Positions 1-64,000 of a DNA stretch of 64,000 bases are shown here, one piece after another; positions within the stretch are counted from its first letter, which is position 1, and each line of letters opens with the position of its first letter. A program made the position numbers and the translations under genes. Origin of the DNA: Lachnospiraceae bacterium. Lineage in GTDB: Bacteria > Bacillota > Clostridia > Lachnospirales > Lachnospiraceae. The DNA lies in the NCBI GenBank assembly GCA_017621815.1, contig JAGASK010000043.1, forward strand, positions 1-64,000. Reading direction: 5' to 3'. The notes under the pieces are model-generated. The model was not told the origin of the DNA, made no database searches, and saw nothing but the letters and a program-made list of their open reading frames with translations.

Positions 1-88
1 AAGCTTCTCTGTTTTCCATGGTCTCGTCAAAGAGAAACCTGTCTACAAGGTTCAGGTTTTCCAGTGTTGTTACTGTTTCGTTTCCCAT
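1..88 (-). CDS. Rpn-family PD-(D/E)XK nuclease/transposase, N-terminal part (runs off the window)
   Basis: Only the first 29 residues are present, read leftward from an ATG at 88 preceded on the minus strand by a strong AAGGAGG. The peptide contains NLNLVDRFLF followed by DETMEN, which resembles the opening of Rpn (recombination-promoting nuclease, PD-(D/E)XK transposase) proteins. The catalytic core lies outside the window. Two other Rpn-type loci occur here (a C-terminal remnant near 23.8 kb and an interrupted copy near 37 kb), which supports the assignment. Whether this copy is complete cannot be judged. Confidence 0.6.
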   Translation of the reverse strand, partial: MGNETVTTLENLNLVDRFLFDETMENREA

Positions 89-447
89 ATGTTTTCCTCC
101 TTGCCGCAGGAAAATGTATGGAAAAACCTTTCCGGCAACAGCCGCATTTGTTCTCATTTTCCTGCTTTTGTAATATTGATTGGAATTTAAAAGCAGGATT
201 TCAAAGAAAAAAGAACAGACTGTTCTGTCAGATGCGGCAGCGCCGCTAAATAAGCTTTCGCTTATAGAAATCTTTTGCTTTGAAATTATGGTAGCATAAA
301 ATTACTATATATTCAATTGTTTTTTCCGCTTTTTTGTCAATAATTTTTATAATAATTTATGCCAATTTTTATCATATTATGGTACAATTTTAAAATAATG
401 ATGTTTGCTAAGAAAGCAAGAAAATGGCATAGTGAAAAGGAAATGTT
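89..447. other. Intergenic region between divergent genes, AT-rich
   Basis: No convincing gene is seen. A 61-codon open frame at 64-249 overlaps the Rpn start on the other strand and has no ribosome site. The right half is very AT-rich. An extended -10 (TGG followed by TACAAT at 383-388) without a good -35 probably drives the CPCC gene. No stable hairpin with a T-tract was noticed. Confidence 0.5.
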
Positions 448-846
448 ATGAAATATAAATGTCCATGCTGTGGTTATTATACATTTGATAAGCCGCCTGG
501 CGGCACCTATGATATCTGTCCGGTGTGTTTTTGGGAGGATGATGGATGGCAGCTTGACAATCCTGATGAAGGGGGCGGCGCGAATAAAGTCAGCCTGAAT
601 CAGGCAAAGCTGAATTACATGGAGTTTGGTGCATGTGAACCGGATATGAAGGAACATGTGCGTGCAGCAACCTATAAGGATACAATCTGTGCAGATATCA
701 ATGAGTTATTGAAAGACAGGGGAAGAATCAATAATAGAAAGTATGCTTTGCGAACTTTCTATTATCATGAATTATCCGGGATTGAGCATAGAAGCCCATT
801 TGGAAGTAATCGTAGGCGGATATTTTGTGCAGGGCAGCCCGGATGA
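448..846 (+). CDS. CPCC-family cysteine-rich protein
   Basis: The N-terminal ~70 residues carry CPCC at residues 5-8, then a second CPVCFWEDDG block and an NxxSLNQA segment, the signature of the Cys_rich_CPCC family. This is a small, presumably zinc-binding domain of unknown function. The start is the ATG after AAAAGGAAATGTT. Family members are usually about 80-130 residues, so 132 is long. The last ~30 residues read poorly and overlap the next open frame in another phase, which suggests a frameshift near 740-780 or an out-of-frame tail. Found among other orphan accessory genes. Confidence 0.75.
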   Translation: MKYKCPCCGYYTFDKPPGGTYDICPVCFWEDDGWQLDNPDEGGGANKVSLNQAKLNYMEFGACEPDMKEHVRAATYKDTICADINELLKDRGRINNRKYALRTFYYHELSGIEHRSPFGSNRRRIFCAGQPG

Positions 847-1225
847 ATTTGAGTATGTGTACTTTCCTGTAAATGAAGATAATCTTCCTGCGGCTTTATA
901 TAATAAAGATTATATTGTAGCAATCATATCTGAAAAGGCGAGTCTGGCATTTGTGTGTGACCGGATATATGAAAAATTTTGTAAAGATACAAAAGATTAT
1001 AAATTCAGTTATATTCGAATAGAAAGCCTGCTGGAAGAAAATCTGATGTGTGAGCATCCGCAGCAGCTGCCGGAAGAATACAAGGGTATCATTTGGATAG
1101 ATGATGACTTTATGAATGATGATACAATGGAATTTGATTATGAGGCATTTGAAGTGATTGACAGCGGCGTAGATTATCTGAATCCAAAACATTTTTCTAT
1201 CTATGAATTTGCAAGAAGGAGATAA
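743..1225 (+). CDS. Hypothetical acidic protein, possibly frameshifted from the upstream frame
   Basis: The function is not recognised. The protein is acidic and rich in aromatic residues, with a stretch resembling a small cytosolic domain (YIVAIISEKASL) and a C-terminus rich in D, E and Y. The first ~100 bases overlap the CPCC gene in a different phase. No ribosome site precedes the ATG at 743 or the alternative ATG at 767, so it may be the 3' part of a longer gene fused by frameshift to the upstream frame. From residue ~10 onward the composition looks like real coding sequence. No catalytic motif is visible. Confidence 0.5.
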   Translation: MLCELSIIMNYPGLSIEAHLEVIVGGYFVQGSPDEFEYVYFPVNEDNLPAALYNKDYIVAIISEKASLAFVCDRIYEKFCKDTKDYKFSYIRIESLLEENLMCEHPQQLPEEYKGIIWIDDDFMNDDTMEFDYEAFEVIDSGVDYLNPKHFSIYEFARRR

Positions 1226-1368
1226 AAGTCCATATCTTAAAGAACATATGAAAAAGAAGGATGAAAAAGGATACTGGTATAATGAGTAAATTGATTGACA
1301 GTGAGAAAGTGAAAACAGATTTCGGATTGGTTTATGGGAAACGGGTACCCCAAAACCGATGAAAAAGT

Positions 1369-1400
1369 GTGAGCTGACTTAGGTTGGCTCATGTTTTTTT
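1369..1400 (+). terminator. Rho-independent terminator
   Basis: GAGCTGAC at 1371-1378 pairs with GTTGGCTC at 1383-1390 (two G-T wobbles) around a TTAG loop. An AT dinucleotide and a run of seven T follow. It closes the CPCC/hypothetical unit ahead of the methyltransferase gene. Confidence 0.75.
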
Positions 1401-1477
1401 ATAAAAAAAGTTAAGATATATCTATACGAAGATATTTGCTAAGATACAGATGAATTATTAAAAAAGGAGGCTGATTT

Positions 1478-2407
1478 ATGGATTACAGCAGAAAAATATC
1501 AGAACGTTTATGGAATATGCCGGATAAAGGTGAACTTGAAAGTCACCGTGAGGAAACCTTCATTGATGACATTATTCAGAAAAATCATATCCAAAAGGAA
1601 TTACTCTCTAATTTGGATGGGATAAGAACTGTATTTGACGGTGGGGCAGGATGCGGAAGGTTTTCCATTCTTCTTGCAAAACAGGGGTGTGAAGTTACAC
1701 ACTTTGACATTTCACAGCCTATGATAGATAAGGCAAAAGAATTAGCAAAGGAAGAAGGAGTGCTTGATAAAATAACCTTTGTGAAAGGAGCATTAGAGGA
1801 TTTGAAAGATTTCAGGGACAAATCATTTGATATGGTCATTTCCTTTGATGCACCTGTTTCATACACCTATCCCAGGCAGGAAGATGTTATCAGCGAATTG
1901 ATACGTATTTGCCGCAAACGTATTATAATAAGTGTGTCGAGCCGCCTGGGATATCTTCCGTATCTGGCAAATCCGGTTCAAAAAAACCAGTTCATATTAG
2001 ATGAAAATTGCAGTGACCCTTTTGTCAAATGGTGTGTTGAAAATAAAACAAATGCAATCGAATCTTTTCGTTTCAGTAAAGATGATGTCATGAAACTGTG
2101 GGAAGGAGGACTTATGGGCGGTGAAGATGAAATTGCCGAATACGAAAATGGCGGTACGCCGTGGTGCATAACATACACCTTTATGCCTGATGAATTGGAA
2201 AATATATTGAAACAGCATGGCGTAAAAAACATTAAATTGGCGGGTCCCGGTGCATATGCAAGGACGATTCCCAATGAATTACTTGTAAAAATCATGAATG
2301 ACAAGGAACAACGTTCAGAGTTTCTGGATTTTTGTTATTATTATGATTCCAATCCTTTTGTATGCGGCATGGGAAAAGATAATCTGTTAGCCAAAGGAGA
2401 ACTGTAA
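1478..2407 (+). CDS. Class I SAM-dependent methyltransferase
   Basis: A 309-residue cytosolic methyltransferase of unknown substrate. Motif I is VFDGGAGCGRFSILLA (about residues 52-67), followed by an acidic post-I residue in VTHFD and a motif IV-like stretch MVISFDAPV near residue 125, typical of the Rossmann methyltransferase fold (PF13649/PF08241 type). The start ATG follows AAAAAAGGAGG. It lies in a run of unrelated orphan genes, so context gives no substrate. The ~150-residue C-terminal half has no recognised domain and may set specificity. Confidence 0.85.
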   Translation: MDYSRKISERLWNMPDKGELESHREETFIDDIIQKNHIQKELLSNLDGIRTVFDGGAGCGRFSILLAKQGCEVTHFDISQPMIDKAKELAKEEGVLDKITFVKGALEDLKDFRDKSFDMVISFDAPVSYTYPRQEDVISELIRICRKRIIISVSSRLGYLPYLANPVQKNQFILDENCSDPFVKWCVENKTNAIESFRFSKDDVMKLWEGGLMGGEDEIAEYENGGTPWCITYTFMPDELENILKQHGVKNIKLAGPGAYARTIPNELLVKIMNDKEQRSEFLDFCYYYDSNPFVCGMGKDNLLAKGEL

Positions 2408-2566
2408 ACGGCGCAGCGCATTTGCTGTCAGGGAATCTCAATCCGTTTACCCTATCCCATTTATTCTGTGTTATAATGTTTTATGTGATTTTGTTTCCCC
2501 TATTATTTATGGTCGCTTATCGGAGAAGGCGGGCTGATATATCGCCGGGTCTTACAGGAGGAAAAT

Positions 2567-3499
2567 TTGAAAGCAGTAGAATTGTCAAAACCAATGGATA
2601 TCAAGGCATTGTTTAGAGATTTTGGACAGTCCCTGAATTCATGGGTAAATATCAAAATCGGATATGATGAGAAAATATACATACTTTTAAGTGAACATAT
2701 TCCGGAAAGAATTAACGGAATGTTCGTTAATACAGAAGCGAATAGCGTTTATTCAGCAATTATTCTGGAGGTTGACTGGTATGAGTCCAAAATAACAGGA
2801 CAGACCTTTGTGAATCTGGGACAGCATAAAATGAATTTTCATATGATTCAGCCTGTTGGAGAGAATATATTGCTTTTGGGAGCAAGATGCAGATATCACG
2901 GAGAAAACGGACCGGAAAAGAATGCAGTAATTGTAGATCTGCAGGGGAATATAGTGAGGGAGTTCTGCTTTGGGGATGGGATTGAAGATTGCATAGTGAC
3001 AAGGAACGGAGACATTATAACAAGCTATTTTGATGAAGGTGTTTTCGGCAATTATGGATGGGATAACCCCATAGGATATTGCGGATTGATTGTATGGAAC
3101 AGTGATGGGGAAGTCAAATGGAAAGCGGACAGGGATATTTGCGATTGTTATGCCGTAAATGTGGATGATTATAATAATCTCTGGTACTACTACTATACGG
3201 AATTTGAACTGGTAAAAACGGATTTTCTTAAAGAAAAAGTTTATAAACCGCAAATAGAAGGGGCATCAGGATTTTTGATTACAGCCGATGCCGGAAAGGT
3301 AATATTTGACGGCGGTTATCAGGCACATGGCAATTTTGTGATGGCGCCATTGAAAGAAGATGAATTAAAGGATTTTGAAAAACTGCAGCTTTTCTGTGAA
3401 GGAAAAAATCTGTTAATTAAATTATATACTTTTATGAAATCAAAAGCCGTTTTCATTGATTCTGATAACAGGATGTTTGTAAAGTGGTTTATTTCCTGA
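2567..3499 (+). CDS. Hypothetical protein, possible beta-propeller
   Basis: A 310-residue protein with no named family recognised. It starts at TTG five bases after AGGAGG (2556-2561), the only well-placed ribosome site. The sequence is rich in W, Y, G, D and short beta-strand-like segments (GENILLLGARCR, NAVIVDLQGNIV, CGLIVWNSDGEV), with repeated strand-turn-D/N-G units suggesting a WD40/TolB-like propeller. No signal peptide or membrane segment is visible. Propeller fold is inference only. Confidence 0.6.
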   Translation: MKAVELSKPMDIKALFRDFGQSLNSWVNIKIGYDEKIYILLSEHIPERINGMFVNTEANSVYSAIILEVDWYESKITGQTFVNLGQHKMNFHMIQPVGENILLLGARCRYHGENGPEKNAVIVDLQGNIVREFCFGDGIEDCIVTRNGDIITSYFDEGVFGNYGWDNPIGYCGLIVWNSDGEVKWKADRDICDCYAVNVDDYNNLWYYYYTEFELVKTDFLKEKVYKPQIEGASGFLITADAGKVIFDGGYQAHGNFVMAPLKEDELKDFEKLQLFCEGKNLLIKLYTFMKSKAVFIDSDNRMFVKWFIS

Positions 3500-3537
3500 T
3501 ATTGACCAAATCGGTTAAAGTGAGGATATGAAAGAAA

Positions 3538-3786
3538 ATGAATAATAATTTTCAGAAAATACTGGATGATATAAAAAAATCAACAAAAACGGTAAAGGTT
3601 CTGCCAAGTGACAGTTCTGTAAAAGAAGACTTCTTATCCAGAAACGACCTGTTTCCGTTTGAAAATATTGTAATAGCAGAGGATAGTCTGCATGGGGATA
3701 CAGAGACTTTCTATACAGACTGCCGATGGAAACACAGGAATAGATATGGGCAGGGATTTAAAAGTACAGCTTTACTGTATAGCTGA
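3538..3786 (+). CDS. Small hypothetical protein, probably truncated
   Basis: 82 residues starting at an ATG after AGGATATGAAAGAA. The first ~35 residues look like an ordinary helical N-terminus followed by KVLPSDSSVKEDFL. The last ~25 residues (rich in R, H, Y, W) look like read-through into a foreign phase, so the gene is probably a decayed remnant. The family cannot be named. It sits 12 bases before the P-loop kinase gene. Confidence 0.4.
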   Translation: MNNNFQKILDDIKKSTKTVKVLPSDSSVKEDFLSRNDLFPFENIVIAEDSLHGDTETFYTDCRWKHRNRYGQGFKSTALLYS

Positions 3787-3798
3787 CAGGAGGAAAAA

Positions 3799-4314
3799 AT
3801 GATAATTTTAATAACAGGTGCATCCCATACAGGCAAGACAATGCTTGCGCAAAAACTTCTTGAAAAGTATAAATATCCGTACCTCTCCATAGATCATTTG
3901 AAAATGGGATTGATTCGCAGCGGAAATACAACGCTTACACCAATAAGTGACGATAATGCATTGACGGACTATTTATGGCCGATTGTGCGTGAAATGATTA
4001 AAACAGCCATTGAAAATGAACAAAATCTTATTGTGGAGGGATGTTATATTCCTTTTAACTGGGCGGAGGATTTTGAAAAGGAATATTTGGATGAAATCAG
4101 ATTCCTTTGTCTGATTATGAGTGATAAATATATTGAAAATCATTTTGACGATATCAGGAAGTTTGCAAGTGTCATTGAAGACCGCGGGGAGGATGAAGAC
4201 TGTACACCGGAGATGGTGCGCCGGGATAATGCCAGGATGCTGGAACAGTGCATCAGGCATGGGGCAGAATATATTCTTATAGATGAAGAATATCAGGTTG
4301 GCGACTGGCTGTAA
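3799..4314 (+). CDS. AAA/zeta-type P-loop kinase
   Basis: A 171-residue nucleotide kinase-like protein. Walker A is GASHTGKT at residues 7-14, followed by the LSIDHLKMGL segment typical of small adenylate-kinase/zeta-like P-loop enzymes, and an LIVEGCYIP Walker-B-like strand near residue 80. A C-terminal lid region contains RRDNARM. The substrate is unknown. It starts at the ATG after GACAGGAGG. No antitoxin of the epsilon type is adjacent, so a toxin role is not supported. Confidence 0.75.
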   Translation: MIILITGASHTGKTMLAQKLLEKYKYPYLSIDHLKMGLIRSGNTTLTPISDDNALTDYLWPIVREMIKTAIENEQNLIVEGCYIPFNWAEDFEKEYLDEIRFLCLIMSDKYIENHFDDIRKFASVIEDRGEDEDCTPEMVRRDNARMLEQCIRHGAEYILIDEEYQVGDWL

Positions 4315-4360
4315 AGTGACTTCCGGTATGCAGAACCGGCGAATCAAAAGGAAAAGATAT

Positions 4361-4369
4361 TGGTATAAT
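4361..4369 (+). promoter_or_regulatory. Extended -10 promoter before hemL
   Basis: TGG followed by TATAAT gives an extended -10. No clear -35 is visible 17 bases upstream. It would place the transcript start about 15 bases before the hemL TTG start. The same 17-base string TGGTATAATGAGTAAAT occurs at 1275-1291. Confidence 0.5.
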
Positions 4370-4390
4370 GAGTAAATAAAGAAGGCTGGA

Positions 4391-5668
4391 TTGAAAATGA
4401 AAGAAGAAAAATCAAAAGAATTATTTGAAGAAGCAAAGAAATGGATGCCGGGAGGCGTAAACAGCCCGGTCAGGGCCTATGGCTCCGTAGGGAGGGTTCC
4501 CAGGTTCATTTCTTCTGCAAAAGGCTCTAAAATTGTGGATGCGGACGGAAATGAATATATTGATTACGTGTGTTCTTGGGGACCGGGAATTTTGGGACAT
4601 GCTTATCCTTCGGTGATTGAAGCGGTGCAGAAAGCCTGCAGTGACGGCTTAAGCTTCGGAGCGCCTACTGAAAAGGAAGTGGTGCTGGCAAAGCTGATAC
4701 ATGAACTGATACCTGCCATGGAAATGATGCGCCTTGTAAGCTCCGGCACGGAAGCGGTGATGAGTGCGATTCGTGCAGCAAGAGGCTTTACGGGCAGGGA
4801 TAAAATTATCAAATTTAAAGGCTGTTACCACGGGCACTCTGACGGACTTTTGGTAAAAGCCGGTTCTGCCGCATTGACAACAGCGGTTCCCGACAGTGCG
4901 GGCGTGCCGGCAGATTATACCAGAAACACACTGGTGGCTTACTACAATGACGAAACATCGGTAGAAAAGCTGTTTGAAGCAAATAAAGGACAGATAGCTG
5001 CGGTAGTGATTGAACCGGTGGCTGCCAATATGGGAGTGGTGCTTCCTAAGGAAGGCTTTTTGAGCTTTCTCAGAAAGATAACGGAAGATAACGGTGCACT
5101 GCTTATTTTTGATGAAGTGATTACAGGCTTCCGGCTGGGGACCGGAGGAGCAAGCGGGTATTATGGAATCCGTCCGGATTTAATAACCCTGGGAAAGATT
5201 GTGGGAGGCGGTATGCCAATCGGCGCTTACGGCGGCAGAAGGGAAATTATGGAAATGGTTTCGCCTTTGGGACTGGTTTATCAGGCAGGAACCCTTTCAG
5301 GCAATCCCATTGCCACCACAGCAGGCATCGAAACCCTGACAGCGCTCAAAAATCATCCTGAAATTTATGAAGAGCTGGAACAAAAGGGAAAAAGGCTGGA
5401 AGAAGCCATGAAAGAGACATGGCGGGGAAAAGCCACTGTCAACAGAATCGGTTCCCTGATGAGTGTTTTCTTTACAAATGAGGAAGTGACGGATTACGAA
5501 AGCGCAGTAAAGGCGGACACAAAGCGGTATGCGGATTATTTCAGCTATATGCTGGACAAAGGAATTTATCTTGCCCCTTCCCAGTTTGAAGCAATGTTTA
5601 TATCTGCTGCCCACAGCACCGGGGATATAGAAAGAACCTGCGAGGCTGTTTCAGGATATCATTTTTAA
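4391..5668 (+). CDS. hemL: Glutamate-1-semialdehyde 2,1-aminomutase
   Basis: PLP enzyme converting glutamate-1-semialdehyde to 5-aminolevulinate, the C5 route to tetrapyrroles. The N-terminus has the family signature PGGVNSPVRA. The Schiff-base lysine lies in TLGKIVGGGMPIGAYGG (about K269). Length (425) is normal. The TTG start is five bases after AGAAGG, while the next ATG (4397) is less well spaced. It is the first gene before the sulfur cluster. Because the sulfite reductase there needs siroheme, supply of tetrapyrrole precursor is a plausible link, though no other heme genes are in view. Confidence 0.95.
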   Translation: MKMKEEKSKELFEEAKKWMPGGVNSPVRAYGSVGRVPRFISSAKGSKIVDADGNEYIDYVCSWGPGILGHAYPSVIEAVQKACSDGLSFGAPTEKEVVLAKLIHELIPAMEMMRLVSSGTEAVMSAIRAARGFTGRDKIIKFKGCYHGHSDGLLVKAGSAALTTAVPDSAGVPADYTRNTLVAYYNDETSVEKLFEANKGQIAAVVIEPVAANMGVVLPKEGFLSFLRKITEDNGALLIFDEVITGFRLGTGGASGYYGIRPDLITLGKIVGGGMPIGAYGGRREIMEMVSPLGLVYQAGTLSGNPIATTAGIETLTALKNHPEIYEELEQKGKRLEEAMKETWRGKATVNRIGSLMSVFFTNEEVTDYESAVKADTKRYADYFSYMLDKGIYLAPSQFEAMFISAAHSTGDIERTCEAVSGYHF

Positions 5669-5680
5669 TAAAAATAAATA

Positions 5681-5709
5681 TTGAAATTACAGATACCCTG
5701 TGCTATAAT
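5681..5709 (+). promoter_or_regulatory. Strong promoter of the sulfur-assimilation operon
   Basis: TTGAAA at 5681-5686, a 17-base spacer, and TATAAT at 5704-5709 with a TGC extended -10. The ~75-base leader that follows is AT-rich with repeated ATATAA/GGAAATATAA strings that might bind a regulator. No S-box or T-box motif was seen. Confidence 0.75.
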
Positions 5710-5783
5710 CTCCTTAATTCATATAAAAACGATAGGAAATATAAGAAAACTATAATACATATAAAAGCGCAGGTGTTATAAGG

Positions 5784-7019
5784 ATGAAATTTAATACGTC
5801 ATTACTTCATGGAGGCGTCAGCAGGAACGAAAAGAACGGTGCAACCCTGCCGCCTGTCTATCAGTCCAGTGCCTTTGAACAGGATTCGGCTGAAAAACTG
5901 GAAAAAATATTTGAAAATAAGGCACCGGGCTATTGTTACACAAGAGTGGGAAATCCTACGGTATCGGCTTTTGAAACCCGTATTACCCAGTTGGAGGGAG
6001 GCGTGGCAACTGTTGCCGCAGCATCCGGTATGGCGGCATTGTCCTATGCCTTTTTGAACATTTTGCAGACCGGGGATGAAATCGTAACAAGCGCCAGTCT
6101 GTATGGCGGTACCATAGATTTGTTCAGGGACTTGGAAGCATTTGGAATTACTGCCAAATACGTGGAAAACAATAACTGGGAACAGATTGAGGGATCCATT
6201 ACCGATAAGACTAAAGTTATTTTTGCGGAAACAATCGGTAATCCGAGACTGGATGTTACAGATATTAAAAGACTGGCAGAACTTGCCCATTCTCATGGGA
6301 TTCCCCTTATCATAGACAATACGGCAGCTACTGCTTTTCTGGTAAAGCCGCTTTTGCTTGGAGCGGATATTGTGGTCAATTCTTCCTCCAAATATATTAA
6401 CGGAAGCAGCAATTCCATCAGCGGCGTGCTCACCGATGGCGGTAAGTTCAAATGGAATGCGGATAAGCATCCCGGTATGCGGGATTACATAAAATACGGT
6501 CCTATGGCTTATACGGTAAAGCTTCGAAGCGGGCTGTTCCGCAACCTTGGAGCCTGTCTTTCGCCCCAGAATGCTTTCCTGAATCTAATCGGACTGGAAA
6601 CTATGGGACTGAGGCTGGAAAGGGAGTGTTCCAATGCCATAGAACTGGCAAGATGGCTGGACGAGAACTATGAGGATATTACAGTGAATTTTCCGGGACT
6701 TCCGAAAAGTTCTTTTTATGAGACGGCAAGGAAGCAGTTTGAATGGTATTTCGGAGCAATACTTACCATTCGTGTAGGCAGCAGGGAAAGAGCTTTTAAA
6801 GTAATTAACGGATTAAAGCTTGCTTATAAGCTTTCCAATATCGGAGATACCAGAACACTGGTGATTCACCCGTCTTCAACTATCAGTATTCACAGCAGTC
6901 AGAAGCAGAAAGAGGATGCGGGAGTATTTGATGATTTAATCCGCATCAGTGTGGGAATCGAAGATATTGAGGATTTGAAAGAAGATTTTGCACAGGCACT
7001 GGAAAAATCAAAGCAGTAA
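5784..7019 (+). CDS. metY: O-acetylhomoserine sulfhydrylase-type enzyme (MetY)
   Basis: Cys/Met-metabolism PLP enzyme that makes homocysteine from O-acetylhomoserine and a sulfur donor. Seen: YCYTRVGNPT near residues 50-60, an IDNT segment near 178, and the PLP lysine in NSSSKYINGSSN (about K203). Length (411) fits the MetY rather than the shorter MetB/MetC type. It opens an operon encoding a ThiS-like carrier, its E1 and a JAMM protease. In the Wolinella pathway the MetY partner uses carrier thiocarboxylate as sulfur donor instead of free sulfide, so the same chemistry is inferred here. Confidence 0.92.
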   Translation: MKFNTSLLHGGVSRNEKNGATLPPVYQSSAFEQDSAEKLEKIFENKAPGYCYTRVGNPTVSAFETRITQLEGGVATVAAASGMAALSYAFLNILQTGDEIVTSASLYGGTIDLFRDLEAFGITAKYVENNNWEQIEGSITDKTKVIFAETIGNPRLDVTDIKRLAELAHSHGIPLIIDNTAATAFLVKPLLLGADIVVNSSSKYINGSSNSISGVLTDGGKFKWNADKHPGMRDYIKYGPMAYTVKLRSGLFRNLGACLSPQNAFLNLIGLETMGLRLERECSNAIELARWLDENYEDITVNFPGLPKSSFYETARKQFEWYFGAILTIRVGSRERAFKVINGLKLAYKLSNIGDTRTLVIHPSSTISIHSSQKQKEDAGVFDDLIRISVGIEDIEDLKEDFAQALEKSKQ

Positions 7020-7064
7020 AAGTGGTCATTAAATAAAAACGGGATAAGACAAAGGAGATATGGT

Positions 7065-7946
7065 ATGGCAGCTACAGTGGATTATGCGGCACTTAAAAAG
7101 GGCGGTTTTATGCGTCAGAAGCAGAAGGGATATTTTTCCCTGAGATTACAGGTAGTGGGAGGAAATCTGACAGCGGAAAATATTAAGACGGTTTCGGAGG
7201 TTGCGGAGAAATACGGACAAGGATATGTACATATGACCTCACGTCAGGGAATTGAAATTCCTTTCATTAAGTTTGAAGACATTGAAGAAGTGAAAGCGGA
7301 GCTGGCAAAGGGGGGAGTAAATCCCGGGGTCTGCGGCCCCAGGGTCAGGACGGTTACGGCATGTCAGGGTGGAGCCATTTGTCCAAGCGGCTGTATTGAT
7401 ACTTATGAACTGGCTAAAGAACTGAATGAGAGATACTTTGGCAGGGAGCTTCCTCATAAGTTTAAGTTCGGCGTAACGGGCTGTCAGAATAACTGTTTGA
7501 AGGCGGAAGAAAATGACCTGGGCATCAAGGGAGGCATGGTGGTTACCTATGATAAGCCAGCCTGTATTAACTGCGGCGTCTGCGTGAAAGCCTGCAGAGA
7601 AGGCGCCCTCACTGCCTCGGAGGACGGTATTTTGCTGGATGCGGAAAAATGCAATAACTGCGGACGGTGTGTGAAATCCTGCCCTGTGGATGCATGGAAG
7701 GGTGAAAGCGGATATATTGTCTCTTTCGGAGGATTATTCGGGAATAAGATATACAAGGGGGAAACGATTGTTCCTATTATTAAGGATAAAGAAACTCTGT
7801 TCAGGGTAGCGGATGCTGCCATTAAGTTTTTTGAAGATAATGCAAAAGCAGGGGAGCGTTTCCGTTTCACCTTGCAGAGAGTGGGAGAAGAAAAATTTGA
7901 ACAGGTTATTAAAGCAGCGGCAGCCGGTGAGGAAAGTGTTTTTTGA
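7065..7946 (+). CDS. Siroheme [4Fe-4S] sulfite reductase subunit with ferredoxin domain
   Basis: Predicted to reduce sulfite to sulfide. Residues C100/C106 (C-x5-C) and C140/C144 (C-x3-C) form the siroheme-[4Fe-4S] ligand pattern of the nitrite/sulfite reductase family. A 2x[4Fe-4S] ferredoxin insert follows with C167, C170, C173, C177 and C196, C199, C202, C206. At 293 residues it is the short single-repeat form, like AsrC or DsrA/B-type proteins. Start ATG is six bases after AAGGAG. No AsrA/AsrB electron-transfer partners are adjacent, so electrons must come from elsewhere. Confidence 0.88.
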   Translation: MAATVDYAALKKGGFMRQKQKGYFSLRLQVVGGNLTAENIKTVSEVAEKYGQGYVHMTSRQGIEIPFIKFEDIEEVKAELAKGGVNPGVCGPRVRTVTACQGGAICPSGCIDTYELAKELNERYFGRELPHKFKFGVTGCQNNCLKAEENDLGIKGGMVVTYDKPACINCGVCVKACREGALTASEDGILLDAEKCNNCGRCVKSCPVDAWKGESGYIVSFGGLFGNKIYKGETIVPIIKDKETLFRVADAAIKFFEDNAKAGERFRFTLQRVGEEKFEQVIKAAAAGEESVF

Positions 7947-7984
7947 CCCACAGGCTGAATGTGAGGAAAGATTGGAGGATTATA

Positions 7985-8230
7985 ATGCCTGAGATAACAT
8001 TTGATGCGGAAGTAGATATTACTGATAAGGTTTGCCCACTTACCTTTGTAAAAGCCAAGGTAAGCCTGGAAGAGCTGGAAGAGGGAGAAGTGCTTGCCAT
8101 TCGTATGAATGATGGGGAACCGGTGCAGAATGTTCCGAGGAGTATGAAGGAAGAAGGCCATCAGGTTTTAAAGCTTAAGGATAACGAGGATGGAACCTAT
8201 ACCCTTTATGTGAAGAAAGTAGAAGCGTGA
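7985..8230 (+). CDS. TusA-family sulfurtransferase
   Basis: An 81-residue TusA/SirA-like protein that carries persulfide sulfur. The conserved cysteine is C17 in KVCPLTFVK. The usual second proline of CPxP is Thr, a variant. The start is the ATG after GGAGG at 7974-7978; an upstream ATG at 7943 overlaps the reductase gene and has no ribosome site. Placed between sulfite reductase and thioredoxin, it likely accepts sulfur and passes it toward the carrier or E1. Confidence 0.88.
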   Translation: MPEITFDAEVDITDKVCPLTFVKAKVSLEELEEGEVLAIRMNDGEPVQNVPRSMKEEGHQVLKLKDNEDGTYTLYVKKVEA

Positions 8231-8301
8231 AATATTTTCCCGGAAAATGCTTCACGGAAGGTTTGCGGGAGCGCGGACTTTGAAAAAATGGAGGTTGTAA
8301 T

Positions 8302-8625
8302 ATGGCAGTAAGACTTGGAACGGCAGATTTTGAAACAGCTGTCAGTGGGGCAAAGGTGCCCGTATTAGTTGATTTTTACTCTGATTCCTGTGTGCCTTGT
8401 AAACAGCTTTCTCCTGTTTTGGGAGATATTGAGGACGAATACGGGGACAAAATTAAGGTGTATAAGGTCAATATTAATTTTGACCAGGAAGTGGCGGAAA
8501 GATTTCAGGTTATGAGCGCTCCTACGCTGATTTTATTTAAAGATGGCAAACCGGCAGATAAAAAGCGGGGACTTCAGAAAAAAGCCGATTTAAAAGCATG
8601 GCTGGACAGTGCGCTGACACAATAG
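8302..8625 (+). CDS. Thioredoxin-like protein (CVPC active site)
   Basis: A 107-residue thioredoxin fold. The redox motif is C30-V-P-C33 in place of CGPC, within DFYSDSCVPCKQ, and the cis-proline is present in MSAPTLILF. The absence of the usual Trp before the first Cys marks it as a non-canonical thioredoxin. Ribosome site TGGAGG precedes the ATG. It lies inside the sulfur operon, so a dedicated reducing role for persulfide or thiocarboxylate intermediates is inferred. Confidence 0.88.
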   Translation: MAVRLGTADFETAVSGAKVPVLVDFYSDSCVPCKQLSPVLGDIEDEYGDKIKVYKVNINFDQEVAERFQVMSAPTLILFKDGKPADKKRGLQKKADLKAWLDSALTQ

Positions 8626-8718
8626 AAGAAAAGAAAACTGCCGACAGGGCAATGAAAAAAGAAAACCGTGAAACCGGTAATATAACTGATATTTCAGAAG
8701 AAAGATGAGGATAAGGGA

Positions 8719-8925
8719 ATGTTTATTACAGTAGGCGGAGAAAGAAAAGAAGTAAAAGACGGCATTACGCTGCCGGAGCTGATTGAATTGGAAAAAGTGG
8801 AAACACCGGAGTATGTAACGGTTTCCATTAATGAGGAATTTATTGCGAAGGAGCAGATTGCTGCCACCGTAATAAAGGACGGAGACAATATTGAGTTCCT
8901 GTACTTTATGGGAGGTGGACAATAA
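8719..8925 (+). CDS. ThiS/MoaD-like sulfur carrier with masked C-terminus
   Basis: A 68-residue beta-grasp sulfur carrier ending in MGGGQ. Active ThiS/MoaD carriers end in Gly-Gly, which is adenylated and turned into a thiocarboxylate. Here extra residue(s) follow the diglycine, so the protein should be inactive until trimmed. A JAMM metalloprotease is encoded two genes downstream, as in the HcyS/HcyD pair described in Wolinella succinogenes, where the protease removes the terminal residue. The stop overlaps the next gene's start (TAATG), indicating translational coupling to its E1. Confidence 0.85.
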   Translation: MFITVGGERKEVKDGITLPELIELEKVETPEYVTVSINEEFIAKEQIAATVIKDGDNIEFLYFMGGGQ

Positions 8926-9731
8926 TGCCGTTAACGGATGAGCAGATTGAAAGGTATTCCAGGCATATCATTTTAAAGGAAGTGGGTGCCAAAGGACAAA
9001 ATAAGCTTTTGAAGGCAAAGGTTCTGATTATCGGTGCAGGAGGTTTAGGGGCGCCGGCAGCCATGTATCTTGCGGCGGCAGGAGTAGGCACCATCGGCAT
9101 TGCCGATGCGGATGAGGTGGATTTGTCCAACCTGCAAAGACAGATTATCCATGGTACGGCAGATGTGGGAAAGGCCAAGGTAAAATCTGCAAGAGAGACC
9201 ATTAATCAGATGAATCCTGATGTGACAGTGAATACCTATCGCACCTTTGTCAGCAGTGAAAATATCAGGGAGCTGATAAGAGATTATGATTTTATTATTG
9301 ACGGAACAGATAATTTCCCTGCCAAATTCCTGATTAATGATGCCTGTGTTATGGAGAAGAAGCCTTTTTCCCATGCAGGAATCATCAGGTTTAAAGGGCA
9401 GCTTATGACTTATGTTCCGGGGGAAGGCCCCTGCTATCGCTGTGTATTTAAAAATCCTCCTCCGAAGGATGCCGTTCCCACCTGCAAACAGGCAGGTGTC
9501 ATCGGAGCTATGGGCGGCGTTATCGGAAGCCTTCAGGCTATGGAAGCTATTAAATATATTATCGGCAAGGGACAGCTTTTGACAGGAAGCCTGCTCACTT
9601 ATGATGCCCTTACCATGGAATTTCACAAAATCAAGCTTCCGAAGGATACTCATAATTGCCCTGTCTGCGGAGAACATCCCACAATTACGGAACTTATTGA
9701 TTATGAGCAGGCTGAATGTGATATGAAGTAA
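8925..9731 (+). CDS. ThiF/MoeB/HesA-type E1 adenylyltransferase for the sulfur carrier
   Basis: Activates the carrier C-terminus by adenylation so that sulfur can be added. Seen: ATP-binding GAGGLG at about residues 38-43, the SNLQRQ segment at 68-73, a likely catalytic cysteine C187 in PTCKQAG, and two zinc CxxC pairs (C170/C173, C245/C248). Length (268) suits the ThiF/MoeB family without a rhodanese domain. Start overlaps the carrier's stop by one base. The partner is almost certainly the preceding gene product. Confidence 0.93.
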   Translation: MPLTDEQIERYSRHIILKEVGAKGQNKLLKAKVLIIGAGGLGAPAAMYLAAAGVGTIGIADADEVDLSNLQRQIIHGTADVGKAKVKSARETINQMNPDVTVNTYRTFVSSENIRELIRDYDFIIDGTDNFPAKFLINDACVMEKKPFSHAGIIRFKGQLMTYVPGEGPCYRCVFKNPPPKDAVPTCKQAGVIGAMGGVIGSLQAMEAIKYIIGKGQLLTGSLLTYDALTMEFHKIKLPKDTHNCPVCGEHPTITELIDYEQAECDMK

Positions 9732-9746
9732 AACAGAGGTAAGAAG

Positions 9747-10160
9747 ATGCTGCAGATAACGAAAAGTGATTATCAGAAAATTTTGAATCATGCCATAGAG
9801 GGACTTCCAAATGAAGCCTGCGGGCTGATTGCAGGAGTAATTGAAAATGATGTTAAGGTGGTAAAGGAAGTTTATCTTCTTACCAATATTGATGCCAGCA
9901 ATGAGCATTTCAGCATGGACCCGAAAGAGCAGCTGGCAGCAATAAAGGATATGCGCACAAAGGGATACCGGCAGTTCGGAAACTGGCATTCCCATCCGGA
10001 ATCTCCCTCAAGACCTTCGGAGGAGGATAAGCGTCTGGCATATGATTCTACAGCGGATTATTTGATTTTATCTCTTCAGGACAGGGAAAATCCGGTGTTG
10101 AACGCATTTTTAATCAAAGACCGCACAGAAGTTTCCAGGGAAGAAATACAATATACCTGA
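9747..10160 (+). CDS. JAMM/Mov34 (Mec+) metalloprotease
   Basis: A 137-residue zinc isopeptidase-like enzyme. The JAMM motif is complete: E23, then H81-S-H83-P, with S91 and D94 in HSHPESPSRPSEED. Prokaryotic relatives cleave after the diglycine of sulfur carriers, either releasing cysteine (Mec) or unmasking the carrier (HcyD). With a carrier ending GGGQ in the same operon, unmasking is the favoured role. Last gene before a terminator. Confidence 0.92.
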   Translation: MLQITKSDYQKILNHAIEGLPNEACGLIAGVIENDVKVVKEVYLLTNIDASNEHFSMDPKEQLAAIKDMRTKGYRQFGNWHSHPESPSRPSEEDKRLAYDSTADYLILSLQDRENPVLNAFLIKDRTEVSREEIQYT

Positions 10161-10184
10161 TGATTGAACTGTCAATGTTAAACC

Positions 10185-10217
10185 CCGAAAACACTTAAGC
10201 TGTTTTCGGGATTTTTG
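10185..10217 (+). terminator. Rho-independent terminator of the sulfur operon
   Basis: A ten-base-pair stem, CCCGAAAACA (10185-10194) with TGTTTTCGGG (10202-10211), a seven-base loop, then A and TTTTT. Confidence 0.9.
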
Positions 10218-10227
10218 CGGAAGCAGT

Positions 10228-10256
10228 TGCATAAAGGTTCAAGGTTCACTATAATT
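10228..10256 (+). promoter_or_regulatory. Promoter for rhodanese-TtcA and larE
   Basis: TTGCAT at 10228-10233, a 17-base spacer and TATAAT at 10251-10256. It lies just after the operon terminator, so the last two sulfur genes form their own unit. Confidence 0.75.
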
Positions 10257-10297
10257 AACGGAGATAAAAATGAATCTTAAAAGCAGGAAGAAAAGGT

Positions 10298-11476
10298 ATG
10301 GACAGAAAAACAGTTGAAGATTTGGAGAAGGATGGCAGGGACAAGCTGGTGATAGATTTAAGGAGCAGCGAAGATTTTGAAAAAGAAACATATCCCGGCT
10401 CCGTTAATATCTATTGGGAAGACTTTGAAGAAAATATGGGCCGGGTGCCGAAGGACAGACCGGTTTATTTGATTTGCTATACAGGACAGCGCAGTGATGA
10501 AATTGCCGGAGAACTTCTGAAAGACGGCTATGAAGCATACAGCATTGAAGGAGGTTATCGCGATTATCTTCGCCTGAAGCTTAAGCGGTTTATGGAAACG
10601 GCAGAGGAAAAAGAGGAGATTCTTACTGATAAATGCAGGGATGTGGAGCGAAGCATCGTAAAGAAATTCCGCAAGGAAATCTGGCGGAAATTTACAAAAG
10701 CCATCAATGAGTATGAACTGATTAAGGATGGGGATAAAATTGCGGTCTGTATTTCGGGCGGCAAGGATTCCATGCTGATGGCGAAGCTTTTTCAGGAGCT
10801 GGCACGCCATGGAAGAAAGAATTTTGAAGTGGTCTATCTTGTTATGAACCCGGGATATAATGAAATCAATTACCAGACTATTTTAAGCAATGCAAAGCTT
10901 TTGCAGGTGCCTGTGACGGTGTTTAAGACAGAGATATTTGATACCGTGGCAGATATTACGGATTCTCCCTGCTATCTGTGCGCCAGAATGAGGCGGGGAT
11001 ATTTATACAGCAGGGCAAAGGAGCTTGGCTGCAACAAAATTGCCCTGGGGCATCATTATGATGATGTGATTGAAACCATTCTTATGGGGATGCTTTACGG
11101 CGGGCAGGTTCAGACTATGATGCCAAAGCTCCACAGCACCAATTTTGAAGGAATGGAGCTGATTCGCCCCTTATATCTTATCAGGGAAGCGGATATTATA
11201 AAGTGGATGCATTATAATGAGCTGCATTTTATTCAGTGTGCCTGCCGTTTTACGGAAAACTGCGCATCCTGCGGAGGCACGGAAAAAGGCTCCAAGCGGG
11301 CTGAAATCAAGGCTCTTATCAAGGAACTTGCGGGTAAGGACCCTATTATTGAGAAGAATATATTCAGAAGTGTGGAAAATGTAAATTTAAGTACCGTGAT
11401 TGCCTATAAACAAAAGGGAGAAAAACATCATTTTCTGGATGAATATGACAGCATGCAGGGCGGAGAGGATGATTAG
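10298..11476 (+). CDS. Rhodanese-TtcA fusion (tRNA thiolation-like ATP pyrophosphatase)
   Basis: Two domains. Residues 1-~100 are a rhodanese domain with its persulfide cysteine C60 in CYTGQRS. Residues ~130-370 are a TtcA/TtuA-type PP-loop ATPase with SGGKDS at 153-158, paired cysteines C225/C228 (SPCYLC) and C314/C316/C322/C325 that could hold an iron-sulfur cluster or zinc. TtcA enzymes put sulfur into C32 of tRNA. The fusion implies that the rhodanese loads sulfur straight to the thiolase. Substrate RNA is not certain. Confidence 0.88.
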   Translation: MDRKTVEDLEKDGRDKLVIDLRSSEDFEKETYPGSVNIYWEDFEENMGRVPKDRPVYLICYTGQRSDEIAGELLKDGYEAYSIEGGYRDYLRLKLKRFMETAEEKEEILTDKCRDVERSIVKKFRKEIWRKFTKAINEYELIKDGDKIAVCISGGKDSMLMAKLFQELARHGRKNFEVVYLVMNPGYNEINYQTILSNAKLLQVPVTVFKTEIFDTVADITDSPCYLCARMRRGYLYSRAKELGCNKIALGHHYDDVIETILMGMLYGGQVQTMMPKLHSTNFEGMELIRPLYLIREADIIKWMHYNELHFIQCACRFTENCASCGGTEKGSKRAEIKALIKELAGKDPIIEKNIFRSVENVNLSTVIAYKQKGEKHHFLDEYDSMQGGEDD

Positions 11477-11479
11477 AAA

Positions 11480-12295
11480 ATGAATCAGAATGCAGAAATA
11501 TATGAAAAATTTGAAAATTTAAAGGCTTATCTGAAGGGACTTAACAGTGTGGCGGTGGCTTTTTCAGGCGGAGTGGATTCCACCTTCCTTTTAAAAACGG
11601 CTCATGAGGTGCTTGGTGATAAAGCAGTTGCGGTAACGGCAAGATCCTGTTCCTTTCCGGTAAGAGAATTCCGGGAGGCGGAAGAATTCTGTAAAAAAGA
11701 GAATATCAGACAATTTATTGTGGATTCAAAGGAACTGGAAATAGAAGGATTTTGTCAGAACCCTAAGAACAGGTGCTACCTCTGCAAAAAAGAGCTTTTT
11801 GAAAAGATAAAGGAAATAGCAAAGCAGCAGAACATTGCTGCTGTGGCGGAAGGTTCCAATATTGATGACAACGGCGATTACAGGCCGGGGCTTTTGGCAG
11901 TGGCAGAGCTTGGAATCAAAAGCCCGCTGCGGCATGCAAACCTGACGAAAAGCGATATCAGAATTTTGTCAAAGGATATGGGTCTGCCTACCTGGGATAA
12001 GCCCTCCTTTGCCTGTCTGGCATCCCGTTTCGTATATGGGGAAACCATTACAGTGGAAAAGCTGGAAATGGTGGACAAAGCAGAGCAGCTGCTTCTTAAT
12101 ATGGGCTTTTCACAAGTGCGTGTGCGCATTCATGGAATGATGGCGAGGATTGAAATTCTGCCTCAGGAATTTGACAGGCTGATGCAGAAGGAAAACAGGG
12201 AACGCATTGTGAAAAGCCTTAAGGAATATGGTTTTACCTATGTGACCATGGATTTAATGGGCTATCGCACAGGGAGCATGAATGAGACGCTGTGA
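11480..12295 (+). CDS. larE: LarE-type ATP-dependent sulfur transferase
   Basis: A PP-loop enzyme of the LarE family, which adds sulfur to the pyridinium precursor of the nickel-pincer cofactor. PP-loop SGGVDS spans 29-34. The conserved catalytic-position cysteine is C179 in PSFACLASRF, and C99 and C102 occur in NRCYLC. Three such cysteines match the Fe-S type LarE described for Thermotoga rather than the single-Cys sacrificial type. It starts three bases after the preceding stop. No larB, larC or larA is in the window, so it could serve another sulfur acceptor. Confidence 0.88.
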   Translation: MNQNAEIYEKFENLKAYLKGLNSVAVAFSGGVDSTFLLKTAHEVLGDKAVAVTARSCSFPVREFREAEEFCKKENIRQFIVDSKELEIEGFCQNPKNRCYLCKKELFEKIKEIAKQQNIAAVAEGSNIDDNGDYRPGLLAVAELGIKSPLRHANLTKSDIRILSKDMGLPTWDKPSFACLASRFVYGETITVEKLEMVDKAEQLLLNMGFSQVRVRIHGMMARIEILPQEFDRLMQKENRERIVKSLKEYGFTYVTMDLMGYRTGSMNETL

Positions 12296-12310
12296 ACGGC
12301 AGGCGCCGTT
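12295..12310. terminator. Hairpin between convergent genes
   Basis: AACGGC (12295-12300), loop AGGC, GCCGTT (12305-12310). Compact and centred in the 16-base gap between the larE stop and the GH127 stop. It lacks a T-tract on either strand, so its terminator role is tentative. Confidence 0.45.
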
Positions 12311-12311
12311 A

Positions 12312-14213
12312 TCATGCTTCATTCATCCATACGCGCATCTGGTTTTCGCCCCGGTTGCCCCAGGTATAGTAGGGAACGGCAACTGCGCGGCAGTTTTTTC
12401 CGGAAGGACGGAGGGTCGTGTAAAGACTGTCTGTGCCTTCCTTTCTTATTGCCCCGGCAGTAAGAGTTACGATGCCGCCAAGCAGTTCCTCTTTAAAAGC
12501 AGATGTCTCAGGCTGTGCGTCAGTCAGGGAAAGGGACAGCACATCTCCTTCATTGTCCACTCCTTCAAAACAATATACAAGAGGTCCCCTGCACAGGGCT
12601 GTGCGTCCGGTAAGCTGGGGTATTTTGGATGAGGGGTATACAAAATACGGGGTATCATCCAGGGTAAGAGTTACAGCATCTCCATCATTTACCTGTAAAT
12701 AAGCATAACCTTTTTCCAGAGTAGAGGAAGCTTTATTGCCGTTTACGGTGAGAGTAAAGGTTTTGCTGTAGCCGGGAATTCTGACAGCCAGCCTGCCGCC
12801 TTTTTCTATTTCATAGCTTACATGAAAATCATAAGGATAATCTGTTTTGCAGGTAAGCTTCATACCGTTTTCAAAGGTAATTTCCCCATCGGCAAATAAA
12901 TGACAGAAGGCGGTATCCTCGTTTTCACCGTAGGCATATTTTCCAAAAGAAGAAATCAGCCTTGCCACATTGGGCGGACAGCAGGCACAGGCATACCATT
13001 TGGGACGCTGTGTCAAATCATGGCGGTGAGTAGGAGAAATACCTGAAATACCGGGAATTACCTCCAGAGGATTTACATAGAAAAAGCGTTTGCCGTCAAG
13101 CTGCATTCCTGCAAGGACCGTGTTGTAAAAAGCCCTTTCCATTACATCGGCATATTCACTGTCAATATCTGTTTCCAGCATTCTGGAAGCGAAGAACATA
13201 AGACCGATGGAAGCGCAGGTTTCCGCATAGGCAGTATCATTCGGCAAATCATAGTCCACGCTGAAGGCTTCTCCGAGGACTGTGGAGCCAATACCTCCGG
13301 TCAGATACATACGGCGCTTTGTAATGCTTTCCCAAAGTCTCCGGCAGGCATCTGAAAGCTCTTTGTCATTGGTAACGGAAGCCAGATCCGCCATACCTGT
13401 GTACAGATAAACGGCACGGACAGCATGGCCTGTGGCATCAGACTGTCTGCGCACCGGCTGTCCGCTTTGCGTGTAATCCAGGTCTGAAGGATTGGAATTC
13501 CAAACGCTCCAGTCCCGCCTTGCAGCTTCTTTTTCATAAAAATGGGAATCAGTGCCCCTGATATTGATAAAATGCTCTGCCAGTGCAAGACAGTGCTCAT
13601 TTCCTGTGATACGGTACATTTTCATCAGGGCAAGCTCCACCTCAGGATGTCCCGGCCAGCCTTCATGTCCTTCCACAATAAAATGCCGGTAAATATGTTC
13701 CGCATTTTTCAGCATGACCTGCAAAAGCTTGTCTTTTCCTGTTGCCTCAAAGTATGCGCAGGCAGCTTCCATCATGTGTCCGGAGCAGTACAGCTCATGG
13801 CCTTCCTGCAGATTGGTCCAGCGCTTGTCTTTATCTTTAATGGTGTAATAAGTATTGAGATAACCGTCCGTATCCTGGGCATCTGCAATGAAATCAATCA
13901 GGTTATCTGCAGTTTCTTCCAGCTGTCTGTCGGGAAACAGGGACAGGGAATAAGCAGCAGCTTCCAGCCATTTGGCAGCATCACTGTCCTGAAATACCAT
14001 GCCGTAAAAGCCGTCTGCAGCATCTTCTCCGCGAAGGGCTTTCCCGGCATTGATAAAGTTTTGGATAACATGACTTTTTTCCGTATCGGGGGCCTGGTCG
14101 CAAAGTACGCTGTACTGGTAGGGAATCACCACATCCCTGATGAGTTTCTGGTATTTTCCGATAAAGCCGCCGGATTTGTAGGCTCTGATATTGGTTTGAT
14201 GTTGTTTTTTCAT
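12312..14213 (-). CDS. GH127 glycoside hydrolase (beta-L-arabinofuranosidase type)
   Basis: A 633-residue intracellular GH127 enzyme that likely removes terminal beta-L-arabinofuranose from plant glycans. The zinc-thiolate site of HypBA1 can be traced: E331 and C333 in AETCA, and C411/C412 in CACCPPN. The expected acid/base lies in GEAF (E315). No signal peptide. I chose the ATG at 14213 because the family starts just before the KYQKLIRDVVIPYQ block; an ATG at 14261 would add 16 residues without a ribosome site. Divergent from an AraC regulator, its probable controller. Confidence 0.9.
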   Translation of the reverse strand: MKKQHQTNIRAYKSGGFIGKYQKLIRDVVIPYQYSVLCDQAPDTEKSHVIQNFINAGKALRGEDAADGFYGMVFQDSDAAKWLEAAAYSLSLFPDRQLEETADNLIDFIADAQDTDGYLNTYYTIKDKDKRWTNLQEGHELYCSGHMMEAACAYFEATGKDKLLQVMLKNAEHIYRHFIVEGHEGWPGHPEVELALMKMYRITGNEHCLALAEHFINIRGTDSHFYEKEAARRDWSVWNSNPSDLDYTQSGQPVRRQSDATGHAVRAVYLYTGMADLASVTNDKELSDACRRLWESITKRRMYLTGGIGSTVLGEAFSVDYDLPNDTAYAETCASIGLMFFASRMLETDIDSEYADVMERAFYNTVLAGMQLDGKRFFYVNPLEVIPGISGISPTHRHDLTQRPKWYACACCPPNVARLISSFGKYAYGENEDTAFCHLFADGEITFENGMKLTCKTDYPYDFHVSYEIEKGGRLAVRIPGYSKTFTLTVNGNKASSTLEKGYAYLQVNDGDAVTLTLDDTPYFVYPSSKIPQLTGRTALCRGPLVYCFEGVDNEGDVLSLSLTDAQPETSAFKEELLGGIVTLTAGAIRKEGTDSLYTTLRPSGKNCRAVAVPYYTWGNRGENQMRVWMNEA

Positions 14214-14337
14214 CTGAGTAGTAACAGTCTCCTTTCCTGGTTTTGATAAAGTCCTTGACATAAGCTTATATATGTATTATGTTCTGTAAAAGATAGAAAA
14301 TAAATGGATTATTAGCGGATTTATATGGAGAATTATC

Positions 14338-15183
14338 GTGAATGAGATTGTACTGAATAACAGTTCCATGACAGTTTTGAATGGCTGCGACTTATGTGCG
14401 GCTTCAGAAGCTTTTTTTCATGCGGACAGAAAGCTTGATTTTCATGTTTTGATTTATGTAATTGAAGGGGTAATTTATGTTACGGAGGATGGAGTAGACT
14501 ATGAGGTTCATCCCGGGGAAATATTGTTTTTAAAAAGCGGAATACGACATTTCGGAAAAAGGGAAATACCAAAGGGAACAAGATGGTATTTTATTCATTT
14601 CTATTTTCTCGAAACACATGAGCTGCCATTATTTGTTCCTGACAGCAGCCCTTTTGTACAATACGAACCGGTCAAACTTGCAATAGCTTTACCCAAGAAA
14701 CTGACAGGAATGTCAGAAAGCTCTATAGAACAGCAAATTCAGGCATTTATTGCATATTTTCATTCCGATGATAAGATGAAGAAGTGGAGTATTAACCTGC
14801 GACTATTTGACTTGCTTAGTCAAATTGCTTTTTATCATAATAAGGAACCGGAGGGGAGAAGTCTTTCTGATAAGATTTGCGAATATCTGAATGCCCATGG
14901 CTGTGAGCCTTTTTCTGCTGCCTTGTTGGAGCAGCATTTTTTTCTAAGCTATAAACATATGGCGGCGGTGTTTAAGAAGGAAAAACAGCTTACCCTTCAG
15001 CAGTATCATACCAGAGTACGTATGACGGAAGCCTGCAGGCTGCTGAGGTCTACTTTGATGTCAGTGGGAGAAATCAGCAAGGAGCTGGGGTATCATGATA
15101 TGCTTTACTTCAGCCGCTGCTTTCATCAATTTGCGGGAGAGAGCCCTACGGAGTACAGGAGAAAGGTGAAGAGTTTTTATTAA
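14338..15183 (+). CDS. AraC-family transcriptional regulator
   Basis: 281 residues: an N-terminal cupin-like sensor (HPGEILFLKSGIRHFG around 59-74) and a C-terminal double helix-turn-helix (about 185-281) with the family end signature LYFSRCFHQFAGESPTEYR. The GTG start follows TGGAG by seven bases. It is divergent from the GH127 gene across a 124-base gap, the usual layout for a sugar-responsive activator of its neighbour; the ligand is inferred to be arabinose-derived. Confidence 0.92.
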   Translation: MNEIVLNNSSMTVLNGCDLCAASEAFFHADRKLDFHVLIYVIEGVIYVTEDGVDYEVHPGEILFLKSGIRHFGKREIPKGTRWYFIHFYFLETHELPLFVPDSSPFVQYEPVKLAIALPKKLTGMSESSIEQQIQAFIAYFHSDDKMKKWSINLRLFDLLSQIAFYHNKEPEGRSLSDKICEYLNAHGCEPFSAALLEQHFFLSYKHMAAVFKKEKQLTLQQYHTRVRMTEACRLLRSTLMSVGEISKELGYHDMLYFSRCFHQFAGESPTEYRRKVKSFY

Positions 15184-15256
15184 TTGCAGCAGCACTGGCA
15201 GCAGCTTTCAGATTTATGTTATACTGTTTTTAATAAGGAACAAACGGAGAAAAAGA

Positions 15257-15964
15257 ATGCGGATTGCAATTTGTGATGATGAAGAGGTGCAGAGAAAACT
15301 GCTTGCAGGATATTTGCAGGAATGGGCAAAGGCGAGGGATATACTTCTTGAGACGGAATGCTTTCCCAGTGCGGAAAGCCTTGAATTTGCATGGGAAGAT
15401 GACAGGGATTTTGACCTTTTGGTTCTGGATATTGAAATGGGTGAATTAAGCGGCATGGAGCTTGCCGGAAGAATCAGGGAAAAGAATGAAGAAGTTCCTG
15501 TTTTATTTATTACAGGCTATGAAAAGTATATGGCACAGGGGTATGAAGTGTCAGCCCTTCATTACCTTTTAAAACCGGTTCATAAGGAAAAGCTGTTTGC
15601 CGTGCTTGACAGGCTCCGGAAAACAAAAAAGCCGGAAGAAAAGTTTTCTTTTCGCAGGGAGGACAGTTTATTACTGCTGCCTGCTTCTTCCATCTGGTAT
15701 GTGGAAGCTATGGGACATAAGTGTCTGCTGGCAGAGAGGGATTTAAAGCATGAAGTCCATATGTCCATTAGTGAGGCAGTTTTGCTGTTTGGGGGCAGAA
15801 AAGAATTGGTACAGTGTCATCGTTCTTATATTGTAAATCTGCAGCACGCATCCTCTATTGCTAAAACAGAAATTGTGATGGATAACGGAACAAGGATTCC
15901 CATAAGCCGCAGTGCCGGAAAAGCGGTAAATGAAGCTTTTATCCGTAATTATCTTAAGAAATAG
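15257..15964 (+). CDS. LytTR-type response regulator
   Basis: 235 residues. Receiver domain (1-~118) with the acidic pair ICDDEE, phospho-acceptor Asp in LLVLDIEMGELSG, and the KPV lysine near 110. The C-terminal LytTR DNA-binding domain includes YVEAMGHKC and QCHRSYIVNL. An extended -10 (TGT, TATACT at 15220-15225) lies upstream. Paired with the AgrC-like kinase 56 bases downstream, giving an agr/Bln-style system. No peptide precursor was found nearby. Confidence 0.93.
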   Translation: MRIAICDDEEVQRKLLAGYLQEWAKARDILLETECFPSAESLEFAWEDDRDFDLLVLDIEMGELSGMELAGRIREKNEEVPVLFITGYEKYMAQGYEVSALHYLLKPVHKEKLFAVLDRLRKTKKPEEKFSFRREDSLLLLPASSIWYVEAMGHKCLLAERDLKHEVHMSISEAVLLFGGRKELVQCHRSYIVNLQHASSIAKTEIVMDNGTRIPISRSAGKAVNEAFIRNYLKK

Positions 15965-16020
15965 GTAATTATGGAACGAAAAGCCGGGGGAATATTCGGA
16001 TTGCTTAAGGAGGAAACAGA

Positions 16021-16746
16021 ATGGCTTGGGAACTGCTTTTTATAACAGTTATATTGCTCGTTATAAACATGGTAATATGGCGTATCTTTATGCCCCGGTA
16101 TGTGGACAGGAAAATTTCCCGGTTTCAAAATGAACTGGTGGACAGACATTATAATGAAGTGGAGACTATGTACCGGAAAATGAGAGGATGGCGGCATGAT
16201 TATCACAATCATATTCAGGTACTGAAGGCACACATGAGCCTTTCCCAGTATGAGCAGGCTGAAGATTATCTGGACAGGCTGGAGGAGGATCTGACATCGG
16301 TAGATACGGTGCTGAAGACAGGAAATGTAATGGTGGATGCTATTTTGAACAGTAAGCTTACCATGATACAGGAAAAGAAAATAGCGGTAGATGCTACTGC
16401 CATTGTGCCTGAAGAGATTTCCATATCGGGAATTGATTTATCCGTGCTGATCGGAAATCTTCTGGATAACGCCATGGAGGCATGTATGGAGCTGGATGAG
16501 GAAAAGGAGCGTTTTATCCGAATTTACATTGACATTATCAAAAAACAGCTGTATATTTCCGTTACCAATTCCATGGCAGGAAAGGCGAAAAGAACGGGAA
16601 GTGGTTTCCTTTCCCGTAAAACCGGAAGTCACGGCTTCGGGCTTCTTAGAATTGACAGCATTGTGGATAAATACGGCGGTTTTCTGAACAGGCAGACAGA
16701 AGACGGTGTGTTTGCCACAGAAGTGACGCTGCCGCTGACCGGATAA
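16021..16746 (+). CDS. AgrC-like sensor histidine kinase (GHKL)
   Basis: 241 residues with one N-terminal membrane helix (~4-23) and no extracellular sensor domain. The H-box is WRHDYHNHI (~57-65), the N-box LIGNLLDNAMEAC, and the G-box GSHGFGL, as in GHKL/SPOB-type kinases. Being so short, it may sense through its single helix or act as an output partner of another protein. Ribosome site AAGGAGG. Followed by a terminator, so it closes the two-component operon. Confidence 0.9.
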   Translation: MAWELLFITVILLVINMVIWRIFMPRYVDRKISRFQNELVDRHYNEVETMYRKMRGWRHDYHNHIQVLKAHMSLSQYEQAEDYLDRLEEDLTSVDTVLKTGNVMVDAILNSKLTMIQEKKIAVDATAIVPEEISISGIDLSVLIGNLLDNAMEACMELDEEKERFIRIYIDIIKKQLYISVTNSMAGKAKRTGSGFLSRKTGSHGFGLLRIDSIVDKYGGFLNRQTEDGVFATEVTLPLTG

Positions 16747-16760
16747 ATCACGGAAAATGC

Positions 16761-16802
16761 AATTCGTGCATGGTGGAATACCACTGGTGCACGAATTTTT
16801 TT
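16761..16802 (+). terminator. Rho-independent terminator
   Basis: AATTCGTGCA (16761-16770) pairs with TGCACGAATT (16788-16797), with an inner GTGG/CCAC stem around AATA, followed by seven T. Confidence 0.9.
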
Positions 16803-16866
16803 ATGCCCATAAACTGTGTTATGATGTTTACAGCTTCAGAAAATAGAAAAATGAGGGACAGGCGGT

Positions 16867-18798
16867 ATGGAGAAAAGCAGGGCGGAAAGCAAAATAAAAG
16901 CAGAAAACAAAAATAAATCTGGTTTTTTCAGTAACATAATTTTTAATATGAGGTCAGCAAAGAAGTGGGATCAAAAGCTGTTCTGGTTTCAGCTTTTGGC
17001 GGTACCTCCAACTGTAGCTTCAGGGTGGATTGGAATCTTACTGCCTGCAGAGCTGGTAAGAGCGCTTGAAAGCAAATGGAGCATGGGGCAGCTGACAGCT
17101 TATATTTTTTTCCTGGCCTTTTGTATGTGGATATTGGAAATGATGATGGCGGGGATGATGGAATATCTGTACAGGAACGGATTAACGCTTCACTTGTATT
17201 ATCAGAAATGCTGTTTTTCAAAGGTTATGAAGTTTGATTATGATATGCTGGAAGAGCCGGATTACCGCAGGACAATGGGAAATACCTGGAATGCCATAAG
17301 GAGCGGTTTTGGCCTTAGGGAAGCTGTTGTGGCTGTGCCTGAATCTTTGTGCGGGATGCTGGGAACTGTTTTTTATGGAATGATGATAGGGCGGAAAAGT
17401 ATTCTGCTGGTGGTTTTACTTATCATTAATATGTCATTCGGTTTCTTAACTCTTTCGGTTATCAGGAAAAAGAATGAACAGCATCATAAGAAGCTTGGAG
17501 ATGATACATCAAAAGCAGCTTACATCAGCAGGCAGTCCATGGAAAAATCAGCAGGAAAGGAAATACGCATTTATCAGATGGCGGACTGGTTTCTGGAAAA
17601 ATATGATGAATGCCTGAAAGGGATAGACGGGATTCAGGGCAGGATTCATAACAATAATTTTCATAAAAGCCTGGCGGATGCTTTGGTTTCCTTTTTTCTG
17701 GAGGGTTTTGCCTACCTGTATTTAATTTTCTTACTGATGAAAGGGAAAATGAGGGTTTCGGATTTCGTATTGTATGTGGGACTTCTGGAGGGCTTTGGCA
17801 GGTATTTTGAAACCTTGATTCGTCAGGTGCTTTCTTTAAATTCCATGAACATTTCCATCAGTTATATCAGGGAATTTTTGAATCTTTCCGAAAGCAGGGA
17901 AAAAAACGGGGGCATCGGAAGTGAAAAACTGGAAAGGCTTAAAGAAAGCGGTATTAAGGTAGAATTGAAAAATATAAGTTATACTTATCCCGGACAAAGT
18001 GAGCCTGTTCTTTCCGATATTAACCTTGTCATTCATCCCGGTGAAAAGCTGGCTCTGATTGGATTAAACGGTGCGGGAAAAACCACCCTGGTGAAACTTC
18101 TTTGCGGGTTTTACCGGCCTTCTGCAGGGGAAATTCTGATTAATGATATCCCCGCGGAGGAATTTGGAAGAGAAGAATATTACAGCCTTGTATCCGTGCT
18201 GTTTCAGGACTTTGTCATGCTTCCCTTAAGTCTTGATGAAAATCTGACAGCCCGGCTTCCGGAAGAGATTGACAGACAGCACCTTACATGGGCACTGGAA
18301 GTTTCAGGCTTTGTGGAGAAATACGAAAGCCTGACGGAAAAAGGAAAGACCCTTCTTGTGAGGGAAGCCAATGAGGAAGCAGTGGATTTTTCAGGCGGTG
18401 AAAGGCAGAAGCTTTTATTTGCAAGGGCACTCTGTAAAAAAGCGCCGCTTTTGATTCTGGATGAGCCTACGGCTGCCCTAGACCCTATTGCGGAAAATGA
18501 ATTGTATATGAAATACAGTGAAGCCTGCAGCGGAAGAACTTCCGTCTATATATCCCATAGGCTGTCCAGCACCAGATTTTGTGACAGAATTATTCTTCTT
18601 TCTAAGGGAAGGATAGTAGAGGAGGGTACGCATGATGAGCTTATGGAGAAAAAAGGGCGTTATGCTGAGCTTTTTGCAGTGCAAAGCCGGTACTATAAGG
18701 AGCAGGAAGAGCGCAGAAGATTAAGTGAAATTATGGAGGATGCTTTTGAACAGCAGGAGGAGACAGAAGGAGTATTTTATGAGCAGACAGGACTTTAA
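16867..18798 (+). CDS. ABC transporter, fused permease-ATPase (first half of a pair)
   Basis: 643 residues: a six-helix permease domain, then an ATPase with Walker A GLNGAGKTT, signature FSGGERQ and Walker B LLILDEPTA. Type of substrate is not evident; the fold is that of multidrug/peptide exporters. The 3' end overlaps the next ABC gene by 20 bases, so the two probably form a heterodimer. It lies just downstream of a LytTR two-component pair, which may control it, although a terminator separates them. Confidence 0.92.
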   Translation: MEKSRAESKIKAENKNKSGFFSNIIFNMRSAKKWDQKLFWFQLLAVPPTVASGWIGILLPAELVRALESKWSMGQLTAYIFFLAFCMWILEMMMAGMMEYLYRNGLTLHLYYQKCCFSKVMKFDYDMLEEPDYRRTMGNTWNAIRSGFGLREAVVAVPESLCGMLGTVFYGMMIGRKSILLVVLLIINMSFGFLTLSVIRKKNEQHHKKLGDDTSKAAYISRQSMEKSAGKEIRIYQMADWFLEKYDECLKGIDGIQGRIHNNNFHKSLADALVSFFLEGFAYLYLIFLLMKGKMRVSDFVLYVGLLEGFGRYFETLIRQVLSLNSMNISISYIREFLNLSESREKNGGIGSEKLERLKESGIKVELKNISYTYPGQSEPVLSDINLVIHPGEKLALIGLNGAGKTTLVKLLCGFYRPSAGEILINDIPAEEFGREEYYSLVSVLFQDFVMLPLSLDENLTARLPEEIDRQHLTWALEVSGFVEKYESLTEKGKTLLVREANEEAVDFSGGERQKLLFARALCKKAPLLILDEPTAALDPIAENELYMKYSEACSGRTSVYISHRLSSTRFCDRIILLSKGRIVEEGTHDELMEKKGRYAELFAVQSRYYKEQEERRRLSEIMEDAFEQQEETEGVFYEQTGL

Positions 18799-20596
18799 AT
18801 ATATATGGCTGTTATTGAAAGATATAGCAGGGAGAGAAAAGAAAACAATTATCAGCATTATCATTGCGTCAGTAACCGCAGCGGTTGCTCCCTATATCAG
18901 AATTGTCTGCATGGGAATGCTGTTGGACGGTCTTTATCAGGGCGCGGAATATGAAATGCTGTTTGGGTATATGGCAGCAGCAGTCATTTTCAGTTTTTTC
19001 TGTAAAATTCTGGAGTCCAGAACATCGGAATGGTTCTGGCAAAAAGAGGATTATACCAGAGAACTGGATTCGCGGGAACTGAACCGGAAAAGTTTTGTAA
19101 TGGATTATGAGTATCTGGAGGATACTCATGTACAGGAACTAAGAACAAGAGCCTTTGCCCGGTCTTATTTTGGTATTCGGGGCTGGCTGCTTTTGCAGAT
19201 GAAGGGGATCTTGAAAAATATTCTTTCAGTATTGATAGCCGTAATGATTATGGTACCGGTGCTTATGGAGACAAAAGCAGTGCATAATATGTCAGCTTTC
19301 AGGTGGGTGTCTGTTATGTTGTTTCTGGTAACCGGTATTTTGATATGGAAAAATTACAGAGCAGGAATCAATTATACGAGAAAAGCAGAGGAGATTCTTG
19401 ACACATTGGATGGGATTCATAATAAAAGCAATTATTATCTGGATATACTTTCCGGTGTGGAATCGCAAAAGGATTTGCGCATCAACAGGCAGCAGGCGGC
19501 CATAGAAAAGGATGTGGAAGCCTTATTTCAGCGCTCCCGGGAAGGGGAAAAAAGTATGGGAAGGCTGTACATAAGAAGGCAGCTGACGGGGGTAACAATC
19601 TCAGGCTTAAGCGGATTTTTCATTTATATGTTTACCGGATTCTGGGCCTATATGGGAATGATAACCATTGGAAATGTTGTGACTTATGCATCCAGCATTG
19701 TGAAGCTGACCCATGGGGCTTCTGATTGTGCCGTAGGGGCAGGCCACATGAAATCAGTAGCCCTTTATGCCCGGGATTATATAGAATATATGAATTTAAA
19801 GAAGCGAAAGCTCGAAGGCACCATTCCCATGGAAAAGCGCAGGGATAACCGCTTTCAGGTGGATTTTGAGCATGTTTCCTTCCGGTATCCCGGAACGGAT
19901 AAGGATGTAATTAAGGATTTGAACCTTTCCTTTGTGATTGGCGAGAAAATGGCGATTGTAGGGAAAAACGGTTCCGGCAAAACCACTTTTATCAAGCTGC
20001 TGTGCCGGCTGTATGATGTGACGGAAGGGTGTATTAAGGTAAACGGCATTGATATCAGAAAATACAATTATCAGGAATATTGCGCCCTTTTCGCAGTGGT
20101 TTTTCAGGATTTTAACATTTTTGCTTTTTCTCTTGGAGAAAACATAGCAGGAGCAAAGGAAGCGGAGAAAGACAGGGCTGCAGATGCCCTTACCCGGGCA
20201 GGCTTTGGAGGGAGGCTTAAGGAACTTCCGGACGGACTTGACACTTATATCGGAAAAGAATTCAGTAAAACCGGCGTGGCATTTTCCGGCGGTGAAAAAC
20301 AGAAAATGGCTATTGCAAGGGCCATTTATAAGGACGCGCCCTTTGTCATTATGGATGAACCTACCGCCGCTTTAGACCCTCTGGCGGAATGTGATGTTTA
20401 TGCCGGATTCGATAAAATGGTGGGAGAAAAGACAGCTCTTTATATTTCCCACAGGCTTGCCTCCTGTCGTTTTTGCCGGGATATTCTGGTATTTGACAAG
20501 GGGCAGGTAGTGCAGAGGGGAACCCATGAAGAACTGGAAAGCCAGGAAGGACTTTACCGGGAACTTTGGAGGGCACAGGCCCAGTATTATAAATAA
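18779..20596 (+). CDS. ABC transporter, fused permease-ATPase (second half of a pair)
   Basis: 605 residues with a permease domain and an ATPase carrying Walker A GKNGSGKTT, signature FSGGEKQ and Walker B FVIMDEPTA. I placed the start at the ATG at 18779 (MSRQDFKY), eight bases after AAGGAG; an upstream ATG at 18725 would extend it deep into the first gene. Translational overlap and shared architecture support a heterodimeric exporter with the preceding protein. Confidence 0.9.
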   Translation: MSRQDFKYIWLLLKDIAGREKKTIISIIIASVTAAVAPYIRIVCMGMLLDGLYQGAEYEMLFGYMAAAVIFSFFCKILESRTSEWFWQKEDYTRELDSRELNRKSFVMDYEYLEDTHVQELRTRAFARSYFGIRGWLLLQMKGILKNILSVLIAVMIMVPVLMETKAVHNMSAFRWVSVMLFLVTGILIWKNYRAGINYTRKAEEILDTLDGIHNKSNYYLDILSGVESQKDLRINRQQAAIEKDVEALFQRSREGEKSMGRLYIRRQLTGVTISGLSGFFIYMFTGFWAYMGMITIGNVVTYASSIVKLTHGASDCAVGAGHMKSVALYARDYIEYMNLKKRKLEGTIPMEKRRDNRFQVDFEHVSFRYPGTDKDVIKDLNLSFVIGEKMAIVGKNGSGKTTFIKLLCRLYDVTEGCIKVNGIDIRKYNYQEYCALFAVVFQDFNIFAFSLGENIAGAKEAEKDRAADALTRAGFGGRLKELPDGLDTYIGKEFSKTGVAFSGGEKQKMAIARAIYKDAPFVIMDEPTAALDPLAECDVYAGFDKMVGEKTALYISHRLASCRFCRDILVFDKGQVVQRGTHEELESQEGLYRELWRAQAQYYK

Positions 20597-20700
20597 AAGG
20601 TAAAAAATTTCTTTGATTAAGCTCTGTTACAGGGACATGAATCGTGATAAGATGATATCAGTACGGAATGAATAATACAAAGGAAAGGAACAGACTTTTT

Positions 20701-21963
20701 ATGAATTTAATGACTGCCCCTATGGGCTGGAACAGCTGGGACTGCTACGGCGCTGCGGTCACAGAGGATATTGTAAGAAAAAATGCGGAGTTTATGGCGA
20801 AAAACCTCAAAAAGTATGGTTGGGAATATGTGGTTGTGGATATTCAGTGGTATGCTCCCAATGCGGTAACCCATGATTATCCCCCGTTTGATGATCTTTG
20901 TATGGATGAGTATTCCAGGCTGATACCGGCAGAAAACAGGTTTCCTTCTTCAAAAGGAGGAAAGGGCTTTAAGCCGCTGGCAGATTATGTGCACTCTCTT
21001 GGGCTTAAATTCGGTATTCATATTATGAGAGGCATGCCAAGACAGGCCGTCCACCGCAATATAGCCATTAAGGGCACGGACAAAACAGCAAGGGAAATTG
21101 CAAAAACAGCAAGCATTTGTCAGTGGAATACGGATATGTACGGCGTTGACCCCGCAAAAGAGGGAGCAAGGGCTTATTATGACAGCATTTTTGAATTGTA
21201 TGCATCCTGGGATGTGGACTTTATTAAATGTGATGATATTGCAAGGGAATTTCCCCATGCTGAAGATGAACTGCTGCTTTTAAGCGAAGCTCTTCATAAC
21301 TGTGGCAGGGACATGGTTTTAAGCCTTTCTCCGGGACCGGCTCCTTTGGAAAAAGCCGAGCTTTTCAAGCAGATTTCCAATATGTGGCGTATTACCGATG
21401 ATTTCTGGGATAAATGGGAGCTTTTATATGATATGTTTGAGAGGACGGAGAAATGGTGCACCCATACGGGAGCGGGACATTTTCCTGATGCGGATATGCT
21501 TCCCATAGGGCCAATCAGGCAGGATTACGATAAAGGCAACTGGACGCAGTTTACAGAGGATGAGCAGATAACCATGCTTACACTCTGGAGTATTTTCCGT
21601 TCTCCTCTTATGATTGGCGGGGAAATGACGGGATTTGATACATTTACCATGAGTCTGCTTACCAATGAAGAGATTTTAAAGATGCATAAAAATTCCCGGC
21701 ATGCCCATCAGGTATGGCGGAAGAAAACAGACGGCTGCGAGCATGTACTATGGACAGCGGTATCCTCTGAGGGAGGACAGTATATGGCAGTATTTAATGC
21801 AGGTGAAACAGACAGTGAAATTCAGATTCCCTTAAGCGACCTTGAAATTGATGAAAAAGTATCAGGCCGTGAATTATGGAGCGGTGAAAAGATAAAAGCG
21901 GAGGATTCGCTTTCTGTAAAGCTGAGAAGCCACGGTGCAAAAGCATTTTATCTGGATATTTGA
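20701..21963 (+). CDS. GH27-type alpha-galactosidase-like glycosidase
   Basis: 420 residues of the clan GH-D family. The opening TAPMGWNSWDCYG is the family hallmark. The nucleophile Asp is in VDFIKCDD and the likely acid/base Asp in WRITDDFWD, followed by a C-terminal beta-sandwich. There is no signal peptide, so it should act on imported oligosaccharides. The ATG at 20701 lies after AAAGGAAAGGAAC; an ATG at 20668 has no ribosome site. GH27 also includes beta-L-arabinopyranosidases, which would fit the nearby GH127; specificity is open. Confidence 0.85.
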   Translation: MNLMTAPMGWNSWDCYGAAVTEDIVRKNAEFMAKNLKKYGWEYVVVDIQWYAPNAVTHDYPPFDDLCMDEYSRLIPAENRFPSSKGGKGFKPLADYVHSLGLKFGIHIMRGMPRQAVHRNIAIKGTDKTAREIAKTASICQWNTDMYGVDPAKEGARAYYDSIFELYASWDVDFIKCDDIAREFPHAEDELLLLSEALHNCGRDMVLSLSPGPAPLEKAELFKQISNMWRITDDFWDKWELLYDMFERTEKWCTHTGAGHFPDADMLPIGPIRQDYDKGNWTQFTEDEQITMLTLWSIFRSPLMIGGEMTGFDTFTMSLLTNEEILKMHKNSRHAHQVWRKKTDGCEHVLWTAVSSEGGQYMAVFNAGETDSEIQIPLSDLEIDEKVSGRELWSGEKIKAEDSLSVKLRSHGAKAFYLDI

Positions 21964-22025
21964 CAGTCTTTTGTGCCGCTGTTTGGAACTGGTATTTAAT
22001 AAAGATATAAAAGGAGGTATTTCTC

Positions 22026-23258
22026 TTGATTGCACGAAAAATCAGACCTGAAGAACTTCAGCGTACGGAAGAGTTGTTTTCCATATCCTTTGATTCTTCC
22101 TACGATAATGAAGCTTCACCTATGGAGTTATATCAAAAATATACAGAAAATCCCACTTCACAGGAGCAGGAGCATTGCCTTGAGAGGTTTGCAGCCTTTG
22201 AAGATGATGATGCCACCATGATGAGCTGTTTTATCCTGCAGCCTTTTGAGATTCGCTTTGACGGACATAATGAGCCTATGGCAGGAGTGGGCGGTGTGGC
22301 AACGCTTCCCCAATACCGGAGAAAGGGAGGAATCCGTGCCTGCTTTCAGAAAGCACTCCCTTATCTTTATGAAAAAGGGGCGGTATTTTCTTATCTTTAT
22401 CCTTTTTCCACGGCTTACTACCGTAAATTCGGTTATGAACTGTGCTCTAAAAGGCTGTTTTATACTGTTGCATTGGCGCATATTCCTGCATTTGAAGCGG
22501 ATGGCAGCTGCTACCTGCTGGAAAAATCCACTGAAGCTTCAGCCATGGAAGATATCCCTTATATTTACCGGGCATGGCAGGAAAAATATAATACCATGGT
22601 GCTGGATACGCCTTATGATTTCAATTTTATAAAGAATGCAAATCCCTTTAAGGACCAGGTTTTTACTTATGTGTACCGTTCCGCAAAGGGGGAACCCCTG
22701 GCGTACATGACCTTCCAAAATAAGAGAATGGATGAACCAAGGAAGATAGAGTGCAGCAGGTTTTTCTATGTAAATGAGGAGGGCTTAAAAGGACTTCTTT
22801 CTCTGGCAAAAAGCTTTGCAAGTGATTACAGGCAGATTTGCTTTAATCTGCCGGCCGACTCCTGCCTGGAACATATTCTTCCGGAATGGTCTATGGGCGC
22901 TGTCAGCTGTCAGCTTTGTCAGGAGGGCATGATTCGTGTTATCAATGTGCAAAAAGCCCTGGAGGATGCGGCGTACAAGGGAAGCAGCAGCTGTATATTG
23001 AAAATAGAGGATGCTTTTATTGACGAAAATAACCGCACCTTTCAGATTGTTTTTGAAGACGGCAGGTGTAAGGAAGCGGCGTTAACAGACAGGACGCCGG
23101 ATGCGGTTCTTTCCGTTTCGGCTTTTTCGGCTCTGCTTATGGGCGGCTATTATCCGGATGACATTGAGCAGTTTCCCGGTGTTCAGATAAATGACAATAT
23201 TGAGTCTCTTAAAAAAGTATTTTACAAAAAGCCGGTTTATATTACTTCTTATTTTTAA
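22026..23258 (+). CDS. Eis-like GNAT N-acetyltransferase with SCP2-like C-terminus
   Basis: 410 residues. N-terminal GNAT domain with the acetyl-CoA loop VATLPQYRRKGGIRA (~95-109), a central second GNAT-like domain and a C-terminal sterol-carrier-like domain ending NIESLKKVFYKKPVYIT, the order found in Eis/COG4552 proteins. The TTG start follows GGAGG by seven bases. Eis relatives acetylate amines, including aminoglycosides, but the natural substrate is unknown. Confidence 0.85.
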   Translation: MIARKIRPEELQRTEELFSISFDSSYDNEASPMELYQKYTENPTSQEQEHCLERFAAFEDDDATMMSCFILQPFEIRFDGHNEPMAGVGGVATLPQYRRKGGIRACFQKALPYLYEKGAVFSYLYPFSTAYYRKFGYELCSKRLFYTVALAHIPAFEADGSCYLLEKSTEASAMEDIPYIYRAWQEKYNTMVLDTPYDFNFIKNANPFKDQVFTYVYRSAKGEPLAYMTFQNKRMDEPRKIECSRFFYVNEEGLKGLLSLAKSFASDYRQICFNLPADSCLEHILPEWSMGAVSCQLCQEGMIRVINVQKALEDAAYKGSSSCILKIEDAFIDENNRTFQIVFEDGRCKEAALTDRTPDAVLSVSAFSALLMGGYYPDDIEQFPGVQINDNIESLKKVFYKKPVYITSYF

Positions 23259-23272
23259 GAAAGGATAAATGA

Positions 23273-23743
23273 ATGAAGCTATTGATAAAGCAGCGTATTG
23301 TTTCCTGGTCTGATACTTATGATATCTATGATGAAAATGACAACAAAAAATATCTGGTAGAGGCAGACATTATTGCATTAAAGCACTGCCTTCGGGTCTA
23401 TGACAAAAACAATCATGAAATCGGTGTAATCAGACAGAGAATGATGTCCTTTCTTCCCTGTTTTGATGTGGAAGTAAGAGGAAAAGCAGTGGGTACGATT
23501 CAGAAAAAGTTTTCCTTTTTTAAGCCTGAATATGAACTGGATTATAACGGCTGGAGGCTGGAAGGGGATTATCCGTGCTGGGATTATGATGTGTATGAAG
23601 GGTGCAGTTCCATTATTCATATTTCAAAAGAAGTGTTTCATTGGGGCGATACTTATGTGATTGATTTTGTCAATCCGGCCGATGAACTTTTGGGACTTAT
23701 GCTGGTGATAGCGATTGATGCGGCTGACTGTATACATCACTGA
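23273..23743 (+). CDS. LURP-one-related (tubby-like fold) protein
   Basis: 156 residues matching the bacterial LOR/Tubby-like family: repeated beta strands with WSDTYDIYDENDNKKYLVE near the start, a strand pattern of D/N-turns and a hydrophobic C-terminal helix (LLGLMLVIAIDAADC). Members are small cytosolic or membrane-associated proteins with no established function. It follows the Eis-like gene by 14 bases, probably co-transcribed. Confidence 0.75.
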   Translation: MKLLIKQRIVSWSDTYDIYDENDNKKYLVEADIIALKHCLRVYDKNNHEIGVIRQRMMSFLPCFDVEVRGKAVGTIQKKFSFFKPEYELDYNGWRLEGDYPCWDYDVYEGCSSIIHISKEVFHWGDTYVIDFVNPADELLGLMLVIAIDAADCIHH

Positions 23744-23778
23744 AAAAAGCAATAGCCCGTTTGCGGTTTTTGTATTGA

Positions 23779-24060
23779 ACGAAATATCTTAAAGGATTTT
23801 TAGAGGAGCAGAAAGCAGAGGTGATTGCCATGTCGATTTATGAATATAATGAAGAATATGTGAAACGGACATTGTTTGAGGATGGATACGGCAGGGGAGT
23901 TGCAGATGGCGAGGCAAAAGCACTTGTGAAAAATGTTGAAGCTGCCATGCAGAACTTTCATGTAAGTCTGCAGGAAGCATGTGCGGGGTTGGACATCACT
24001 ATAGAGGAATATGAAAAGGCAAAGGAAGCCGGAGATAAAAAAATTACTTTGACAAAATAA
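23779..24060 (+). pseudogene. C-terminal remnant of an Rpn-family PD-(D/E)XK nuclease
   Basis: From 23779 (just after an in-frame TGA) the frame reads GFLEEQKAEVIAMSIYEYNE followed by GRGVADGEAKALVKNVEAAM and ITIEEYEKAK, the usual C-terminal tail of Rpn/transposase proteins. The nuclease core upstream is missing. An internal ATG at 23830 could allow a ~76-residue product, but no good ribosome site precedes it. Probably a degraded copy. Confidence 0.7.
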
Positions 24061-24093
24061 AACGGTTTTGCTAAAATGCAGAAGATAAATCGT

Positions 24094-24187
24094 AAACGAC
24101 ACATGTATTACCTTAGGTATGTAAATCTGATTACGGAACGTATTATTCCGTAAGATTTATATCCCGAAGGGAGTGCATGTGTCGTTT
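24094..24187 (+). ncRNA. Putative structured leader RNA, four-way junction
   Basis: P1 is 12 perfect base pairs: AAACGACACATG (24094-24105) with CATGTGTCGTTT (24176-24187). Inside it are three further hairpins: TACC-TTA-GGTA at 24109-24119 (weak), a long arm with TAAATC/GATTTA plus TTACGGAA/TTCCGTAA (24122-24159), and TCCC-GAA-GGGA at 24162-24172. It sits 35 bases before a membrane-protein gene. No known riboswitch consensus was recognised. Structured RNA is well supported by the pairing; a regulatory role is inferred. Confidence 0.55.
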
Positions 24188-24222
24188 TGCGTTGTCAATA
24201 TTTATAGAGGAGTGTGGTTTAT

Positions 24223-24798
24223 ATGCCGAAGAATCAATTTGAAAGGATGGTTTTTGCCTTCCTTACCGTACTGGTAACAGTACATGCTTATGTTTTTTTC
24301 AGTCTTTATGTAGTCAATGGAAATGTTTTAATGTCAGTTACAGGCGAAAGCAGTGTAATAGGCGCTATTAACCGTCAGGGCGGTGTCTATATGTTTGGCA
24401 GGTTCCTTCCCATTTGGGCAGTTGTTATTGTTGAATTTTGTTTTGCTTATCTGTTGGAAGTAATTATGGGAAGTCCCTGTTCCTTTAAGCTGGCATCTAA
24501 AGTTTTTCAGCCGGGAGAAGTGCATCCCATGTTTTTTGAAACAGCAATTATCTGTGCAACGGTCGGATTAATGTGTCCTGCAATGAGTTTTATTGCCGCA
24601 TGGCTGTATTATCCTTATTATTCGGGCTTTCATATTATAACGCTGCTTGCGAACTGGCTGAAACTGGTATGCTTTAATTTCCCGTTTGCCTTTTTTACCC
24701 AGCTGTTTTTCATTCAGCCTCTTGTGAGAACTGTTTTCAAGGCTTTGTTTGTACGGAAACAGGAAAAGGTTTGTTACTGTGAACGGAGTGAACAGTAA
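24223..24798 (+). CDS. DUF2798-like small integral membrane protein
   Basis: 191 residues with about four hydrophobic segments (~10-30, ~65-85, ~100-130, ~150-170), the first beginning MVFAFLTVLVTVHAYVFF. The FLTVLVTVHAYVF pattern resembles DUF2798 membrane proteins; function unknown. The ATG at 24223 is 11 bases after GAGGAG; a GTG at 24214 is too close to it. The last codons (CERSEQ) are encoded by a short palindrome, TTACTGT with ACAGTAA around GAACGGAGTGA, suggesting insertion of a small repeat at the gene's end. Confidence 0.65.
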   Translation: MPKNQFERMVFAFLTVLVTVHAYVFFSLYVVNGNVLMSVTGESSVIGAINRQGGVYMFGRFLPIWAVVIVEFCFAYLLEVIMGSPCSFKLASKVFQPGEVHPMFFETAIICATVGLMCPAMSFIAAWLYYPYYSGFHIITLLANWLKLVCFNFPFAFFTQLFFIQPLVRTVFKALFVRKQEKVCYCERSEQ

Positions 24799-24838
24799 TA
24801 AATGTTTTGGCCTGACTAAATCATAAGAGAATTTTTTC

Positions 24839-24867
24839 TTACATTAAAGTAAAAAAAATGTTAAAAT
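24839..24867 (+). promoter_or_regulatory. Probable recA promoter
   Basis: TTACAT (24839-24844), a 17-base spacer and TAAAAT (24862-24867) with TGT before it as an extended -10. No consensus LexA (DinR) box was recognised in the leader. Confidence 0.55.
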
Positions 24868-24913
24868 AAATGTAACAGAGAAAGGCTCATGCAGGTAATT
24901 TACATGAATAAGG

Positions 24914-24956
24914 GGATTGTTTCATTCAAATTCACTGAATGCAGCAATCCTTTTTT
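24914..24956 (+). terminator. Terminator-like hairpin within the recA leader
   Basis: GGATTG (24914-24919) with CAATCC (24945-24950), CATTCA (24923-24928) with TGAATG (24936-24941), then TTTTTT. It lies after the predicted recA promoter and only 26 bases before the recA start. It may end transcripts from upstream or attenuate recA. Confidence 0.7.
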
Positions 24957-24982
24957 GTATGTTTGAAGGAAAGGTAAAGGAA

Positions 24983-26098
24983 ATGGATGAAAATAAGAAA
25001 AAAGCATTGGAAGCGGCAATTTCCAAAATAGAAAAAGATTTCGGAAAGGGCGCCGTAATGCGTCTTGGGGATTCCAATGCCATGGGGAGTGTGGAGGTTG
25101 TTCCTACCGGTGCTTTAAGTCTTGATATAGCGCTGGGGCTTGGCGGAATACCGAAAGGAAGAGTAGTGGAAATTTACGGACCGGAGTCCAGCGGCAAAAC
25201 CACAGTATCCCTTCATATGGTAGCTGAAATTCAAAAAAGAGGCGGTATTGCGGCATTTATTGATGCGGAGCATGCTTTAGACCCCAAATATGCAAAGAAT
25301 ATCGGAGTGGATATTGATGAACTTTACATATCCCAGCCGGATACCGGAGAGCAGGCCCTTGAAATTGCGGAAATGCTGGTGCGTTCAGGTGCAATAGAAA
25401 TCATTGTAATCGATTCGGTGGCAGCCCTTGTACCAAAAGCTGAAATTGACGGTGACATGGGGGATTCCCATATCGGATTGCAGGCGAGGCTGATGTCTCA
25501 GGCACTGCGGAAGCTGACACCGGTTGTAAGCAAGTCCAGGTGTATTGTTATCTTTATCAATCAGCTGCGGGAAAAAATAGGAATTCTGTTTGGAAATCCT
25601 GAGGTGACGACAGGAGGAAAGGCACTGAAATTTTATTCTTCCGTGCGTATGGATGTAAGAAGGATTGACCAGATTAAGGCAGGCGGAGAACGCATTGGCA
25701 ACAGGACACGGGTAAAAGTGGTGAAAAATAAAATTGCACCTCCTTTTAAGGAAGCTGAGTTTGATATTATGTATGGCAGCGGAATATCCCGGGAAGGTGA
25801 TATTCTGGATTTGGCAGCAGAAATTAATGTAATTAATAAAAGCGGTTCCTGGTATTCCTATAACGGCACGAAGCTGGCGCAGGGAAGGGAAAGTACGAAA
25901 GCTTATTTGTTGGAGCATCCGGATTTTATGCTGGAGGTAGAGAAGAAGGTAAGGGAGCATTATCATTTTCAGACAGAAGGAAGCGGTATTGTGGAAGTGA
26001 AGGCGGAAGAAGAAAATTATGATGATATTCCTGAAAATGTGTTGAAGGAACTGGAGAAGGAAGAAACTACTACGTTAGATGCCTACGGTGAAGAATAA
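24983..26098 (+). CDS. recA: Recombinase A
   Basis: 371-residue RecA, the strand-exchange and SOS coprotease ATPase. Walker A is GPESSGKTT, the MAW-type stretch and Walker [11 protein letters not shown] are intact, and loop L2 follows [10 protein letters not shown]. The C-terminus is acidic as usual. I placed the start at ATG 24983 ([10 protein letters not shown]) after GGTAAAGG; an upstream frame-compatible start would read through the hairpin. Downstream are three small genes running in the same direction, including CarD-like proteins. Confidence 0.97.
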
Positions 26099-26158
26099 TC
26101 ATTAATTTATGATTACCGGAAGAGTACGGATGTAAAAAGAAAAAGGAGAACAGGCAAG

Positions 26159-26374
26159 ATGAAAATAATGAATCAGAAGGTGGAACACAGGAAATTCGGA
26201 GCAGGCACGATTTTTGCGTTAAAGGATGAAAAAGTTTATGTAACTTTCGGGAAAATATTCGGAGATAAATCCTTTCCTTTTCCCGAAGTGTTTGTCAGTG
26301 ATATGAAAATGTGCGATGAGGATGCACAGGAAGAAATTATGGAAGATATCAGGATGATGAAGCAGAAGAAATGA
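26159..26374 (+). CDS. Small tudor/SH3-like domain protein
   Basis: 71 residues. VEHRKFGAGTIFALKDEKVY and the following VTFGKIFGDKSF resemble the tudor-like C-terminal domain of UvrD/PcrA helicases and RNA polymerase-binding modules. No catalytic motif. Ribosome site AAGGAG upstream. Sitting between recA and CarD-like genes, it may bind RNA polymerase or nucleic acid, which is inference. Confidence 0.55.
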   Translation: MKIMNQKVEHRKFGAGTIFALKDEKVYVTFGKIFGDKSFPFPEVFVSDMKMCDEDAQEEIMEDIRMMKQKK

Positions 26375-26396
26375 ATTATCCGGGAAGGGGATGTAC

Positions 26397-26798
26397 ATGG
26401 AAAAAAACGGCTATGTGATTACAAAGAATAACGGTGTTATGGCAGGCGCTGAGGCGAAGGAGTCTGAAATAGTAAGGGAAATCAGCTCTAAGGAAGAACT
26501 GGAGGAGCTTATAGAGAGGATTCCTTTTATACAGACAATTCAGGCGCCGAACAGTAAGGTAAGAAAATCCTTTTATCAGACAGCAATGGAAAAGTATGAC
26601 GATTTGGAATGGGTCAGCATCATAAAGAGTGTACATCTGCGGATGGCAGAAGGGCGGTATGAGCAGTTTGAGGTGGATTATCTTAAAAAGGCAAGGAAAT
26701 TTTTGTATGGCGAAATATCTGTTCAATTTGGAATACCCTTTGAAGGGGTGGAAAAATTCCTGAATGAAACCATAGAAAAACAGCTGAAGGAATTTTAA
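26397..26798 (+). CDS. CarD-like C-terminal domain protein (lacks the RNA polymerase-binding domain)
   Basis: 133 residues. From about residue 30 the protein reads as the all-helical C-terminal domain of CarD/CdnL regulators: SKEELEELIERIPFI, then a helical block ending YLKKARKFLYGEIS and VQFGIPFEGVEKF. The N-terminal ~30 residues are too short for the RID domain. The ATG at 26397 is six bases after AAGGGG. The missing RID half appears as a separate gene just downstream. Confidence 0.7.
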   Translation: MEKNGYVITKNNGVMAGAEAKESEIVREISSKEELEELIERIPFIQTIQAPNSKVRKSFYQTAMEKYDDLEWVSIIKSVHLRMAEGRYEQFEVDYLKKARKFLYGEISVQFGIPFEGVEKFLNETIEKQLKEF

Positions 26799-26813
26799 TG
26801 GAGACTGTGAATT

Positions 26814-27101
26814 ATGTTTCAAAAGAAGGAATATATATTTAACGAGAATATGGGAGTATGTATTGTGGCGGATATTGTAAAGCTGTCTGCCGATAAAAGC
26901 AATCCGGTTCTTTATTATGTACTGCGCCCTCTGAAAAACAAGGAAAAGGTGTCTTATATTCCGGTAGAAAATCATCAGGTGGTCCTGCGCAAACTGATAG
27001 ATCCGGAGGAAGCCCGCCAGAGACTGATGCAGGGAGAAAAACTGGGGATTTTTGAAAAAGAGGAAGTCGAATTTGTTTTAAGGGATGATACGAAAGGATA
27101 A
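26814..27101 (+). CDS. CarD-like RID domain protein (lacks the helical domain)
   Basis: 95 residues. KKEYIFNENMGVCIVADIV, then YYVLRPLKNKEKVSYIPVEN, correspond to the N-terminal RNA polymerase-interacting (tudor) domain of CarD. After about residue 65 a short charged tail replaces the helical DNA-binding domain. It begins 15 bases after the preceding gene, in an order opposite to that of an intact CarD. RNA polymerase binding is inferred from the family. Confidence 0.7.
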   Translation: MFQKKEYIFNENMGVCIVADIVKLSADKSNPVLYYVLRPLKNKEKVSYIPVENHQVVLRKLIDPEEARQRLMQGEKLGIFEKEEVEFVLRDDTKG

Positions 27102-27133
27102 TAAACTGCCTTCTTTAAAGCAGTTTATTATCC
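27096..27133. terminator. Long hairpin at the end of the recA-carD unit
   Basis: A 14-base-pair stem, GGATAATAAACTGC (27096-27109) with GCAGTTTATTATCC (27120-27133), and a ten-base loop. The stop codon of the upstream gene is inside the stem. The T-tract is poor, but it ends a co-directional run before convergent genes. Confidence 0.65.
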
Positions 27134-27252
27134 TTGATTGCGGTATGCGGTTTAGTAAACAGTTCATTGTATTTTATGGATATCAACTCCTTTTTGCTGC
27201 TGTAGTTACAGCATATCATAAGGAAAGGGAAGCTGCTTGATATTTTGAGTAA

Positions 27253-28107
27253 TTACGAAAGGCGTTTTTGGTTGTGCAGGCGCCCCAGCAGCATAAGCAG
27301 CAGACAAAGGAATAAGATGATAATAAAGCATACACTTGTAATAAGTACGGCAAATTCCATAAAGCTGCGGGGGCCGTTTTTATATGCCCTGTTTAAAAAG
27401 GGAATTCCCAGCACAATGAAGAAATACCAGAAAACAGGAGGCAGGCACATACGGATTAGCTGCCGGCAGCAGTCAGAGGATTGCCCGGCCTTTTCCATGC
27501 ATGGTTTTGAAAACCCGGCTTCATCAATAGCTGTTTTGGCAGGTGAGGAAGCTGTCTTTGGCAACGATGATATTTTCAGGGAAAAAGAGTCTGCCAGATG
27601 ATAAATAATCAAAAGAGCCGTAAAGTATACCACTGTTCCTATTAATGTATGAAGCCTGTCCGGGGTCAGAATATGGCTGTAAAACTGCAAATCTTCCAGA
27701 TAAAGGGGAATATAAACAGCCAGAATAATCCGGAGTCCGTTTACGAAAACAGTAATCGGGAAGGAGAAAGCAATGCTTCCCAGTGTCCAGAAAACACCCT
27801 TCATTTTCACGCGGTGCACGAAGGAAAAAACCAACATGGCAATGGTGATTATCATAAACTGGATGCCGCAGCAGGAAGGCGCAATAATATACTTTAAATT
27901 GTGATTTACGTATCCGGTGCCGGAGATATAAGTGAAAGAAATACCGCTTAAGATACTGACCCACCTTGTTGTGGGGGTCAGTATCCATGTAAGCTCATCA
28001 CTTCCTGCTTTGCTGTAAAAGTACTTGAGCGTAAAAATCACAAGAAAACCTGTGAGATAAAATATGAAATTCTGTCTGATAGCTGTTTTTATATTTTTCA
28101 GGTCCAT
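27253..28107 (-). CDS. Exosortase (XrtK-like)
   Basis: 284-residue multi-pass membrane transpeptidase-like enzyme, about seven to eight hydrophobic helices. Exosortase triad: Cys in IAPSCCGIQF (C80), Arg in VNGLRII (R126), His in DRLHTLIG (H153). Exosortases cut PEP-CTERM-type tails. The adjacent upstream gene encodes a secreted VIT/vWA protein with a CEPES-TM-basic tail, so this is a one-enzyme/one-substrate pair. The XrtK label follows my recollection of Firmicutes exosortases and is less sure than the family call. Confidence 0.8.
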   Translation of the reverse strand: MDLKNIKTAIRQNFIFYLTGFLVIFTLKYFYSKAGSDELTWILTPTTRWVSILSGISFTYISGTGYVNHNLKYIIAPSCCGIQFMIITIAMLVFSFVHRVKMKGVFWTLGSIAFSFPITVFVNGLRIILAVYIPLYLEDLQFYSHILTPDRLHTLIGTVVYFTALLIIYHLADSFSLKISSLPKTASSPAKTAIDEAGFSKPCMEKAGQSSDCCRQLIRMCLPPVFWYFFIVLGIPFLNRAYKNGPRSFMEFAVLITSVCFIIILFLCLLLMLLGRLHNQKRLS

Positions 28108-28128
28108 ACGGGCTGCCTTTCATTCATG

Positions 28129-28163
28129 ACAATAGAAAGCTCGCAGAGTGTGCTTTCTATTGT
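28129..28163. repeat. Dispersed palindrome between exosortase and its substrate gene
   Basis: ACAATAGAAAGC (28129-28140) with GCTTTCTATTGT (28152-28163), loop TCGCAGAGTGT. The left arm and loop recur in degenerate form near 36566-36590. Placed between the VIT gene and the exosortase gene, it may also act as a partial terminator, though no T-tract follows on the coding strand. Confidence 0.6.
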
Positions 28164-28179
28164 TTTGCGGCGTATTGGG

Positions 28180-30219
28180 TTAAAGAACCGGATTTGAATT
28201 TTTCTTTTTTCTGCGGTATAAAATCCTGATACCGAGCACGCCTGCCATAAGTGCAATGAGAAGTATGCTTTCAGGTTCGCAGTAAGCTCTGTAACCGCCG
28301 CCTACAGCGAGATTGGAAACCTGAAGAGGCAGCGGCAGCGCCTGGTCCACATCAGTGGCATCAGCTTCGGGATTTCTGATTACATCAATTACGGCAATAA
28401 AGGAGGTATAGGGTGTCATGATGCTGTAGTCAAGTCCGATTTTTGTCACTTCATCTTTTACAGAAGGGTCGTCCTTGCTGTAGCCGTAATCCATAAGTCT
28501 TTCCAGCCGGGTCCGCGCCCACAGATAGCTGACTGCATCATTTTCTTCCACCTTTTTAATTTCAGCAACGGAAAGCTCCTTCGCATAATCCTGATTTCCC
28601 GTTTTTCCGGTGATGTGAATGGTTCCGGAAGGTTCTCCCTTCCATTTCCCGAACAGGACAATAGGTCTTGCGGCAAAAAGGGTAGAGGGGACGGAGGGTT
28701 CCACATCATAGGTTTCAAAGCCGTCAAAAGTGACCTTGATATCGGTCATAAGAGGCGTCTGTATGTAGGTACGGAAACGCTGGGCTGTATCTGCGGCATC
28801 TGCCGAATCTGTTACAATGAAAGACTCTCCAAGTCCCGCTTTGGCAATTCCGCCAATCAGATAATCATTAACCGAACTCCCGATGCCGAAGGAAAAGAAA
28901 CTGGCTTTATCCATATTTTCATTTATAATATCAAAAATATTCTGTTCTCCTGAAATGTAGCCGTCAGAAATCACTACTATGCTACGGGCAATACTTTCAT
29001 CCGTGGGGATGGCAAGGGCATCCTGGAGGGCGGGAGCAAGGGAGGTTCCGCCGTAGCCCTCCTGCTTATCAATGAGCCTGATTGCCTCTTTTATATTTTT
29101 TTCGGTGGCAGGAACGGATTCCGGGGACATCTGGAAGGATGCGCCTGAAAAAAATATGAGGTTAAATTTATCGGTTTCTCTTAAATTGGAAACCAGATCC
29201 TGAATCAGAACCTTGGCAGTATCAAGGGGATAGCCGTTCATGGAGCCGGATACATCCAATACAAAAATATATTCCCGGGGAGGGATATCATCAGTCTCAA
29301 ACCTCTCAGGCGGCTGGATAGAAAGCATAAAATAATTTTCCGTTTCTCCTTTGGTGAGGACAAGCCCGCTTTGTACTTCATCACCGGTCAGTTTATATTT
29401 CAGGATAAAGTCCCTGTTTCCGGCATAATCGGAAGGATTTGCCAGGGTAACTTTGGCTGCGGAATCACTGCTTTTTGAAATATTGATTTCGTGAGACTTA
29501 CAGCCAAGCTCCGTAATGGGAACGCCCGTGGAAAGATTGACAGTGATGTTGTAGGTACCGGGAGGTGTTTCGCCCTCAGGGAGATAAGGAGTTTCCACCC
29601 AGGCATCTGCGCCTGAATTGCCGCTTTCCGAAGGGCTGGCAAAGCGGGGTCCCACTACAGTGGGAAAAATAAATTCATAAATGCCGTCTGTGGGATTAAT
29701 CAGTTCCGTATAGTGAAGTTCAATGCGGGCAGTGTCTCCGGGCATAATGTTTGCCACATCCATGGTAAATACGTTGGGGCGCTGCTGTTCTAAAAGGGAA
29801 GCGCTTTTTCCTTCACTTTTAGCCTCTTCAAATTCCTGCTTGGCTTCTTCTTTTTCCTTAATCTGTGCGGTAACAACGTTATTGCCGATTTCCATTTTCA
29901 TTCCATGGACAGTAACGTTTGAGGAAGCCGGGAAAACATAGCTGGCATTTATGGGATTTTGCCCTTCATTTGCGTAAGTCTGGGTTACATAGGTTTCGGC
30001 AATCACACCGTTTATATTGGTGGTTACGGTAGTATCCTTTAAGGGAAAGCGGTCTGTGGCAGAGTCGGGATTTTGAATCACAAAGTATGGAGCAAGAAGT
30101 TTGTCTGTCTCCTCCGTTTCGTCTTTGCTGTTTTTGGTTTGTGCATAAACAGTGGGCGAAGATACTGTAAAAACAAGTAATGTTAACAGGATGCATAGCC
30201 ATTTTTTTCTCTTTTTCAT
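28180..30219 (-). CDS. Secreted VIT and vWA domain protein with PEP-CTERM-like tail
   Basis: 679 residues. Signal peptide (~1-27, ending TVYAQ), VIT domain (~45-170) of the inter-alpha-trypsin type, then a vWA domain with MIDAS motif DVSGSMNG near 335. The C-terminus is a sorting tail: CEPES, a hydrophobic helix (ILLIALMAGVLGIRILY) and RRKKK. The neighbouring exosortase is its likely processor. vWA domains with MIDAS bind ligands through a metal ion; a surface adhesin role is inferred. Upstream lie four 11-bp-spaced repeats. Confidence 0.85.
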   Translation of the reverse strand: MKKRKKWLCILLTLLVFTVSSPTVYAQTKNSKDETEETDKLLAPYFVIQNPDSATDRFPLKDTTVTTNINGVIAETYVTQTYANEGQNPINASYVFPASSNVTVHGMKMEIGNNVVTAQIKEKEEAKQEFEEAKSEGKSASLLEQQRPNVFTMDVANIMPGDTARIELHYTELINPTDGIYEFIFPTVVGPRFASPSESGNSGADAWVETPYLPEGETPPGTYNITVNLSTGVPITELGCKSHEINISKSSDSAAKVTLANPSDYAGNRDFILKYKLTGDEVQSGLVLTKGETENYFMLSIQPPERFETDDIPPREYIFVLDVSGSMNGYPLDTAKVLIQDLVSNLRETDKFNLIFFSGASFQMSPESVPATEKNIKEAIRLIDKQEGYGGTSLAPALQDALAIPTDESIARSIVVISDGYISGEQNIFDIINENMDKASFFSFGIGSSVNDYLIGGIAKAGLGESFIVTDSADAADTAQRFRTYIQTPLMTDIKVTFDGFETYDVEPSVPSTLFAARPIVLFGKWKGEPSGTIHITGKTGNQDYAKELSVAEIKKVEENDAVSYLWARTRLERLMDYGYSKDDPSVKDEVTKIGLDYSIMTPYTSFIAVIDVIRNPEADATDVDQALPLPLQVSNLAVGGGYRAYCEPESILLIALMAGVLGIRILYRRKKKNSNPVL

Positions 30220-30269
30220 AATTTTTTACCTCATTTGTTTTTTCGATATCATTAAGTTACAATGCGGTT

Positions 30270-30308
30270 GCATCAAAATAGCATCAAAGTTGTATCATTT
30301 TTGCATCA
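30270..30308. promoter_or_regulatory. Four hexamer direct repeats at 11-bp spacing (operator)
   Basis: GCATCA at 30270-30275, 30281-30286, GTATCA at 30292-30297 and GCATCA at 30303-30308. On the minus strand these are TGATGC/TGATAC units. The period is exactly 11 bp, the pattern of OmpR/PhoP-type tandem sites. They lie between the divergent VIT/vWA gene and lipoprotein gene, so either or both may be controlled. No OmpR-type regulator is encoded nearby. Confidence 0.7.
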
Positions 30309-30428
30309 TTTTAAAAATTTTTTGGAGTTTTAAAGCTGAAACGGCCATAAAAAACGTGCTGTGAAACGTATCTGAGTCAAGAGCAGGGAACGGTTTGGAG
30401 TGATATGCGGAAAGGAAAAGGTGAGAAT

Positions 30429-31322
30429 ATGAAAAGATGGATTCCAGTACTTGGTTTGATTTTATGTCTGAATTTATTTGCCGGATGCGCCGGGGAAAGC
30501 AGTGCGGAAACAAATACGGCGGAAGGCGGCGGGAGCATCATTATGGAACAGGAAAGGGGCAGCAGTGATGTCAGCCATACGGACGGTGAAGAGTCGGCAG
30601 CAGAACCGGCTGCAGCACAGGAGGAAACCAGTATAACTTGCCGTGTGATTTACGCAGGGGATTTGGCTGATAAAGATAATGGCATGCTGCTGCTTGCGAA
30701 GGAAGATGGAAATTCAGGAGATGTTTACCGGGTGGGATTAAGCAGTGTTTCGGTAATTGGTGAAAACGGAAATGAAATATCCGGTGATGAAATAAAGAGC
30801 GGAAGTATGCTTGAAGTTGTTTTTAATGGCAATATCGAAGAAACCTTTCCGGCAGAGCTTGGAGGAGTGACTGAAATCAGAGTAAGGGAAGGGGAATTTG
30901 ATGATTTATGCAATTTGTATCTTAACGTGCTGGAGGACCTTTGGGAAGTGGATAGCGGGTTAAACAGCGATATTACTATGGCAGGAATGGATTTGTCCGG
31001 AACAAGTCTTTCTCCGGCAGAGCAGTCGGCTGTTTCATGGCATTTCGGTGAGATTCATGGACTGGAGATGATTCAGGGAACCTTTGAAGAACTAAGAGAA
31101 TGGGGTTACATTGATAAAGATGAGCTTTACTTTGAGGACGGCTGTCTTTTTTCCATTACTGAAAAAGGAACAGAAGAAAAAGAAGGTGAAAGGGAAATTA
31201 CCTTTGAAGCTGAAAAATGGCGTTCGGGATTGGGAGCATATTACTTTTTGGACTGCACAAGCAGACAGAATAAAACCGGTCAGTGGGAAATGTATGAGAG
31301 AGGGGCAGATGCGATTGCCTGA
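30429..31322 (+). CDS. Lipoprotein, DUF3221/OB-like
   Basis: 297-residue lipoprotein with lipobox LFAGC (cleavage before C20). A serine/glutamate-rich linker follows, then a beta-rich region (VIYAGDLADKDNGMLLLA, EVVFNGNIEETFPAELGG) resembling OB-fold DUF3221 domains, and a helical C-terminal part. The start is the ATG at 30429 after AAGGTGAG; a GTG/ATG upstream would put charged residues before the signal peptide. Function unknown. Confidence 0.75.
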   Translation: MKRWIPVLGLILCLNLFAGCAGESSAETNTAEGGGSIIMEQERGSSDVSHTDGEESAAEPAAAQEETSITCRVIYAGDLADKDNGMLLLAKEDGNSGDVYRVGLSSVSVIGENGNEISGDEIKSGSMLEVVFNGNIEETFPAELGGVTEIRVREGEFDDLCNLYLNVLEDLWEVDSGLNSDITMAGMDLSGTSLSPAEQSAVSWHFGEIHGLEMIQGTFEELREWGYIDKDELYFEDGCLFSITEKGTEEKEGEREITFEAEKWRSGLGAYYFLDCTSRQNKTGQWEMYERGADAIA

Positions 31323-31347
31323 TTTAACAATGAAACAGGTAAAGATA

Positions 31348-31379
31348 ACAGGCGGGCAGAACTTTCACCCGCCTGTATT
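31348..31379. terminator. Terminator between convergent genes
   Basis: ACAGGCGGG (31348-31356) with CCCGCCTGT (31368-31376), an 11-base loop, then ATTTGT. Serves the lipoprotein on the plus strand and possibly the ABC permease on the minus strand. Confidence 0.65.
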
Positions 31380-31423
31380 TGTCATTATGTCTTGAAGCGT
31401 CTTTTCAGCAACAGCGGTTATGT

Positions 31424-32386
31424 TTAGTTTGCCCTGATTTCCTGACGCATGAAAAAAACATAGGAAATGGCAAACATAATCAACATCAGCGCACACAATG
31501 CCGTCAGGTGCGGCCAAACTAAAAGAAGGCTCTGTCCCAGCGACAGGTATCCGGAAAGCGCACCTGACAGCTGAGTAACGGTAACTGCGTTAATGGAACG
31601 GATGCTGGGGCTTAAAATTGTGGAGGCCGCTTCACTGAACAGATAATAAGGAGATAGTCTGTTTAGATTTAGCTCACAATTATAGTTATTTAATTGATTG
31701 AACATTCCTTCGTAATTGTCCAATGGATAAATGGCATCTGCAATTATTCCTGCAAGAAGACTGACAAAAATTGCAGAAAACAGCCACACAGCAATAGTTG
31801 CCAGGGCGGAGGTGGCTGCATGTCGGCAGACGGTGGAAAAAAGAATGGATAAAGCAAGCCAGAAGGCGATGTAGATTATGGCAAAGCACAGATATACAAA
31901 CAGCCTTCCCAGCTCTTCAGCCTCCGGAGGAATGCCGATTTGCAAAAATCCCACTGCACCAATCAGAATTCCGGAGGCAAATATCATTATAACGATGATA
32001 AAACAGCCTGCCAGAAATTTTCCGATAATAATGTTATCTCTGTAAACAGGCTGTGAAACCAGGCGGTTCAGTGTCCCCTCAGAACGTTCATTGTTAATGG
32101 CGTCAAAGCCCATAATCAGCCCGATAAAGGGTCCAAGCAGCGCCAGAAACGTATTGTAAGAGGGAATGGAATTAGCGCTTACAGTAAACAGCTTCAAAAA
32201 GATAAAGGAAGCATTTTCTTCCACGGAATCGGATATTCCGGATAATGCTGCATACAGCCCGGAAATAGTTATAATTATCATGAACAGAATAAGCAACAGC
32301 ATCCTTTTGCTGTTGATGAAATCAGCAACTTCTTTTTCAAACAGAACCTTAAGCCCGTGATATTTTTTTCCTTTTGCTGCCTGCAT
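31424..32386 (-). CDS. ABC-2 family transporter permease
   Basis: 320 residues with about six membrane segments and a large extracellular loop between the first two, as in ABC-2/NatB-type permeases. The start is the ATG at 32386 after AGGTGAG, overlapping the end of the ATPase gene by 38 bases, so the pair is translationally coupled. A longer frame from 32539 would lie inside the ATPase gene. Substrate unknown. Confidence 0.85.
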   Translation of the reverse strand: MQAAKGKKYHGLKVLFEKEVADFINSKRMLLLILFMIIITISGLYAALSGISDSVEENASFIFLKLFTVSANSIPSYNTFLALLGPFIGLIMGFDAINNERSEGTLNRLVSQPVYRDNIIIGKFLAGCFIIVIMIFASGILIGAVGFLQIGIPPEAEELGRLFVYLCFAIIYIAFWLALSILFSTVCRHAATSALATIAVWLFSAIFVSLLAGIIADAIYPLDNYEGMFNQLNNYNCELNLNRLSPYYLFSEAASTILSPSIRSINAVTVTQLSGALSGYLSLGQSLLLVWPHLTALCALMLIMFAISYVFFMRQEIRAN

Positions 32387-33356
32387 CTGTCTCACCTGCC
32401 TTTTCAAAATATTGTCGGTAAATTTCATCCAGGTCGCTGCCTGCCGGACGAAGAAGCATAATAGTATAGCCGTTTTCCATAAGCAGCTTTGAAAGTTTAC
32501 GCCGGATATCATAGCCTGACCTGATAACATAATATTCATTTTGTTTCTGCAATTCCAGAATGCCTTCCATATTATCCAGAAGATTTTTAAGTTTTACATT
32601 TTCAGGATATACGGACAATTCGATAGTATTGACCCCGCCATTGTTGATTTGCTGACCCAACTCTTCCAGCGTGCCGTGTGCCACAAGCTTTCCTTTGACG
32701 AAAATACCCATTCTGTCGCATACTTTTTGTATCTGATATAATTGATGGGAAGAAATCAGAAGCGTCCGCCCGTCTTTTTCTGCCAGTTCCCGAATCAGCG
32801 CCATCAGTTCACGTATACCTTCGGGGTCAATGCCGAGAGTTGGCTCGTCCATAATGATTACCTGGGGATTCTTCATTAGTACATCCGCAATGCCAAGCCG
32901 CTGTCTCATGCCCCGGGAATAAGTCTGCGTTTTTTTGTCCGCTGCTTTTGCCATTCCGACCCTGTTTAGCAGCCTGTCGATCTGTTCTTCCAAAGAAGAG
33001 CCGTCCAGTCCGTTCAATTTGCCGATAAAGCGCAGATTTTCCCTGCCCGTCATGTCAGGATAAAAGCCGACATTGTCAGGAAGGTAACCAACCTGTTTTT
33101 TAACTTCCAGGGAATTTTTGGTGCAGTCAATTTTGTTAATAAAAGCCTGTCCTGCATCCGGTTCCGTAAGACCAAGAAGCATCAGTGTGGTTGTGGTTTT
33201 TCCGGCGCCGTTTGGTCCGAGCAGGCCGAAAACTTCTCCCTTTTTTATTTTCAGATTCAGATTATCTACGGCTATCGTATCTTTATATCGCTTAGTCAGA
33301 CCCTTAGTTAAGATGATGCTTTCATCGCTTTGAGTCAAAGTATCCTGTACGCTCAT
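32349..33356 (-). CDS. ABC transporter ATP-binding protein
   Basis: 335 residues. Walker A GPNGAGKTT, signature YSRGMRQR, Walker B VIIMDEP, and the switch His in SSHQLYQ. The family is that of NatA/CcmA-type ATPases. It sits between a NEW3-domain protein gene and the permease gene, all on the minus strand with tiny gaps (3 bases before, overlap after), a three-gene operon probably exporting or assembling an envelope component. Confidence 0.93.
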   Translation of the reverse strand: MSVQDTLTQSDESIILTKGLTKRYKDTIAVDNLNLKIKKGEVFGLLGPNGAGKTTTTLMLLGLTEPDAGQAFINKIDCTKNSLEVKKQVGYLPDNVGFYPDMTGRENLRFIGKLNGLDGSSLEEQIDRLLNRVGMAKAADKKTQTYSRGMRQRLGIADVLMKNPQVIIMDEPTLGIDPEGIRELMALIRELAEKDGRTLLISSHQLYQIQKVCDRMGIFVKGKLVAHGTLEELGQQINNGGVNTIELSVYPENVKLKNLLDNMEGILELQKQNEYYVIRSGYDIRRKLSKLLMENGYTIMLLRPAGSDLDEIYRQYFEKAGETDAGSKRKKISRA

Positions 33357-33359
33357 TTC

Positions 33360-34559
33360 CTACCTCCTGCCGTATTTTCTTGTAATATACCATAGGCCTG
33401 TCAGAACTCCGATAATGATGAGTACGGCCACAATGCCCCAGACAGTCTGGGTCTTTACGGTAATACGGAACTGGACAGAAGCAGACTGGTCCGAGGTATC
33501 GGCATTGATATAAGTGACATAATCACCTGTCAGGGCATCGGAGTCCGGTTTGATGGTTGCCTTAATTTCTTTGGTGGCACCGGCTTCCAGAGTATCAATG
33601 GTAGATTCGTTAAAGGTAACCTCCCATCCGGTAGGCGCATTAGAGGTAAGGTTTATGTTTTCCAAATCAATGTTTCCGCTGTTGGTCAGCCGCAGGGTAA
33701 CGCTGGATTCCTTATTGGCATTGGCATCCAGGCTTAAACGTCCGTCCGAGGTGGAAAGTTCCAAATCGTAGGTGCCAAGGATTTTCACATTCAATGCGGT
33801 CTGCATGGTTTCCTTTGCGGAGACAGCAGAGCATTTGATTTCATATTCACCTGCTTCTACTTTTTCAGGCGGAGTAACTGTAATGGTAATTCCCTGGCTG
33901 TTTCCTGACTCAATATCAATGCTGGAAACCTGTGTACTGTCACTGCTGGACTTAAAAGCCACCTGCCAGCCTGAAGGTGCATCATAAGAAAAACTGTAAG
34001 TCTGATCGGTCAGCGTGTTGTTGACAATGGTAGTGGAATATGTAAAAGAAGTGCCAGACACACCTTCCTGCCGGGGATATTCTACAGTGAAATTACTTTC
34101 CCCGGATTCAAGCTCACTAATATTTAAGGTGATAGGCAGGGTATCTTCCTGTCCTTCATCAGTGGAGGCTTTTAAAATTATTTCATATTGTCCTTCAGGT
34201 GTTTCTTTGGGAACAGTTATCTGAAAGGAAGCAATGGCATTTTCACTGCGCTGGCTTGCATGGACTCTGTTTACTTCGTAACTGTCACGTTTAAAAAATC
34301 CGGTAAAACCTTCCGGCATGGATTCGATAGACAGGTTTACATCACTTTCATTCTGTAATGTGTTTGACACATATAAATTGAACGATAAAGATTCTCCCGC
34401 TGTTGTATTGATACCGGAGCTGTCCGTATACAGGGTCAGCCCTTCGGCAGCTTTAACGGAAAAGGTGTTTATAAAGAATATAAACAATACTGCAGCAACG
34501 GTTCCAAGGATTAAAAAAAGCCTTTTTAAATTGGTGGTAACATAAATTTTTTTGTACAT
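33360..34559 (-). CDS. Secreted/membrane NEW3-domain (COG1470-like) protein
   Basis: 399 residues: signal peptide/anchor (~12-38), repeated beta-sandwich NEW3/CARDB-type domains of about 100 residues (motifs of the form GESLSFNLYVSN, TGFFKR, APSGWQVAF, APTGWEVTF), a C-terminal membrane helix (~373-392) and basic tail. Such proteins often accompany ABC-2 transporters in clostridia. Extracellular, probably tethered at both ends or only the C-terminus after signal cleavage. Function unknown. Confidence 0.8.
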   Translation of the reverse strand: MYKKIYVTTNLKRLFLILGTVAAVLFIFFINTFSVKAAEGLTLYTDSSGINTTAGESLSFNLYVSNTLQNESDVNLSIESMPEGFTGFFKRDSYEVNRVHASQRSENAIASFQITVPKETPEGQYEIILKASTDEGQEDTLPITLNISELESGESNFTVEYPRQEGVSGTSFTYSTTIVNNTLTDQTYSFSYDAPSGWQVAFKSSSDSTQVSSIDIESGNSQGITITVTPPEKVEAGEYEIKCSAVSAKETMQTALNVKILGTYDLELSTSDGRLSLDANANKESSVTLRLTNSGNIDLENINLTSNAPTGWEVTFNESTIDTLEAGATKEIKATIKPDSDALTGDYVTYINADTSDQSASVQFRITVKTQTVWGIVAVLIIIGVLTGLWYITRKYGRR

Positions 34560-34863
34560 CTTTGATTCTCCTTTTTGTATTTATTGTGATAGTTGACCGC
34601 CCAATACTGACGTGTGTTCCCGCCTCATTTTTCTTTTTTATAAGCATAGCGTTATTTTTTGAAATTTTAATGTTCTCTTAATGAAAAATGTGTGATTTTG
34701 GAAATAACAAATATTTTTTAAATTATATACAGTCCGGCAACTTATGAATGGTATGGCTGAACGGTTACTTTTGGAAATTGATTATGTATGCAGCTCTGAA
34801 AGGTAAAAATAATTCGCACAAAATTTAGAGGATTAACTGCGGACTCGAAGCAGATAGAGTAAA
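34560..34863. promoter_or_regulatory. Intergenic region with 11-bp-spaced repeats before the NEW3-ABC operon
   Basis: TTAAT occurs at 34667-34671 and 34678-34682, exactly 11 bp apart; on the minus strand this reads as ATTAA repeated, in an OmpR-family-like arrangement upstream of a TTATAA -10-like box near 34637-34642. The right part (34690-34863) holds no visible gene, hairpin or clear terminal repeat of the downstream transposase. Confidence 0.4.
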
Positions 34864-34896
34864 ATGAAAGAAAAACTTTATCGCAAAGGAGTCCCT

Positions 34897-36219
34897 ATGA
34901 GCAGAGAACGTGACCGAATCACTAAGAAGCTGGAAAAGAATCCTGCCCAGGAGTGCAATAAGATCCAGCAGAAATTTTATCCGGAATTGTTTTCAAAGTT
35001 TGACCAGATAACAGATCCAAGACACAGCAGTTACATTGATTACAGCAGCAAAGTAATGCTTGGAACAATGTATTACAAAGGCATTGCAGGAATTTCCAGC
35101 ATGCAGGGGATGACCAGGGAATTCAATGATGAAATTGTGGCAAAAAATCTATACCGTTTTATGGGGAGCAATACAAAGAAGTATCTTCCGCATGCGGTTA
35201 CAGTGAATGAATTTCTGGAAAGGTTAGACCCGGTGGAACTTGAGAAAATACAGTCAGATATTGTGAACCGGATGATCCGCAGGAAGACATTTGATGATGC
35301 AAAAGTTTTGGGGAAATGGCTTGTCCTCATAGATGGTACAGAGCTGGATGAAGGAAACACGAAGAAGAATGAAAACTATTTAAGCCGGTGCTACAACAGA
35401 GGAAAGGAAAACGAATTCACGAAGTATTACCGGAGCGTCCTTGAAGCAAAGATATATTTGGGAAATGATCTTGTATGCAGTATGGCGACAGAAACCATAG
35501 AAAATTCTGCGGAATACAATGAGAAAAAGCTAAGCGAAGAAGAAATCAAGCAGGACTGTGAGAGCAAAGCATTTGTAAGGATCGCAGCCAAGATCAAGAA
35601 GCGTTTTCCGAGGCTGCCGGTCTGTATCGTTGCGGACAGTCTTTATGTAAGCGAAAAAGTACTACAGCTGTGCAGGGATAACAGATGGGATTATATCATC
35701 CGGTACAAGGAAGTGCCCCATCGATGGAAAAGGAATATCAGGCAATCCCGGAGAAAAATAAAGCAGGAAAAGCGGAATATATCAATGGGGTCATCTTTGG
35801 GGGATAGGGATGTAAATGTTCTTAAATTTACTGAAACAAAGATAAGAAAAGGGAAGCCTGTCACGACAGAGTATGCCTGGATTACAAGTATGGAGATTAA
35901 GGATAAAAATGCGCAAAGGCTGGTCAAAGCCGGACGGTGCAGATGGAAAATAGAAAATCATGGATTCAACCGGCAGAAGAGATGGCAGGGGGATATAGAA
36001 CATGCCTGCAGTTTTCATGAGCGTGCACAGAAGAACCATTACCTGATGGAACAGATATCAGACTTTATGAAGCAGCTGTATGAATATTTCTTTTTAAAGA
36101 AGAATGAGATAAGAAAAGTACAAAAAAATATATCTTCTGAGTTGTTAGCCAGCTTTGGACGGCAACTAACAGAAACAGAAGATATACCAGTTAAACTGAA
36201 TGAAACAGTTCTAAACTGA
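34897..36219 (+). CDS. DDE transposase (IS4-like superfamily)
   Basis: 440 residues. The catalytic triad can be traced: D in VLIDGTELDEG (~157), D in CIVADSLYVSE (~248) and E in CRWKIENHGFNRQKRW (~349), the last fitting the C(x)RWxIE pattern of IS4-type enzymes. Start at 34897 is five bases after AAAGGAG; the ATG at 34864 has no ribosome site. It appears intact. No convincing terminal inverted repeats were found, so the IS boundaries are unknown. Confidence 0.8.
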   Translation: MSRERDRITKKLEKNPAQECNKIQQKFYPELFSKFDQITDPRHSSYIDYSSKVMLGTMYYKGIAGISSMQGMTREFNDEIVAKNLYRFMGSNTKKYLPHAVTVNEFLERLDPVELEKIQSDIVNRMIRRKTFDDAKVLGKWLVLIDGTELDEGNTKKNENYLSRCYNRGKENEFTKYYRSVLEAKIYLGNDLVCSMATETIENSAEYNEKKLSEEEIKQDCESKAFVRIAAKIKKRFPRLPVCIVADSLYVSEKVLQLCRDNRWDYIIRYKEVPHRWKRNIRQSRRKIKQEKRNISMGSSLGDRDVNVLKFTETKIRKGKPVTTEYAWITSMEIKDKNAQRLVKAGRCRWKIENHGFNRQKRWQGDIEHACSFHERAQKNHYLMEQISDFMKQLYEYFFLKKNEIRKVQKNISSELLASFGRQLTETEDIPVKLNETVLN

Positions 36220-36669
36220 ATTAATTGTAGCAAAGAAGGTGATGCCTGCCAAGAGGAAAAGTGAAAATTTATCAACAGAATTCAATTTCAGGGAGGTTCC
36301 GCAAGCGGGGATTGTGGATAACCCGCCTGAAATTTAGGAAAAACCTTGAAAATTCATATTTTGTGATCTTGGCGGCTGCAAATAGAATTTACCTTTCAAA
36401 GCTGTTATGTATGAAAAAGACTTGCGTAAAATCATAAGTTCTGTTATTGTAAATACAAGTAAGCGTGTTTAATATTTCTAATTTCTGTAACACGTTCTTT
36501 GTCCCTTATGTAAAAGGGATATGATAAGTTTCATGGCTTATCGCCGCAGTATTTCAATTAATTCGTAACAATGGAAAGCTCACAGAGCTTGTAAGCGATG
36601 AAGGGGAAATCAGCCTGGCATCTTTTCGGGAATTTGCCTTTCAGAACTGAGGAGTCGAAAGGAGGAAGA
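36220..36669. other. Non-coding stretch with small hairpins
   Basis: No gene recognised. Hairpins: AATTTCAGG/CCTGAAATT (36284-36334) with an inner GCGGG/CCCGC option; TCCCTT/AAGGGA (36502-36520 region); GATAAG/CTTATC immediately after. At 36566-36590 is a partial copy of the ACAATrGAAAGCTCrCAGAG repeat seen at 28129. Could be the right flank of the IS. Confidence 0.4.
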
Positions 36670-37980
36670 ATGCCTGTAAAAGAAGAAAAACAAAAAAGTG
36701 ATGAACAGATTGAGAATATCAGGTACAGTGGAGCCATTCCTGCTGAAATTCTTAATGAACTGACACCGGAGATTATTGAGCAATATTTCATATGGGATGA
36801 AGTGACAAAGAGGGAACTGGAGCTTCATCCGTGGCTGATACTGCCTTTAATTAAAGAAGTATTTCATAAAGTATATCCGGAAGATGCCGAAATCAAATTG
36901 CTGGCCACGGAATATGTGGTCAGACGGCTGCATAAGGAGGGCTGCACCACTATCAATTCCATTTATGCCGATATAGCAGTCCAGATAGGAAACAGGGATA
37001 TTTATCATCTGGAATGCCAGATGAAACAAAATAAAGAGATGGTGCTGCGTATGCTGGAATATGATATCCATATCGGGCTGGTACATGGAATAGAGCGTCC
37101 TCTGAAAGATATGACTGCGGATTTAAAGCCGGAGGTGATGATGCCGAGAAGTGTAATCCTGTATCTGGGTTATGCAGGAGATGTTCCGGCGGAAGAAGTC
37201 TGCCGTATCCGTTTTGCGGATGGAACATCCCATGAGTACCGTGTACCTGTTGTGAAAGTGCAGGATTATACGCCTGAGATGATTAGGAATAGGCACCTTA
37301 ATATGCTGATACCTTATCTTCCCATACGTTTCGGAAAACATATTAATAAGAAGAAAGCCGGAATAAAAATACCCGCCTCTGAAACAGTGAGAAAAAATTT
37401 GACAGAATTTATACGGGAATGTATCATGATAATAGACCGTGAAAAAAGAAACGGGACACTGACAGATATGGCCGGGTAGGATATCATAGAATTCTTAAGT
37501 ATAACCTGCGGATATCTGTTAAAGGATGAACCTGAACTGAAAAGGGAGGTGCATGAGATTATGGAACCGACTATCCTTTTGACCAGAGAAAAGGCAGATA
37601 TTGAAATCAGGCTGACCAGAGAAAAGGCAGATATTGAAATTAAGCTGATAAGGGAAGCTGCAGATGAAAAGATTCAGCGGATACAAAAAGAAACGGACGA
37701 AACGATTCAGCAGATAAAAGAAGAAACGGACGAAACGATTCATCAGATAAAAGAAGAGGCGGATGAAAAAATTCAGCAGATGAAAGAAGAGACAGATGAA
37801 ACGATTCAGCAGATGAAAGAAGAGGCAGATGAAAAGCAGGAAAGCTGCATTAAGAAAACTATTGAAAGGAATCAGCGAAATGGTCAAAGCCGTCAGGAAG
37901 TAAAGGAATGCATCAAAGAAATCTTTTCCATGAAGGAAAAAGAAGCTGAGGAAAAGATGAGTAGATACTGGAAAGGTTGA
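36670..37980 (+). pseudogene. Rpn-like PD-(D/E)XK nuclease/transposase interrupted by one in-frame TAG
   Basis: A single reading frame from the ATG at 36670 (after GGAGG) to 37980, split only by TAG at 37477-37479. The first part (~269 residues) contains a PD-(D/E)XK-like block (SIYADIAVQIGNRDIYHLEC then Q) and the second (~167) ends in a coiled coil of repeated EETDETIQQIK units. Start of the second part, DIIEFLSITCGYLLKDEPEL, continues smoothly in frame, so this is a nonsense mutation or a stop read through, not two genes. Confidence 0.75.
37690..37836 (+). repeat. 33-bp tandem repeat encoding an 11-residue coiled coil
   Basis: Four full units (37690, 37723, 37756, 37789) and part of a fifth encode EETDETIQQIK-like 11-residue repeats. 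Variable positions are mostly synonymous or Ala/Thr and Ile/Met swaps. An 11-residue hendecad suits a right-handed or straight coiled coil. Confidence 0.85.
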
Positions 37981-38020
37981 TTTTCGTATTATTTCTTAAA
38001 AGCAAATATTGACGTATTAG

Positions 38021-38060
38021 TCCCGATATAAGGTAAGTAGTGTCTTATGTCGGGATTTTT
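38021..38060 (+). terminator. Rho-independent terminator
   Basis: TCCCGATATAAG (38021-38032) with CTTATGTCGGGA (38044-38055), eleven-base loop, TTTTT. Isolates the heat-shock unit from the Rpn gene. Confidence 0.85.
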
Positions 38061-38086
38061 GCGTTTGAAATACAATTATAAAAAAA

Positions 38087-38129
38087 TTAGCACTCACCTA
38101 TTGACAGTGCTAATAATAAGTGTTATATT
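38087..38129 (+). promoter_or_regulatory. CIRCE operator and promoter of hsp20
   Basis: CIRCE: TTAGCACTC (38087-38095), nine bases, CAGTGCTAA (38105-38113), one mismatch to the consensus right arm. The -35 TTGACA (38101-38106) lies inside it, 17 bases before a TATATT -10 (38124-38129). HrcA binding is expected to block this promoter. Confidence 0.9.
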
Positions 38130-38228
38130 ACAACTAGAACAAAGGGGAGAGAAAAAATAAATACTTCAAATCCCGTATTATAATTTTTTAATGGCATTTA
38201 TATATAAAGAAGAATGGAGGAATGACAT

Positions 38229-38675
38229 ATGTTAATGCCTAGCATTTTTGGAGAAAACGTATTTGATGATTTAATGGATTTTTCATTTCCTGAATTTCCT
38301 GATATTGATAAAAAATTGTATGGAAAACATGCAAAGAATTTAATGAAGACTGATATCAGGGAACTGGATGGCAGCTATGAGCTGGTGGTGGATTTGCCCG
38401 GATTTAAGAAAGATGAAATTGAGGTTCAGCTTGAAAACGGTTATTTGACCATATCGGCAGCCAAGGGACTTGATAAGGACGAAACAGATAAGAAAGGAAA
38501 ATACCTCCGTCAGGAGCGTTTTGCCGGTTCCATGAGCAGAAGCTTTTATGTTGGTGAAAATGTTACCGAAGAAGATATTCACGGTAAATTTGAAAACGGT
38601 ATTCTGAAACTGGATATTCCCAAGGTGGAGGAAAAGAAAGCGGAACAGAAAAAGTGTATAGCAATTGAGGGCTGA
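38229..38675 (+). CDS. Hsp20/alpha-crystallin small heat-shock protein
   Basis: 148 residues. The alpha-crystallin core runs from ~35 to 135, with DLPGFKKDEIEVQLENGYLT and the C-terminal edge FENGILKLDIPKVE; an IAI motif (IAIEG) near the end would bind neighbouring subunits. A holdase chaperone keeping unfolded proteins soluble. GGAGG precedes the ATG. HrcA control via the CIRCE is seen upstream. Confidence 0.96.
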   Translation: MLMPSIFGENVFDDLMDFSFPEFPDIDKKLYGKHAKNLMKTDIRELDGSYELVVDLPGFKKDEIEVQLENGYLTISAAKGLDKDETDKKGKYLRQERFAGSMSRSFYVGENVTEEDIHGKFENGILKLDIPKVEEKKAEQKKCIAIEG

Positions 38676-38684
38676 TACAGCTGC

Positions 38685-38713
38685 CTGCCCCGGGATTGTC
38701 CCGGGGCAGTTTT
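38685..38713 (+). terminator. Rho-independent terminator after hsp20
   Basis: CTGCCCCGGG (38685-38694) with CCCGGGGCAG (38700-38709), five-base loop, TTTT. Some transcripts may read into the DnaJ-like gene. Confidence 0.88.
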
Positions 38714-38843
38714 ATATAAGAAGGCTCACAAAGTGTGCGGATATCTGGCATTGCAGCCTTGGAAGAATGTGCATCTTATGCGGTCTGATATGTATATTCT
38801 TCTAAGGCTACAATAAAACCCCATAGGGAGGAGGTTGAAAGTA

Positions 38844-39818
38844 ATGGGCAGAAAAAAAGATTATTATGAGGTTCTTGGCATAGACAAAAACGCAGATGAA
38901 GCTGCTGTTAAAAAAGCGTACAGAAAATTGGCTAAAAAATATCATCCTGACACCAATCGTAATAATCCTCAGGCTGAAGAAAAGTTCAAAGAAGCTACGG
39001 AGGCTTATAATGTTCTGAGTGATAAGGAGAAAAGAAAATTATATGACCGGTTTGGTCATGCAGCCTTTGAAGATGGGTTTAATGCGTCCGGCTTTAATGA
39101 AAATCCACGTGGAAATTATCAGGAGTTTCATTTTAATGGCGCTGATGTTGATTTGGACGATTTATTCAGCAATATTTTTGGTCATAAAGGCAGTTTCGGC
39201 GGAGGTCACTTTGAAAATCATTTTGGCAGCGGTTTTGGACAGGAAGATTTTTACGGAAGCTACGGAACCGGAAATGCTTTTCAGGGGAAGGGGCAGGATA
39301 TGACGGCTGAAGTAGAGGTCGGCTTTGAGGAAGCGGCTCTTGGATGCGATAAGGTCATTCGTTTTCAGAATCCGGATGGAACACTGCAGTCTCTGGAGGT
39401 TCATATTCCGGCAGGAATTGATGACGGACAGAAGGTCAGGCTGAAGGGCAGGGGAATGCCGGGCAGAAATGGCGGAGAAGCCGGAAATCTTTTTTTGGAA
39501 GTTAAAGTCAGAAAAAGTAAATATTATGAAAGAAAAGGAATGGATGTCTATACTACCGTTGATGTTCCCTTTATAACAGCAGTCCTTGGCGGTGAAGTAA
39601 TTGTAAATACACTTTATGGAAAGGTCAGCTGTAAGATAAAGGAAGGCACCCAGTCAGGAACGCAAATCAGGCTTCGGGGGAAAGGAATTGTTTCCATGAA
39701 AAATCCTGCCGTAAAAGGAGACCATTACGTAACAGTACAGATTCAGGTGCCACGGCATTTGAACCCGGAAGCGAAAAGAAAATTAAAGGAATTTGCAGAT
39801 GCGGCAAAGGCTGCATAA
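38844..39818 (+). CDS. DnaJ-like co-chaperone without zinc finger (CbpA type)
   Basis: 324 residues. J domain (~5-70) with the HPD motif (KKYHPDTN), a Gly/Phe-rich linker (~95-155), then two C-terminal substrate-binding beta domains with no CxxCxGxG zinc repeats, thus DnaJ type II (CbpA-like). The ATG at 38844 is nine bases after GGAGGAGG; a TTG at 38835 overlaps that site. Works with DnaK, encoded elsewhere. Between hsp20 and clpB in the heat-shock cluster. Confidence 0.93.
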
Positions 39819-39866
39819 AGAAATTTGCATTTAGGTTATTCGGTTTATAAAGTTTTAATAAAATTG

Positions 39867-39908
39867 TTAGCACTCTGTATTGACGAGTGCTAACAATGGT
39901 GTTATATT
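39867..39908 (+). promoter_or_regulatory. CIRCE operator and promoter of clpB
   Basis: Perfect CIRCE: TTAGCACTC (39867-39875), nine bases, GAGTGCTAA (39885-39893). The -35 TTGACG (39880-39885) overlaps it, 17 bases before TATATT (39903-39908). clpB is therefore predicted to be repressed by HrcA. Confidence 0.93.
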
Positions 39909-40005
39909 TTAGCTATAACAAGGAGGAAGATAATAATAGTCATTGAAGTTGCCGGGCATACTGTAGAAAAAGGAAATCCTGCAGTTCCGGCAGAGAGGAG
40001 TGCTT

Positions 40006-42594
40006 ATGAACATAAATAAATTTACCCAGAAGTCCATGGAGGCTGTAGAAGGCTGCGAAAAGCTTGCATATGAATACGGTAATCAGGAAATTGAGCAGGA
40101 ACATCTTCTTTACAGCCTTCTTACCATGGAAGACAGCCTGATTTTGAAATTAATTGAAAAAATGGAAATTAATCCTCAGTACTTTACAAATAAGGTGGAG
40201 GAAGCCATCAGCAAAAGAACAAAGGTACAGGGCGGTAAAGCGTATGTGGGACAGGACTTAAATAAAGTTCTGGTATCCGCAGAGGATGAACTTAAGGTAT
40301 TCGGAGATGAATATGTGTCAGTGGAGCATTTGTTCCTTGCCATGATTAAGTATCCGAACAAAGCCATGAAAGAACTGTTTAAGGAATTCGGAATTACCAG
40401 AGAACGGTTTTTACAGGCCCTGCAGTCGGTAAGAGGAAATCAGAGAGTGACATCGGATAATCCGGAGGCAACTTATGATACGCTTGCCAAATACGGTCAG
40501 GAACTGGTGGAAAAAGCAAGGGAACAGAAACTTGACCCTGTTATCGGAAGGGACAGTGAAATCAGGAATATAATCCGTATTCTTTCCCGTAAAACAAAGA
40601 ATAATCCTGTTTTAATCGGTGAACCCGGTGTAGGTAAGACCGCCGTGGTAGAAGGGCTTGCACAGCGTATCGTAAAGGGCGATGTGCCTCAGGGACTTAA
40701 GGATAAGAAGATTTTTGCCCTGGATATGGGAGCCCTGGTCGCGGGAGCCAAGTACCGCGGGGAGTTTGAGGAACGTCTGAAAGCAGTGCTTGAGGATGTA
40801 AAAAACAGTGACGGTCAGATTATTCTGTTTATTGATGAGCTTCATACCATTGTGGGCGCAGGAAAAACTGACGGAGCCCTGGATGCAGGCAATATGCTTA
40901 AGCCTATGCTGGCAAGAGGAGAACTGCACTGTATTGGTGCAACTACACTGGATGAATACAGACAGTACATTGAGAAGGATGCTGCCCTGGAAAGAAGGTT
41001 CCAGCCTGTTATGGTGGAAGAACCTACCGTAGAGGATACAATTTCTATTCTCCGTGGATTAAAGGAACGCTATGAAGTATATCATGGAGTGAAAATTATG
41101 GATAATGCCCTTGTCAGTGCAGCAGTGCTTTCCAATCGTTATATTTCGGATCGTTTTCTCCCGGATAAAGCCATTGACCTTGTGGATGAGGCTTGTGCAC
41201 TGATTAAAACGGAACTGGATTCCATGCCTACAGAACTGGATGAGTTAAACCGAAGAATTATGCAGCTTGAAATAGAAGAAATTGCTTTGAAAAAGGAAGA
41301 TGACCGTCTGAGCGGGGAGCGGCTTGAAGCGCTGCAGAAGGAGTTAGCTGAGCTGCGGGATGAATTCAGCAACCGGAAAGCCCAGTGGGAGAATGAAAAG
41401 TCTTCTGTGGAAAGGCTTTCCAGGCTTCGTGAAGAAATTGACTCCGTAAACAGTCAGATTGAGATTGCCCAAAGAGAAGGAGATTATACAAAGGCCAGTG
41501 AATTGAACTACAGTACGCTGCCCTCCTTAAGAAAGCAGCTGGAGATTGAAGAAGAGCAGGTAAAAAATAAGGATTTATCACTGGTACATGAAAGTGTATC
41601 GGAAGAGGAAATTGCCAGAATTATATCAAGGTGGACAGGAATTCCCGTAGCCAAGCTTACAGAAAGTGAAAGGAATAAGACACTGCATCTTGATGAAGAA
41701 CTGCATAAGCGTGTAGTGGGGCAGGATGAAGGTGTTACCAAGGTAACAGAAGCCATTATCCGTTCCAAGGCAGGAATCAAAGACCCCACCAAGCCTATCG
41801 GTTCCTTCCTGTTCTTAGGACCTACCGGTGTAGGTAAGACAGAGCTCGCCAAGGCACTGGCAGCAGCCCTGTTTGATGATGAAAATAATATGGTTCGTAT
41901 TGATATGAGTGAGTATATGGAGAAATACTCCGTATCCAGACTGATAGGAGCGCCTCCCGGATATGTAGGATATGAAGAGGGCGGACAACTGACTGAAGCA
42001 GTCAGAAGAAAACCTTATTCAGTAGTTCTTTTTGATGAAATTGAAAAGGCTCATCCGGATGTGTTCAATGTACTTCTGCAGGTGCTTGATGACGGGAGGA
42101 TTACCGATTCACAGGGACGTACCGTAGATTTTAAGAATACTATTCTGATTATGACTTCCAATATCGGAGCCTCTTATCTTCTTGAAGGAATTGACCAGGA
42201 AGGTCATATTCAGGAAGAGACTGAAAAAATGGTAATGAATGACCTGCGTGCTCATTTCAGACCGGAGTTTCTGAATCGACTGGATGAAACTATTTTATTT
42301 AAGCCTCTGACCAAGGATAATATTTCAGGCATCATTAAGCTGATTATCGAGGATTTAAACAGGCGTCTTTCCGATAGAGAACTTACAGTGGAGCTTTCTC
42401 CGGAAGCTGAAAGCTTTATTGTGGACAATGCTTATGACCCGGTTTATGGAGCAAGACCTTTAAAACGTTATATTCAGAAATATGTGGAAACGCTTTCAGC
42501 TAAACTGATTCTTGCAGATAAGGTGGAGCAGGGCGGCACAATTCTGATTGCTTTAAGAAACGGGGAACTTACAGCGGAAGCAAAGAAAGCATAA
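40006..42594 (+). CDS. clpB: ClpB disaggregase
   Basis: 862-residue Hsp100 chaperone that with DnaK/DnaJ pulls apart aggregates. Order: N-terminal Clp repeats (1-~150), AAA1 with Walker A GEPGVGKT (~203), a long coiled-coil middle domain (~405-520) that marks ClpB rather than ClpC, and AAA2 with GPTGVGKT (~605). Start ATG lies after GAGGAG; a GTG at 40000 is too near that site. Directly under a CIRCE. Length is normal. Confidence 0.97.
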
Positions 42595-42680
42595 TAATTA
42601 TTATTTTGTGCTGTCATTTTTACCCAAAATATACTATACTTAAAGGTAAGTACCAGAGATTATGTTTGGGGAGGCACAGT

Positions 42681-45014
42681 ATGAGCTTATTTGCTAAAAA
42701 GGAAACCATGACAGAACAAAAAGAGCCCGGGGCACCTGAAGGGTTAAAAAAGGAAAAAACGCTGAAGAAACCCAAAAAAGAAGGAAAATCAGCGCAGCCC
42801 GAAAAAACTGAAAAGCCAAAGAAAGCTGAAAAAGAAAAAAAATCAAAAAAACTGAAAAAAGCCATAGAGCCCAAAGCACCGCAGGAAGCTGAAAAAGTGA
42901 AGAAACCGAAAGCTTCAAAGAAAGCCAATAAATCAGCACAGGCAGGGGCAAAAGGCAGGCATATATTGTTTGGAATTAAGAATAAAATATTTATATGCTT
43001 TATCATACCCATTGTTTTTATGATAGCTGTAGGATATATATCTTATTATTATTCGGCAGAAGGTTTAAGTGAGAAGTATAAAGAGGCATCCGAACAGACA
43101 GTTAATATGGCTATCCAGTACCTCGATACAAGCTGCACTTATATTCAGTCTGAAGGTATGAGGTATGCCTTTGACAGCGGCGTGGAAACCTATGCCATTG
43201 GAATGCCGGGGAAGAGTTCTGCGGAAGTAGTGAATTATATCAGCGATTTGAGGGTGATGCTTCTGGCTTCACAGACGGCAAATCCTTTTGTAAGCAATAT
43301 ACATGTTATTCCCAAATCGGGGATTCGTCTGGTAACCTCTGCTTCCTCTGAGAAATATGACGGTATCTATGATACTTATTATGCGGAAATGCTCAATTAT
43401 TCCGAGGATGGGCGTAATATCCCCAGATGGGTGGAAGAACATCCTCTTTTGGATGAGCATTTAGGGATTTCAAATGAGAACTATTTTATCTCTTATCAGA
43501 TTCAGTCCAGTCAGAAGATGGCGTATATTGTAGTGGATGTGAAGACAGATGCACTTCAGGGTATTCTTGAGGATATGGACTTTGGAGAAGGAAGTATTAC
43601 TGGCTTTGTTACCGGCAGCGGAAAAGAAATGCTGAGTGAAGGTTCTGCTTTGGGAGAAGCAGACGGTGTTACGGAAGGTGAAAGTGTATTTGCCGGACAG
43701 GAATTTTATGCACAGAGCCTGGCTGACGGAGAAGTGAGCGGAGCTGTGGATGTGACATGGCAGGGACAGGATTATTTATATATTTATGCGAAAAGTGAAG
43801 TTTGCAATTTAACATTGTGTTCCCTGATACCGCTTAATGTAGTTACGGGGCAGGCTGAAAAAATTAAAACAATCACTATAACCCTTGTAATACTGGCAGG
43901 CATTATATCACTTCTTATCGGTACCATAATTACTTTTGGAATTCAGAAGAATATGAAAGGGATTTCCAAAAAGCTGGATGAGGTTGCAAAGGGCAATTTG
44001 ACGGTCAGCGTAAAAGCACGGGGCAGGGATGAGTTCCAGTCACTGGCAACGACTGCTACCAATATGATTCAAAACAATAAAAAACTGGTACTGAAGCTGT
44101 CAGGAACAGTACAGCAGCTTGAAAAGTCGGCAGGGGATGTAAATGATGCTTCCGTTGATATCAATAATTATTCCGCAGATATAACAAGGGCAATTGATGA
44201 AATCAGCGAAGGAATGTCCAAGCAGGCTGAGCATGCTCAGGAATGCGTGGTAAAGACAAGTGTACTTTCTGAGAAAATGCAGGATATCAGCAGCATGGTG
44301 GAAGAAGCTGAGTCTTTGGTTGACAGAACGGAAAAGATGATACAGCAGGGTACGGAAATTGTAAATGCTTTGGGAAGCCGTGCCAGAGAAACTTCAGATA
44401 TTACTGCGAAAGTCGGAACCAGCATAGAAACGCTTAAGAAAGAATCAGAAATTATCAACGGCTTCGTAGAGACTATCAGTGATATTTCAAGGCAGACCAA
44501 TCTTCTCTCCCTGAATGCTTCCATAGAAGCGGCAAGAGCAGGGGAAGCAGGACGAGGTTTTGCTGTTGTAGCAGAAGAAATCCGTAAACTGGCGGATGAT
44601 TCAAGCAAGGCGGCAGATGAAATCCGCAATAATGTGGCGAATATCAGCGCGCAGACCTTAAGCAGTGTTAAAAGCGCCAAAGAAGCGGAATCCATGGTTT
44701 CACTTCAGGCAGAGGCTGTGGATGAGGTTATCAGCGTATTCCAGGATATGAATGCACAGATGGCAGATTTATTTACAGGAATGAAAAGAATTGCGGACAG
44801 TACGGAATCAGCAGATAAAGAGCGAAACGATACCCTGGATGCAGTTGAAAATATTTCAGCTATTATTGAAGAAACGGCCAGCGGTTCAGCCCTTGTTCAT
44901 GAGATGGCAACTCAGCTGCTGAGCAGTGTGGAAAAGCTGAATATGACAGCTAAAGTTCTTGATGAAAATATGAACGGATTAAAAACTGAGATTTCAGTGT
45001 TTAAATTAGACTGA
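42681..45014 (+). CDS. Methyl-accepting chemotaxis protein with Lys/Pro-rich N-terminal extension
   Basis: 777 residues. Residues 1-~95 are an extraordinary cytoplasmic extension rich in K, P, E and A. TM1 lies at ~103-123, a dCache-like extracellular domain (~124-390), TM2 ~395-418, HAMP (~420-475) and a signalling domain whose tip is [24 protein letters not shown]. No CheW-type pentapeptide is seen at the C-terminus. Start ATG after GGGAGG; an earlier ATG at 42606 has no ribosome site. Ligand unknown. Confidence 0.92.
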
Positions 45015-45048
45015 TATATTTAATTGATTGGCTGAATATTGAGAGCAT

Positions 45049-45077
45049 GCAGGCAGCGGCACCGATTCGCTGCCTGC
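45049..45077. terminator. Hairpin after the chemoreceptor gene
   Basis: GCAGGCAGCG (45049-45058) with CGCTGCCTGC (45068-45077), nine-base loop. Very stable, but no T-tract follows. Confidence 0.5.
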
Positions 45078-45111
45078 GGAAATGATTGCATTGTTATTTT
45101 CAGATTAGTAA

Positions 45112-45140
45112 TTGATAGAACCGGAATTTTAGGCTATACT
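45112..45140 (+). promoter_or_regulatory. Promoter of the carboxypeptidase-DUF4250 unit
   Basis: TTGATA (45112-45117), a 17-base spacer, TATACT (45135-45140). Confidence 0.7.
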
Positions 45141-45189
45141 AATTACCATACGATTATGAAATGACTGGAAATAAAGGAGCAATCTATAA

Positions 45190-46425
45190 GTGGATATTCA
45201 AATAAATGACGAAGAGGAAATAAGAGCATGCCGCAGGGAGCATATCAATGAAATGAAACGTGAGAAGGAAAAGCAGAGGATGCAAAGGGAGCGTTTCAGG
45301 AAAGCAGCTCCATTTGCGGCGGCTTTGATTTTCCTGGTATTTGCAGGAGTTCTGGTTTTGCCCGGACAGTTTAGAAAAGATGCGGGAAATGCGCAGACGA
45401 TAGAAAGTACAGACAATGCTTCAGACATGGAAAATGCATCAGACACTGAAAGTGCAGCAGAAACCGGAACAGAGACGGATGCAGTATTTCCGGTAATCAG
45501 TATAGATACGGAGCCTTTGCAAAGCCTTGCGGATGCAGCACTTTCTGTTGGTGCTGTTCCGCCAAAGATATATTCGGCGGAAGCATCTTCTGATGTTCTG
45601 CAACTGTACGACAGCCTGAAATCAGGAGATACTCTCTATAGTGAGAATGTGGTTTTAGTTGATTTAAGTGAAAACAGCATTGTGGCTCAAAAGGGCGCTT
45701 TTGACAGAATCAATCCGGCTTCCATGACGAAGGTTCTTACTGTTTTGGTAGCTGCGGAGCATATAAAGAATTTAGATGATACCTTTACGATGACACTGGA
45801 AATTACGGATTACGGTTATATGCATGACTGCAGCAGCGCAGGTTTTGAAAAGGATGAGACAATTACAGTGCGTGATTTGTTTTACGGAACGGTGCTGCCA
45901 TCCGGTGCGGATGCGGCAGTGGGGCTTGCCACTTATGTGGCAGGGAGCCAGGAAGCCTTCGTGGAGCTGATGAATCAAAAGCTGGAGGAACTTGGGCTTG
46001 CCGATACGGCGCACATGACAAACTGCGTGGGTATTTATGATGAAAATCATTACTGCACCGTTTATGATATGGCAATGATAATGGAAGCAGCCATTGACAA
46101 TGACCTTTGCAGGGAAGTTTTGTCAGCTCACATTTATACTACATCGGAAACGGAGCAGCATCCGGAAGGAATTGAACTGTCCAACTGGTTTTTGCGCCGT
46201 ATTGAGGATAAAGACAGCGGCGGCGAGGTAATCTGCGGAAAGACCGGCTATGTGGTACAGTCTAAAAACTGTGCAGTAAGCTATGATGTGGATGAAAACG
46301 GAACAGGCTTTGTATGTGTGACTGCCGGAGCAGGCAGCGTGTGGCAGTGCATTTATGACCATGCCGGATTATATAAGCAGTTTTCCACTGCTGCGGAAGG
46401 AGGAACAAATAATGATACCCAGTGA
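45190..46425 (+). CDS. Serine D-Ala-D-Ala carboxypeptidase (peptidase S11, low-MW PBP)
   Basis: 411 residues. An N-terminal membrane helix (~39-58) follows a basic cytoplasmic tail, then a Ser/Thr/Glu-rich linker and the S11 catalytic domain: S178-M-T-K181 (SxxK), SGA at ~238 (a variant of SxN), and CGKTGYV with the KTG triad near 353. Removes terminal D-Ala from peptidoglycan at the outer face. GTG start, with GGAG 11 bases upstream. The next gene overlaps its end. Confidence 0.9.
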   Translation: MDIQINDEEEIRACRREHINEMKREKEKQRMQRERFRKAAPFAAALIFLVFAGVLVLPGQFRKDAGNAQTIESTDNASDMENASDTESAAETGTETDAVFPVISIDTEPLQSLADAALSVGAVPPKIYSAEASSDVLQLYDSLKSGDTLYSENVVLVDLSENSIVAQKGAFDRINPASMTKVLTVLVAAEHIKNLDDTFTMTLEITDYGYMHDCSSAGFEKDETITVRDLFYGTVLPSGADAAVGLATYVAGSQEAFVELMNQKLEELGLADTAHMTNCVGIYDENHYCTVYDMAMIMEAAIDNDLCREVLSAHIYTTSETEQHPEGIELSNWFLRRIEDKDSGGEVICGKTGYVVQSKNCAVSYDVDENGTGFVCVTAGAGSVWQCIYDHAGLYKQFSTAAEGGTNNDTQ

Positions 46426-46597
46426 CCCTGATATGCTTCTTAGTTATGTAAACTTAAAACTTCGCGATTATTATTCCAGCCTGGAAGCTATGTGCGATGA
46501 TTTGGACATTAGTGCCAGGGAAATAGAAGCGAAGCTGAGCAGTATTGGTTATTCCTATGACAGCCCAAAGAATCAATTTGTCAGCATAAATTCCTGA
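46412..46597 (+). CDS. DUF4250 small protein
   Basis: 61 residues: IPSDPDMLLSYVNLKLRDYY at the start and SIGYSYDSPKNQFV near the end match DUF4250, a small clostridial protein of unknown function. The ATG at 46412 follows GGAGG; an upstream ATG at 46355 has no ribosome site. Overlaps the carboxypeptidase stop by 14 bases, so translation is coupled. Confidence 0.9.
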   Translation: MIPSDPDMLLSYVNLKLRDYYSSLEAMCDDLDISAREIEAKLSSIGYSYDSPKNQFVSINS

Positions 46598-46630
46598 AGA
46601 TAAAATCCAGGCGGGAAAAGCTTTACCATG

Positions 46631-47512
46631 CTACTCCCTATAGTCATTTCTGATAAATGGCTTATCAATTTTGGTGTCAATTAAAAGCCTGTATTTTTGA
46701 GGATGCCGATATGCATTACCGTGCACTTCATTCTCACGGTAATTGCGGAGCTGCTCCAAATTAAGTTCAGCAATATAAATTCCTTCTTTACCATCTGCCT
46801 GCAGGATGCAGGTATCCCTGGAGCCGCTCGATTCGGGGAGATAAGCTACACCATCAAAAACACTTGAACCGCCATTACAATCAGGTACTGTTTCAGGATA
46901 GTTGCAGGTTGCAATAGCTGACATATTTTCATATGCCCTGGCACGTAACTGAGAAAGACGGTTTATTTCCATGGGGCAGGCATTAGGTACAAGAATGAGC
47001 TCTGCGCCTTTAAGCATTAAAATTCTTGCGCTTTCAGGAAATTCCCTGTCAAAACAAATCATTGCACCGACTTTTACTTCACCGCAGGCTGTATCCAGCG
47101 CAGTAACATAAAAGTCTTCACCAGGTGTCAGGTTTCGTTCTACGTCAAAATCGCAGGTATGTACCTTTGCATAGGTAAATTTCCGTTCTCCGAATCTGTC
47201 GAACAGGACAAGTGAATTGCGGGGGCCGCCTTCATGTTTTTCAAGCAAAGTGATGCCGATAGCCATGCCGAGCTCCTTTGCAAGACTTCCAAATGTATTG
47301 ATAAAATCTCCGCTTCCGGAAATTGCTTCAGCCTTCCAGGCTGCAGCAGGCCGATTGTAAATGTTATATCCGTTGCTCCACATTTCAGGAAATAATGCGA
47401 TATCAGCATTCATTTCTTTTGCTTTTCTGCAGTATTTAATTCCCTTTTCAAGGTTTTCTTTTAAAGTATTGCAAGGTGCAATTTGCAGCAAGGCTATTTT
47501 TAATAAATTCAT
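46631..47512 (-). CDS. Carbon-nitrogen hydrolase (nitrilase superfamily)
   Basis: 293 residues. The Glu-Lys-Cys triad is present: E in LFPEMWSNG (~43), K in YAKVH (~115), C in MICFDREFPE (~153). The closest kind is the NIT/omega-amidase or N-carbamoyl-putrescine amidase type, acting on non-peptide C-N bonds. Substrate not determinable. The ATG follows GAAAGGACAC on the minus strand. It runs opposite to DUF4250. Confidence 0.9.
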   Translation of the reverse strand: MNLLKIALLQIAPCNTLKENLEKGIKYCRKAKEMNADIALFPEMWSNGYNIYNRPAAAWKAEAISGSGDFINTFGSLAKELGMAIGITLLEKHEGGPRNSLVLFDRFGERKFTYAKVHTCDFDVERNLTPGEDFYVTALDTACGEVKVGAMICFDREFPESARILMLKGAELILVPNACPMEINRLSQLRARAYENMSAIATCNYPETVPDCNGGSSVFDGVAYLPESSGSRDTCILQADGKEGIYIAELNLEQLRNYRENEVHGNAYRHPQKYRLLIDTKIDKPFIRNDYRE

Positions 47513-47557
47513 TTTTGTGTGTCCTTTCTCTTTTGGGCTTACCGCAGTTTTCCACAG

Positions 47558-47953
47558 TTATTTTATAGTATAGGGATAGATTTCAATGTCGTAATAGTTT
47601 GCAGTAAAAGATATATAATCGCCTTTTTGCTTTTTTGAAGATATCGCATTAATATCAAGCATATCTATCCAGTCTGTTTCAAAACGCAAGTAGTAAACCT
47701 CATTATCGAGACCCTCACAAACACCGCCAAATATAACACCTGCGTTGTCAGAAGATACAAAAGGAAATTGTTTTTCTTTTGGCTGAATGTGTGCTTCATG
47801 AGGGAAATTTATACTTAACTCGACATGATATTTATTACCAATAACGGGATTTTCTGTATTTTTCCATATACCCTTAATTGTTCCAATGGTAGTCTTGCCA
47901 GTAACAATTGTCAGATTTTCCTGATATTTAGCTTCGTTTATGACTAATCTCAT
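47558..47953 (-). CDS. Hypothetical protein, possible immunity-type
   Basis: 131 residues, beta-rich (VTGKTTIGTIKGIWKN, YHVELSINF, YLRFETDWIDMLDIN). No family recognised; such small all-beta proteins are often toxin-immunity proteins, but no toxin is adjacent, so this is only a thought. The ATG at 47953 is preceded by AGGA; a TTG at 47977 is an alternative. Confidence 0.55.
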   Translation of the reverse strand: MRLVINEAKYQENLTIVTGKTTIGTIKGIWKNTENPVIGNKYHVELSINFPHEAHIQPKEKQFPFVSSDNAGVIFGGVCEGLDNEVYYLRFETDWIDMLDINAISSKKQKGDYISFTANYYDIEIYPYTIK

Positions 47954-48097
47954 TTTTACTGTCCTATGCAGCTTCAAAGTTGTTATTTTCTAATTTTATA
48001 GCTGATTATGTGTATGTGTCAATAAATGGTTATAATTCTTTCTTACCGCCTTTTTCCGGCTTTGATAGTATATGATTTGTTTTCAGATATTTTTGAT

Positions 48098-48454
48098 TCA
48101 TGATATGAAAACCATTCCATTTAGATAATTTATTGGATTTCTATAAAACTGGTCTACAGAAAGATGAAATAATTCAAGAAATGCTTTATGGGAAATTCTC
48201 TGCCTTGCTTTAGAAACAGCCTGTTTGGAGACAAAAGACAAATCCATGGAAAAAAGTGAATCCCGGAGTTGTGAATAATTAATAGAAATGGATTTATGGG
48301 CAGACTGCAGAATGAAGTAGATCAGATTAGGGAAAGACAGTTTACCTGAACGAGAAAAAGAGTTTTCAATACGGTATTTTTGAACAAAAGCGTTTGAGTT
48401 AATTTTCTTGTCAGCATTTTGTAAAATGGAAGATAAAATTTGATTTGAATTCAT
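48098..48454 (-). pseudogene. IS4-family transposase N-terminal fragment
   Basis: 118 residues that read as the N-terminus of IS4-like transposases: SGKLSFPNLIYFILQSAHKS, then SKQAVSKARQRISHKAFLEL. The frame stops before any catalytic Asp. The ATG at 48454 is chosen because the following QILSSILQNADKK is typical; an ATG at 48499 lies inside a hairpin. A decayed IS. Confidence 0.75.
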
Positions 48455-48461
48455 AAAAGCA

Positions 48462-48493
48462 CCTCGCATTGTAAAGTAATAATCAATGCGAGG
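48462..48493. repeat. Perfect palindrome upstream of the IS4 fragment
   Basis: CCTCGCATTG (48462-48471) with CAATGCGAGG (48484-48493), 12-base loop. On the plus strand it is followed by CAACATTTTTT. IS elements often carry such hairpins to block read-in transcription or translation of the transposase. Confidence 0.7.
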
Positions 48494-48596
48494 CAACATT
48501 TTTTGATGAATTTGTCAAGTGTTTTTTTTTTCTTTTGTGGTATTTGGTTTAAGTTGACGACATTGCCCATTTTACGAGTGGTGGCGACTTAGATAG

Positions 48597-48857
48597 TTAT
48601 TCTTTTTTCAGTAACTTGTTGATTGTATTATCAACCGCCTTGGAATGCAGGTATGGTTTCCTTTCATCAGTCAAACCCAGTAAATAATCCACGCTCGTAT
48701 CATGAAAAAGAGCAAGTTTAATTAGAATATTAGTAGGAATATCATTTTCTCCTGTTTCATACTTGGAATATCCTGTCTGTGACATTCCCAAAACCTTAGC
48801 TAGCGTTGTCTGCGAAATATCTTTATCTTCTCGTAAATCACGAATTCGCTTATACAT
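48597..48857 (-). CDS. XRE-family helix-turn-helix repressor
   Basis: 86 residues. HTH spans ~5-60 with SQTTLAKVLGMSQTGYSKYE as the recognition region. The short length and the divergent neighbour across a palindromic operator suggest a Cro/CI-type local repressor controlling itself and the lipoprotein gene. Confidence 0.9.
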   Translation of the reverse strand: MYKRIRDLREDKDISQTTLAKVLGMSQTGYSKYETGENDIPTNILIKLALFHDTSVDYLLGLTDERKPYLHSKAVDNTINKLLKKE

Positions 48858-48880
48858 TATGTCACCTCGTTAAAAGTATA

Positions 48881-48928
48881 TCTAACCTGTTTTAGATTAT
48901 TGACTTTTAACCTGAAACAGGTTAAAAT
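48881..48928 (+). promoter_or_regulatory. Operator palindromes between -35 and -10 of a lipoprotein gene
   Basis: The palindrome TTAACCTG (48907-48914), AAA, CAGGTTAA (48918-48925) lies inside the spacer of a promoter: -35 TTGACT (48900-48905), 17 bases, -10 TAAAAT (48923-48928). A second, weaker dyad, TCTAA and TTAGA (48881-48896), shares the AACCTG half. Likely bound by the adjacent divergent XRE protein. Confidence 0.75.
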
Positions 48929-48956
48929 ATTAAAAAAATTATGAAAGGTGACAAAA

Positions 48957-49910
48957 ATGAAAAACAAATTTGTTCTTTTATGCTTTTCCCTTATGTTCAT
49001 TTTTTTATATGCATGTGGGGAACAAGAAACTGACGTTGAAAATGATATGGCAAATACAAAGCAGGAAAACGCTGTAGCAGAAGAAACCATTCAACAAACA
49101 CAAACTTCTGATAATGAGTTCAGTAACTCTGCACAAAATATAGAGAAGGAACAGGAAAAAACAACTTCAAATCAGGATCCGGTACCTGCAATAAAGAATA
49201 TGATTATTTCTAGCTCTGATTATGAATACGTTTTTTCTGATATTACAACTATTCGAGGAGATGAATGCGAAATCAACAACATATTTGGCTTTAATCTGCC
49301 TTCAGGAGACTGGTATTTATACGGCTTCTCCGGTTTCAATCATGATGACCCATGGAATTCTCGCGTTAACTATACAAATTACGGAGGTAACGCCGAAGAA
49401 AAACTTGCCGACAGGCAAATTGACTGTTATCAGTCTCTTCGCTTCGCAAGTGGCGAAATAAATTATGATCCTTGTCTCCATATCGCACTTGCATGCGAAA
49501 ATGAAATTTCTGCCGCTGATGATCAGATTAAGGATGTTACTTATCTAAAGGAATTTCTTAAAAATGATCGTTATCCTGAAAATGCAAGTATCGATTCGCT
49601 CTATTATGAATTACTCACACTTGAAAAAAAAGAAACCCTTGATACCAGTTATGGAGTCGCACAGATTATTTATCAGGTTACTTCTCATAAGATAAATGAC
49701 AATACCTATTATGAATCAGAACGTGAAATTGTGCTATTACACCTTACTGATTTTCATGATCTGGTTATTTTTGATGATACTACTAAAACGGCTGTTCCTG
49801 CTGTCACATATGATATTCTGATAGAATACCAATATCCCAAAACTGAAAAGGCAGGTGGATATCAACATATATTAGTTGATATGCTTCCCCAGATATTGAA
49901 CAAAGATTAA
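48957..49910 (+). CDS. Lipoprotein of unknown function
   Basis: 317 residues. Signal peptide with lipobox LYACG (cleavage before C19 or so), a Gln/Glu/Thr-rich linker and a ~230-residue globular part of beta-strand type (GDWYLYGFSGFNHDDPW, YGVAQIIYQVTSH). No family recognised. Start ATG at 48957 follows GGTGAC; a GTG at 48948 is too close. Its promoter has an operator for the divergent XRE repressor, so it is probably part of a small regulated cassette. Confidence 0.75.
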   Translation: MKNKFVLLCFSLMFIFLYACGEQETDVENDMANTKQENAVAEETIQQTQTSDNEFSNSAQNIEKEQEKTTSNQDPVPAIKNMIISSSDYEYVFSDITTIRGDECEINNIFGFNLPSGDWYLYGFSGFNHDDPWNSRVNYTNYGGNAEEKLADRQIDCYQSLRFASGEINYDPCLHIALACENEISAADDQIKDVTYLKEFLKNDRYPENASIDSLYYELLTLEKKETLDTSYGVAQIIYQVTSHKINDNTYYESEREIVLLHLTDFHDLVIFDDTTKTAVPAVTYDILIEYQYPKTEKAGGYQHILVDMLPQILNKD

Positions 49911-50068
49911 ATAATTTTTTCTGTCGAAAGATTGAGTATCACCAGACAATACTTCTTCGATATGATAAAATGACTTGCAAAGAGCATCGGCGTTTAATAA
50001 GAAAATAAATGCATGGAGAAATTTTACAAGCATATAAATAGAATAAGGTTCCGGAAAGAAAATATTTT

Positions 50069-50746
50069 ATGAATTTAAGAAGAATTTTTTCATGTATTAT
50101 TATACTGATATTCCTTGCAATTATGTGTATAATCGGGTATTTCAATCAAAATAGTGTTTTCACAATGGGAAAGGCAGTCAGTGATCAGGACAGCAAAAAG
50201 ATAGCACTGACCTTTGACGACGGGCCGCACCCTTATTATACAGAGCAGCTTTTAAAGGGGCTAAGGGAGCGTAATGTAAAAGTAACCTTTTTCATTACAG
50301 GGCAAAACGTAGAAGCGTACCCTGAAATTGTGAAGGAAATTTATGAGGACGGACATCTGATCGGTAATCATACCTATAACCATACCCAGCTCACCTCCGG
50401 AAATGCGGAAATCTTTAAGCAGGAGATTGTTAAGACCAATGAAGTGATCAAAGAAGTGACAGGTGAGGACACAATTTACATTCGTCCGCCGTATGGGAGC
50501 TGGGACAAGGAATTTGAAAAGGAACTGAATATGTTTCCGGTTCTCTGGACGATCGATCCCTTTGACTGGTGCAGCAGTGATGTTTCCTGCATCGTGAATG
50601 CCGTCTGCGCGAAAGCTAGTGAAAATGATATTATCCTTATGCATGACCAATACAAAACGACTGTGACAGCGGCACTTGAAATTGTGGATAAGCTGATGGA
50701 GGAGGGCTATGAGTTTGTTACGGTAGACGAGCTGTTGTTTGATTAG
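50069..50746 (+). CDS. Polysaccharide deacetylase (CE4, NodB fold), intact copy
   Basis: 225 residues: N-terminal membrane anchor (~5-25), then a NodB domain. Motif 1 TFDDGPHP (D51-D52), motif 2 HTYNH (~95-99), motif 3 RPPYGSW, motif 4 WTIDPFDW. Removes N-acetyl groups from peptidoglycan or chitin-like polymers on the outer face; the family includes PdaA-like enzymes. A decayed paralogue lies at 60167-60696, on the far side of the defence cluster. Confidence 0.93.
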   Translation: MNLRRIFSCIIILIFLAIMCIIGYFNQNSVFTMGKAVSDQDSKKIALTFDDGPHPYYTEQLLKGLRERNVKVTFFITGQNVEAYPEIVKEIYEDGHLIGNHTYNHTQLTSGNAEIFKQEIVKTNEVIKEVTGEDTIYIRPPYGSWDKEFEKELNMFPVLWTIDPFDWCSSDVSCIVNAVCAKASENDIILMHDQYKTTVTAALEIVDKLMEEGYEFVTVDELLFD

Positions 50747-50901
50747 TGTTTAATGATAAAATTGATAGTTTTATAAAAATTTCAGAAAAGCAGGACTTGC
50801 CCAATGATGGAAAAACGCTTATAATTATGGAACAGACAGGTTATTTTTCTGCTTGACGGGTATTATACTATCTATACAGATGTGCTGAAAGGTGGTATAA
50901 T

Positions 50902-51114
50902 ATGAGTAAGAAAGAGGATGAATTGAAACATATAAACAAGGAGGAACAGGCAATGAGCGCAGTTATAAATCAGGCAAGACCCTGCACAATTTCGGAATCC
51001 ATCATAGAGTCCTGCAAGGAAGTGAAAAGTATGCGTGAAGGCAGGACTCCGAAGCGTTCTTTGAGTGAATTGTTTGCAAATATTGAAAAGTGGAGCAAAG
51101 AGGAAGAAAAATAG
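50902..51114 (+). CDS. RelB-like antitoxin
   Basis: 70 residues, charged and helical, ending in ELFANIEKWSKEEEK. The position immediately before a RelE/ParE-like toxin, with its stop followed directly by the toxin ATG, makes an antitoxin role likely. No DNA-binding motif could be named with certainty, so the RelB label reflects context. Ribosome site AAAGGTGG. Confidence 0.7.
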   Translation: MSKKEDELKHINKEEQAMSAVINQARPCTISESIIESCKEVKSMREGRTPKRSLSELFANIEKWSKEEEK

Positions 51115-51471
51115 ATGTACACAGTCATACCCACCGAACGGTTTGAAAAGGACGTAAAGTATTATATTAAGAAAAAGGGTTTCACACATATCGGTGCAGA
51201 TATTAAAGTCATAACGGATGAGTTGGAGAGGGGAAATCTGGTGGGAACGGAAATTCCTGGCTTAAAGATACCAACGGACGGACATACTTTTAAGGTGCGG
51301 TCTGCAAACACGGACACCAAGGTGGGACAATCCAATGGTTATCGGATTATTTACTATGCAGTCAGGGATGATGAGGAAGTGTATTTGCTTACTATTTACT
51401 ATAAAAAAGATGATAACCGGATACCGACTAATCAGGAAATCATTGAGCTGGTAGAAACCTATTGTATGTAA
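51115..51471 (+). CDS. RelE/ParE-superfamily toxin
   Basis: 118 residues with the family pattern: IPTERFEKDVKYYIKKKG at the N-terminus, GLKIPTDGHTFKVRSANTD in the middle and a YRIIYYAVRDDEEVYLLTIY beta-strand core ending in KKDD. Type II toxin that probably cleaves ribosome-bound mRNA or inhibits gyrase; which cannot be told. Directly after the antitoxin. Confidence 0.85.
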   Translation: MYTVIPTERFEKDVKYYIKKKGFTHIGADIKVITDELERGNLVGTEIPGLKIPTDGHTFKVRSANTDTKVGQSNGYRIIYYAVRDDEEVYLLTIYYKKDDNRIPTNQEIIELVETYCM

Positions 51472-51499
51472 TAAAGAGCGAATAAGCAGTGGTGAGAGT

Positions 51500-51539
51500 C
51501 ATCTGATACAGTGTAAAAGTTGTATCGGATGGTTCTTTT
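51500..51539 (+). terminator. Terminator after the toxin-antitoxin pair
   Basis: CATCTGATACA (51500-51510) with TGTATCGGATG (51521-51531), one T-G wobble, ten-base loop, then GTTCTTTTA. Immediately before the recombinase frame. Confidence 0.75.
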
Positions 51540-52796
51540 ATGTTCAATAAGACGGTTCGCAAAGTGTACTGCCGGTTGGTTAGTATTAATGATGGGTTTG
51601 ACAGTAAAGATTTTTTCGGGCAGACGGGTGGAATGGATGTAGCTTTCAAGAATTTTATCTATGAGATGTATATCAGAGATTTATCTGAAAAGGTAAAAAG
51701 CGGAGTTACAACCTGTATGAAGCGAGGTGAATATTACGCAGGCTGTATTGTGTATGGCTACCAAAAGTCGTCAGATGGTAAAAGAATGGAAATTGACGAG
51801 GGTGCTGCAGTCACGATACGGCGAATTTTTCAGGAATTGGCAGATGGGAAAGACGCAAAAACTCTGGCGATTGAACTAAATGCAGAGAGAGTGCAAACCA
51901 GACTAACCTACAAGCAGGCAAAGGGGGAGCAACTTAACCGGCATTATAAGGCAGATATATGGAATCGTAACAAGATACATTCCATTATCCATAATCGGGT
52001 ATATCAGGGAGACATGGTGTATCGAAATGCTGTCCGTGCCCAAGCTGGCTGTAAACGGAAGGTAAGACAGCCAGAAGAAAAATGGCTTGTGATATCGGAT
52101 CATCACGAGGCGATTGTCAGCCGGGAAATTTTCAAGAAGGCAAATGACAATATCAGAAAAGGAAAAGTAGCAGAGTATGACCGTTCTGCTGTCCGCCGAG
52201 GGATTGTCTTTTGTGGATGCTGTGGGAATAGGTTAGAACTGAGGAAAACCAAAAGCCCCTATTATCTATGTAAGCGCAGAAATTTGCTGGATAATGTAAA
52301 GTGCAATGAATTGCGAATAGAAAAAGAGCAGATCGAGCGGACTGTATGGACTATCTGGCAGGAACATTGTCGATTGTTTGCGACAGTTTCTCTCTCACAG
52401 TTCTTTGAGAAGCAGCAGGAGAAGTTGAGAAAGCAGGAAAATATACTGATACAGAGATTGGAGCGTTTCCCTGCTGAAAAAATAAATCTGTATGAACAGT
52501 TCCGTTCAGGCATGGTAAAGCAGGATATGTTCTTGAAAGAAAAAGAACAGTTGAGCCAGCAAGAAGTAATGGTACGGAAAGAAATAGAGAAAGTTTCCGA
52601 ACAGATTGATATTCAGAAGAAAAAACAAAAGAACTATTGGAGTGTTGCTGATCTTGTGGAAAGGTATGGAACAAGCGAAGCATTGACAGAAGAATTTATG
52701 AGGGAGATGGTGGAGAAAGTCATAGTATATGAAGATAAGCGGATAGAGATTATTTGGAAGTATCGGGAAGAGTTTGATGAGCTTATAAAGCTATAG
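51540..52796 (+). pseudogene. Large serine recombinase lacking most of its catalytic domain
   Basis: 418 residues starting within the end of the resolvase domain (RLVSINDGFDSKDF). The downstream recombinase domain (~75-170, YGYQKSSDGKRMEID), a zinc ribbon (CGCCGNRLELRKTKSPYYLC) and the coiled-coil tail are present. The catalytic serine and about the first 100 residues of the family are missing, so it should not recombine on its own. Adjacent to a defence cluster, it may be the relic of the element's integrase. The frame has no ribosome site. Confidence 0.75.
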
Positions 52797-52810
52797 AAGT
52801 AAATGGATGA

Positions 52811-52852
52811 TATAAGACGATGCATATTGGATGTGCACCGTCTTATATTTTT
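52811..52852 (+). terminator. Terminator after the recombinase remnant
   Basis: TATAAGACG (52811-52819) with CGTCTTATA (52839-52847), inner TGCA/TGCA pair, then TTTTT. It separates the recombinase from the Gabija genes. Confidence 0.8.
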
Positions 52853-52918
52853 CATGGTAAAGGGTGGATAAATATGGTAATATTACGATAGATAAAAAGC
52901 ATAGTGGAGGATAGCAAT

Positions 52919-54640
52919 ATGTATATAAAGAACATCCATATTGAGAATTTTCGTAATTTTAAATATATTGATATACCTATAAAACAATTTACTATTATAA
53001 TAGGAGAAAATGACTCAGGAAAGTCAAATTTACTGGATGCAATAAGGTTAGTTTTGCATAATAATGGATTGCAATATTTTTCTCGTACATTAGGAATTAC
53101 GGATTTAAATGAAGATGCTTTAGATGAATTTTATGCTTTTTTGAATGAAAATGCATCAATTATTGCTAAATCTTTAGATGATAAGGAGTTTATGAAAGGA
53201 GTCTATGAGAAGATACCGACTGTCAGAATAAGAATAACATTTGATGATGCAAAGAGTGAATATCAAAAGCAGTTACTAAAGGATTGGGTAAATATAGATG
53301 ATGAAGATGAAATATCGTATGATATAGAATATTTATCGGCACCTGTTAAACAAAAAGATTTTATTGAAGAGTGTCTGTTTTTACAGGAAAAAGTAAAAAG
53401 ATTCATGATACCAATAGAAAAATATGAATACAAAATATATTCTGTAAATAATGGAAAGGCAATTAATAAGGATAAAGCTAAAAACTTTAATGTTAGTGTA
53501 ATTGATGCGGATAGAGATACATTTTCGCAGAGCGATAAACAGAATTCATATAGATTAATAAGTTCATTGATTACAAAAAGTATTACGAGCGAAGATAGAG
53601 TTAAAGTAGAAGAATCTTATAATAGTTTTTTTTCAGAGATACAAAACATACAATCCTTTAAACAAATTTTCAATAGAATGAAAGATAGTAGAAAATTTGA
53701 AAATATTCAAGAATATATTGATGAAATGCAGCTTATTCCCAATTTTCCTAACCTAAAAAATATATTTTCTAATATAAATATAGGGATTGGAGATGAGTTT
53801 TTGTATCAAAAGGGATTGGGAACTAGAAATTTAATGTATTTGATTTTACTGTTTAGCTATTTTCAAGTTAATGATAAAATATATAATTTTTTGTGTATAG
53901 AAGAACCAGAAGCTCATTTATGCGTGAATAACTTTAATTTAATTTTGGATTTTATAAAAAAGAGTGTTGAGATACAAAATGATTATATGCAATTACTAAT
54001 AACATCCCATAATCCGAAAGTTATCAATAAGCTTAAGTTAAATAATGTAGTAATTTTAAAAAATGGTAAAGCGATATCTTTACAAGATGTAGATAAACAA
54101 CTTGTTAATTATCTGGCAAAACGTCCTAATTTTGATATTTTAAAATTATTGTTTGCAAAAAAATTGATTTTAGTTGAAGGATCAACAGAGGAAATGTTCA
54201 TAAATACTCTGCTAGATAAGGAAAGTTACATTTTGAATGAAATAGAGGTTATTGCAATTGGGCAAAAAGGGTATAAAACTTTTTTGGACATATGGCTTAA
54301 AATACATAAAAACGATAGCACAAGTTGTATAGGGATAGTAAGAGATTTTGATAATCAAAAAATTGCTAAACAAGAACATAACAAATATGACGAACAAAAT
54401 GAAAATATTTTTGTAAGGACAACGGAAAAGTACACAATGGAAGATGATTTGGTGGCAACTGGAAATAACGAGGAGAGAATAAGAACTCTGTTTAAAATTG
54501 AAGGAGATGTGTCTGATTTTTTAAAAAATAGTAAAGCTGATAATATGAGACTTATATGTGAGGCAATTAGTGAAAACAAAATTGAAATTGAAGTACCAAG
54601 TCATATAGGAGAAATCATAAAATGTGTAATGGAGTACTAA
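52919..54640 (+). CDS. gajA: Gabija protein GajA: OLD-family ATPase with TOPRIM nuclease
   Basis: 573 residues. N-terminal ABC-type ATPase with Walker A GENDSGKSN (~29-37), signature near GLGTRNLMYL and Walker B FLCIEEPEAH. C-terminal TOPRIM nuclease with LVEGSTEEMF (Glu) and IVRDFDN (Asp-x-Asp), then a TTEKYTMEDDLV lysine segment. Size and order match GajA of Gabija. The GajA-GajB complex nicks and degrades phage DNA. ATG at 52919 is nine bases after GGAGG. Base composition is much more AT-rich than the flanks. Confidence 0.88.
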   Translation: MYIKNIHIENFRNFKYIDIPIKQFTIIIGENDSGKSNLLDAIRLVLHNNGLQYFSRTLGITDLNEDALDEFYAFLNENASIIAKSLDDKEFMKGVYEKIPTVRIRITFDDAKSEYQKQLLKDWVNIDDEDEISYDIEYLSAPVKQKDFIEECLFLQEKVKRFMIPIEKYEYKIYSVNNGKAINKDKAKNFNVSVIDADRDTFSQSDKQNSYRLISSLITKSITSEDRVKVEESYNSFFSEIQNIQSFKQIFNRMKDSRKFENIQEYIDEMQLIPNFPNLKNIFSNINIGIGDEFLYQKGLGTRNLMYLILLFSYFQVNDKIYNFLCIEEPEAHLCVNNFNLILDFIKKSVEIQNDYMQLLITSHNPKVINKLKLNNVVILKNGKAISLQDVDKQLVNYLAKRPNFDILKLLFAKKLILVEGSTEEMFINTLLDKESYILNEIEVIAIGQKGYKTFLDIWLKIHKNDSTSCIGIVRDFDNQKIAKQEHNKYDEQNENIFVRTTEKYTMEDDLVATGNNEERIRTLFKIEGDVSDFLKNSKADNMRLICEAISENKIEIEVPSHIGEIIKCVMEY

Positions 54641-56040
54641 GCCAAATTCAGGTTGCGGGAGCCGGGGCTGGAAAAACGTATTCTCTTGCAGAAAAAATTT
54701 TGGATAGATATGAGACAAAGAATAATTTTAAGAACATATATGCGCTAACCTATACAAATTATGCGAAGAAGAATATTATTTCGAGAATTATGGAGATAAA
54801 TAATGGGTATATTCCTAATGATATTAGTATTGAAACAGTGCATAGTTTTTTGTTGAATGAAATAATTTATCCATTTAATAAATTGTATTTTGGAACAACT
54901 TATTATAGGGCTACATCTATTCAATTGTCAGATAAGATAAGCCTGCAAAAATACCAGTTAAATCGTTTGAATCAGAAAGGAATAATACATAATATCCAGG
55001 TTTTTAATAAAGCAAAACAAATGATTGTATGCAGAAAAGGAGAAACAAAGAAACTTTGTGAAAAGAAAAAGTTGATTGTTGATTATCTGGTTTCATCAAT
55101 AGATGCTTTATTTATTGATGAAGCACAAGACTTAGATAATGATGCGTTGAGTTTGTTTGGAGAATTAGGAAAAAATATTTATTTATACATGGTTGGGGAT
55201 TCAAAGCAGGCAATTAAGTATCCAAATGCATTTAATGAGTTTGTAAATAAGGTGCCAAGTAATAATTATGAAATATTGCCAGTAAATACAATTACTAGAA
55301 GAATACCTGAAAGGCATTTAAGAGTGTCTAATTTATTTTGCTCTATAGGGGAACAGCAAACAACTATAAGTAGAGTACTGGGAAAGATTTTTTATGTATA
55401 TTTTACAGATAAAATGTTTGAAAAAGTATATAAATTATATCTGAAACAAGAAGCGTTGATATATATACGACAAGAGAACGATAACTTCTCAACAAAGAAC
55501 GGACGAATCAAATTTGAATTAGAAGAAAGTATTAGACAAAAAATACTGGAAAAAACAAGTCCCGCATATGATTCAGATGCGTATATAAAATCTTTAGAGT
55601 CATGTTTTATTAATATTACCAAGAACAAAGGAGCCAAAGCTGCTATTAACTCATTTACAAAGCGGTTTGATATTACATTGGATAACAATGAATATGCAAG
55701 GTTAATTAATGACTTAAATATCGATGAAAAAAAGAAAAAGTTGAAGTGTATGAGCATTGATAAAGTGAAAGGATTGGAAAGAGATTTATGTATGTTTATC
55801 GTAGATAATACGATGTTGGAGTATTTATTTGGTATTAAGAAAGAGATAAATAAAGAATCAAAAAGGCTATATGTGGCTTTAACAAGGTCAAAACGAGATT
55901 TGATACTGGTAATAGATGAATCTTTGATGACTGATAAAAAGAAGGAGTATATTGATATAAAATTTAAAGAAATGAATATTCCTTACTTAAACAGTGAGTA
56001 CATTGAAAGCATTGCTTCTGATGATAAAGGTAAATTATAA
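54622..56040 (+). CDS. gajB: Gabija protein GajB: UvrD-like helicase
   Basis: 472 residues, SF1A. Walker A GAGAGKTYSLAEK (~13-25), Walker B LFIDEAQDLD (~167), motif III VGDSKQAI, motif VI RLYVALTRSKRDLIL. Overlaps gajA by 19 bases, with AGGAG ten bases upstream. This size and neighbour define the Gabija pair; GajB binds ssDNA ends and activates GajA. AT-rich like gajA. Confidence 0.88.
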   Translation: MCNGVLSQIQVAGAGAGKTYSLAEKILDRYETKNNFKNIYALTYTNYAKKNIISRIMEINNGYIPNDISIETVHSFLLNEIIYPFNKLYFGTTYYRATSIQLSDKISLQKYQLNRLNQKGIIHNIQVFNKAKQMIVCRKGETKKLCEKKKLIVDYLVSSIDALFIDEAQDLDNDALSLFGELGKNIYLYMVGDSKQAIKYPNAFNEFVNKVPSNNYEILPVNTITRRIPERHLRVSNLFCSIGEQQTTISRVLGKIFYVYFTDKMFEKVYKLYLKQEALIYIRQENDNFSTKNGRIKFELEESIRQKILEKTSPAYDSDAYIKSLESCFINITKNKGAKAAINSFTKRFDITLDNNEYARLINDLNIDEKKKKLKCMSIDKVKGLERDLCMFIVDNTMLEYLFGIKKEINKESKRLYVALTRSKRDLILVIDESLMTDKKKEYIDIKFKEMNIPYLNSEYIESIASDDKGKL

Positions 56041-56053
56041 AAGAGGGATCAAG

Positions 56054-59000
56054 ATGATGGCAAATGATATAGAGAAGGTACGTGCACAAGCACATGACGC
56101 TAATGTAGCTAATAAGATAATTGATTCATTAAAAGAATTACAACAAAGCTCAGATGAAAAAAGTCGCTGCAGATGGGTTTGGGAACTTATTCAGAATGCA
56201 AAAGATGTGGCTAATAGTAGTGGAAGTGTGGATGTAAAGATTAGCTTTAATGAGCAACAGAGAATACTCCAATTTGCACATAATGGGAAACCATTTTCAA
56301 TGCAGAATATTGTTTTTTTGATAGAGCAGGTATCGACAAAAGATAGAGACGAAAAAGAGGAAACTAAAAAGAGCACGGGAAAATTTGGTACAGGATTTTT
56401 GACTACACATTTGTTGTCAGAAATAGTGACGATATCAGGTGTTTTACAAGACGAAAATAGTCAATTCAAAAAATTTGAATTAGATATCAACCGTTCCGAA
56501 AAGACGCGGGAAGGAATTATCGGAGGGAATAAAAAGAGTTTTGAACAGCTACAGAATAGTATTGATAATGGGGAAATGATTTTCGATTTCAATGAAGATT
56601 TATTTAATACATCGTTTACATATAGAATAAATGAGAATGGACTTGGTGTTGCAAAAGAGGGATTAGACAATATCTATGATGCACTGCCATATGTTTTTAT
56701 GTTTGTTCCGGAGATTCGATCTGTTTCTGTAGAGGAATATGCATGGAAATTTACAAGAGGAAAACTTTGTTTGACACAAAATAAGAACATAAAAGTACAA
56801 GAAATCATTGTAAGGGAGAATGAAGAAGAGAGTGGTACATATATTGCTGCTATTCAAGGCGCAAATGTAGCGATAGCTGCTGAAGTGGAAAAGCATGGGA
56901 ATCATGTTGCTGTAAAAGAATTTACAAATCAATTGCCAAGAATTTTTTGTGATTTTCCTTTGATTGGAACAGAAGATTTTGCTTTTCCGGCGGTGGTTAA
57001 TAGTTCCCAATTTAATCCGACCGAGCCAAGAAATGGAATTTTCTTAAAAGATGTAGATGAGATTGAGACTAAAGAAAATAAAAAACTTATGATGGAAGCA
57101 GTGCAATTATATGGACAGTTTTTGGAATATGTATCACGAAGGGGATGGGAAAAAATATATAATTTTGTAAAAATTAGAACACAAAGAGAAAAAATATGGC
57201 TAAGTACAGAATGGGTAGAAAAATATATTATAAATGAATGTAAGAATATAATATGTAAAATTCCAATTGTTGATAATAAAATGGGGTCTAGAGTAGCGCT
57301 GTTGGATGAGTGGGGCGAAACGAATATTTGGATTGTTCATGATACTGATGCAGAGGTGCGTGAAGAAATTTGGAAATTAGCTTCAGATATAATGCCTAAT
57401 ATGATGACAGATTATTCAGAACTTAATCAGTGGTATTTTTCATTATGGAAAGGGTGTAATAGATATTCACTACAGAATTTAGTGCTGGATGTACAAGAAT
57501 TGGGGAAAATAGATGTGTTAGAAGAAAAATTATGTATCGAAGGGAAAGTTTGGCTCAATCGATTGTATGCCTTGATTTCTAAAACAAAAGGTGCAGTAGA
57601 TTATATAAAGAATAACAAAATTAGTATTTTCCCCAATCAGAATGGAGTTTTTTGTACATTGGACAAACTGTCAGTTGACGTAGATATTGATGAAATATAT
57701 AAAGATATTTTGAATTTGGTACAAAGTAATTGCAGAAATGGACTTTTAGATAAGGAGATTACGGTATTAGACTGGATGAGTATTCCCCAATGCTCATTAC
57801 AAGATATCTTTGCAAGTATTAAAAATGGATTATCGAGCTATCCTGAACAAAAAGATAATATATATAGTCAAATAGTTGTATTGTATACAAATGATGATGA
57901 AGTAAGTGACTTAGAAAGAAAGCAGACAGAACTTTTAGAATTTGCAGATGTTATATTTCCTAACAAATTACCAAACGATTTAGAAGTCTCTGCTATTTCC
58001 CCAGAACTGCTTGAAGAAGCAATAAAATACTTGTGTATTCAAGTAGTAGATGAAATTAGTAAATATGAGAATTTAGAGAACTTAAATTGGTTATTTAATT
58101 TCAACGAAGAAACAATAGAAAAATGGATTTCTAGATTTATTGAATATATTAATGCAGAAGGATATGGTTTTTTATTAGATAGAAAAGTAAAAACTATCTT
58201 GCCTAATCAAAATGGTAAATTTAAAGCAAAGGAAGAATTGTTTTTAGATAATGGCGATATGGATGAAATATTAAAAGATATTTCAGCAATCGCAGGATAT
58301 GATATAAGAGAGGAACTTTTATTAGGAGATGTGTTTTTAGCACTACCGGATAATCGTACTAAAAGTATTGCAGATATTGCGCCACATGTTGTATCTTATG
58401 TGAAAAAAAATCAAGGATCATCCAAGGTACAGGATAGCAATGTAATGGATACATTCAAAAAACTTTATTATTGGGTAAAGGATAATTCAGAAAAGGCAGA
58501 AAAATATTTTAATGAAATATGTGAAAATATCCATTGGCTCTATAATGATGTGGAAATAGCGGAAAATATGAAAAAGGCTGAGCAGATTGATGCTGTGTTG
58601 GAAAGGTGTCATATTAATGATATAAGTATTCTAGAAAAGGCCTTTTTGAAAATGGCTAACAGTATGCAAGAGGCAGACAGTGTGATTAATTCTGATGAAG
58701 AGGAAAATGAGGAAGAATTGTTGGTTCAATATGGTATTGCTTCAGAAGAGCAGTATGAAAAGGCTTTAGATATGCAGATTTTTAAAGAAAATTTTTTGCA
58801 TACATCATCTCATGATGTTTCAAAATTTGATTTTGCAAATCGTATATTAGAACGGGCTAAGAATAATATTATAGAGTTTTTAGGAAAGAAATCAGAATAT
58901 GATATATCAAATTTAATTGAGGTTGATAAAACTATTTTTATTATTGAAAAAAATAAAGAACAAATATATTTAATAACACGTCCATCAGATTATAGTTATG

Positions 59001-59155
59001 TTGCAATATATTATGATTCTGAGAAAAATGTACTTGATTATAATAAAGATTGGGAGTTGTGGGTTGAAGATGGAAAGAAAGAACCAGAGAAGATAACTTT
59101 TGGGAAGATGTTGAAACTTACAGGAATTAATAAAATACCATTAAAGAAGGTATAG
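56054..59155 (+). CDS. HSP90/sacsin-type GHKL ATPase, ~1033 residues
   Basis: The N-terminal ~150 residues are a GHKL ATPase of the sacsin/HSP90 type: N-box ELIQNAKD (44-51), G1-like FAHNGKPF (74-81, His where Asp is usual) and G2 GKFGTGF (109-115). The remaining ~880 residues carry no named domain and appear helical and beta-mixed. ATG at 56054 follows AGAGGGATC. It starts 13 bases after gajB and 2 bases separate it from the next gene, so all four genes are one transcript. Related large HATPase proteins (Tiamat, as I recall) are phage defence proteins. Confidence 0.75.
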   Translation: MMANDIEKVRAQAHDANVANKIIDSLKELQQSSDEKSRCRWVWELIQNAKDVANSSGSVDVKISFNEQQRILQFAHNGKPFSMQNIVFLIEQVSTKDRDEKEETKKSTGKFGTGFLTTHLLSEIVTISGVLQDENSQFKKFELDINRSEKTREGIIGGNKKSFEQLQNSIDNGEMIFDFNEDLFNTSFTYRINENGLGVAKEGLDNIYDALPYVFMFVPEIRSVSVEEYAWKFTRGKLCLTQNKNIKVQEIIVRENEEESGTYIAAIQGANVAIAAEVEKHGNHVAVKEFTNQLPRIFCDFPLIGTEDFAFPAVVNSSQFNPTEPRNGIFLKDVDEIETKENKKLMMEAVQLYGQFLEYVSRRGWEKIYNFVKIRTQREKIWLSTEWVEKYIINECKNIICKIPIVDNKMGSRVALLDEWGETNIWIVHDTDAEVREEIWKLASDIMPNMMTDYSELNQWYFSLWKGCNRYSLQNLVLDVQELGKIDVLEEKLCIEGKVWLNRLYALISKTKGAVDYIKNNKISIFPNQNGVFCTLDKLSVDVDIDEIYKDILNLVQSNCRNGLLDKEITVLDWMSIPQCSLQDIFASIKNGLSSYPEQKDNIYSQIVVLYTNDDEVSDLERKQTELLEFADVIFPNKLPNDLEVSAISPELLEEAIKYLCIQVVDEISKYENLENLNWLFNFNEETIEKWISRFIEYINAEGYGFLLDRKVKTILPNQNGKFKAKEELFLDNGDMDEILKDISAIAGYDIREELLLGDVFLALPDNRTKSIADIAPHVVSYVKKNQGSSKVQDSNVMDTFKKLYYWVKDNSEKAEKYFNEICENIHWLYNDVEIAENMKKAEQIDAVLERCHINDISILEKAFLKMANSMQEADSVINSDEEENEEELLVQYGIASEEQYEKALDMQIFKENFLHTSSHDVSKFDFANRILERAKNNIIEFLGKKSEYDISNLIEVDKTIFIIEKNKEQIYLITRPSDYSYVAIYYDSEKNVLDYNKDWELWVEDGKKEPEKITFGKMLKLTGINKIPLKKV

Positions 59156-59157
59156 AG

Positions 59158-60060
59158 ATGATAGATGTAGATGAAGCATTGGAAAGAATATCTAATGACG
59201 ATGATGATGTGATTTGTAGAGAATATGAATTGAGACCGCAGATAATTGCAAATTTGATTGAAAACGTGGCTAAAAGAACAGAAAAGCATGGCTATGTTAT
59301 AATTGGTGTCGGTAAAAATGGCAAGAGTTATAACATAAATGGAATTGGTACAAGGATAGATGTAGAGCATCTTGTGAAATTGGCCTTACAACAAGTTATT
59401 CCACAAATTAAGACTGAATATTTAGTGCAAACTTTGGCGGGTAAAAAAATATGTGTTATATGTGTTTACCGGTATGAAAATAATCAAAAGTTAATAAGTG
59501 ATGTACAGGAAAATATAGATAAAGAAGTAGTGTTTAGAGATTTGTTTAATGCTTGTATCAAGTTACAGAAAAATACTACTTTTACTAATGTTTCTGAGGA
59601 TCAGAGGAATGACTTTATCAGGGATATTTTAGAAACAGCCGGATATCAGATAAAAGACCAAACACGGCAAGGAAAGTCTGCTTCTGGTAAAGCGTCTGGA
59701 GAAATAGATATTTTAATTCATGACAAGGGAAAACCAATATCAATTATTGAGGCTTTGAATTTGAATGGATTGATAACAGCGTATTTAGACGAACATATTG
59801 ATAAAATATATAAATACGATACATTAGGAAATGCATTTAATTTTCTGGTTTCATATGTAAAAGTAAAAGAGTTTGGAGAATTTTGGGACAAATATGTTAA
59901 ACATATTAAAAATTATAAATATCCGTACGCACTTGTCGATGTAAATGAAAATATTCAAAGGGAATATGAGTATGCTGATATTAGATATATTATCACCATA
60001 CATAATCGAAATGGAAAAGAAACGATTTTGTATCATATATGTATGAAGATTGTAGAATAA
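59158..60060 (+). CDS. AlbA-like plus PD-(D/E)XK-like nuclease
   Basis: 300 residues. N-terminal ~105 residues look like an AlbA_2/Schlafen DNA-binding domain (KHGYVIIGVGKNGKSYNING, then VEHLVKLALQQVIPQI). The C-terminal ~150 resemble a restriction-endonuclease fold: LETAGYQIKDQTRQG, then GEIDILIHD (E182, D184) and IIEAL (E198), in the D/E-x-(D/E)xE pattern. It begins two bases after the HSP90-type ATPase, suggesting an ATPase-nuclease pair. The fold assignment is by motif only and needs structure comparison. Confidence 0.65.
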   Translation: MIDVDEALERISNDDDDVICREYELRPQIIANLIENVAKRTEKHGYVIIGVGKNGKSYNINGIGTRIDVEHLVKLALQQVIPQIKTEYLVQTLAGKKICVICVYRYENNQKLISDVQENIDKEVVFRDLFNACIKLQKNTTFTNVSEDQRNDFIRDILETAGYQIKDQTRQGKSASGKASGEIDILIHDKGKPISIIEALNLNGLITAYLDEHIDKIYKYDTLGNAFNFLVSYVKVKEFGEFWDKYVKHIKNYKYPYALVDVNENIQREYEYADIRYIITIHNRNGKETILYHICMKIVE

Positions 60061-60166
60061 TGGGTAATTATTGAGGGAAAGACATTAGCATAAGGAAAAA
60101 ATTTAGTTTGTCAACCCCAAAATCAAAATAAAATCAAAAAAATTTGGTCCTTACTTGACATCAGCA

Positions 60167-60696
60167 GATGACGGTCCCCACCCCTATTATACCGAACAGC
60201 TTTTAAAAGGGTTAAAGGAACGGGAGGTAAAGGCAACCTTTTTTATTACCGGGCAAAATGTGGAGGCATACCCGGAAATTGTGAAGGAAATTCATGAGGA
60301 CGGGCATTTAATCGGCAATCATACTTACAGCATATGCAGCTTGGCAGTAAAAATGCGGAGAGCTTTAAGAAGGAAATTATAAAAACCAATGAAGTAATTA
60401 AAGAAGTTACAGGGGAAGATACTATCTATGTCCGTCCGCCATACGGCAGCTGGAATAAAGAATTTGAAAAGGAACTGAATATGTTTCCCGTACTTTGGAC
60501 GATAGACCCTCTGGACTGGTGCAGCAGCGATGTTTCCTGTATTGTAAATACGGTCTGTACTAAGGCAAAGGAAAATGATATTATCCTCATGCATGACCAG
60601 TATAAGACTACCGTAACAGCAGCCCTTAAAATCGTGGATGAGCTGATGGAGGAAGGCTATGAATTTGTTACGGTAGACGAGCTGTTGTTTGACTGA
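60167..60696 (+). pseudogene. Decayed polysaccharide deacetylase paralogue
   Basis: Clearly related to the intact CE4 gene at 50069 (DDGPHPYYTEQLLKGL, RPPYGSW, WTIDPLDW, near-identical C-terminus). It lacks the N-terminal anchor and TFD start. One base is lost near 60330 within the HTYNH motif (now read HTYSICS in the first frame), shifting the frame; the rest continues in the second frame to the normal stop. The two copies differ at many silent sites, so this is not a recent duplication. Confidence 0.88.
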
Positions 60697-60717
60697 AACC
60701 GTGTTTGACTGAAGTCG

Positions 60718-60747
60718 TTGCAGAAACCGGGCGTTTTAGGATATAAT
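60718..60747 (+). promoter_or_regulatory. Promoter of the kinase operon
   Basis: TTGCAG (60718-60723), an 18-base spacer, TATAAT (60742-60747). Confidence 0.65.
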
Positions 60748-60791
60748 AGCATTTAACGGTGATAGACAAAGGAAAACAGTGGGAGTAAGAG

Positions 60792-61928
60792 ATGGATAAG
60801 GAGACAGAACAAAGGCCGGCACAGCAGCAAGAGGGCGGTAATTATCTGCAGGCATATATCATGCATGAGATTAAGACCCCGCTTATATGTGTCGGCAGTA
60901 TTATGCGAAGTATGCTGGGTGAAGGGGAAGCAGATCTGGATAAAGTGGCAATGTGTGAAGCCGCGTTGAGCGAGCTGACAACCTATCTCGAGGATTCTAT
61001 CCGGTTGTGTGACCATTCGTGCAATTTTACGAATATAGAGTTAGAGGCGGTAGAAATGTCGGCGTTTCGGGAATATCTGTATAAGTTTTTCGGTCCTTTG
61101 GCATGGGAAAAAGGGCTGAAATTAGATATTCAGGTGCACAACGATGCATTTACTTATCTTTACATGTCACGCATTACCATGATACATATCCTCGCTAATC
61201 TGGTAACCAATGCAGTGAAATACACAGAGCCTGACGGAAAAATAGAGATTCTTTTTGATGTGAAGGAATTGGAAGAATGCCGGGCGCAGGTTCAAGTGAC
61301 TGTGAGAGATAACGGAAGCGGAATGCAGGACACTGACCCGGAAAAAGCCGGCAATGGTATGGGATTGTCTGTTGTGAAGCTTATGGTGGAAGAAGTCATG
61401 CGGGGGATGCTGCAGATAGATTCACGGAAAAATCAGGGTACATCAGTGCAAGTCTGCTTTGAGGCGGACGGCTCTGATGAGAAATATGAGAAGAAAAAGA
61501 AAGAGATAGAGAAAAAGAAAGACAGTAAAATACCCAAGAAGAAATATATGGGTAAAAAGGTATTGATTGCGGAGGACGATGAACTGTTCATGGAATGGGC
61601 CGTAGAGGCTCTGACCAGGTATGGAATCTATGCGGATAAAACTTATGACGGCGATGAGGTGATAGATCTGTTCCGTGATTCCGCTATAGAAGAATATCAT
61701 GCTGTTTTGATGGATTTGGGACTGCCGGAAAAAAACGGCAGAGAGGCGGCTTATGCGATTCGGCAGATGGAACGAAGCGATGCAGCCACGATACCGATTC
61801 TTGCTTTTACCGGTATGCCGGTTGGGGATGAGCAGGCTTTTCTGGCACAATGCGGTATGCAGGCAGTTGTGCCGAAGACATTTGACGGGGAAGAATTGAT
61901 TCGGATTCTATCAAAGCTGTGGGGTTAG
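60792..61928 (+). CDS. Sensorless hybrid histidine kinase with receiver domain
   Basis: 378 residues, cytosolic. HisKA dimer helix with the phospho-His in MHEIKTPLI (~24), an ATPase domain with N-box LANLVTNAVKY and G-boxes RDNGSGM, GNGMGLS, a Lys-rich linker (~232-250), and a REC domain with AEDDELF and phospho-Asp in VLMDLGLP. There is no membrane helix and no PAS sensor, so input must come from a partner. The next gene follows three bases later. GGGAG precedes the ATG. Confidence 0.9.
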   Translation: MDKETEQRPAQQQEGGNYLQAYIMHEIKTPLICVGSIMRSMLGEGEADLDKVAMCEAALSELTTYLEDSIRLCDHSCNFTNIELEAVEMSAFREYLYKFFGPLAWEKGLKLDIQVHNDAFTYLYMSRITMIHILANLVTNAVKYTEPDGKIEILFDVKELEECRAQVQVTVRDNGSGMQDTDPEKAGNGMGLSVVKLMVEEVMRGMLQIDSRKNQGTSVQVCFEADGSDEKYEKKKKEIEKKKDSKIPKKKYMGKKVLIAEDDELFMEWAVEALTRYGIYADKTYDGDEVIDLFRDSAIEEYHAVLMDLGLPEKNGREAAYAIRQMERSDAATIPILAFTGMPVGDEQAFLAQCGMQAVVPKTFDGEELIRILSKLWG

Positions 61929-61931
61929 TAT

Positions 61932-63782
61932 ATGAAGACGGAAAAGAAAAGGTGTGTAAAAATACTGATTTTTAGTATTTCCCTGGTGATTGTGATCGTA
62001 ATGCTGCTTCTGGCAGAAGCAGAGCCGGTTTATCGTATGGCATCCGGCCGGACAGAAGGTGCACGGGTCTGGGAAGAGGGATGGTATATAGTCACAGATA
62101 CCGGTAAAGAATTTTGCAGGCTGCCCTATGAGACTGATGCCGGGAAGGGGCAGAAACTGATATTGGAGCATGAAATAACCGGGGAAGAATGGAATAAATG
62201 GTTTGTCATCCATATTGTGAATGAGTTCTATACAGTTTATGCGGATGATACGCTGCTCTTTGAGCAGGAAACAGCTTATTCGCCCAAGTATGGCGTGGTG
62301 CCTGCCGGAGGCCGGCATTATATGCAGATACCGGAAGGTACTAAGATACTGCGTATGGAGGTATCTACTCCGTACATGAACAGCATTCTCAGATACAACA
62401 ATATCATGATTGGGGACAGTGAAGGGGCATTGGTACGCGTGTATTATAATGTGTACCAGTATCATTTTGTGATAGACGTGCTGCTGATTGTAACAGGAAT
62501 CATTGGTATTTTGTGTGGATTATACCTGTATCTGTTGAAGGAACAGGATAATCTCTTTTTAAAATCAGGCTTTCTGATGGTAGCAGTAGGGGCCTGGCTG
62601 CGGGTTGGAACCAGTAATGTTGAGTTTAGCCTGCTGCAGTATCCGGTACAAAGACAGGCATCCTATGCGACCTTTTTGCTGATATCCATTGCAATGTGCG
62701 GATTAACCAAATATTATTTTCAGGATGATTACCGGAAATACCGTATCCTGCAGTTTCTATGTCTGGCACAGATGGTCCTGTATTATGGATTGTATTTTAT
62801 GGGAATCTTTGAACTGCCGGAAATGATCCCTGCGGTGCATGTGACCTGGGTGGTGCTGGCAGCAAACATCCTGTATGATAACTTCAAATTGATGAAAGCA
62901 GAAACCAGGGTGAAGAAATATATCCGTCTGTCTGCTATCATGTTTGTCATCTTGTTCGGCTGTATTGAGTTATTTGTCTATTATTGCAGGCTTAACAGCA
63001 TGAATAAAGGCCTTTGGCTGCGGCTTGGTATTATCCTGTGGGTTGTACTGTCTGCGGCAGAGTATCTTCATGACCGCCGGCGCAGGCGGATTGTTTTGCT
63101 GGAGCAACAGGCCATGCAGAAAGAATTGCAGCTTCAGGTGACATTAAGCCAGTTACAGCCTCACTTTCTTTTCAATGCATTAGGAGCTATCCGCATAATG
63201 ATATATACTGATGCAGAAACGGCATATGATATGCTGTATGATTTTTCGGGATTCCTGAGAGCATGCATCAATAATCTGCGTAACTCCAATATGATTTCTT
63301 TTAGCAAAGAATTGAAGCAGATTAAGAATTATCTGAATATAGAGAAGAAACGATTTAATGAAAGAATACAGGTCGTTTATGAAATTGAGACGGAAGAGTT
63401 TGATATTCCGCCCCTGACGGTGGAACCGCTTGTAGTTAATGCGGTGTATCATGGACTGCGTAAAGGTAAGGATGGAGGAACAGTCACCCTGCGGACGTAT
63501 CGGGAGGAGAAGTATGTTGTTGTCCAGGTGATAGACGACGGTGTAGGTTTTGATACAAAGGCGTGGGAAAGAGAACACCCAATCCGTGAGCAGGATGAAC
63601 TTAGCGGCGCATCTTATATGGGGTTGGAAAATATACGAAGCAGGCTTATAGCTCAGGCGGGAGCAGAAATGCTCATGGACAGCAGCCCTGAGACAGGTAC
63701 GGTGATAACCATTCGCATTCCTACCCGGGCGGAGGAACGCAAAGAGGAGACATTTATAGATGAGAACGATTATAGTAGATGA
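61932..63782 (+). CDS. Membrane sensor kinase, LytS/YehU-type (His_kinase family)
   Basis: 616 residues: N-terminal helix (~10-28), extracellular ~150-residue beta-rich domain resembling 7TMR-DISM extracellular folds, then about seven membrane helices (~180-385) and a cytosolic kinase with LSQLQPHFLFNALGAI (H in QPHFLFN) and the ATPase motif DDGVGFD. It is the 7TMR-DISM type: carbohydrate-like ligand sensing is possible, ligand unknown. Overlaps the next gene's start by 23 bases. Confidence 0.88.
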   Translation: MKTEKKRCVKILIFSISLVIVIVMLLLAEAEPVYRMASGRTEGARVWEEGWYIVTDTGKEFCRLPYETDAGKGQKLILEHEITGEEWNKWFVIHIVNEFYTVYADDTLLFEQETAYSPKYGVVPAGGRHYMQIPEGTKILRMEVSTPYMNSILRYNNIMIGDSEGALVRVYYNVYQYHFVIDVLLIVTGIIGILCGLYLYLLKEQDNLFLKSGFLMVAVGAWLRVGTSNVEFSLLQYPVQRQASYATFLLISIAMCGLTKYYFQDDYRKYRILQFLCLAQMVLYYGLYFMGIFELPEMIPAVHVTWVVLAANILYDNFKLMKAETRVKKYIRLSAIMFVILFGCIELFVYYCRLNSMNKGLWLRLGIILWVVLSAAEYLHDRRRRRIVLLEQQAMQKELQLQVTLSQLQPHFLFNALGAIRIMIYTDAETAYDMLYDFSGFLRACINNLRNSNMISFSKELKQIKNYLNIEKKRFNERIQVVYEIETEEFDIPPLTVEPLVVNAVYHGLRKGKDGGTVTLRTYREEKYVVVQVIDDGVGFDTKAWEREHPIREQDELSGASYMGLENIRSRLIAQAGAEMLMDSSPETGTVITIRIPTRAEERKEETFIDENDYSR

Positions 63783-64000
63783 TGAACAATGGGCATTGAC
63801 GCAGCTGCAGGAGGAATTGAAAGATTTTGGTCAGATAGAAATTGTGGGATGCTTCGAGGACCCGAGACAGGCACTAGAATATGCCCGGACGAATCCGGTG
63901 GATTTTGCGCTTTTAGATATCGAAATGCCTTTTCTGGATGGGATGAAGCTTGGCGGCATGTTGAAAGAACTGCACGAAGGGATGGTATTGATCTATCTGA
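63760..64000 (+). CDS. Response regulator (receiver domain, truncated by the window end)
   Basis: The first 80 residues: receiver domain with the acidic IIVDDEQ, phospho-Asp in FALLDIEMPFLDG, ending before the Lys. By pairing with a LytS-type kinase it is probably a LytTR regulator, but the output domain is beyond the window. ATG overlaps the kinase gene. Last gene of a three-gene operon. Confidence 0.85.
   Translation, partial: MRTIIVDDEQWALTQLQEELKDFGQIEIVGCFEDPRQALEYARTNPVDFALLDIEMPFLDGMKLGGMLKELHEGMVLIYL

Follow-up and report, generated by a model that had tools for sequence, protein, structure and literature searches.

The four genes at positions 52919–60060 of the window (the whole 64,000-nucleotide stretch of Lachnospiraceae DNA analyzed here) probably form two separate defense systems arranged head to tail, a Gabija system and then a two-gene TmtA (Tiamat-type) system, the latter pair acting as a modular immune receptor with an HSP90-type sensor, an AlbA adaptor, and an exchangeable effector. 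This estimate applies to the two-system arrangement and the receptor mechanism jointly; the contact between the proteins, the sensing, and the clamp motion are the parts that we infer.

The order, single strand, and spacing of these AT-rich genes agreed with the original prediction of four tightly packed genes with a 19-base overlap and a 2-base gap. On the plus strand, gajA (52919–54640) overlaps gajB (54622–56040) by 19 bases, gajB is followed after 13 bases by the ATPase gene (gene 3, 56054–59155), and the latter is followed after 2 bases by the adaptor-effector gene (gene 4, 59158–60060). The GC contents of the four genes were 26.5–31.2%, against 42.4% for bases 1–47000 of the window. This spacing suggests that the four genes are co-transcribed. 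No terminator-like site was found in 52700–60300 against 1.3 expected, an expectation at which the result says little, and a promoter scan was uninformative (44 found versus 48 expected). To the left of this cargo lies the gene of a truncated large serine recombinase (51540–52796, plus strand; Pfam Recombinase, E = 2.7e-20), in which the N-terminal catalytic Resolvase domain was not found with Pfam at E ≤ 0.01. Its region 51580–52777 exhibited 78% nucleotide identity to the gene of a 519-aa recombinase upstream of the pair in the related locus L026. A polysaccharide deacetylase gene on the left flank (50069–50746, plus strand; Polysacc_deac_1, E = 4.5e-38) and a 5′-truncated second copy on the right flank (60167–60696, plus strand) form direct repeats (161 nt at 83% and 300 nt at 81% identity) at a spacing of about 9950 nt.

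Judged from sequence features, gajAB is an ordinary two-gene Gabija system, and the PADLOC matches bear out the original identification of the first two genes. GajA, a class 2 OLD-type ATPase-Toprim nuclease, matched PADLOC GajA PDLC00078 (E = 1.1e-191) and Pfam OLD-like_TOPRIM (E = 6.7e-8). It carries the P-loop GENDSGKS at residue 29 and a complete Toprim site (E420, G451, and D476/D478, placed by motif order rather than alignment), the residue spacing of which is near that of E379/G409/D432/D434 in the published GajA (PMC10781630). GajB, a UvrD-like SF1 helicase encoded next to gajA, matched PADLOC GajB PDLC00120 (E = 1.6e-128) and Pfam UvrD-helicase (E = 3.5e-18), with Walker A GAGAGKT at residue 13 and DEAQD at residues 166–170 corresponding to the DEXQD box. 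Close relatives of gajA were found neither in the order sample (294 further genomes, E ≤ 1e-40) nor in plasmids (1e-30) or viral contigs. One gajA match of the same subfamily was obtained among 390 other genomes of the class, on a contig of 3976 bases, which is not long enough to reveal neighbors.

Gene 3 is, by its sequence, an HSP90/sacsin-type ATPase of the TmtA (Tiamat) family. The 1033-aa product matched PADLOC TmtA PDLC03967 over residues 5–614 (E = 5.4e-136), as did all 40 of the ATPase homologues scanned. An N-terminal GHKL fold, an N box, a glycine-rich lid, and an HSP90-like middle domain were all present, and residues E44, N48, D51, G109, F111, G112, T113, G114, and F115 were invariant in 40 sequences. 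Structure matches were to Hsp90 and TRAP1, and to sacsin SR1 for the N-terminal part only. These motifs and matches uphold the earlier description of a sacsin/HSP90-type ATPase of about 1033 residues. The motif after the N box is H76-N-G; Hsp90 carries Asp at the position equivalent to H76. The remainder of the protein consists of a long helical body and a conserved C-terminal domain at about residues 895–1033, for which no convincing Pfam match was found in 30 homologues.

Gene 4 encodes a 300-aa protein that is a Schlafen/AlbA domain (AlbA_2, residues 1–110) joined to a predicted PD-(D/E)XK fold (residues 117–300). The Pfam SLFN_AlbA_2 match (E = 3.2e-4) was under Pfam's curated cut-off, and the C-terminal part matched PADLOC LmuA (E = 6.6e-8). 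The predicted model backs both domains, showing the AlbA_2 fold in addition to the profile match and a C-terminal half with a BamHI/BglII-like PD-(D/E)XK core, so that the earlier AlbA/PD-(D/E)XK reading is retained. This fold was assigned by inspection of the model, and Foldseek with the AlbA-nuclease model gave no match at E ≤ 0.001. When the catalytic triad was assigned by eye, D184 and E198 proved to be conserved in 16 or more of 17 rows, and the third position is Leu200 (E198-A-L200). Because the usual motif Lys is not in place, catalysis by the nuclease half is only putative.

Nucleotide matches between the window and the nearest relatives (72.5–76% identity) start no more than 60 bases from the beginning of the ATPase gene. 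They stop at the stop codon of gene 4 in L027–L030 and L064, and in L026 and L031 they stop where the stored sequence ends. No nucleotide match over gajAB was found in L026–L031 and L064, an absence that is informative upstream only for L026, L027, L028, L031, and L064, since the upstream sequence of L029 and L030 is no longer than 162 bases. The pair without gajAB, for which the original prediction had proposed to search related genomes, was found in these five loci. In one of the closest relatives, an Mrr gene lies between the recombinase and the ATPase, at the position held by gajAB in the window. The converse arrangement, gajAB followed by the same pair, did not recur: a search with GajA and GajB profiles placed gajAB directly upstream of TmtA in 0 of 89 other loci (L026–L107 and seven others, near-copies included).

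Gabija-like genes were found elsewhere in the fetched flanks of 7 of these 89 loci. PADLOC confirmed Gabija downstream of the pair at 35 bases in L084 and 546 bases in L050, and L017 has a PADLOC GajA some 3.7 kb downstream; in L032, L045, L053, and L057, GajA- and GajB-like genes stand side by side by profile search, without confirmation by PADLOC. The pair possibly prefers Gabija neighborhoods. Owing to these seven loci, a looser association is open to consideration and a partnership is retained as a rival, in which the ATPase and the AlbA protein would assist GajAB, or both systems would be retained side by side because they work better jointly. The tight spacing, common strand, and common low GC of the four genes speak for such a partnership as well, but the other 82 loci, some with short flanks and five (L062, L068, L080, L088, and L091) with weak lone GajA- or GajB-like matches, lack a GajA-GajB neighborhood in the fetched flank. 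Moreover, the confirmed Gabija neighbors belong to different subfamilies (PDLC00078, 00093, 00072, and 00080), lie on either side of the pair, and accompany different effector classes, and clustering of defense genes alone would yield some Gabija neighbors. We consider the partnership quite improbable. Given that the window shares only the pair with those nearest relatives for which upstream sequence exists, and that the Gabija subfamilies nearby elsewhere are varied, the Gabija composite put forward in the original prediction is disfavored, and we prefer the pair as a separate system.

The functional coupling of gene 4 to the ATPase that had been proposed is supported by gene order. In 54 of 80 loci, an AlbA-domain gene comes directly after that of the ATPase, with a spacing of −23 to +39 bases, as detected with a profile built from the partners themselves; the count is 52 of 78 without L029 and L064, which are nearly the same as L028. 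Two short search patterns yielded 311 relatives, from which the 80 loci were kept; four of the 80 duplicate order-sample contigs and one duplicates a plasmid record. Among the rest, 19 had no partner by profile (14 cyanobacterial and 5 others; in L056, one of these five, Pfam detects a divergent AlbA gene across a gap of 99), 6 run into the end of their contig, and one copy has decayed. In the order sample, the AlbA domain was adjacent in 10 and fused in 1 of 11 ATPase loci, the window included. The profile was checked independently in two ways: 57 of the 59 partners carry Pfam SLFN_AlbA_2, and when one effector class was withheld from training, the resulting profiles recovered all held-out members (18/18, 17/17, 15/15, and 8/8). 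The AlbA profile matched 66 ORFs among 1191, 61 of which were adjacent partners. The correlation between ATPase and AlbA was r = 0.81 overall and 0.50 for pairs of different class, which co-inheritance may explain. Fusions also occur. L021 contains TmtA (PDLC03972, E = 0), AlbA, and a caspase in one chain, and NOV_C forms the C-terminal end of all six cyanobacterial ATPases longer than 1100 aa (in L097 with a score slightly below the Pfam cut-off), none of the six having an adjacent AlbA gene.

The AlbA half of the partner is constant, and its C-terminal half is a PD-(D/E)XK domain, one of two TIR types, or a HEPN-motif domain. By short motifs, the 59 partners were assigned to PD-(D/E)XK (18), TIR_2 (17), HEPN (15), CAP12-TIR (8), and other (1); by Pfam, HEPN was found in 4 of 59 and CAP12-TIR in 7 of 59. 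This set comprised 65 downstream genes and that of the window minus seven rows (the unrelated L066, L067, L088, and L101, the near-copies L029 and L064, and L085 with unread letters), and for L062 the partner gene was put in place of an ATPase fragment; a second set, A2, also of 59 rows, kept L085 and left out L022. On a 55-row ATPase tree, built with a simple model and omitting L022, L029, L064, L085, L107, and rows outside the four classes, the effector class changes at least 8 times, where 3 is the minimum; some of these swaps depend on long branches, which meet at L060/L020. In an earlier tree of 87 rows, where L061 was treated as other, the four classes changed 10 times. A within-gene swap in L057 had a small margin (AlbA score of 0.51 to a TIR partner versus 0.47 to a nuclease partner). 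No AlbA-HEPN protein was found in plasmids. The constant front half of the gene 4 family and its exchanged back half, of kinds known for DNA cleavage, NAD destruction, or RNA cleavage, suggest a plug-in immune receptor. Modular immune systems, CBASS among them, typically exchange their effectors while the receptor is conserved.

In the mechanism that we propose, the ATPase would be both sensor and switch. A phage product or damaged structure would bind its long body and alter the ATP-driven clamp, while the conserved C-terminal domain would hold the AlbA domain of the partner. Movement of the clamp would then release, order, or oligomerize the effector half. The effector of the window copy would cleave DNA (or RNA), and either phage replication would be stopped or the infected cell killed; in other bacteria, the same switch could trigger NAD depletion by TIR, RNA cleavage by HEPN, or proteolysis by caspase, with AlbA as the standard plug joining switch and effector.

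The same fixed gene order and tight spacing, and exchanged halves (TIR, HEPN, PD-(D/E)XK, and caspase) of kinds that serve as cell-killing domains, would also suit a toxin-antitoxin-like pair, in which a toxic gene 4 product is restrained by the HSP90-type ATPase and freed when a phage inhibits or degrades the ATPase. We regard this as unlikely. The natural TmtA-AlbA-caspase and TmtA-NOV_C fusions suit an intramolecular switch better, because switch and effector stand in one chain, and by analogy the toxicity of WonB required WonA in the ATPase-nuclease pair WonAB, according to the available part of that report (PMC12137116).

The HSP90/sacsin fold of the ATPase could instead point to a stress-response or proteostasis module, a bacterial sacsin-like chaperone with a nuclease, and we know of no anti-phage test of the ATPase-AlbA pair. 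Against this explanation, defense genes occur among the neighbors: 78 of 143 neighbor proteins were scanned, and LmuB, GajA, and type I R-M proteins were among the matches listed (best 25 of 125 families). The effector exchange resembles that in immune systems, a recombinase adjoins the pair in the window and in L026, and PADLOC enters the ATPase family as defense. The ATPase was also found at two loci on two contigs of the viral collection; it was absent from phage records at E ≤ 1e-5, and three plasmid records carried it (two cyanobacterial, without a directly following gene, and one fragment). A proteostasis role is very unlikely in our estimation, and we retain the modular immune receptor. 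We are evenly divided on the broader claim that these pairs represent a broadly distributed class of immune receptors in bacteria, in which an HSP90/sacsin-type ATPase signals via a Schlafen-type AlbA plug to interchangeable killers and fused TmtA is the cis form. If the receptor reading is true, the switch, an HSP90-type ATPase acting as receptor with coupling through a Schlafen-type domain, would be an unusual one, Tiamat would gain a testable mechanism, the separately listed PADLOC entries TmtA and PDC-S35 would come together, and the animal protein families sacsin and Schlafen would be tied to one bacterial defense module.

Tiamat (TmtA) was reportedly presented by Millman et al. in 2022 as a single-gene system. 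The ATPase family is the same here, whereas an AlbA-domain gene abuts the ATPase, and the PADLOC matches of gene 4 and its relatives bear other names, among the matches listed. The Tiamat mechanism is given as unknown in the accessible part of a 2026 review (PMC12926258). The PADLOC candidate PDC-S35 covers one effector version of the partner only: its models match 7 of 59 partners (best E = 2.7e-91), equal in number to the Pfam CAP12-TIR carriers, the two sets being compared by count. In one distant PDC-S35-like E. coli plasmid protein, the CAP12-TIR half was present and the AlbA half was not found. In regards to Lamassu, the nuclease half of gene 4 resembles the C-terminus of one LmuA model and 13 of 59 partners match LmuA, but membership was rejected, as neither the SMC-like LmuB nor LmuC was found among the window genes scanned and the partner is an HSP90-type ATPase; in L036, the Lamassu genes (LmuA, LmuC, and an LmuB-type gene) are distinct from the pair and lie upstream of it. 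In their ATPase and Toprim features (GajA) and their Walker A motif and DEXQD box (GajB), the two Gabija proteins agree with published Gabija; the ATPase-AlbA pair does not figure in the consulted portion of that description (PMC10781630). Compared with sacsin, in the available text of PMC3710099, separate proteins, an AlbA adaptor, and other effector types are found here. WonAB is likewise a two-gene defense pair of an ATPase and a PD-(D/E)XK protein and is a functional analogue, but WonA is an ABC/OLD-type rather than HSP90-type ATPase, and an AlbA adaptor is not described in the part of the WonAB report at hand (PMC12137116). The pair was not described among the matches listed in the published literature searched, preprints being outside its scope. 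The second, new system offered as an option in the original prediction stands as a separate unit but not as a new ATPase, since the ATPase is already catalogued as TmtA/Tiamat; the novelty appears to be the AlbA-adaptor partner with its exchangeable effector halves.

The original prediction had described a Gabija locus of four tightly packed genes, and the gene coordinates of the window bore out their order, positions and strand. gajA (52919-54640, + strand) overlaps gajB (54622-56040, +) by 19 bases, a 13-base gap separates gajB from the gene of a 1033-aa HSP90/sacsin-type ATPase (56054-59155, +), and gene 4, which encodes a 300-aa protein with an AlbA domain and a PD-(D/E)XK-fold effector half, follows after 2 bases (59158-60060, +). 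gajA and gajB matched PADLOC PDLC00078 (E = 1.1e-191) and PDLC00120 (E = 1.6e-128), respectively, and the features described in the GajAB structure paper (PMC10781630), namely the P-loop, Toprim Glu/Gly/DxD, GajB Walker A and DEXQD box, were found in the window genes. These matches and motifs confirm the gajA/gajB call and indicate by sequence that the gajAB half is ordinary Gabija.

The GC contents of the four genes were 26.5–31.2%, versus 42.4% for bases 1-47000 of the window. The left neighbour of gajA is a serine recombinase gene (51540-52796), in which a Pfam scan found no catalytic N-terminal domain. Two polysaccharide deacetylase copies, 81–83% identical, bracket this recombinase remnant together with the defence genes: a full copy on the left (50069-50746) and a 5'-truncated copy on the right (60167-60696). 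The four-gene stretch, with the recombinase and the deacetylase copies, looks like acquired cargo. A small ORF at 51115-51471, immediately preceded by a short ORF, resembled a RelE/YafQ-type toxin by eye and gave no Pfam match at E ≤ 0.01.

ATPase relatives were collected by a pattern-based scan of one genome per species (84,980 species), which found 311, of which 80 loci (L-numbers) were kept. In blastn of the window against these loci, the nearest relatives (L026-L031 and L064) gave one long match of 72.5–76% identity, with its start at most 60 bases away from that of the ATPase gene. The match stopped at the gene 4 stop codon in L027-L030 and L064 and ran to the end of the stored sequence in L026 and L031, and none of these relatives gave a blastn match over gajAB. 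This absence is informative for L026, L027, L028, L031 and L064, where upstream sequence is present; the L029 and L030 sequences start at most 162 bases 5' of the ATPase. Five of the nearest relatives carry the pair without a gajAB match, in line with the suggestion that the ATPase gene and gene 4 could form a system of their own. In L026, whose recombinase is 78% identical to that of the window, the slot of gajAB between the recombinase and the ATPase is taken by a gene (7027-7884) that encodes an Mrr-type nuclease domain.

PADLOC confirmed Gabija of other subfamilies on the downstream side of the pair at two loci, L084 (35 bases away) and L050 (546 bases away); a third locus, L017, has a PADLOC GajA some 3.7 kb downstream. 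A GajA/GajB profile built from these genes and those of the window was applied to the 89 other loci and found adjacent GajA- and GajB-like genes, by profile only, in the ATPase flanks of L032 (1545-5388), L045 (2353-6318), L053 (13166-15605) and L057 (2-2907); these may instead belong to other OLD-helicase systems. In total, Gabija-like genes occurred in the flanks of 7 of the 89 loci and directly upstream of the ATPase in none, so that gajAB followed by the same pair, as in the window, did not recur. In L036 (4454-11986), LmuA and LmuC (both by PADLOC) and an LmuB-type gene directly precede the ATPase-AlbA-nuclease pair on one strand with short gaps. The same arrangement was found in L039, L040 and L043, whose Lmu genes are 92–98% identical to the L036 set; the neighbour scan assigned LmuB to four members collectively. 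We read the Gabija and Lamassu genes near pairs as defence cargo stacked repeatedly, and, given 7/89, a genuine preference of the pair for Gabija neighbourhoods is possible.

In 54 of the 80 loci, the next gene after the ATPase had an AlbA domain, at a spacing of -23 to +39 bases. The others comprised six contig edges, one decayed copy and 19 loci where the profile found no partner, of which record titles place 14 in cyanobacteria. Because the partner profile was derived from the partners themselves, it was checked by leaving out each effector class in turn: the resulting profiles recovered all held-out members (18/18, 17/17, 15/15 and 8/8), and 61 of the 66 matches among 1191 ORFs were adjacent partners. 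Within the order, the ATPase was present in 10 of the 392 genomes sampled, at 11 loci, with the AlbA gene adjacent at 10 and fused at one. At L056 (8001-12455), the ATPase gene, which belongs to the nuclease-linked clade, is shortened and possibly a decaying copy; 99 bases on, it is followed by an AlbA - RecG-C-terminal-like protein in place of the usual partner. Two viral-collection contigs (IMG/VR; L106 and L107) carry the ATPase with an AlbA-TIR partner, and therefore proviruses may carry this combination. Genes of 480 aa, each lacking profile confirmation, were seen upstream of the ATPase at L016 (7478-8920), L052 (6465-7907) and L106 (6468-7910); the L016 product resembles a CD-NTase by eye, and the other two are 85% identical to each other with no similarity to it.

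The half after the AlbA domain was classified by motif in 59 partners as PD-(D/E)XK (18), TIR_2 (17), HEPN (15), CAP12-TIR (8) or other (1); Pfam identified TIR_2 in 17/59, CAP12 TIR in 7/59 and HEPN in 4/59. On the 55-row ATPase tree, eight class changes were needed, between the minimum of 3 and the average of 29.5 for shuffled labels, and therefore the effectors appear to have been inherited for some time and then exchanged. The L048 ATPase was nearest to nuclease-linked ATPases, whereas for both halves of its gene 4 the nearest was the L015 TIR partner, the pattern expected if gene 4 had been swapped as a whole. The L057 ATPase was nearest to CAP12-TIR-linked ATPases, the AlbA half of its partner narrowly (0.51 vs 0.47) to a CAP12-TIR partner and the effector half to the window nuclease, as after a swap within gene 4. 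ATPase and AlbA similarities correlated across loci (r = 0.81 overall; 0.50 for pairs differing in effector class, reached in 0 of 1000 within-class permutations), which is consistent with coupling but also with simple co-inheritance.

Effector-like halves were also seen in other settings. On an E. coli plasmid (L113), a CAP12-TIR gene (4824-5762) is flanked by IS21 genes on one side and on the other by a KAP NTPase gene, itself beside pifC, and no AlbA domain was found in the front half of its product. An AlbA-CAP12-TIR query matched 1147 plasmid records, 279 of them covering at least 80% of the query. A COR-domain protein (L112:697-3435), whose C-terminal half resembles the window nuclease, adjoins TniB, TniQ and Csy2 genes and is possibly cargo of a CRISPR-associated transposon.

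At L021 (5497-10566), a single 1689-aa chain joins a TmtA-type ATPase (PDLC03972, E = 0), an AlbA domain and a caspase (Peptidase_C14), and the counterpart of window ATPase residues 895-1033 immediately precedes the AlbA domain. All six cyanobacterial ATPases longer than 1100 aa end in NOV_C, including that of L097 at 21.6 bits, slightly below the cut-off of 22.1, and none of the six has an adjacent AlbA gene; the three shorter cyanobacterial ATPases scanned had neither. These fusions indicate that one chain can hold both switch and effector in cis, and so favour direct coupling between the ATPase and the effector in the two-gene form. These loci show the parts, their linkage, the exchange of effectors and the fusions; for sensing, ATPase-AlbA contact, activation and outcome, we infer that infection would be sensed by the HSP90-type ATPase, that its C-terminal domain would transmit ATP-driven motion to the AlbA plug, and that the plug would then set free the effector half of gene 4.

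Among the matches listed from full-text literature other than preprints and most subscription papers (titles and abstract openings), none described the ATPase and AlbA-effector pair. The ATPase is an already known defence family (PADLOC TmtA, Tiamat), and PADLOC PDC-S35 seems to correspond to one effector type among the AlbA partners.
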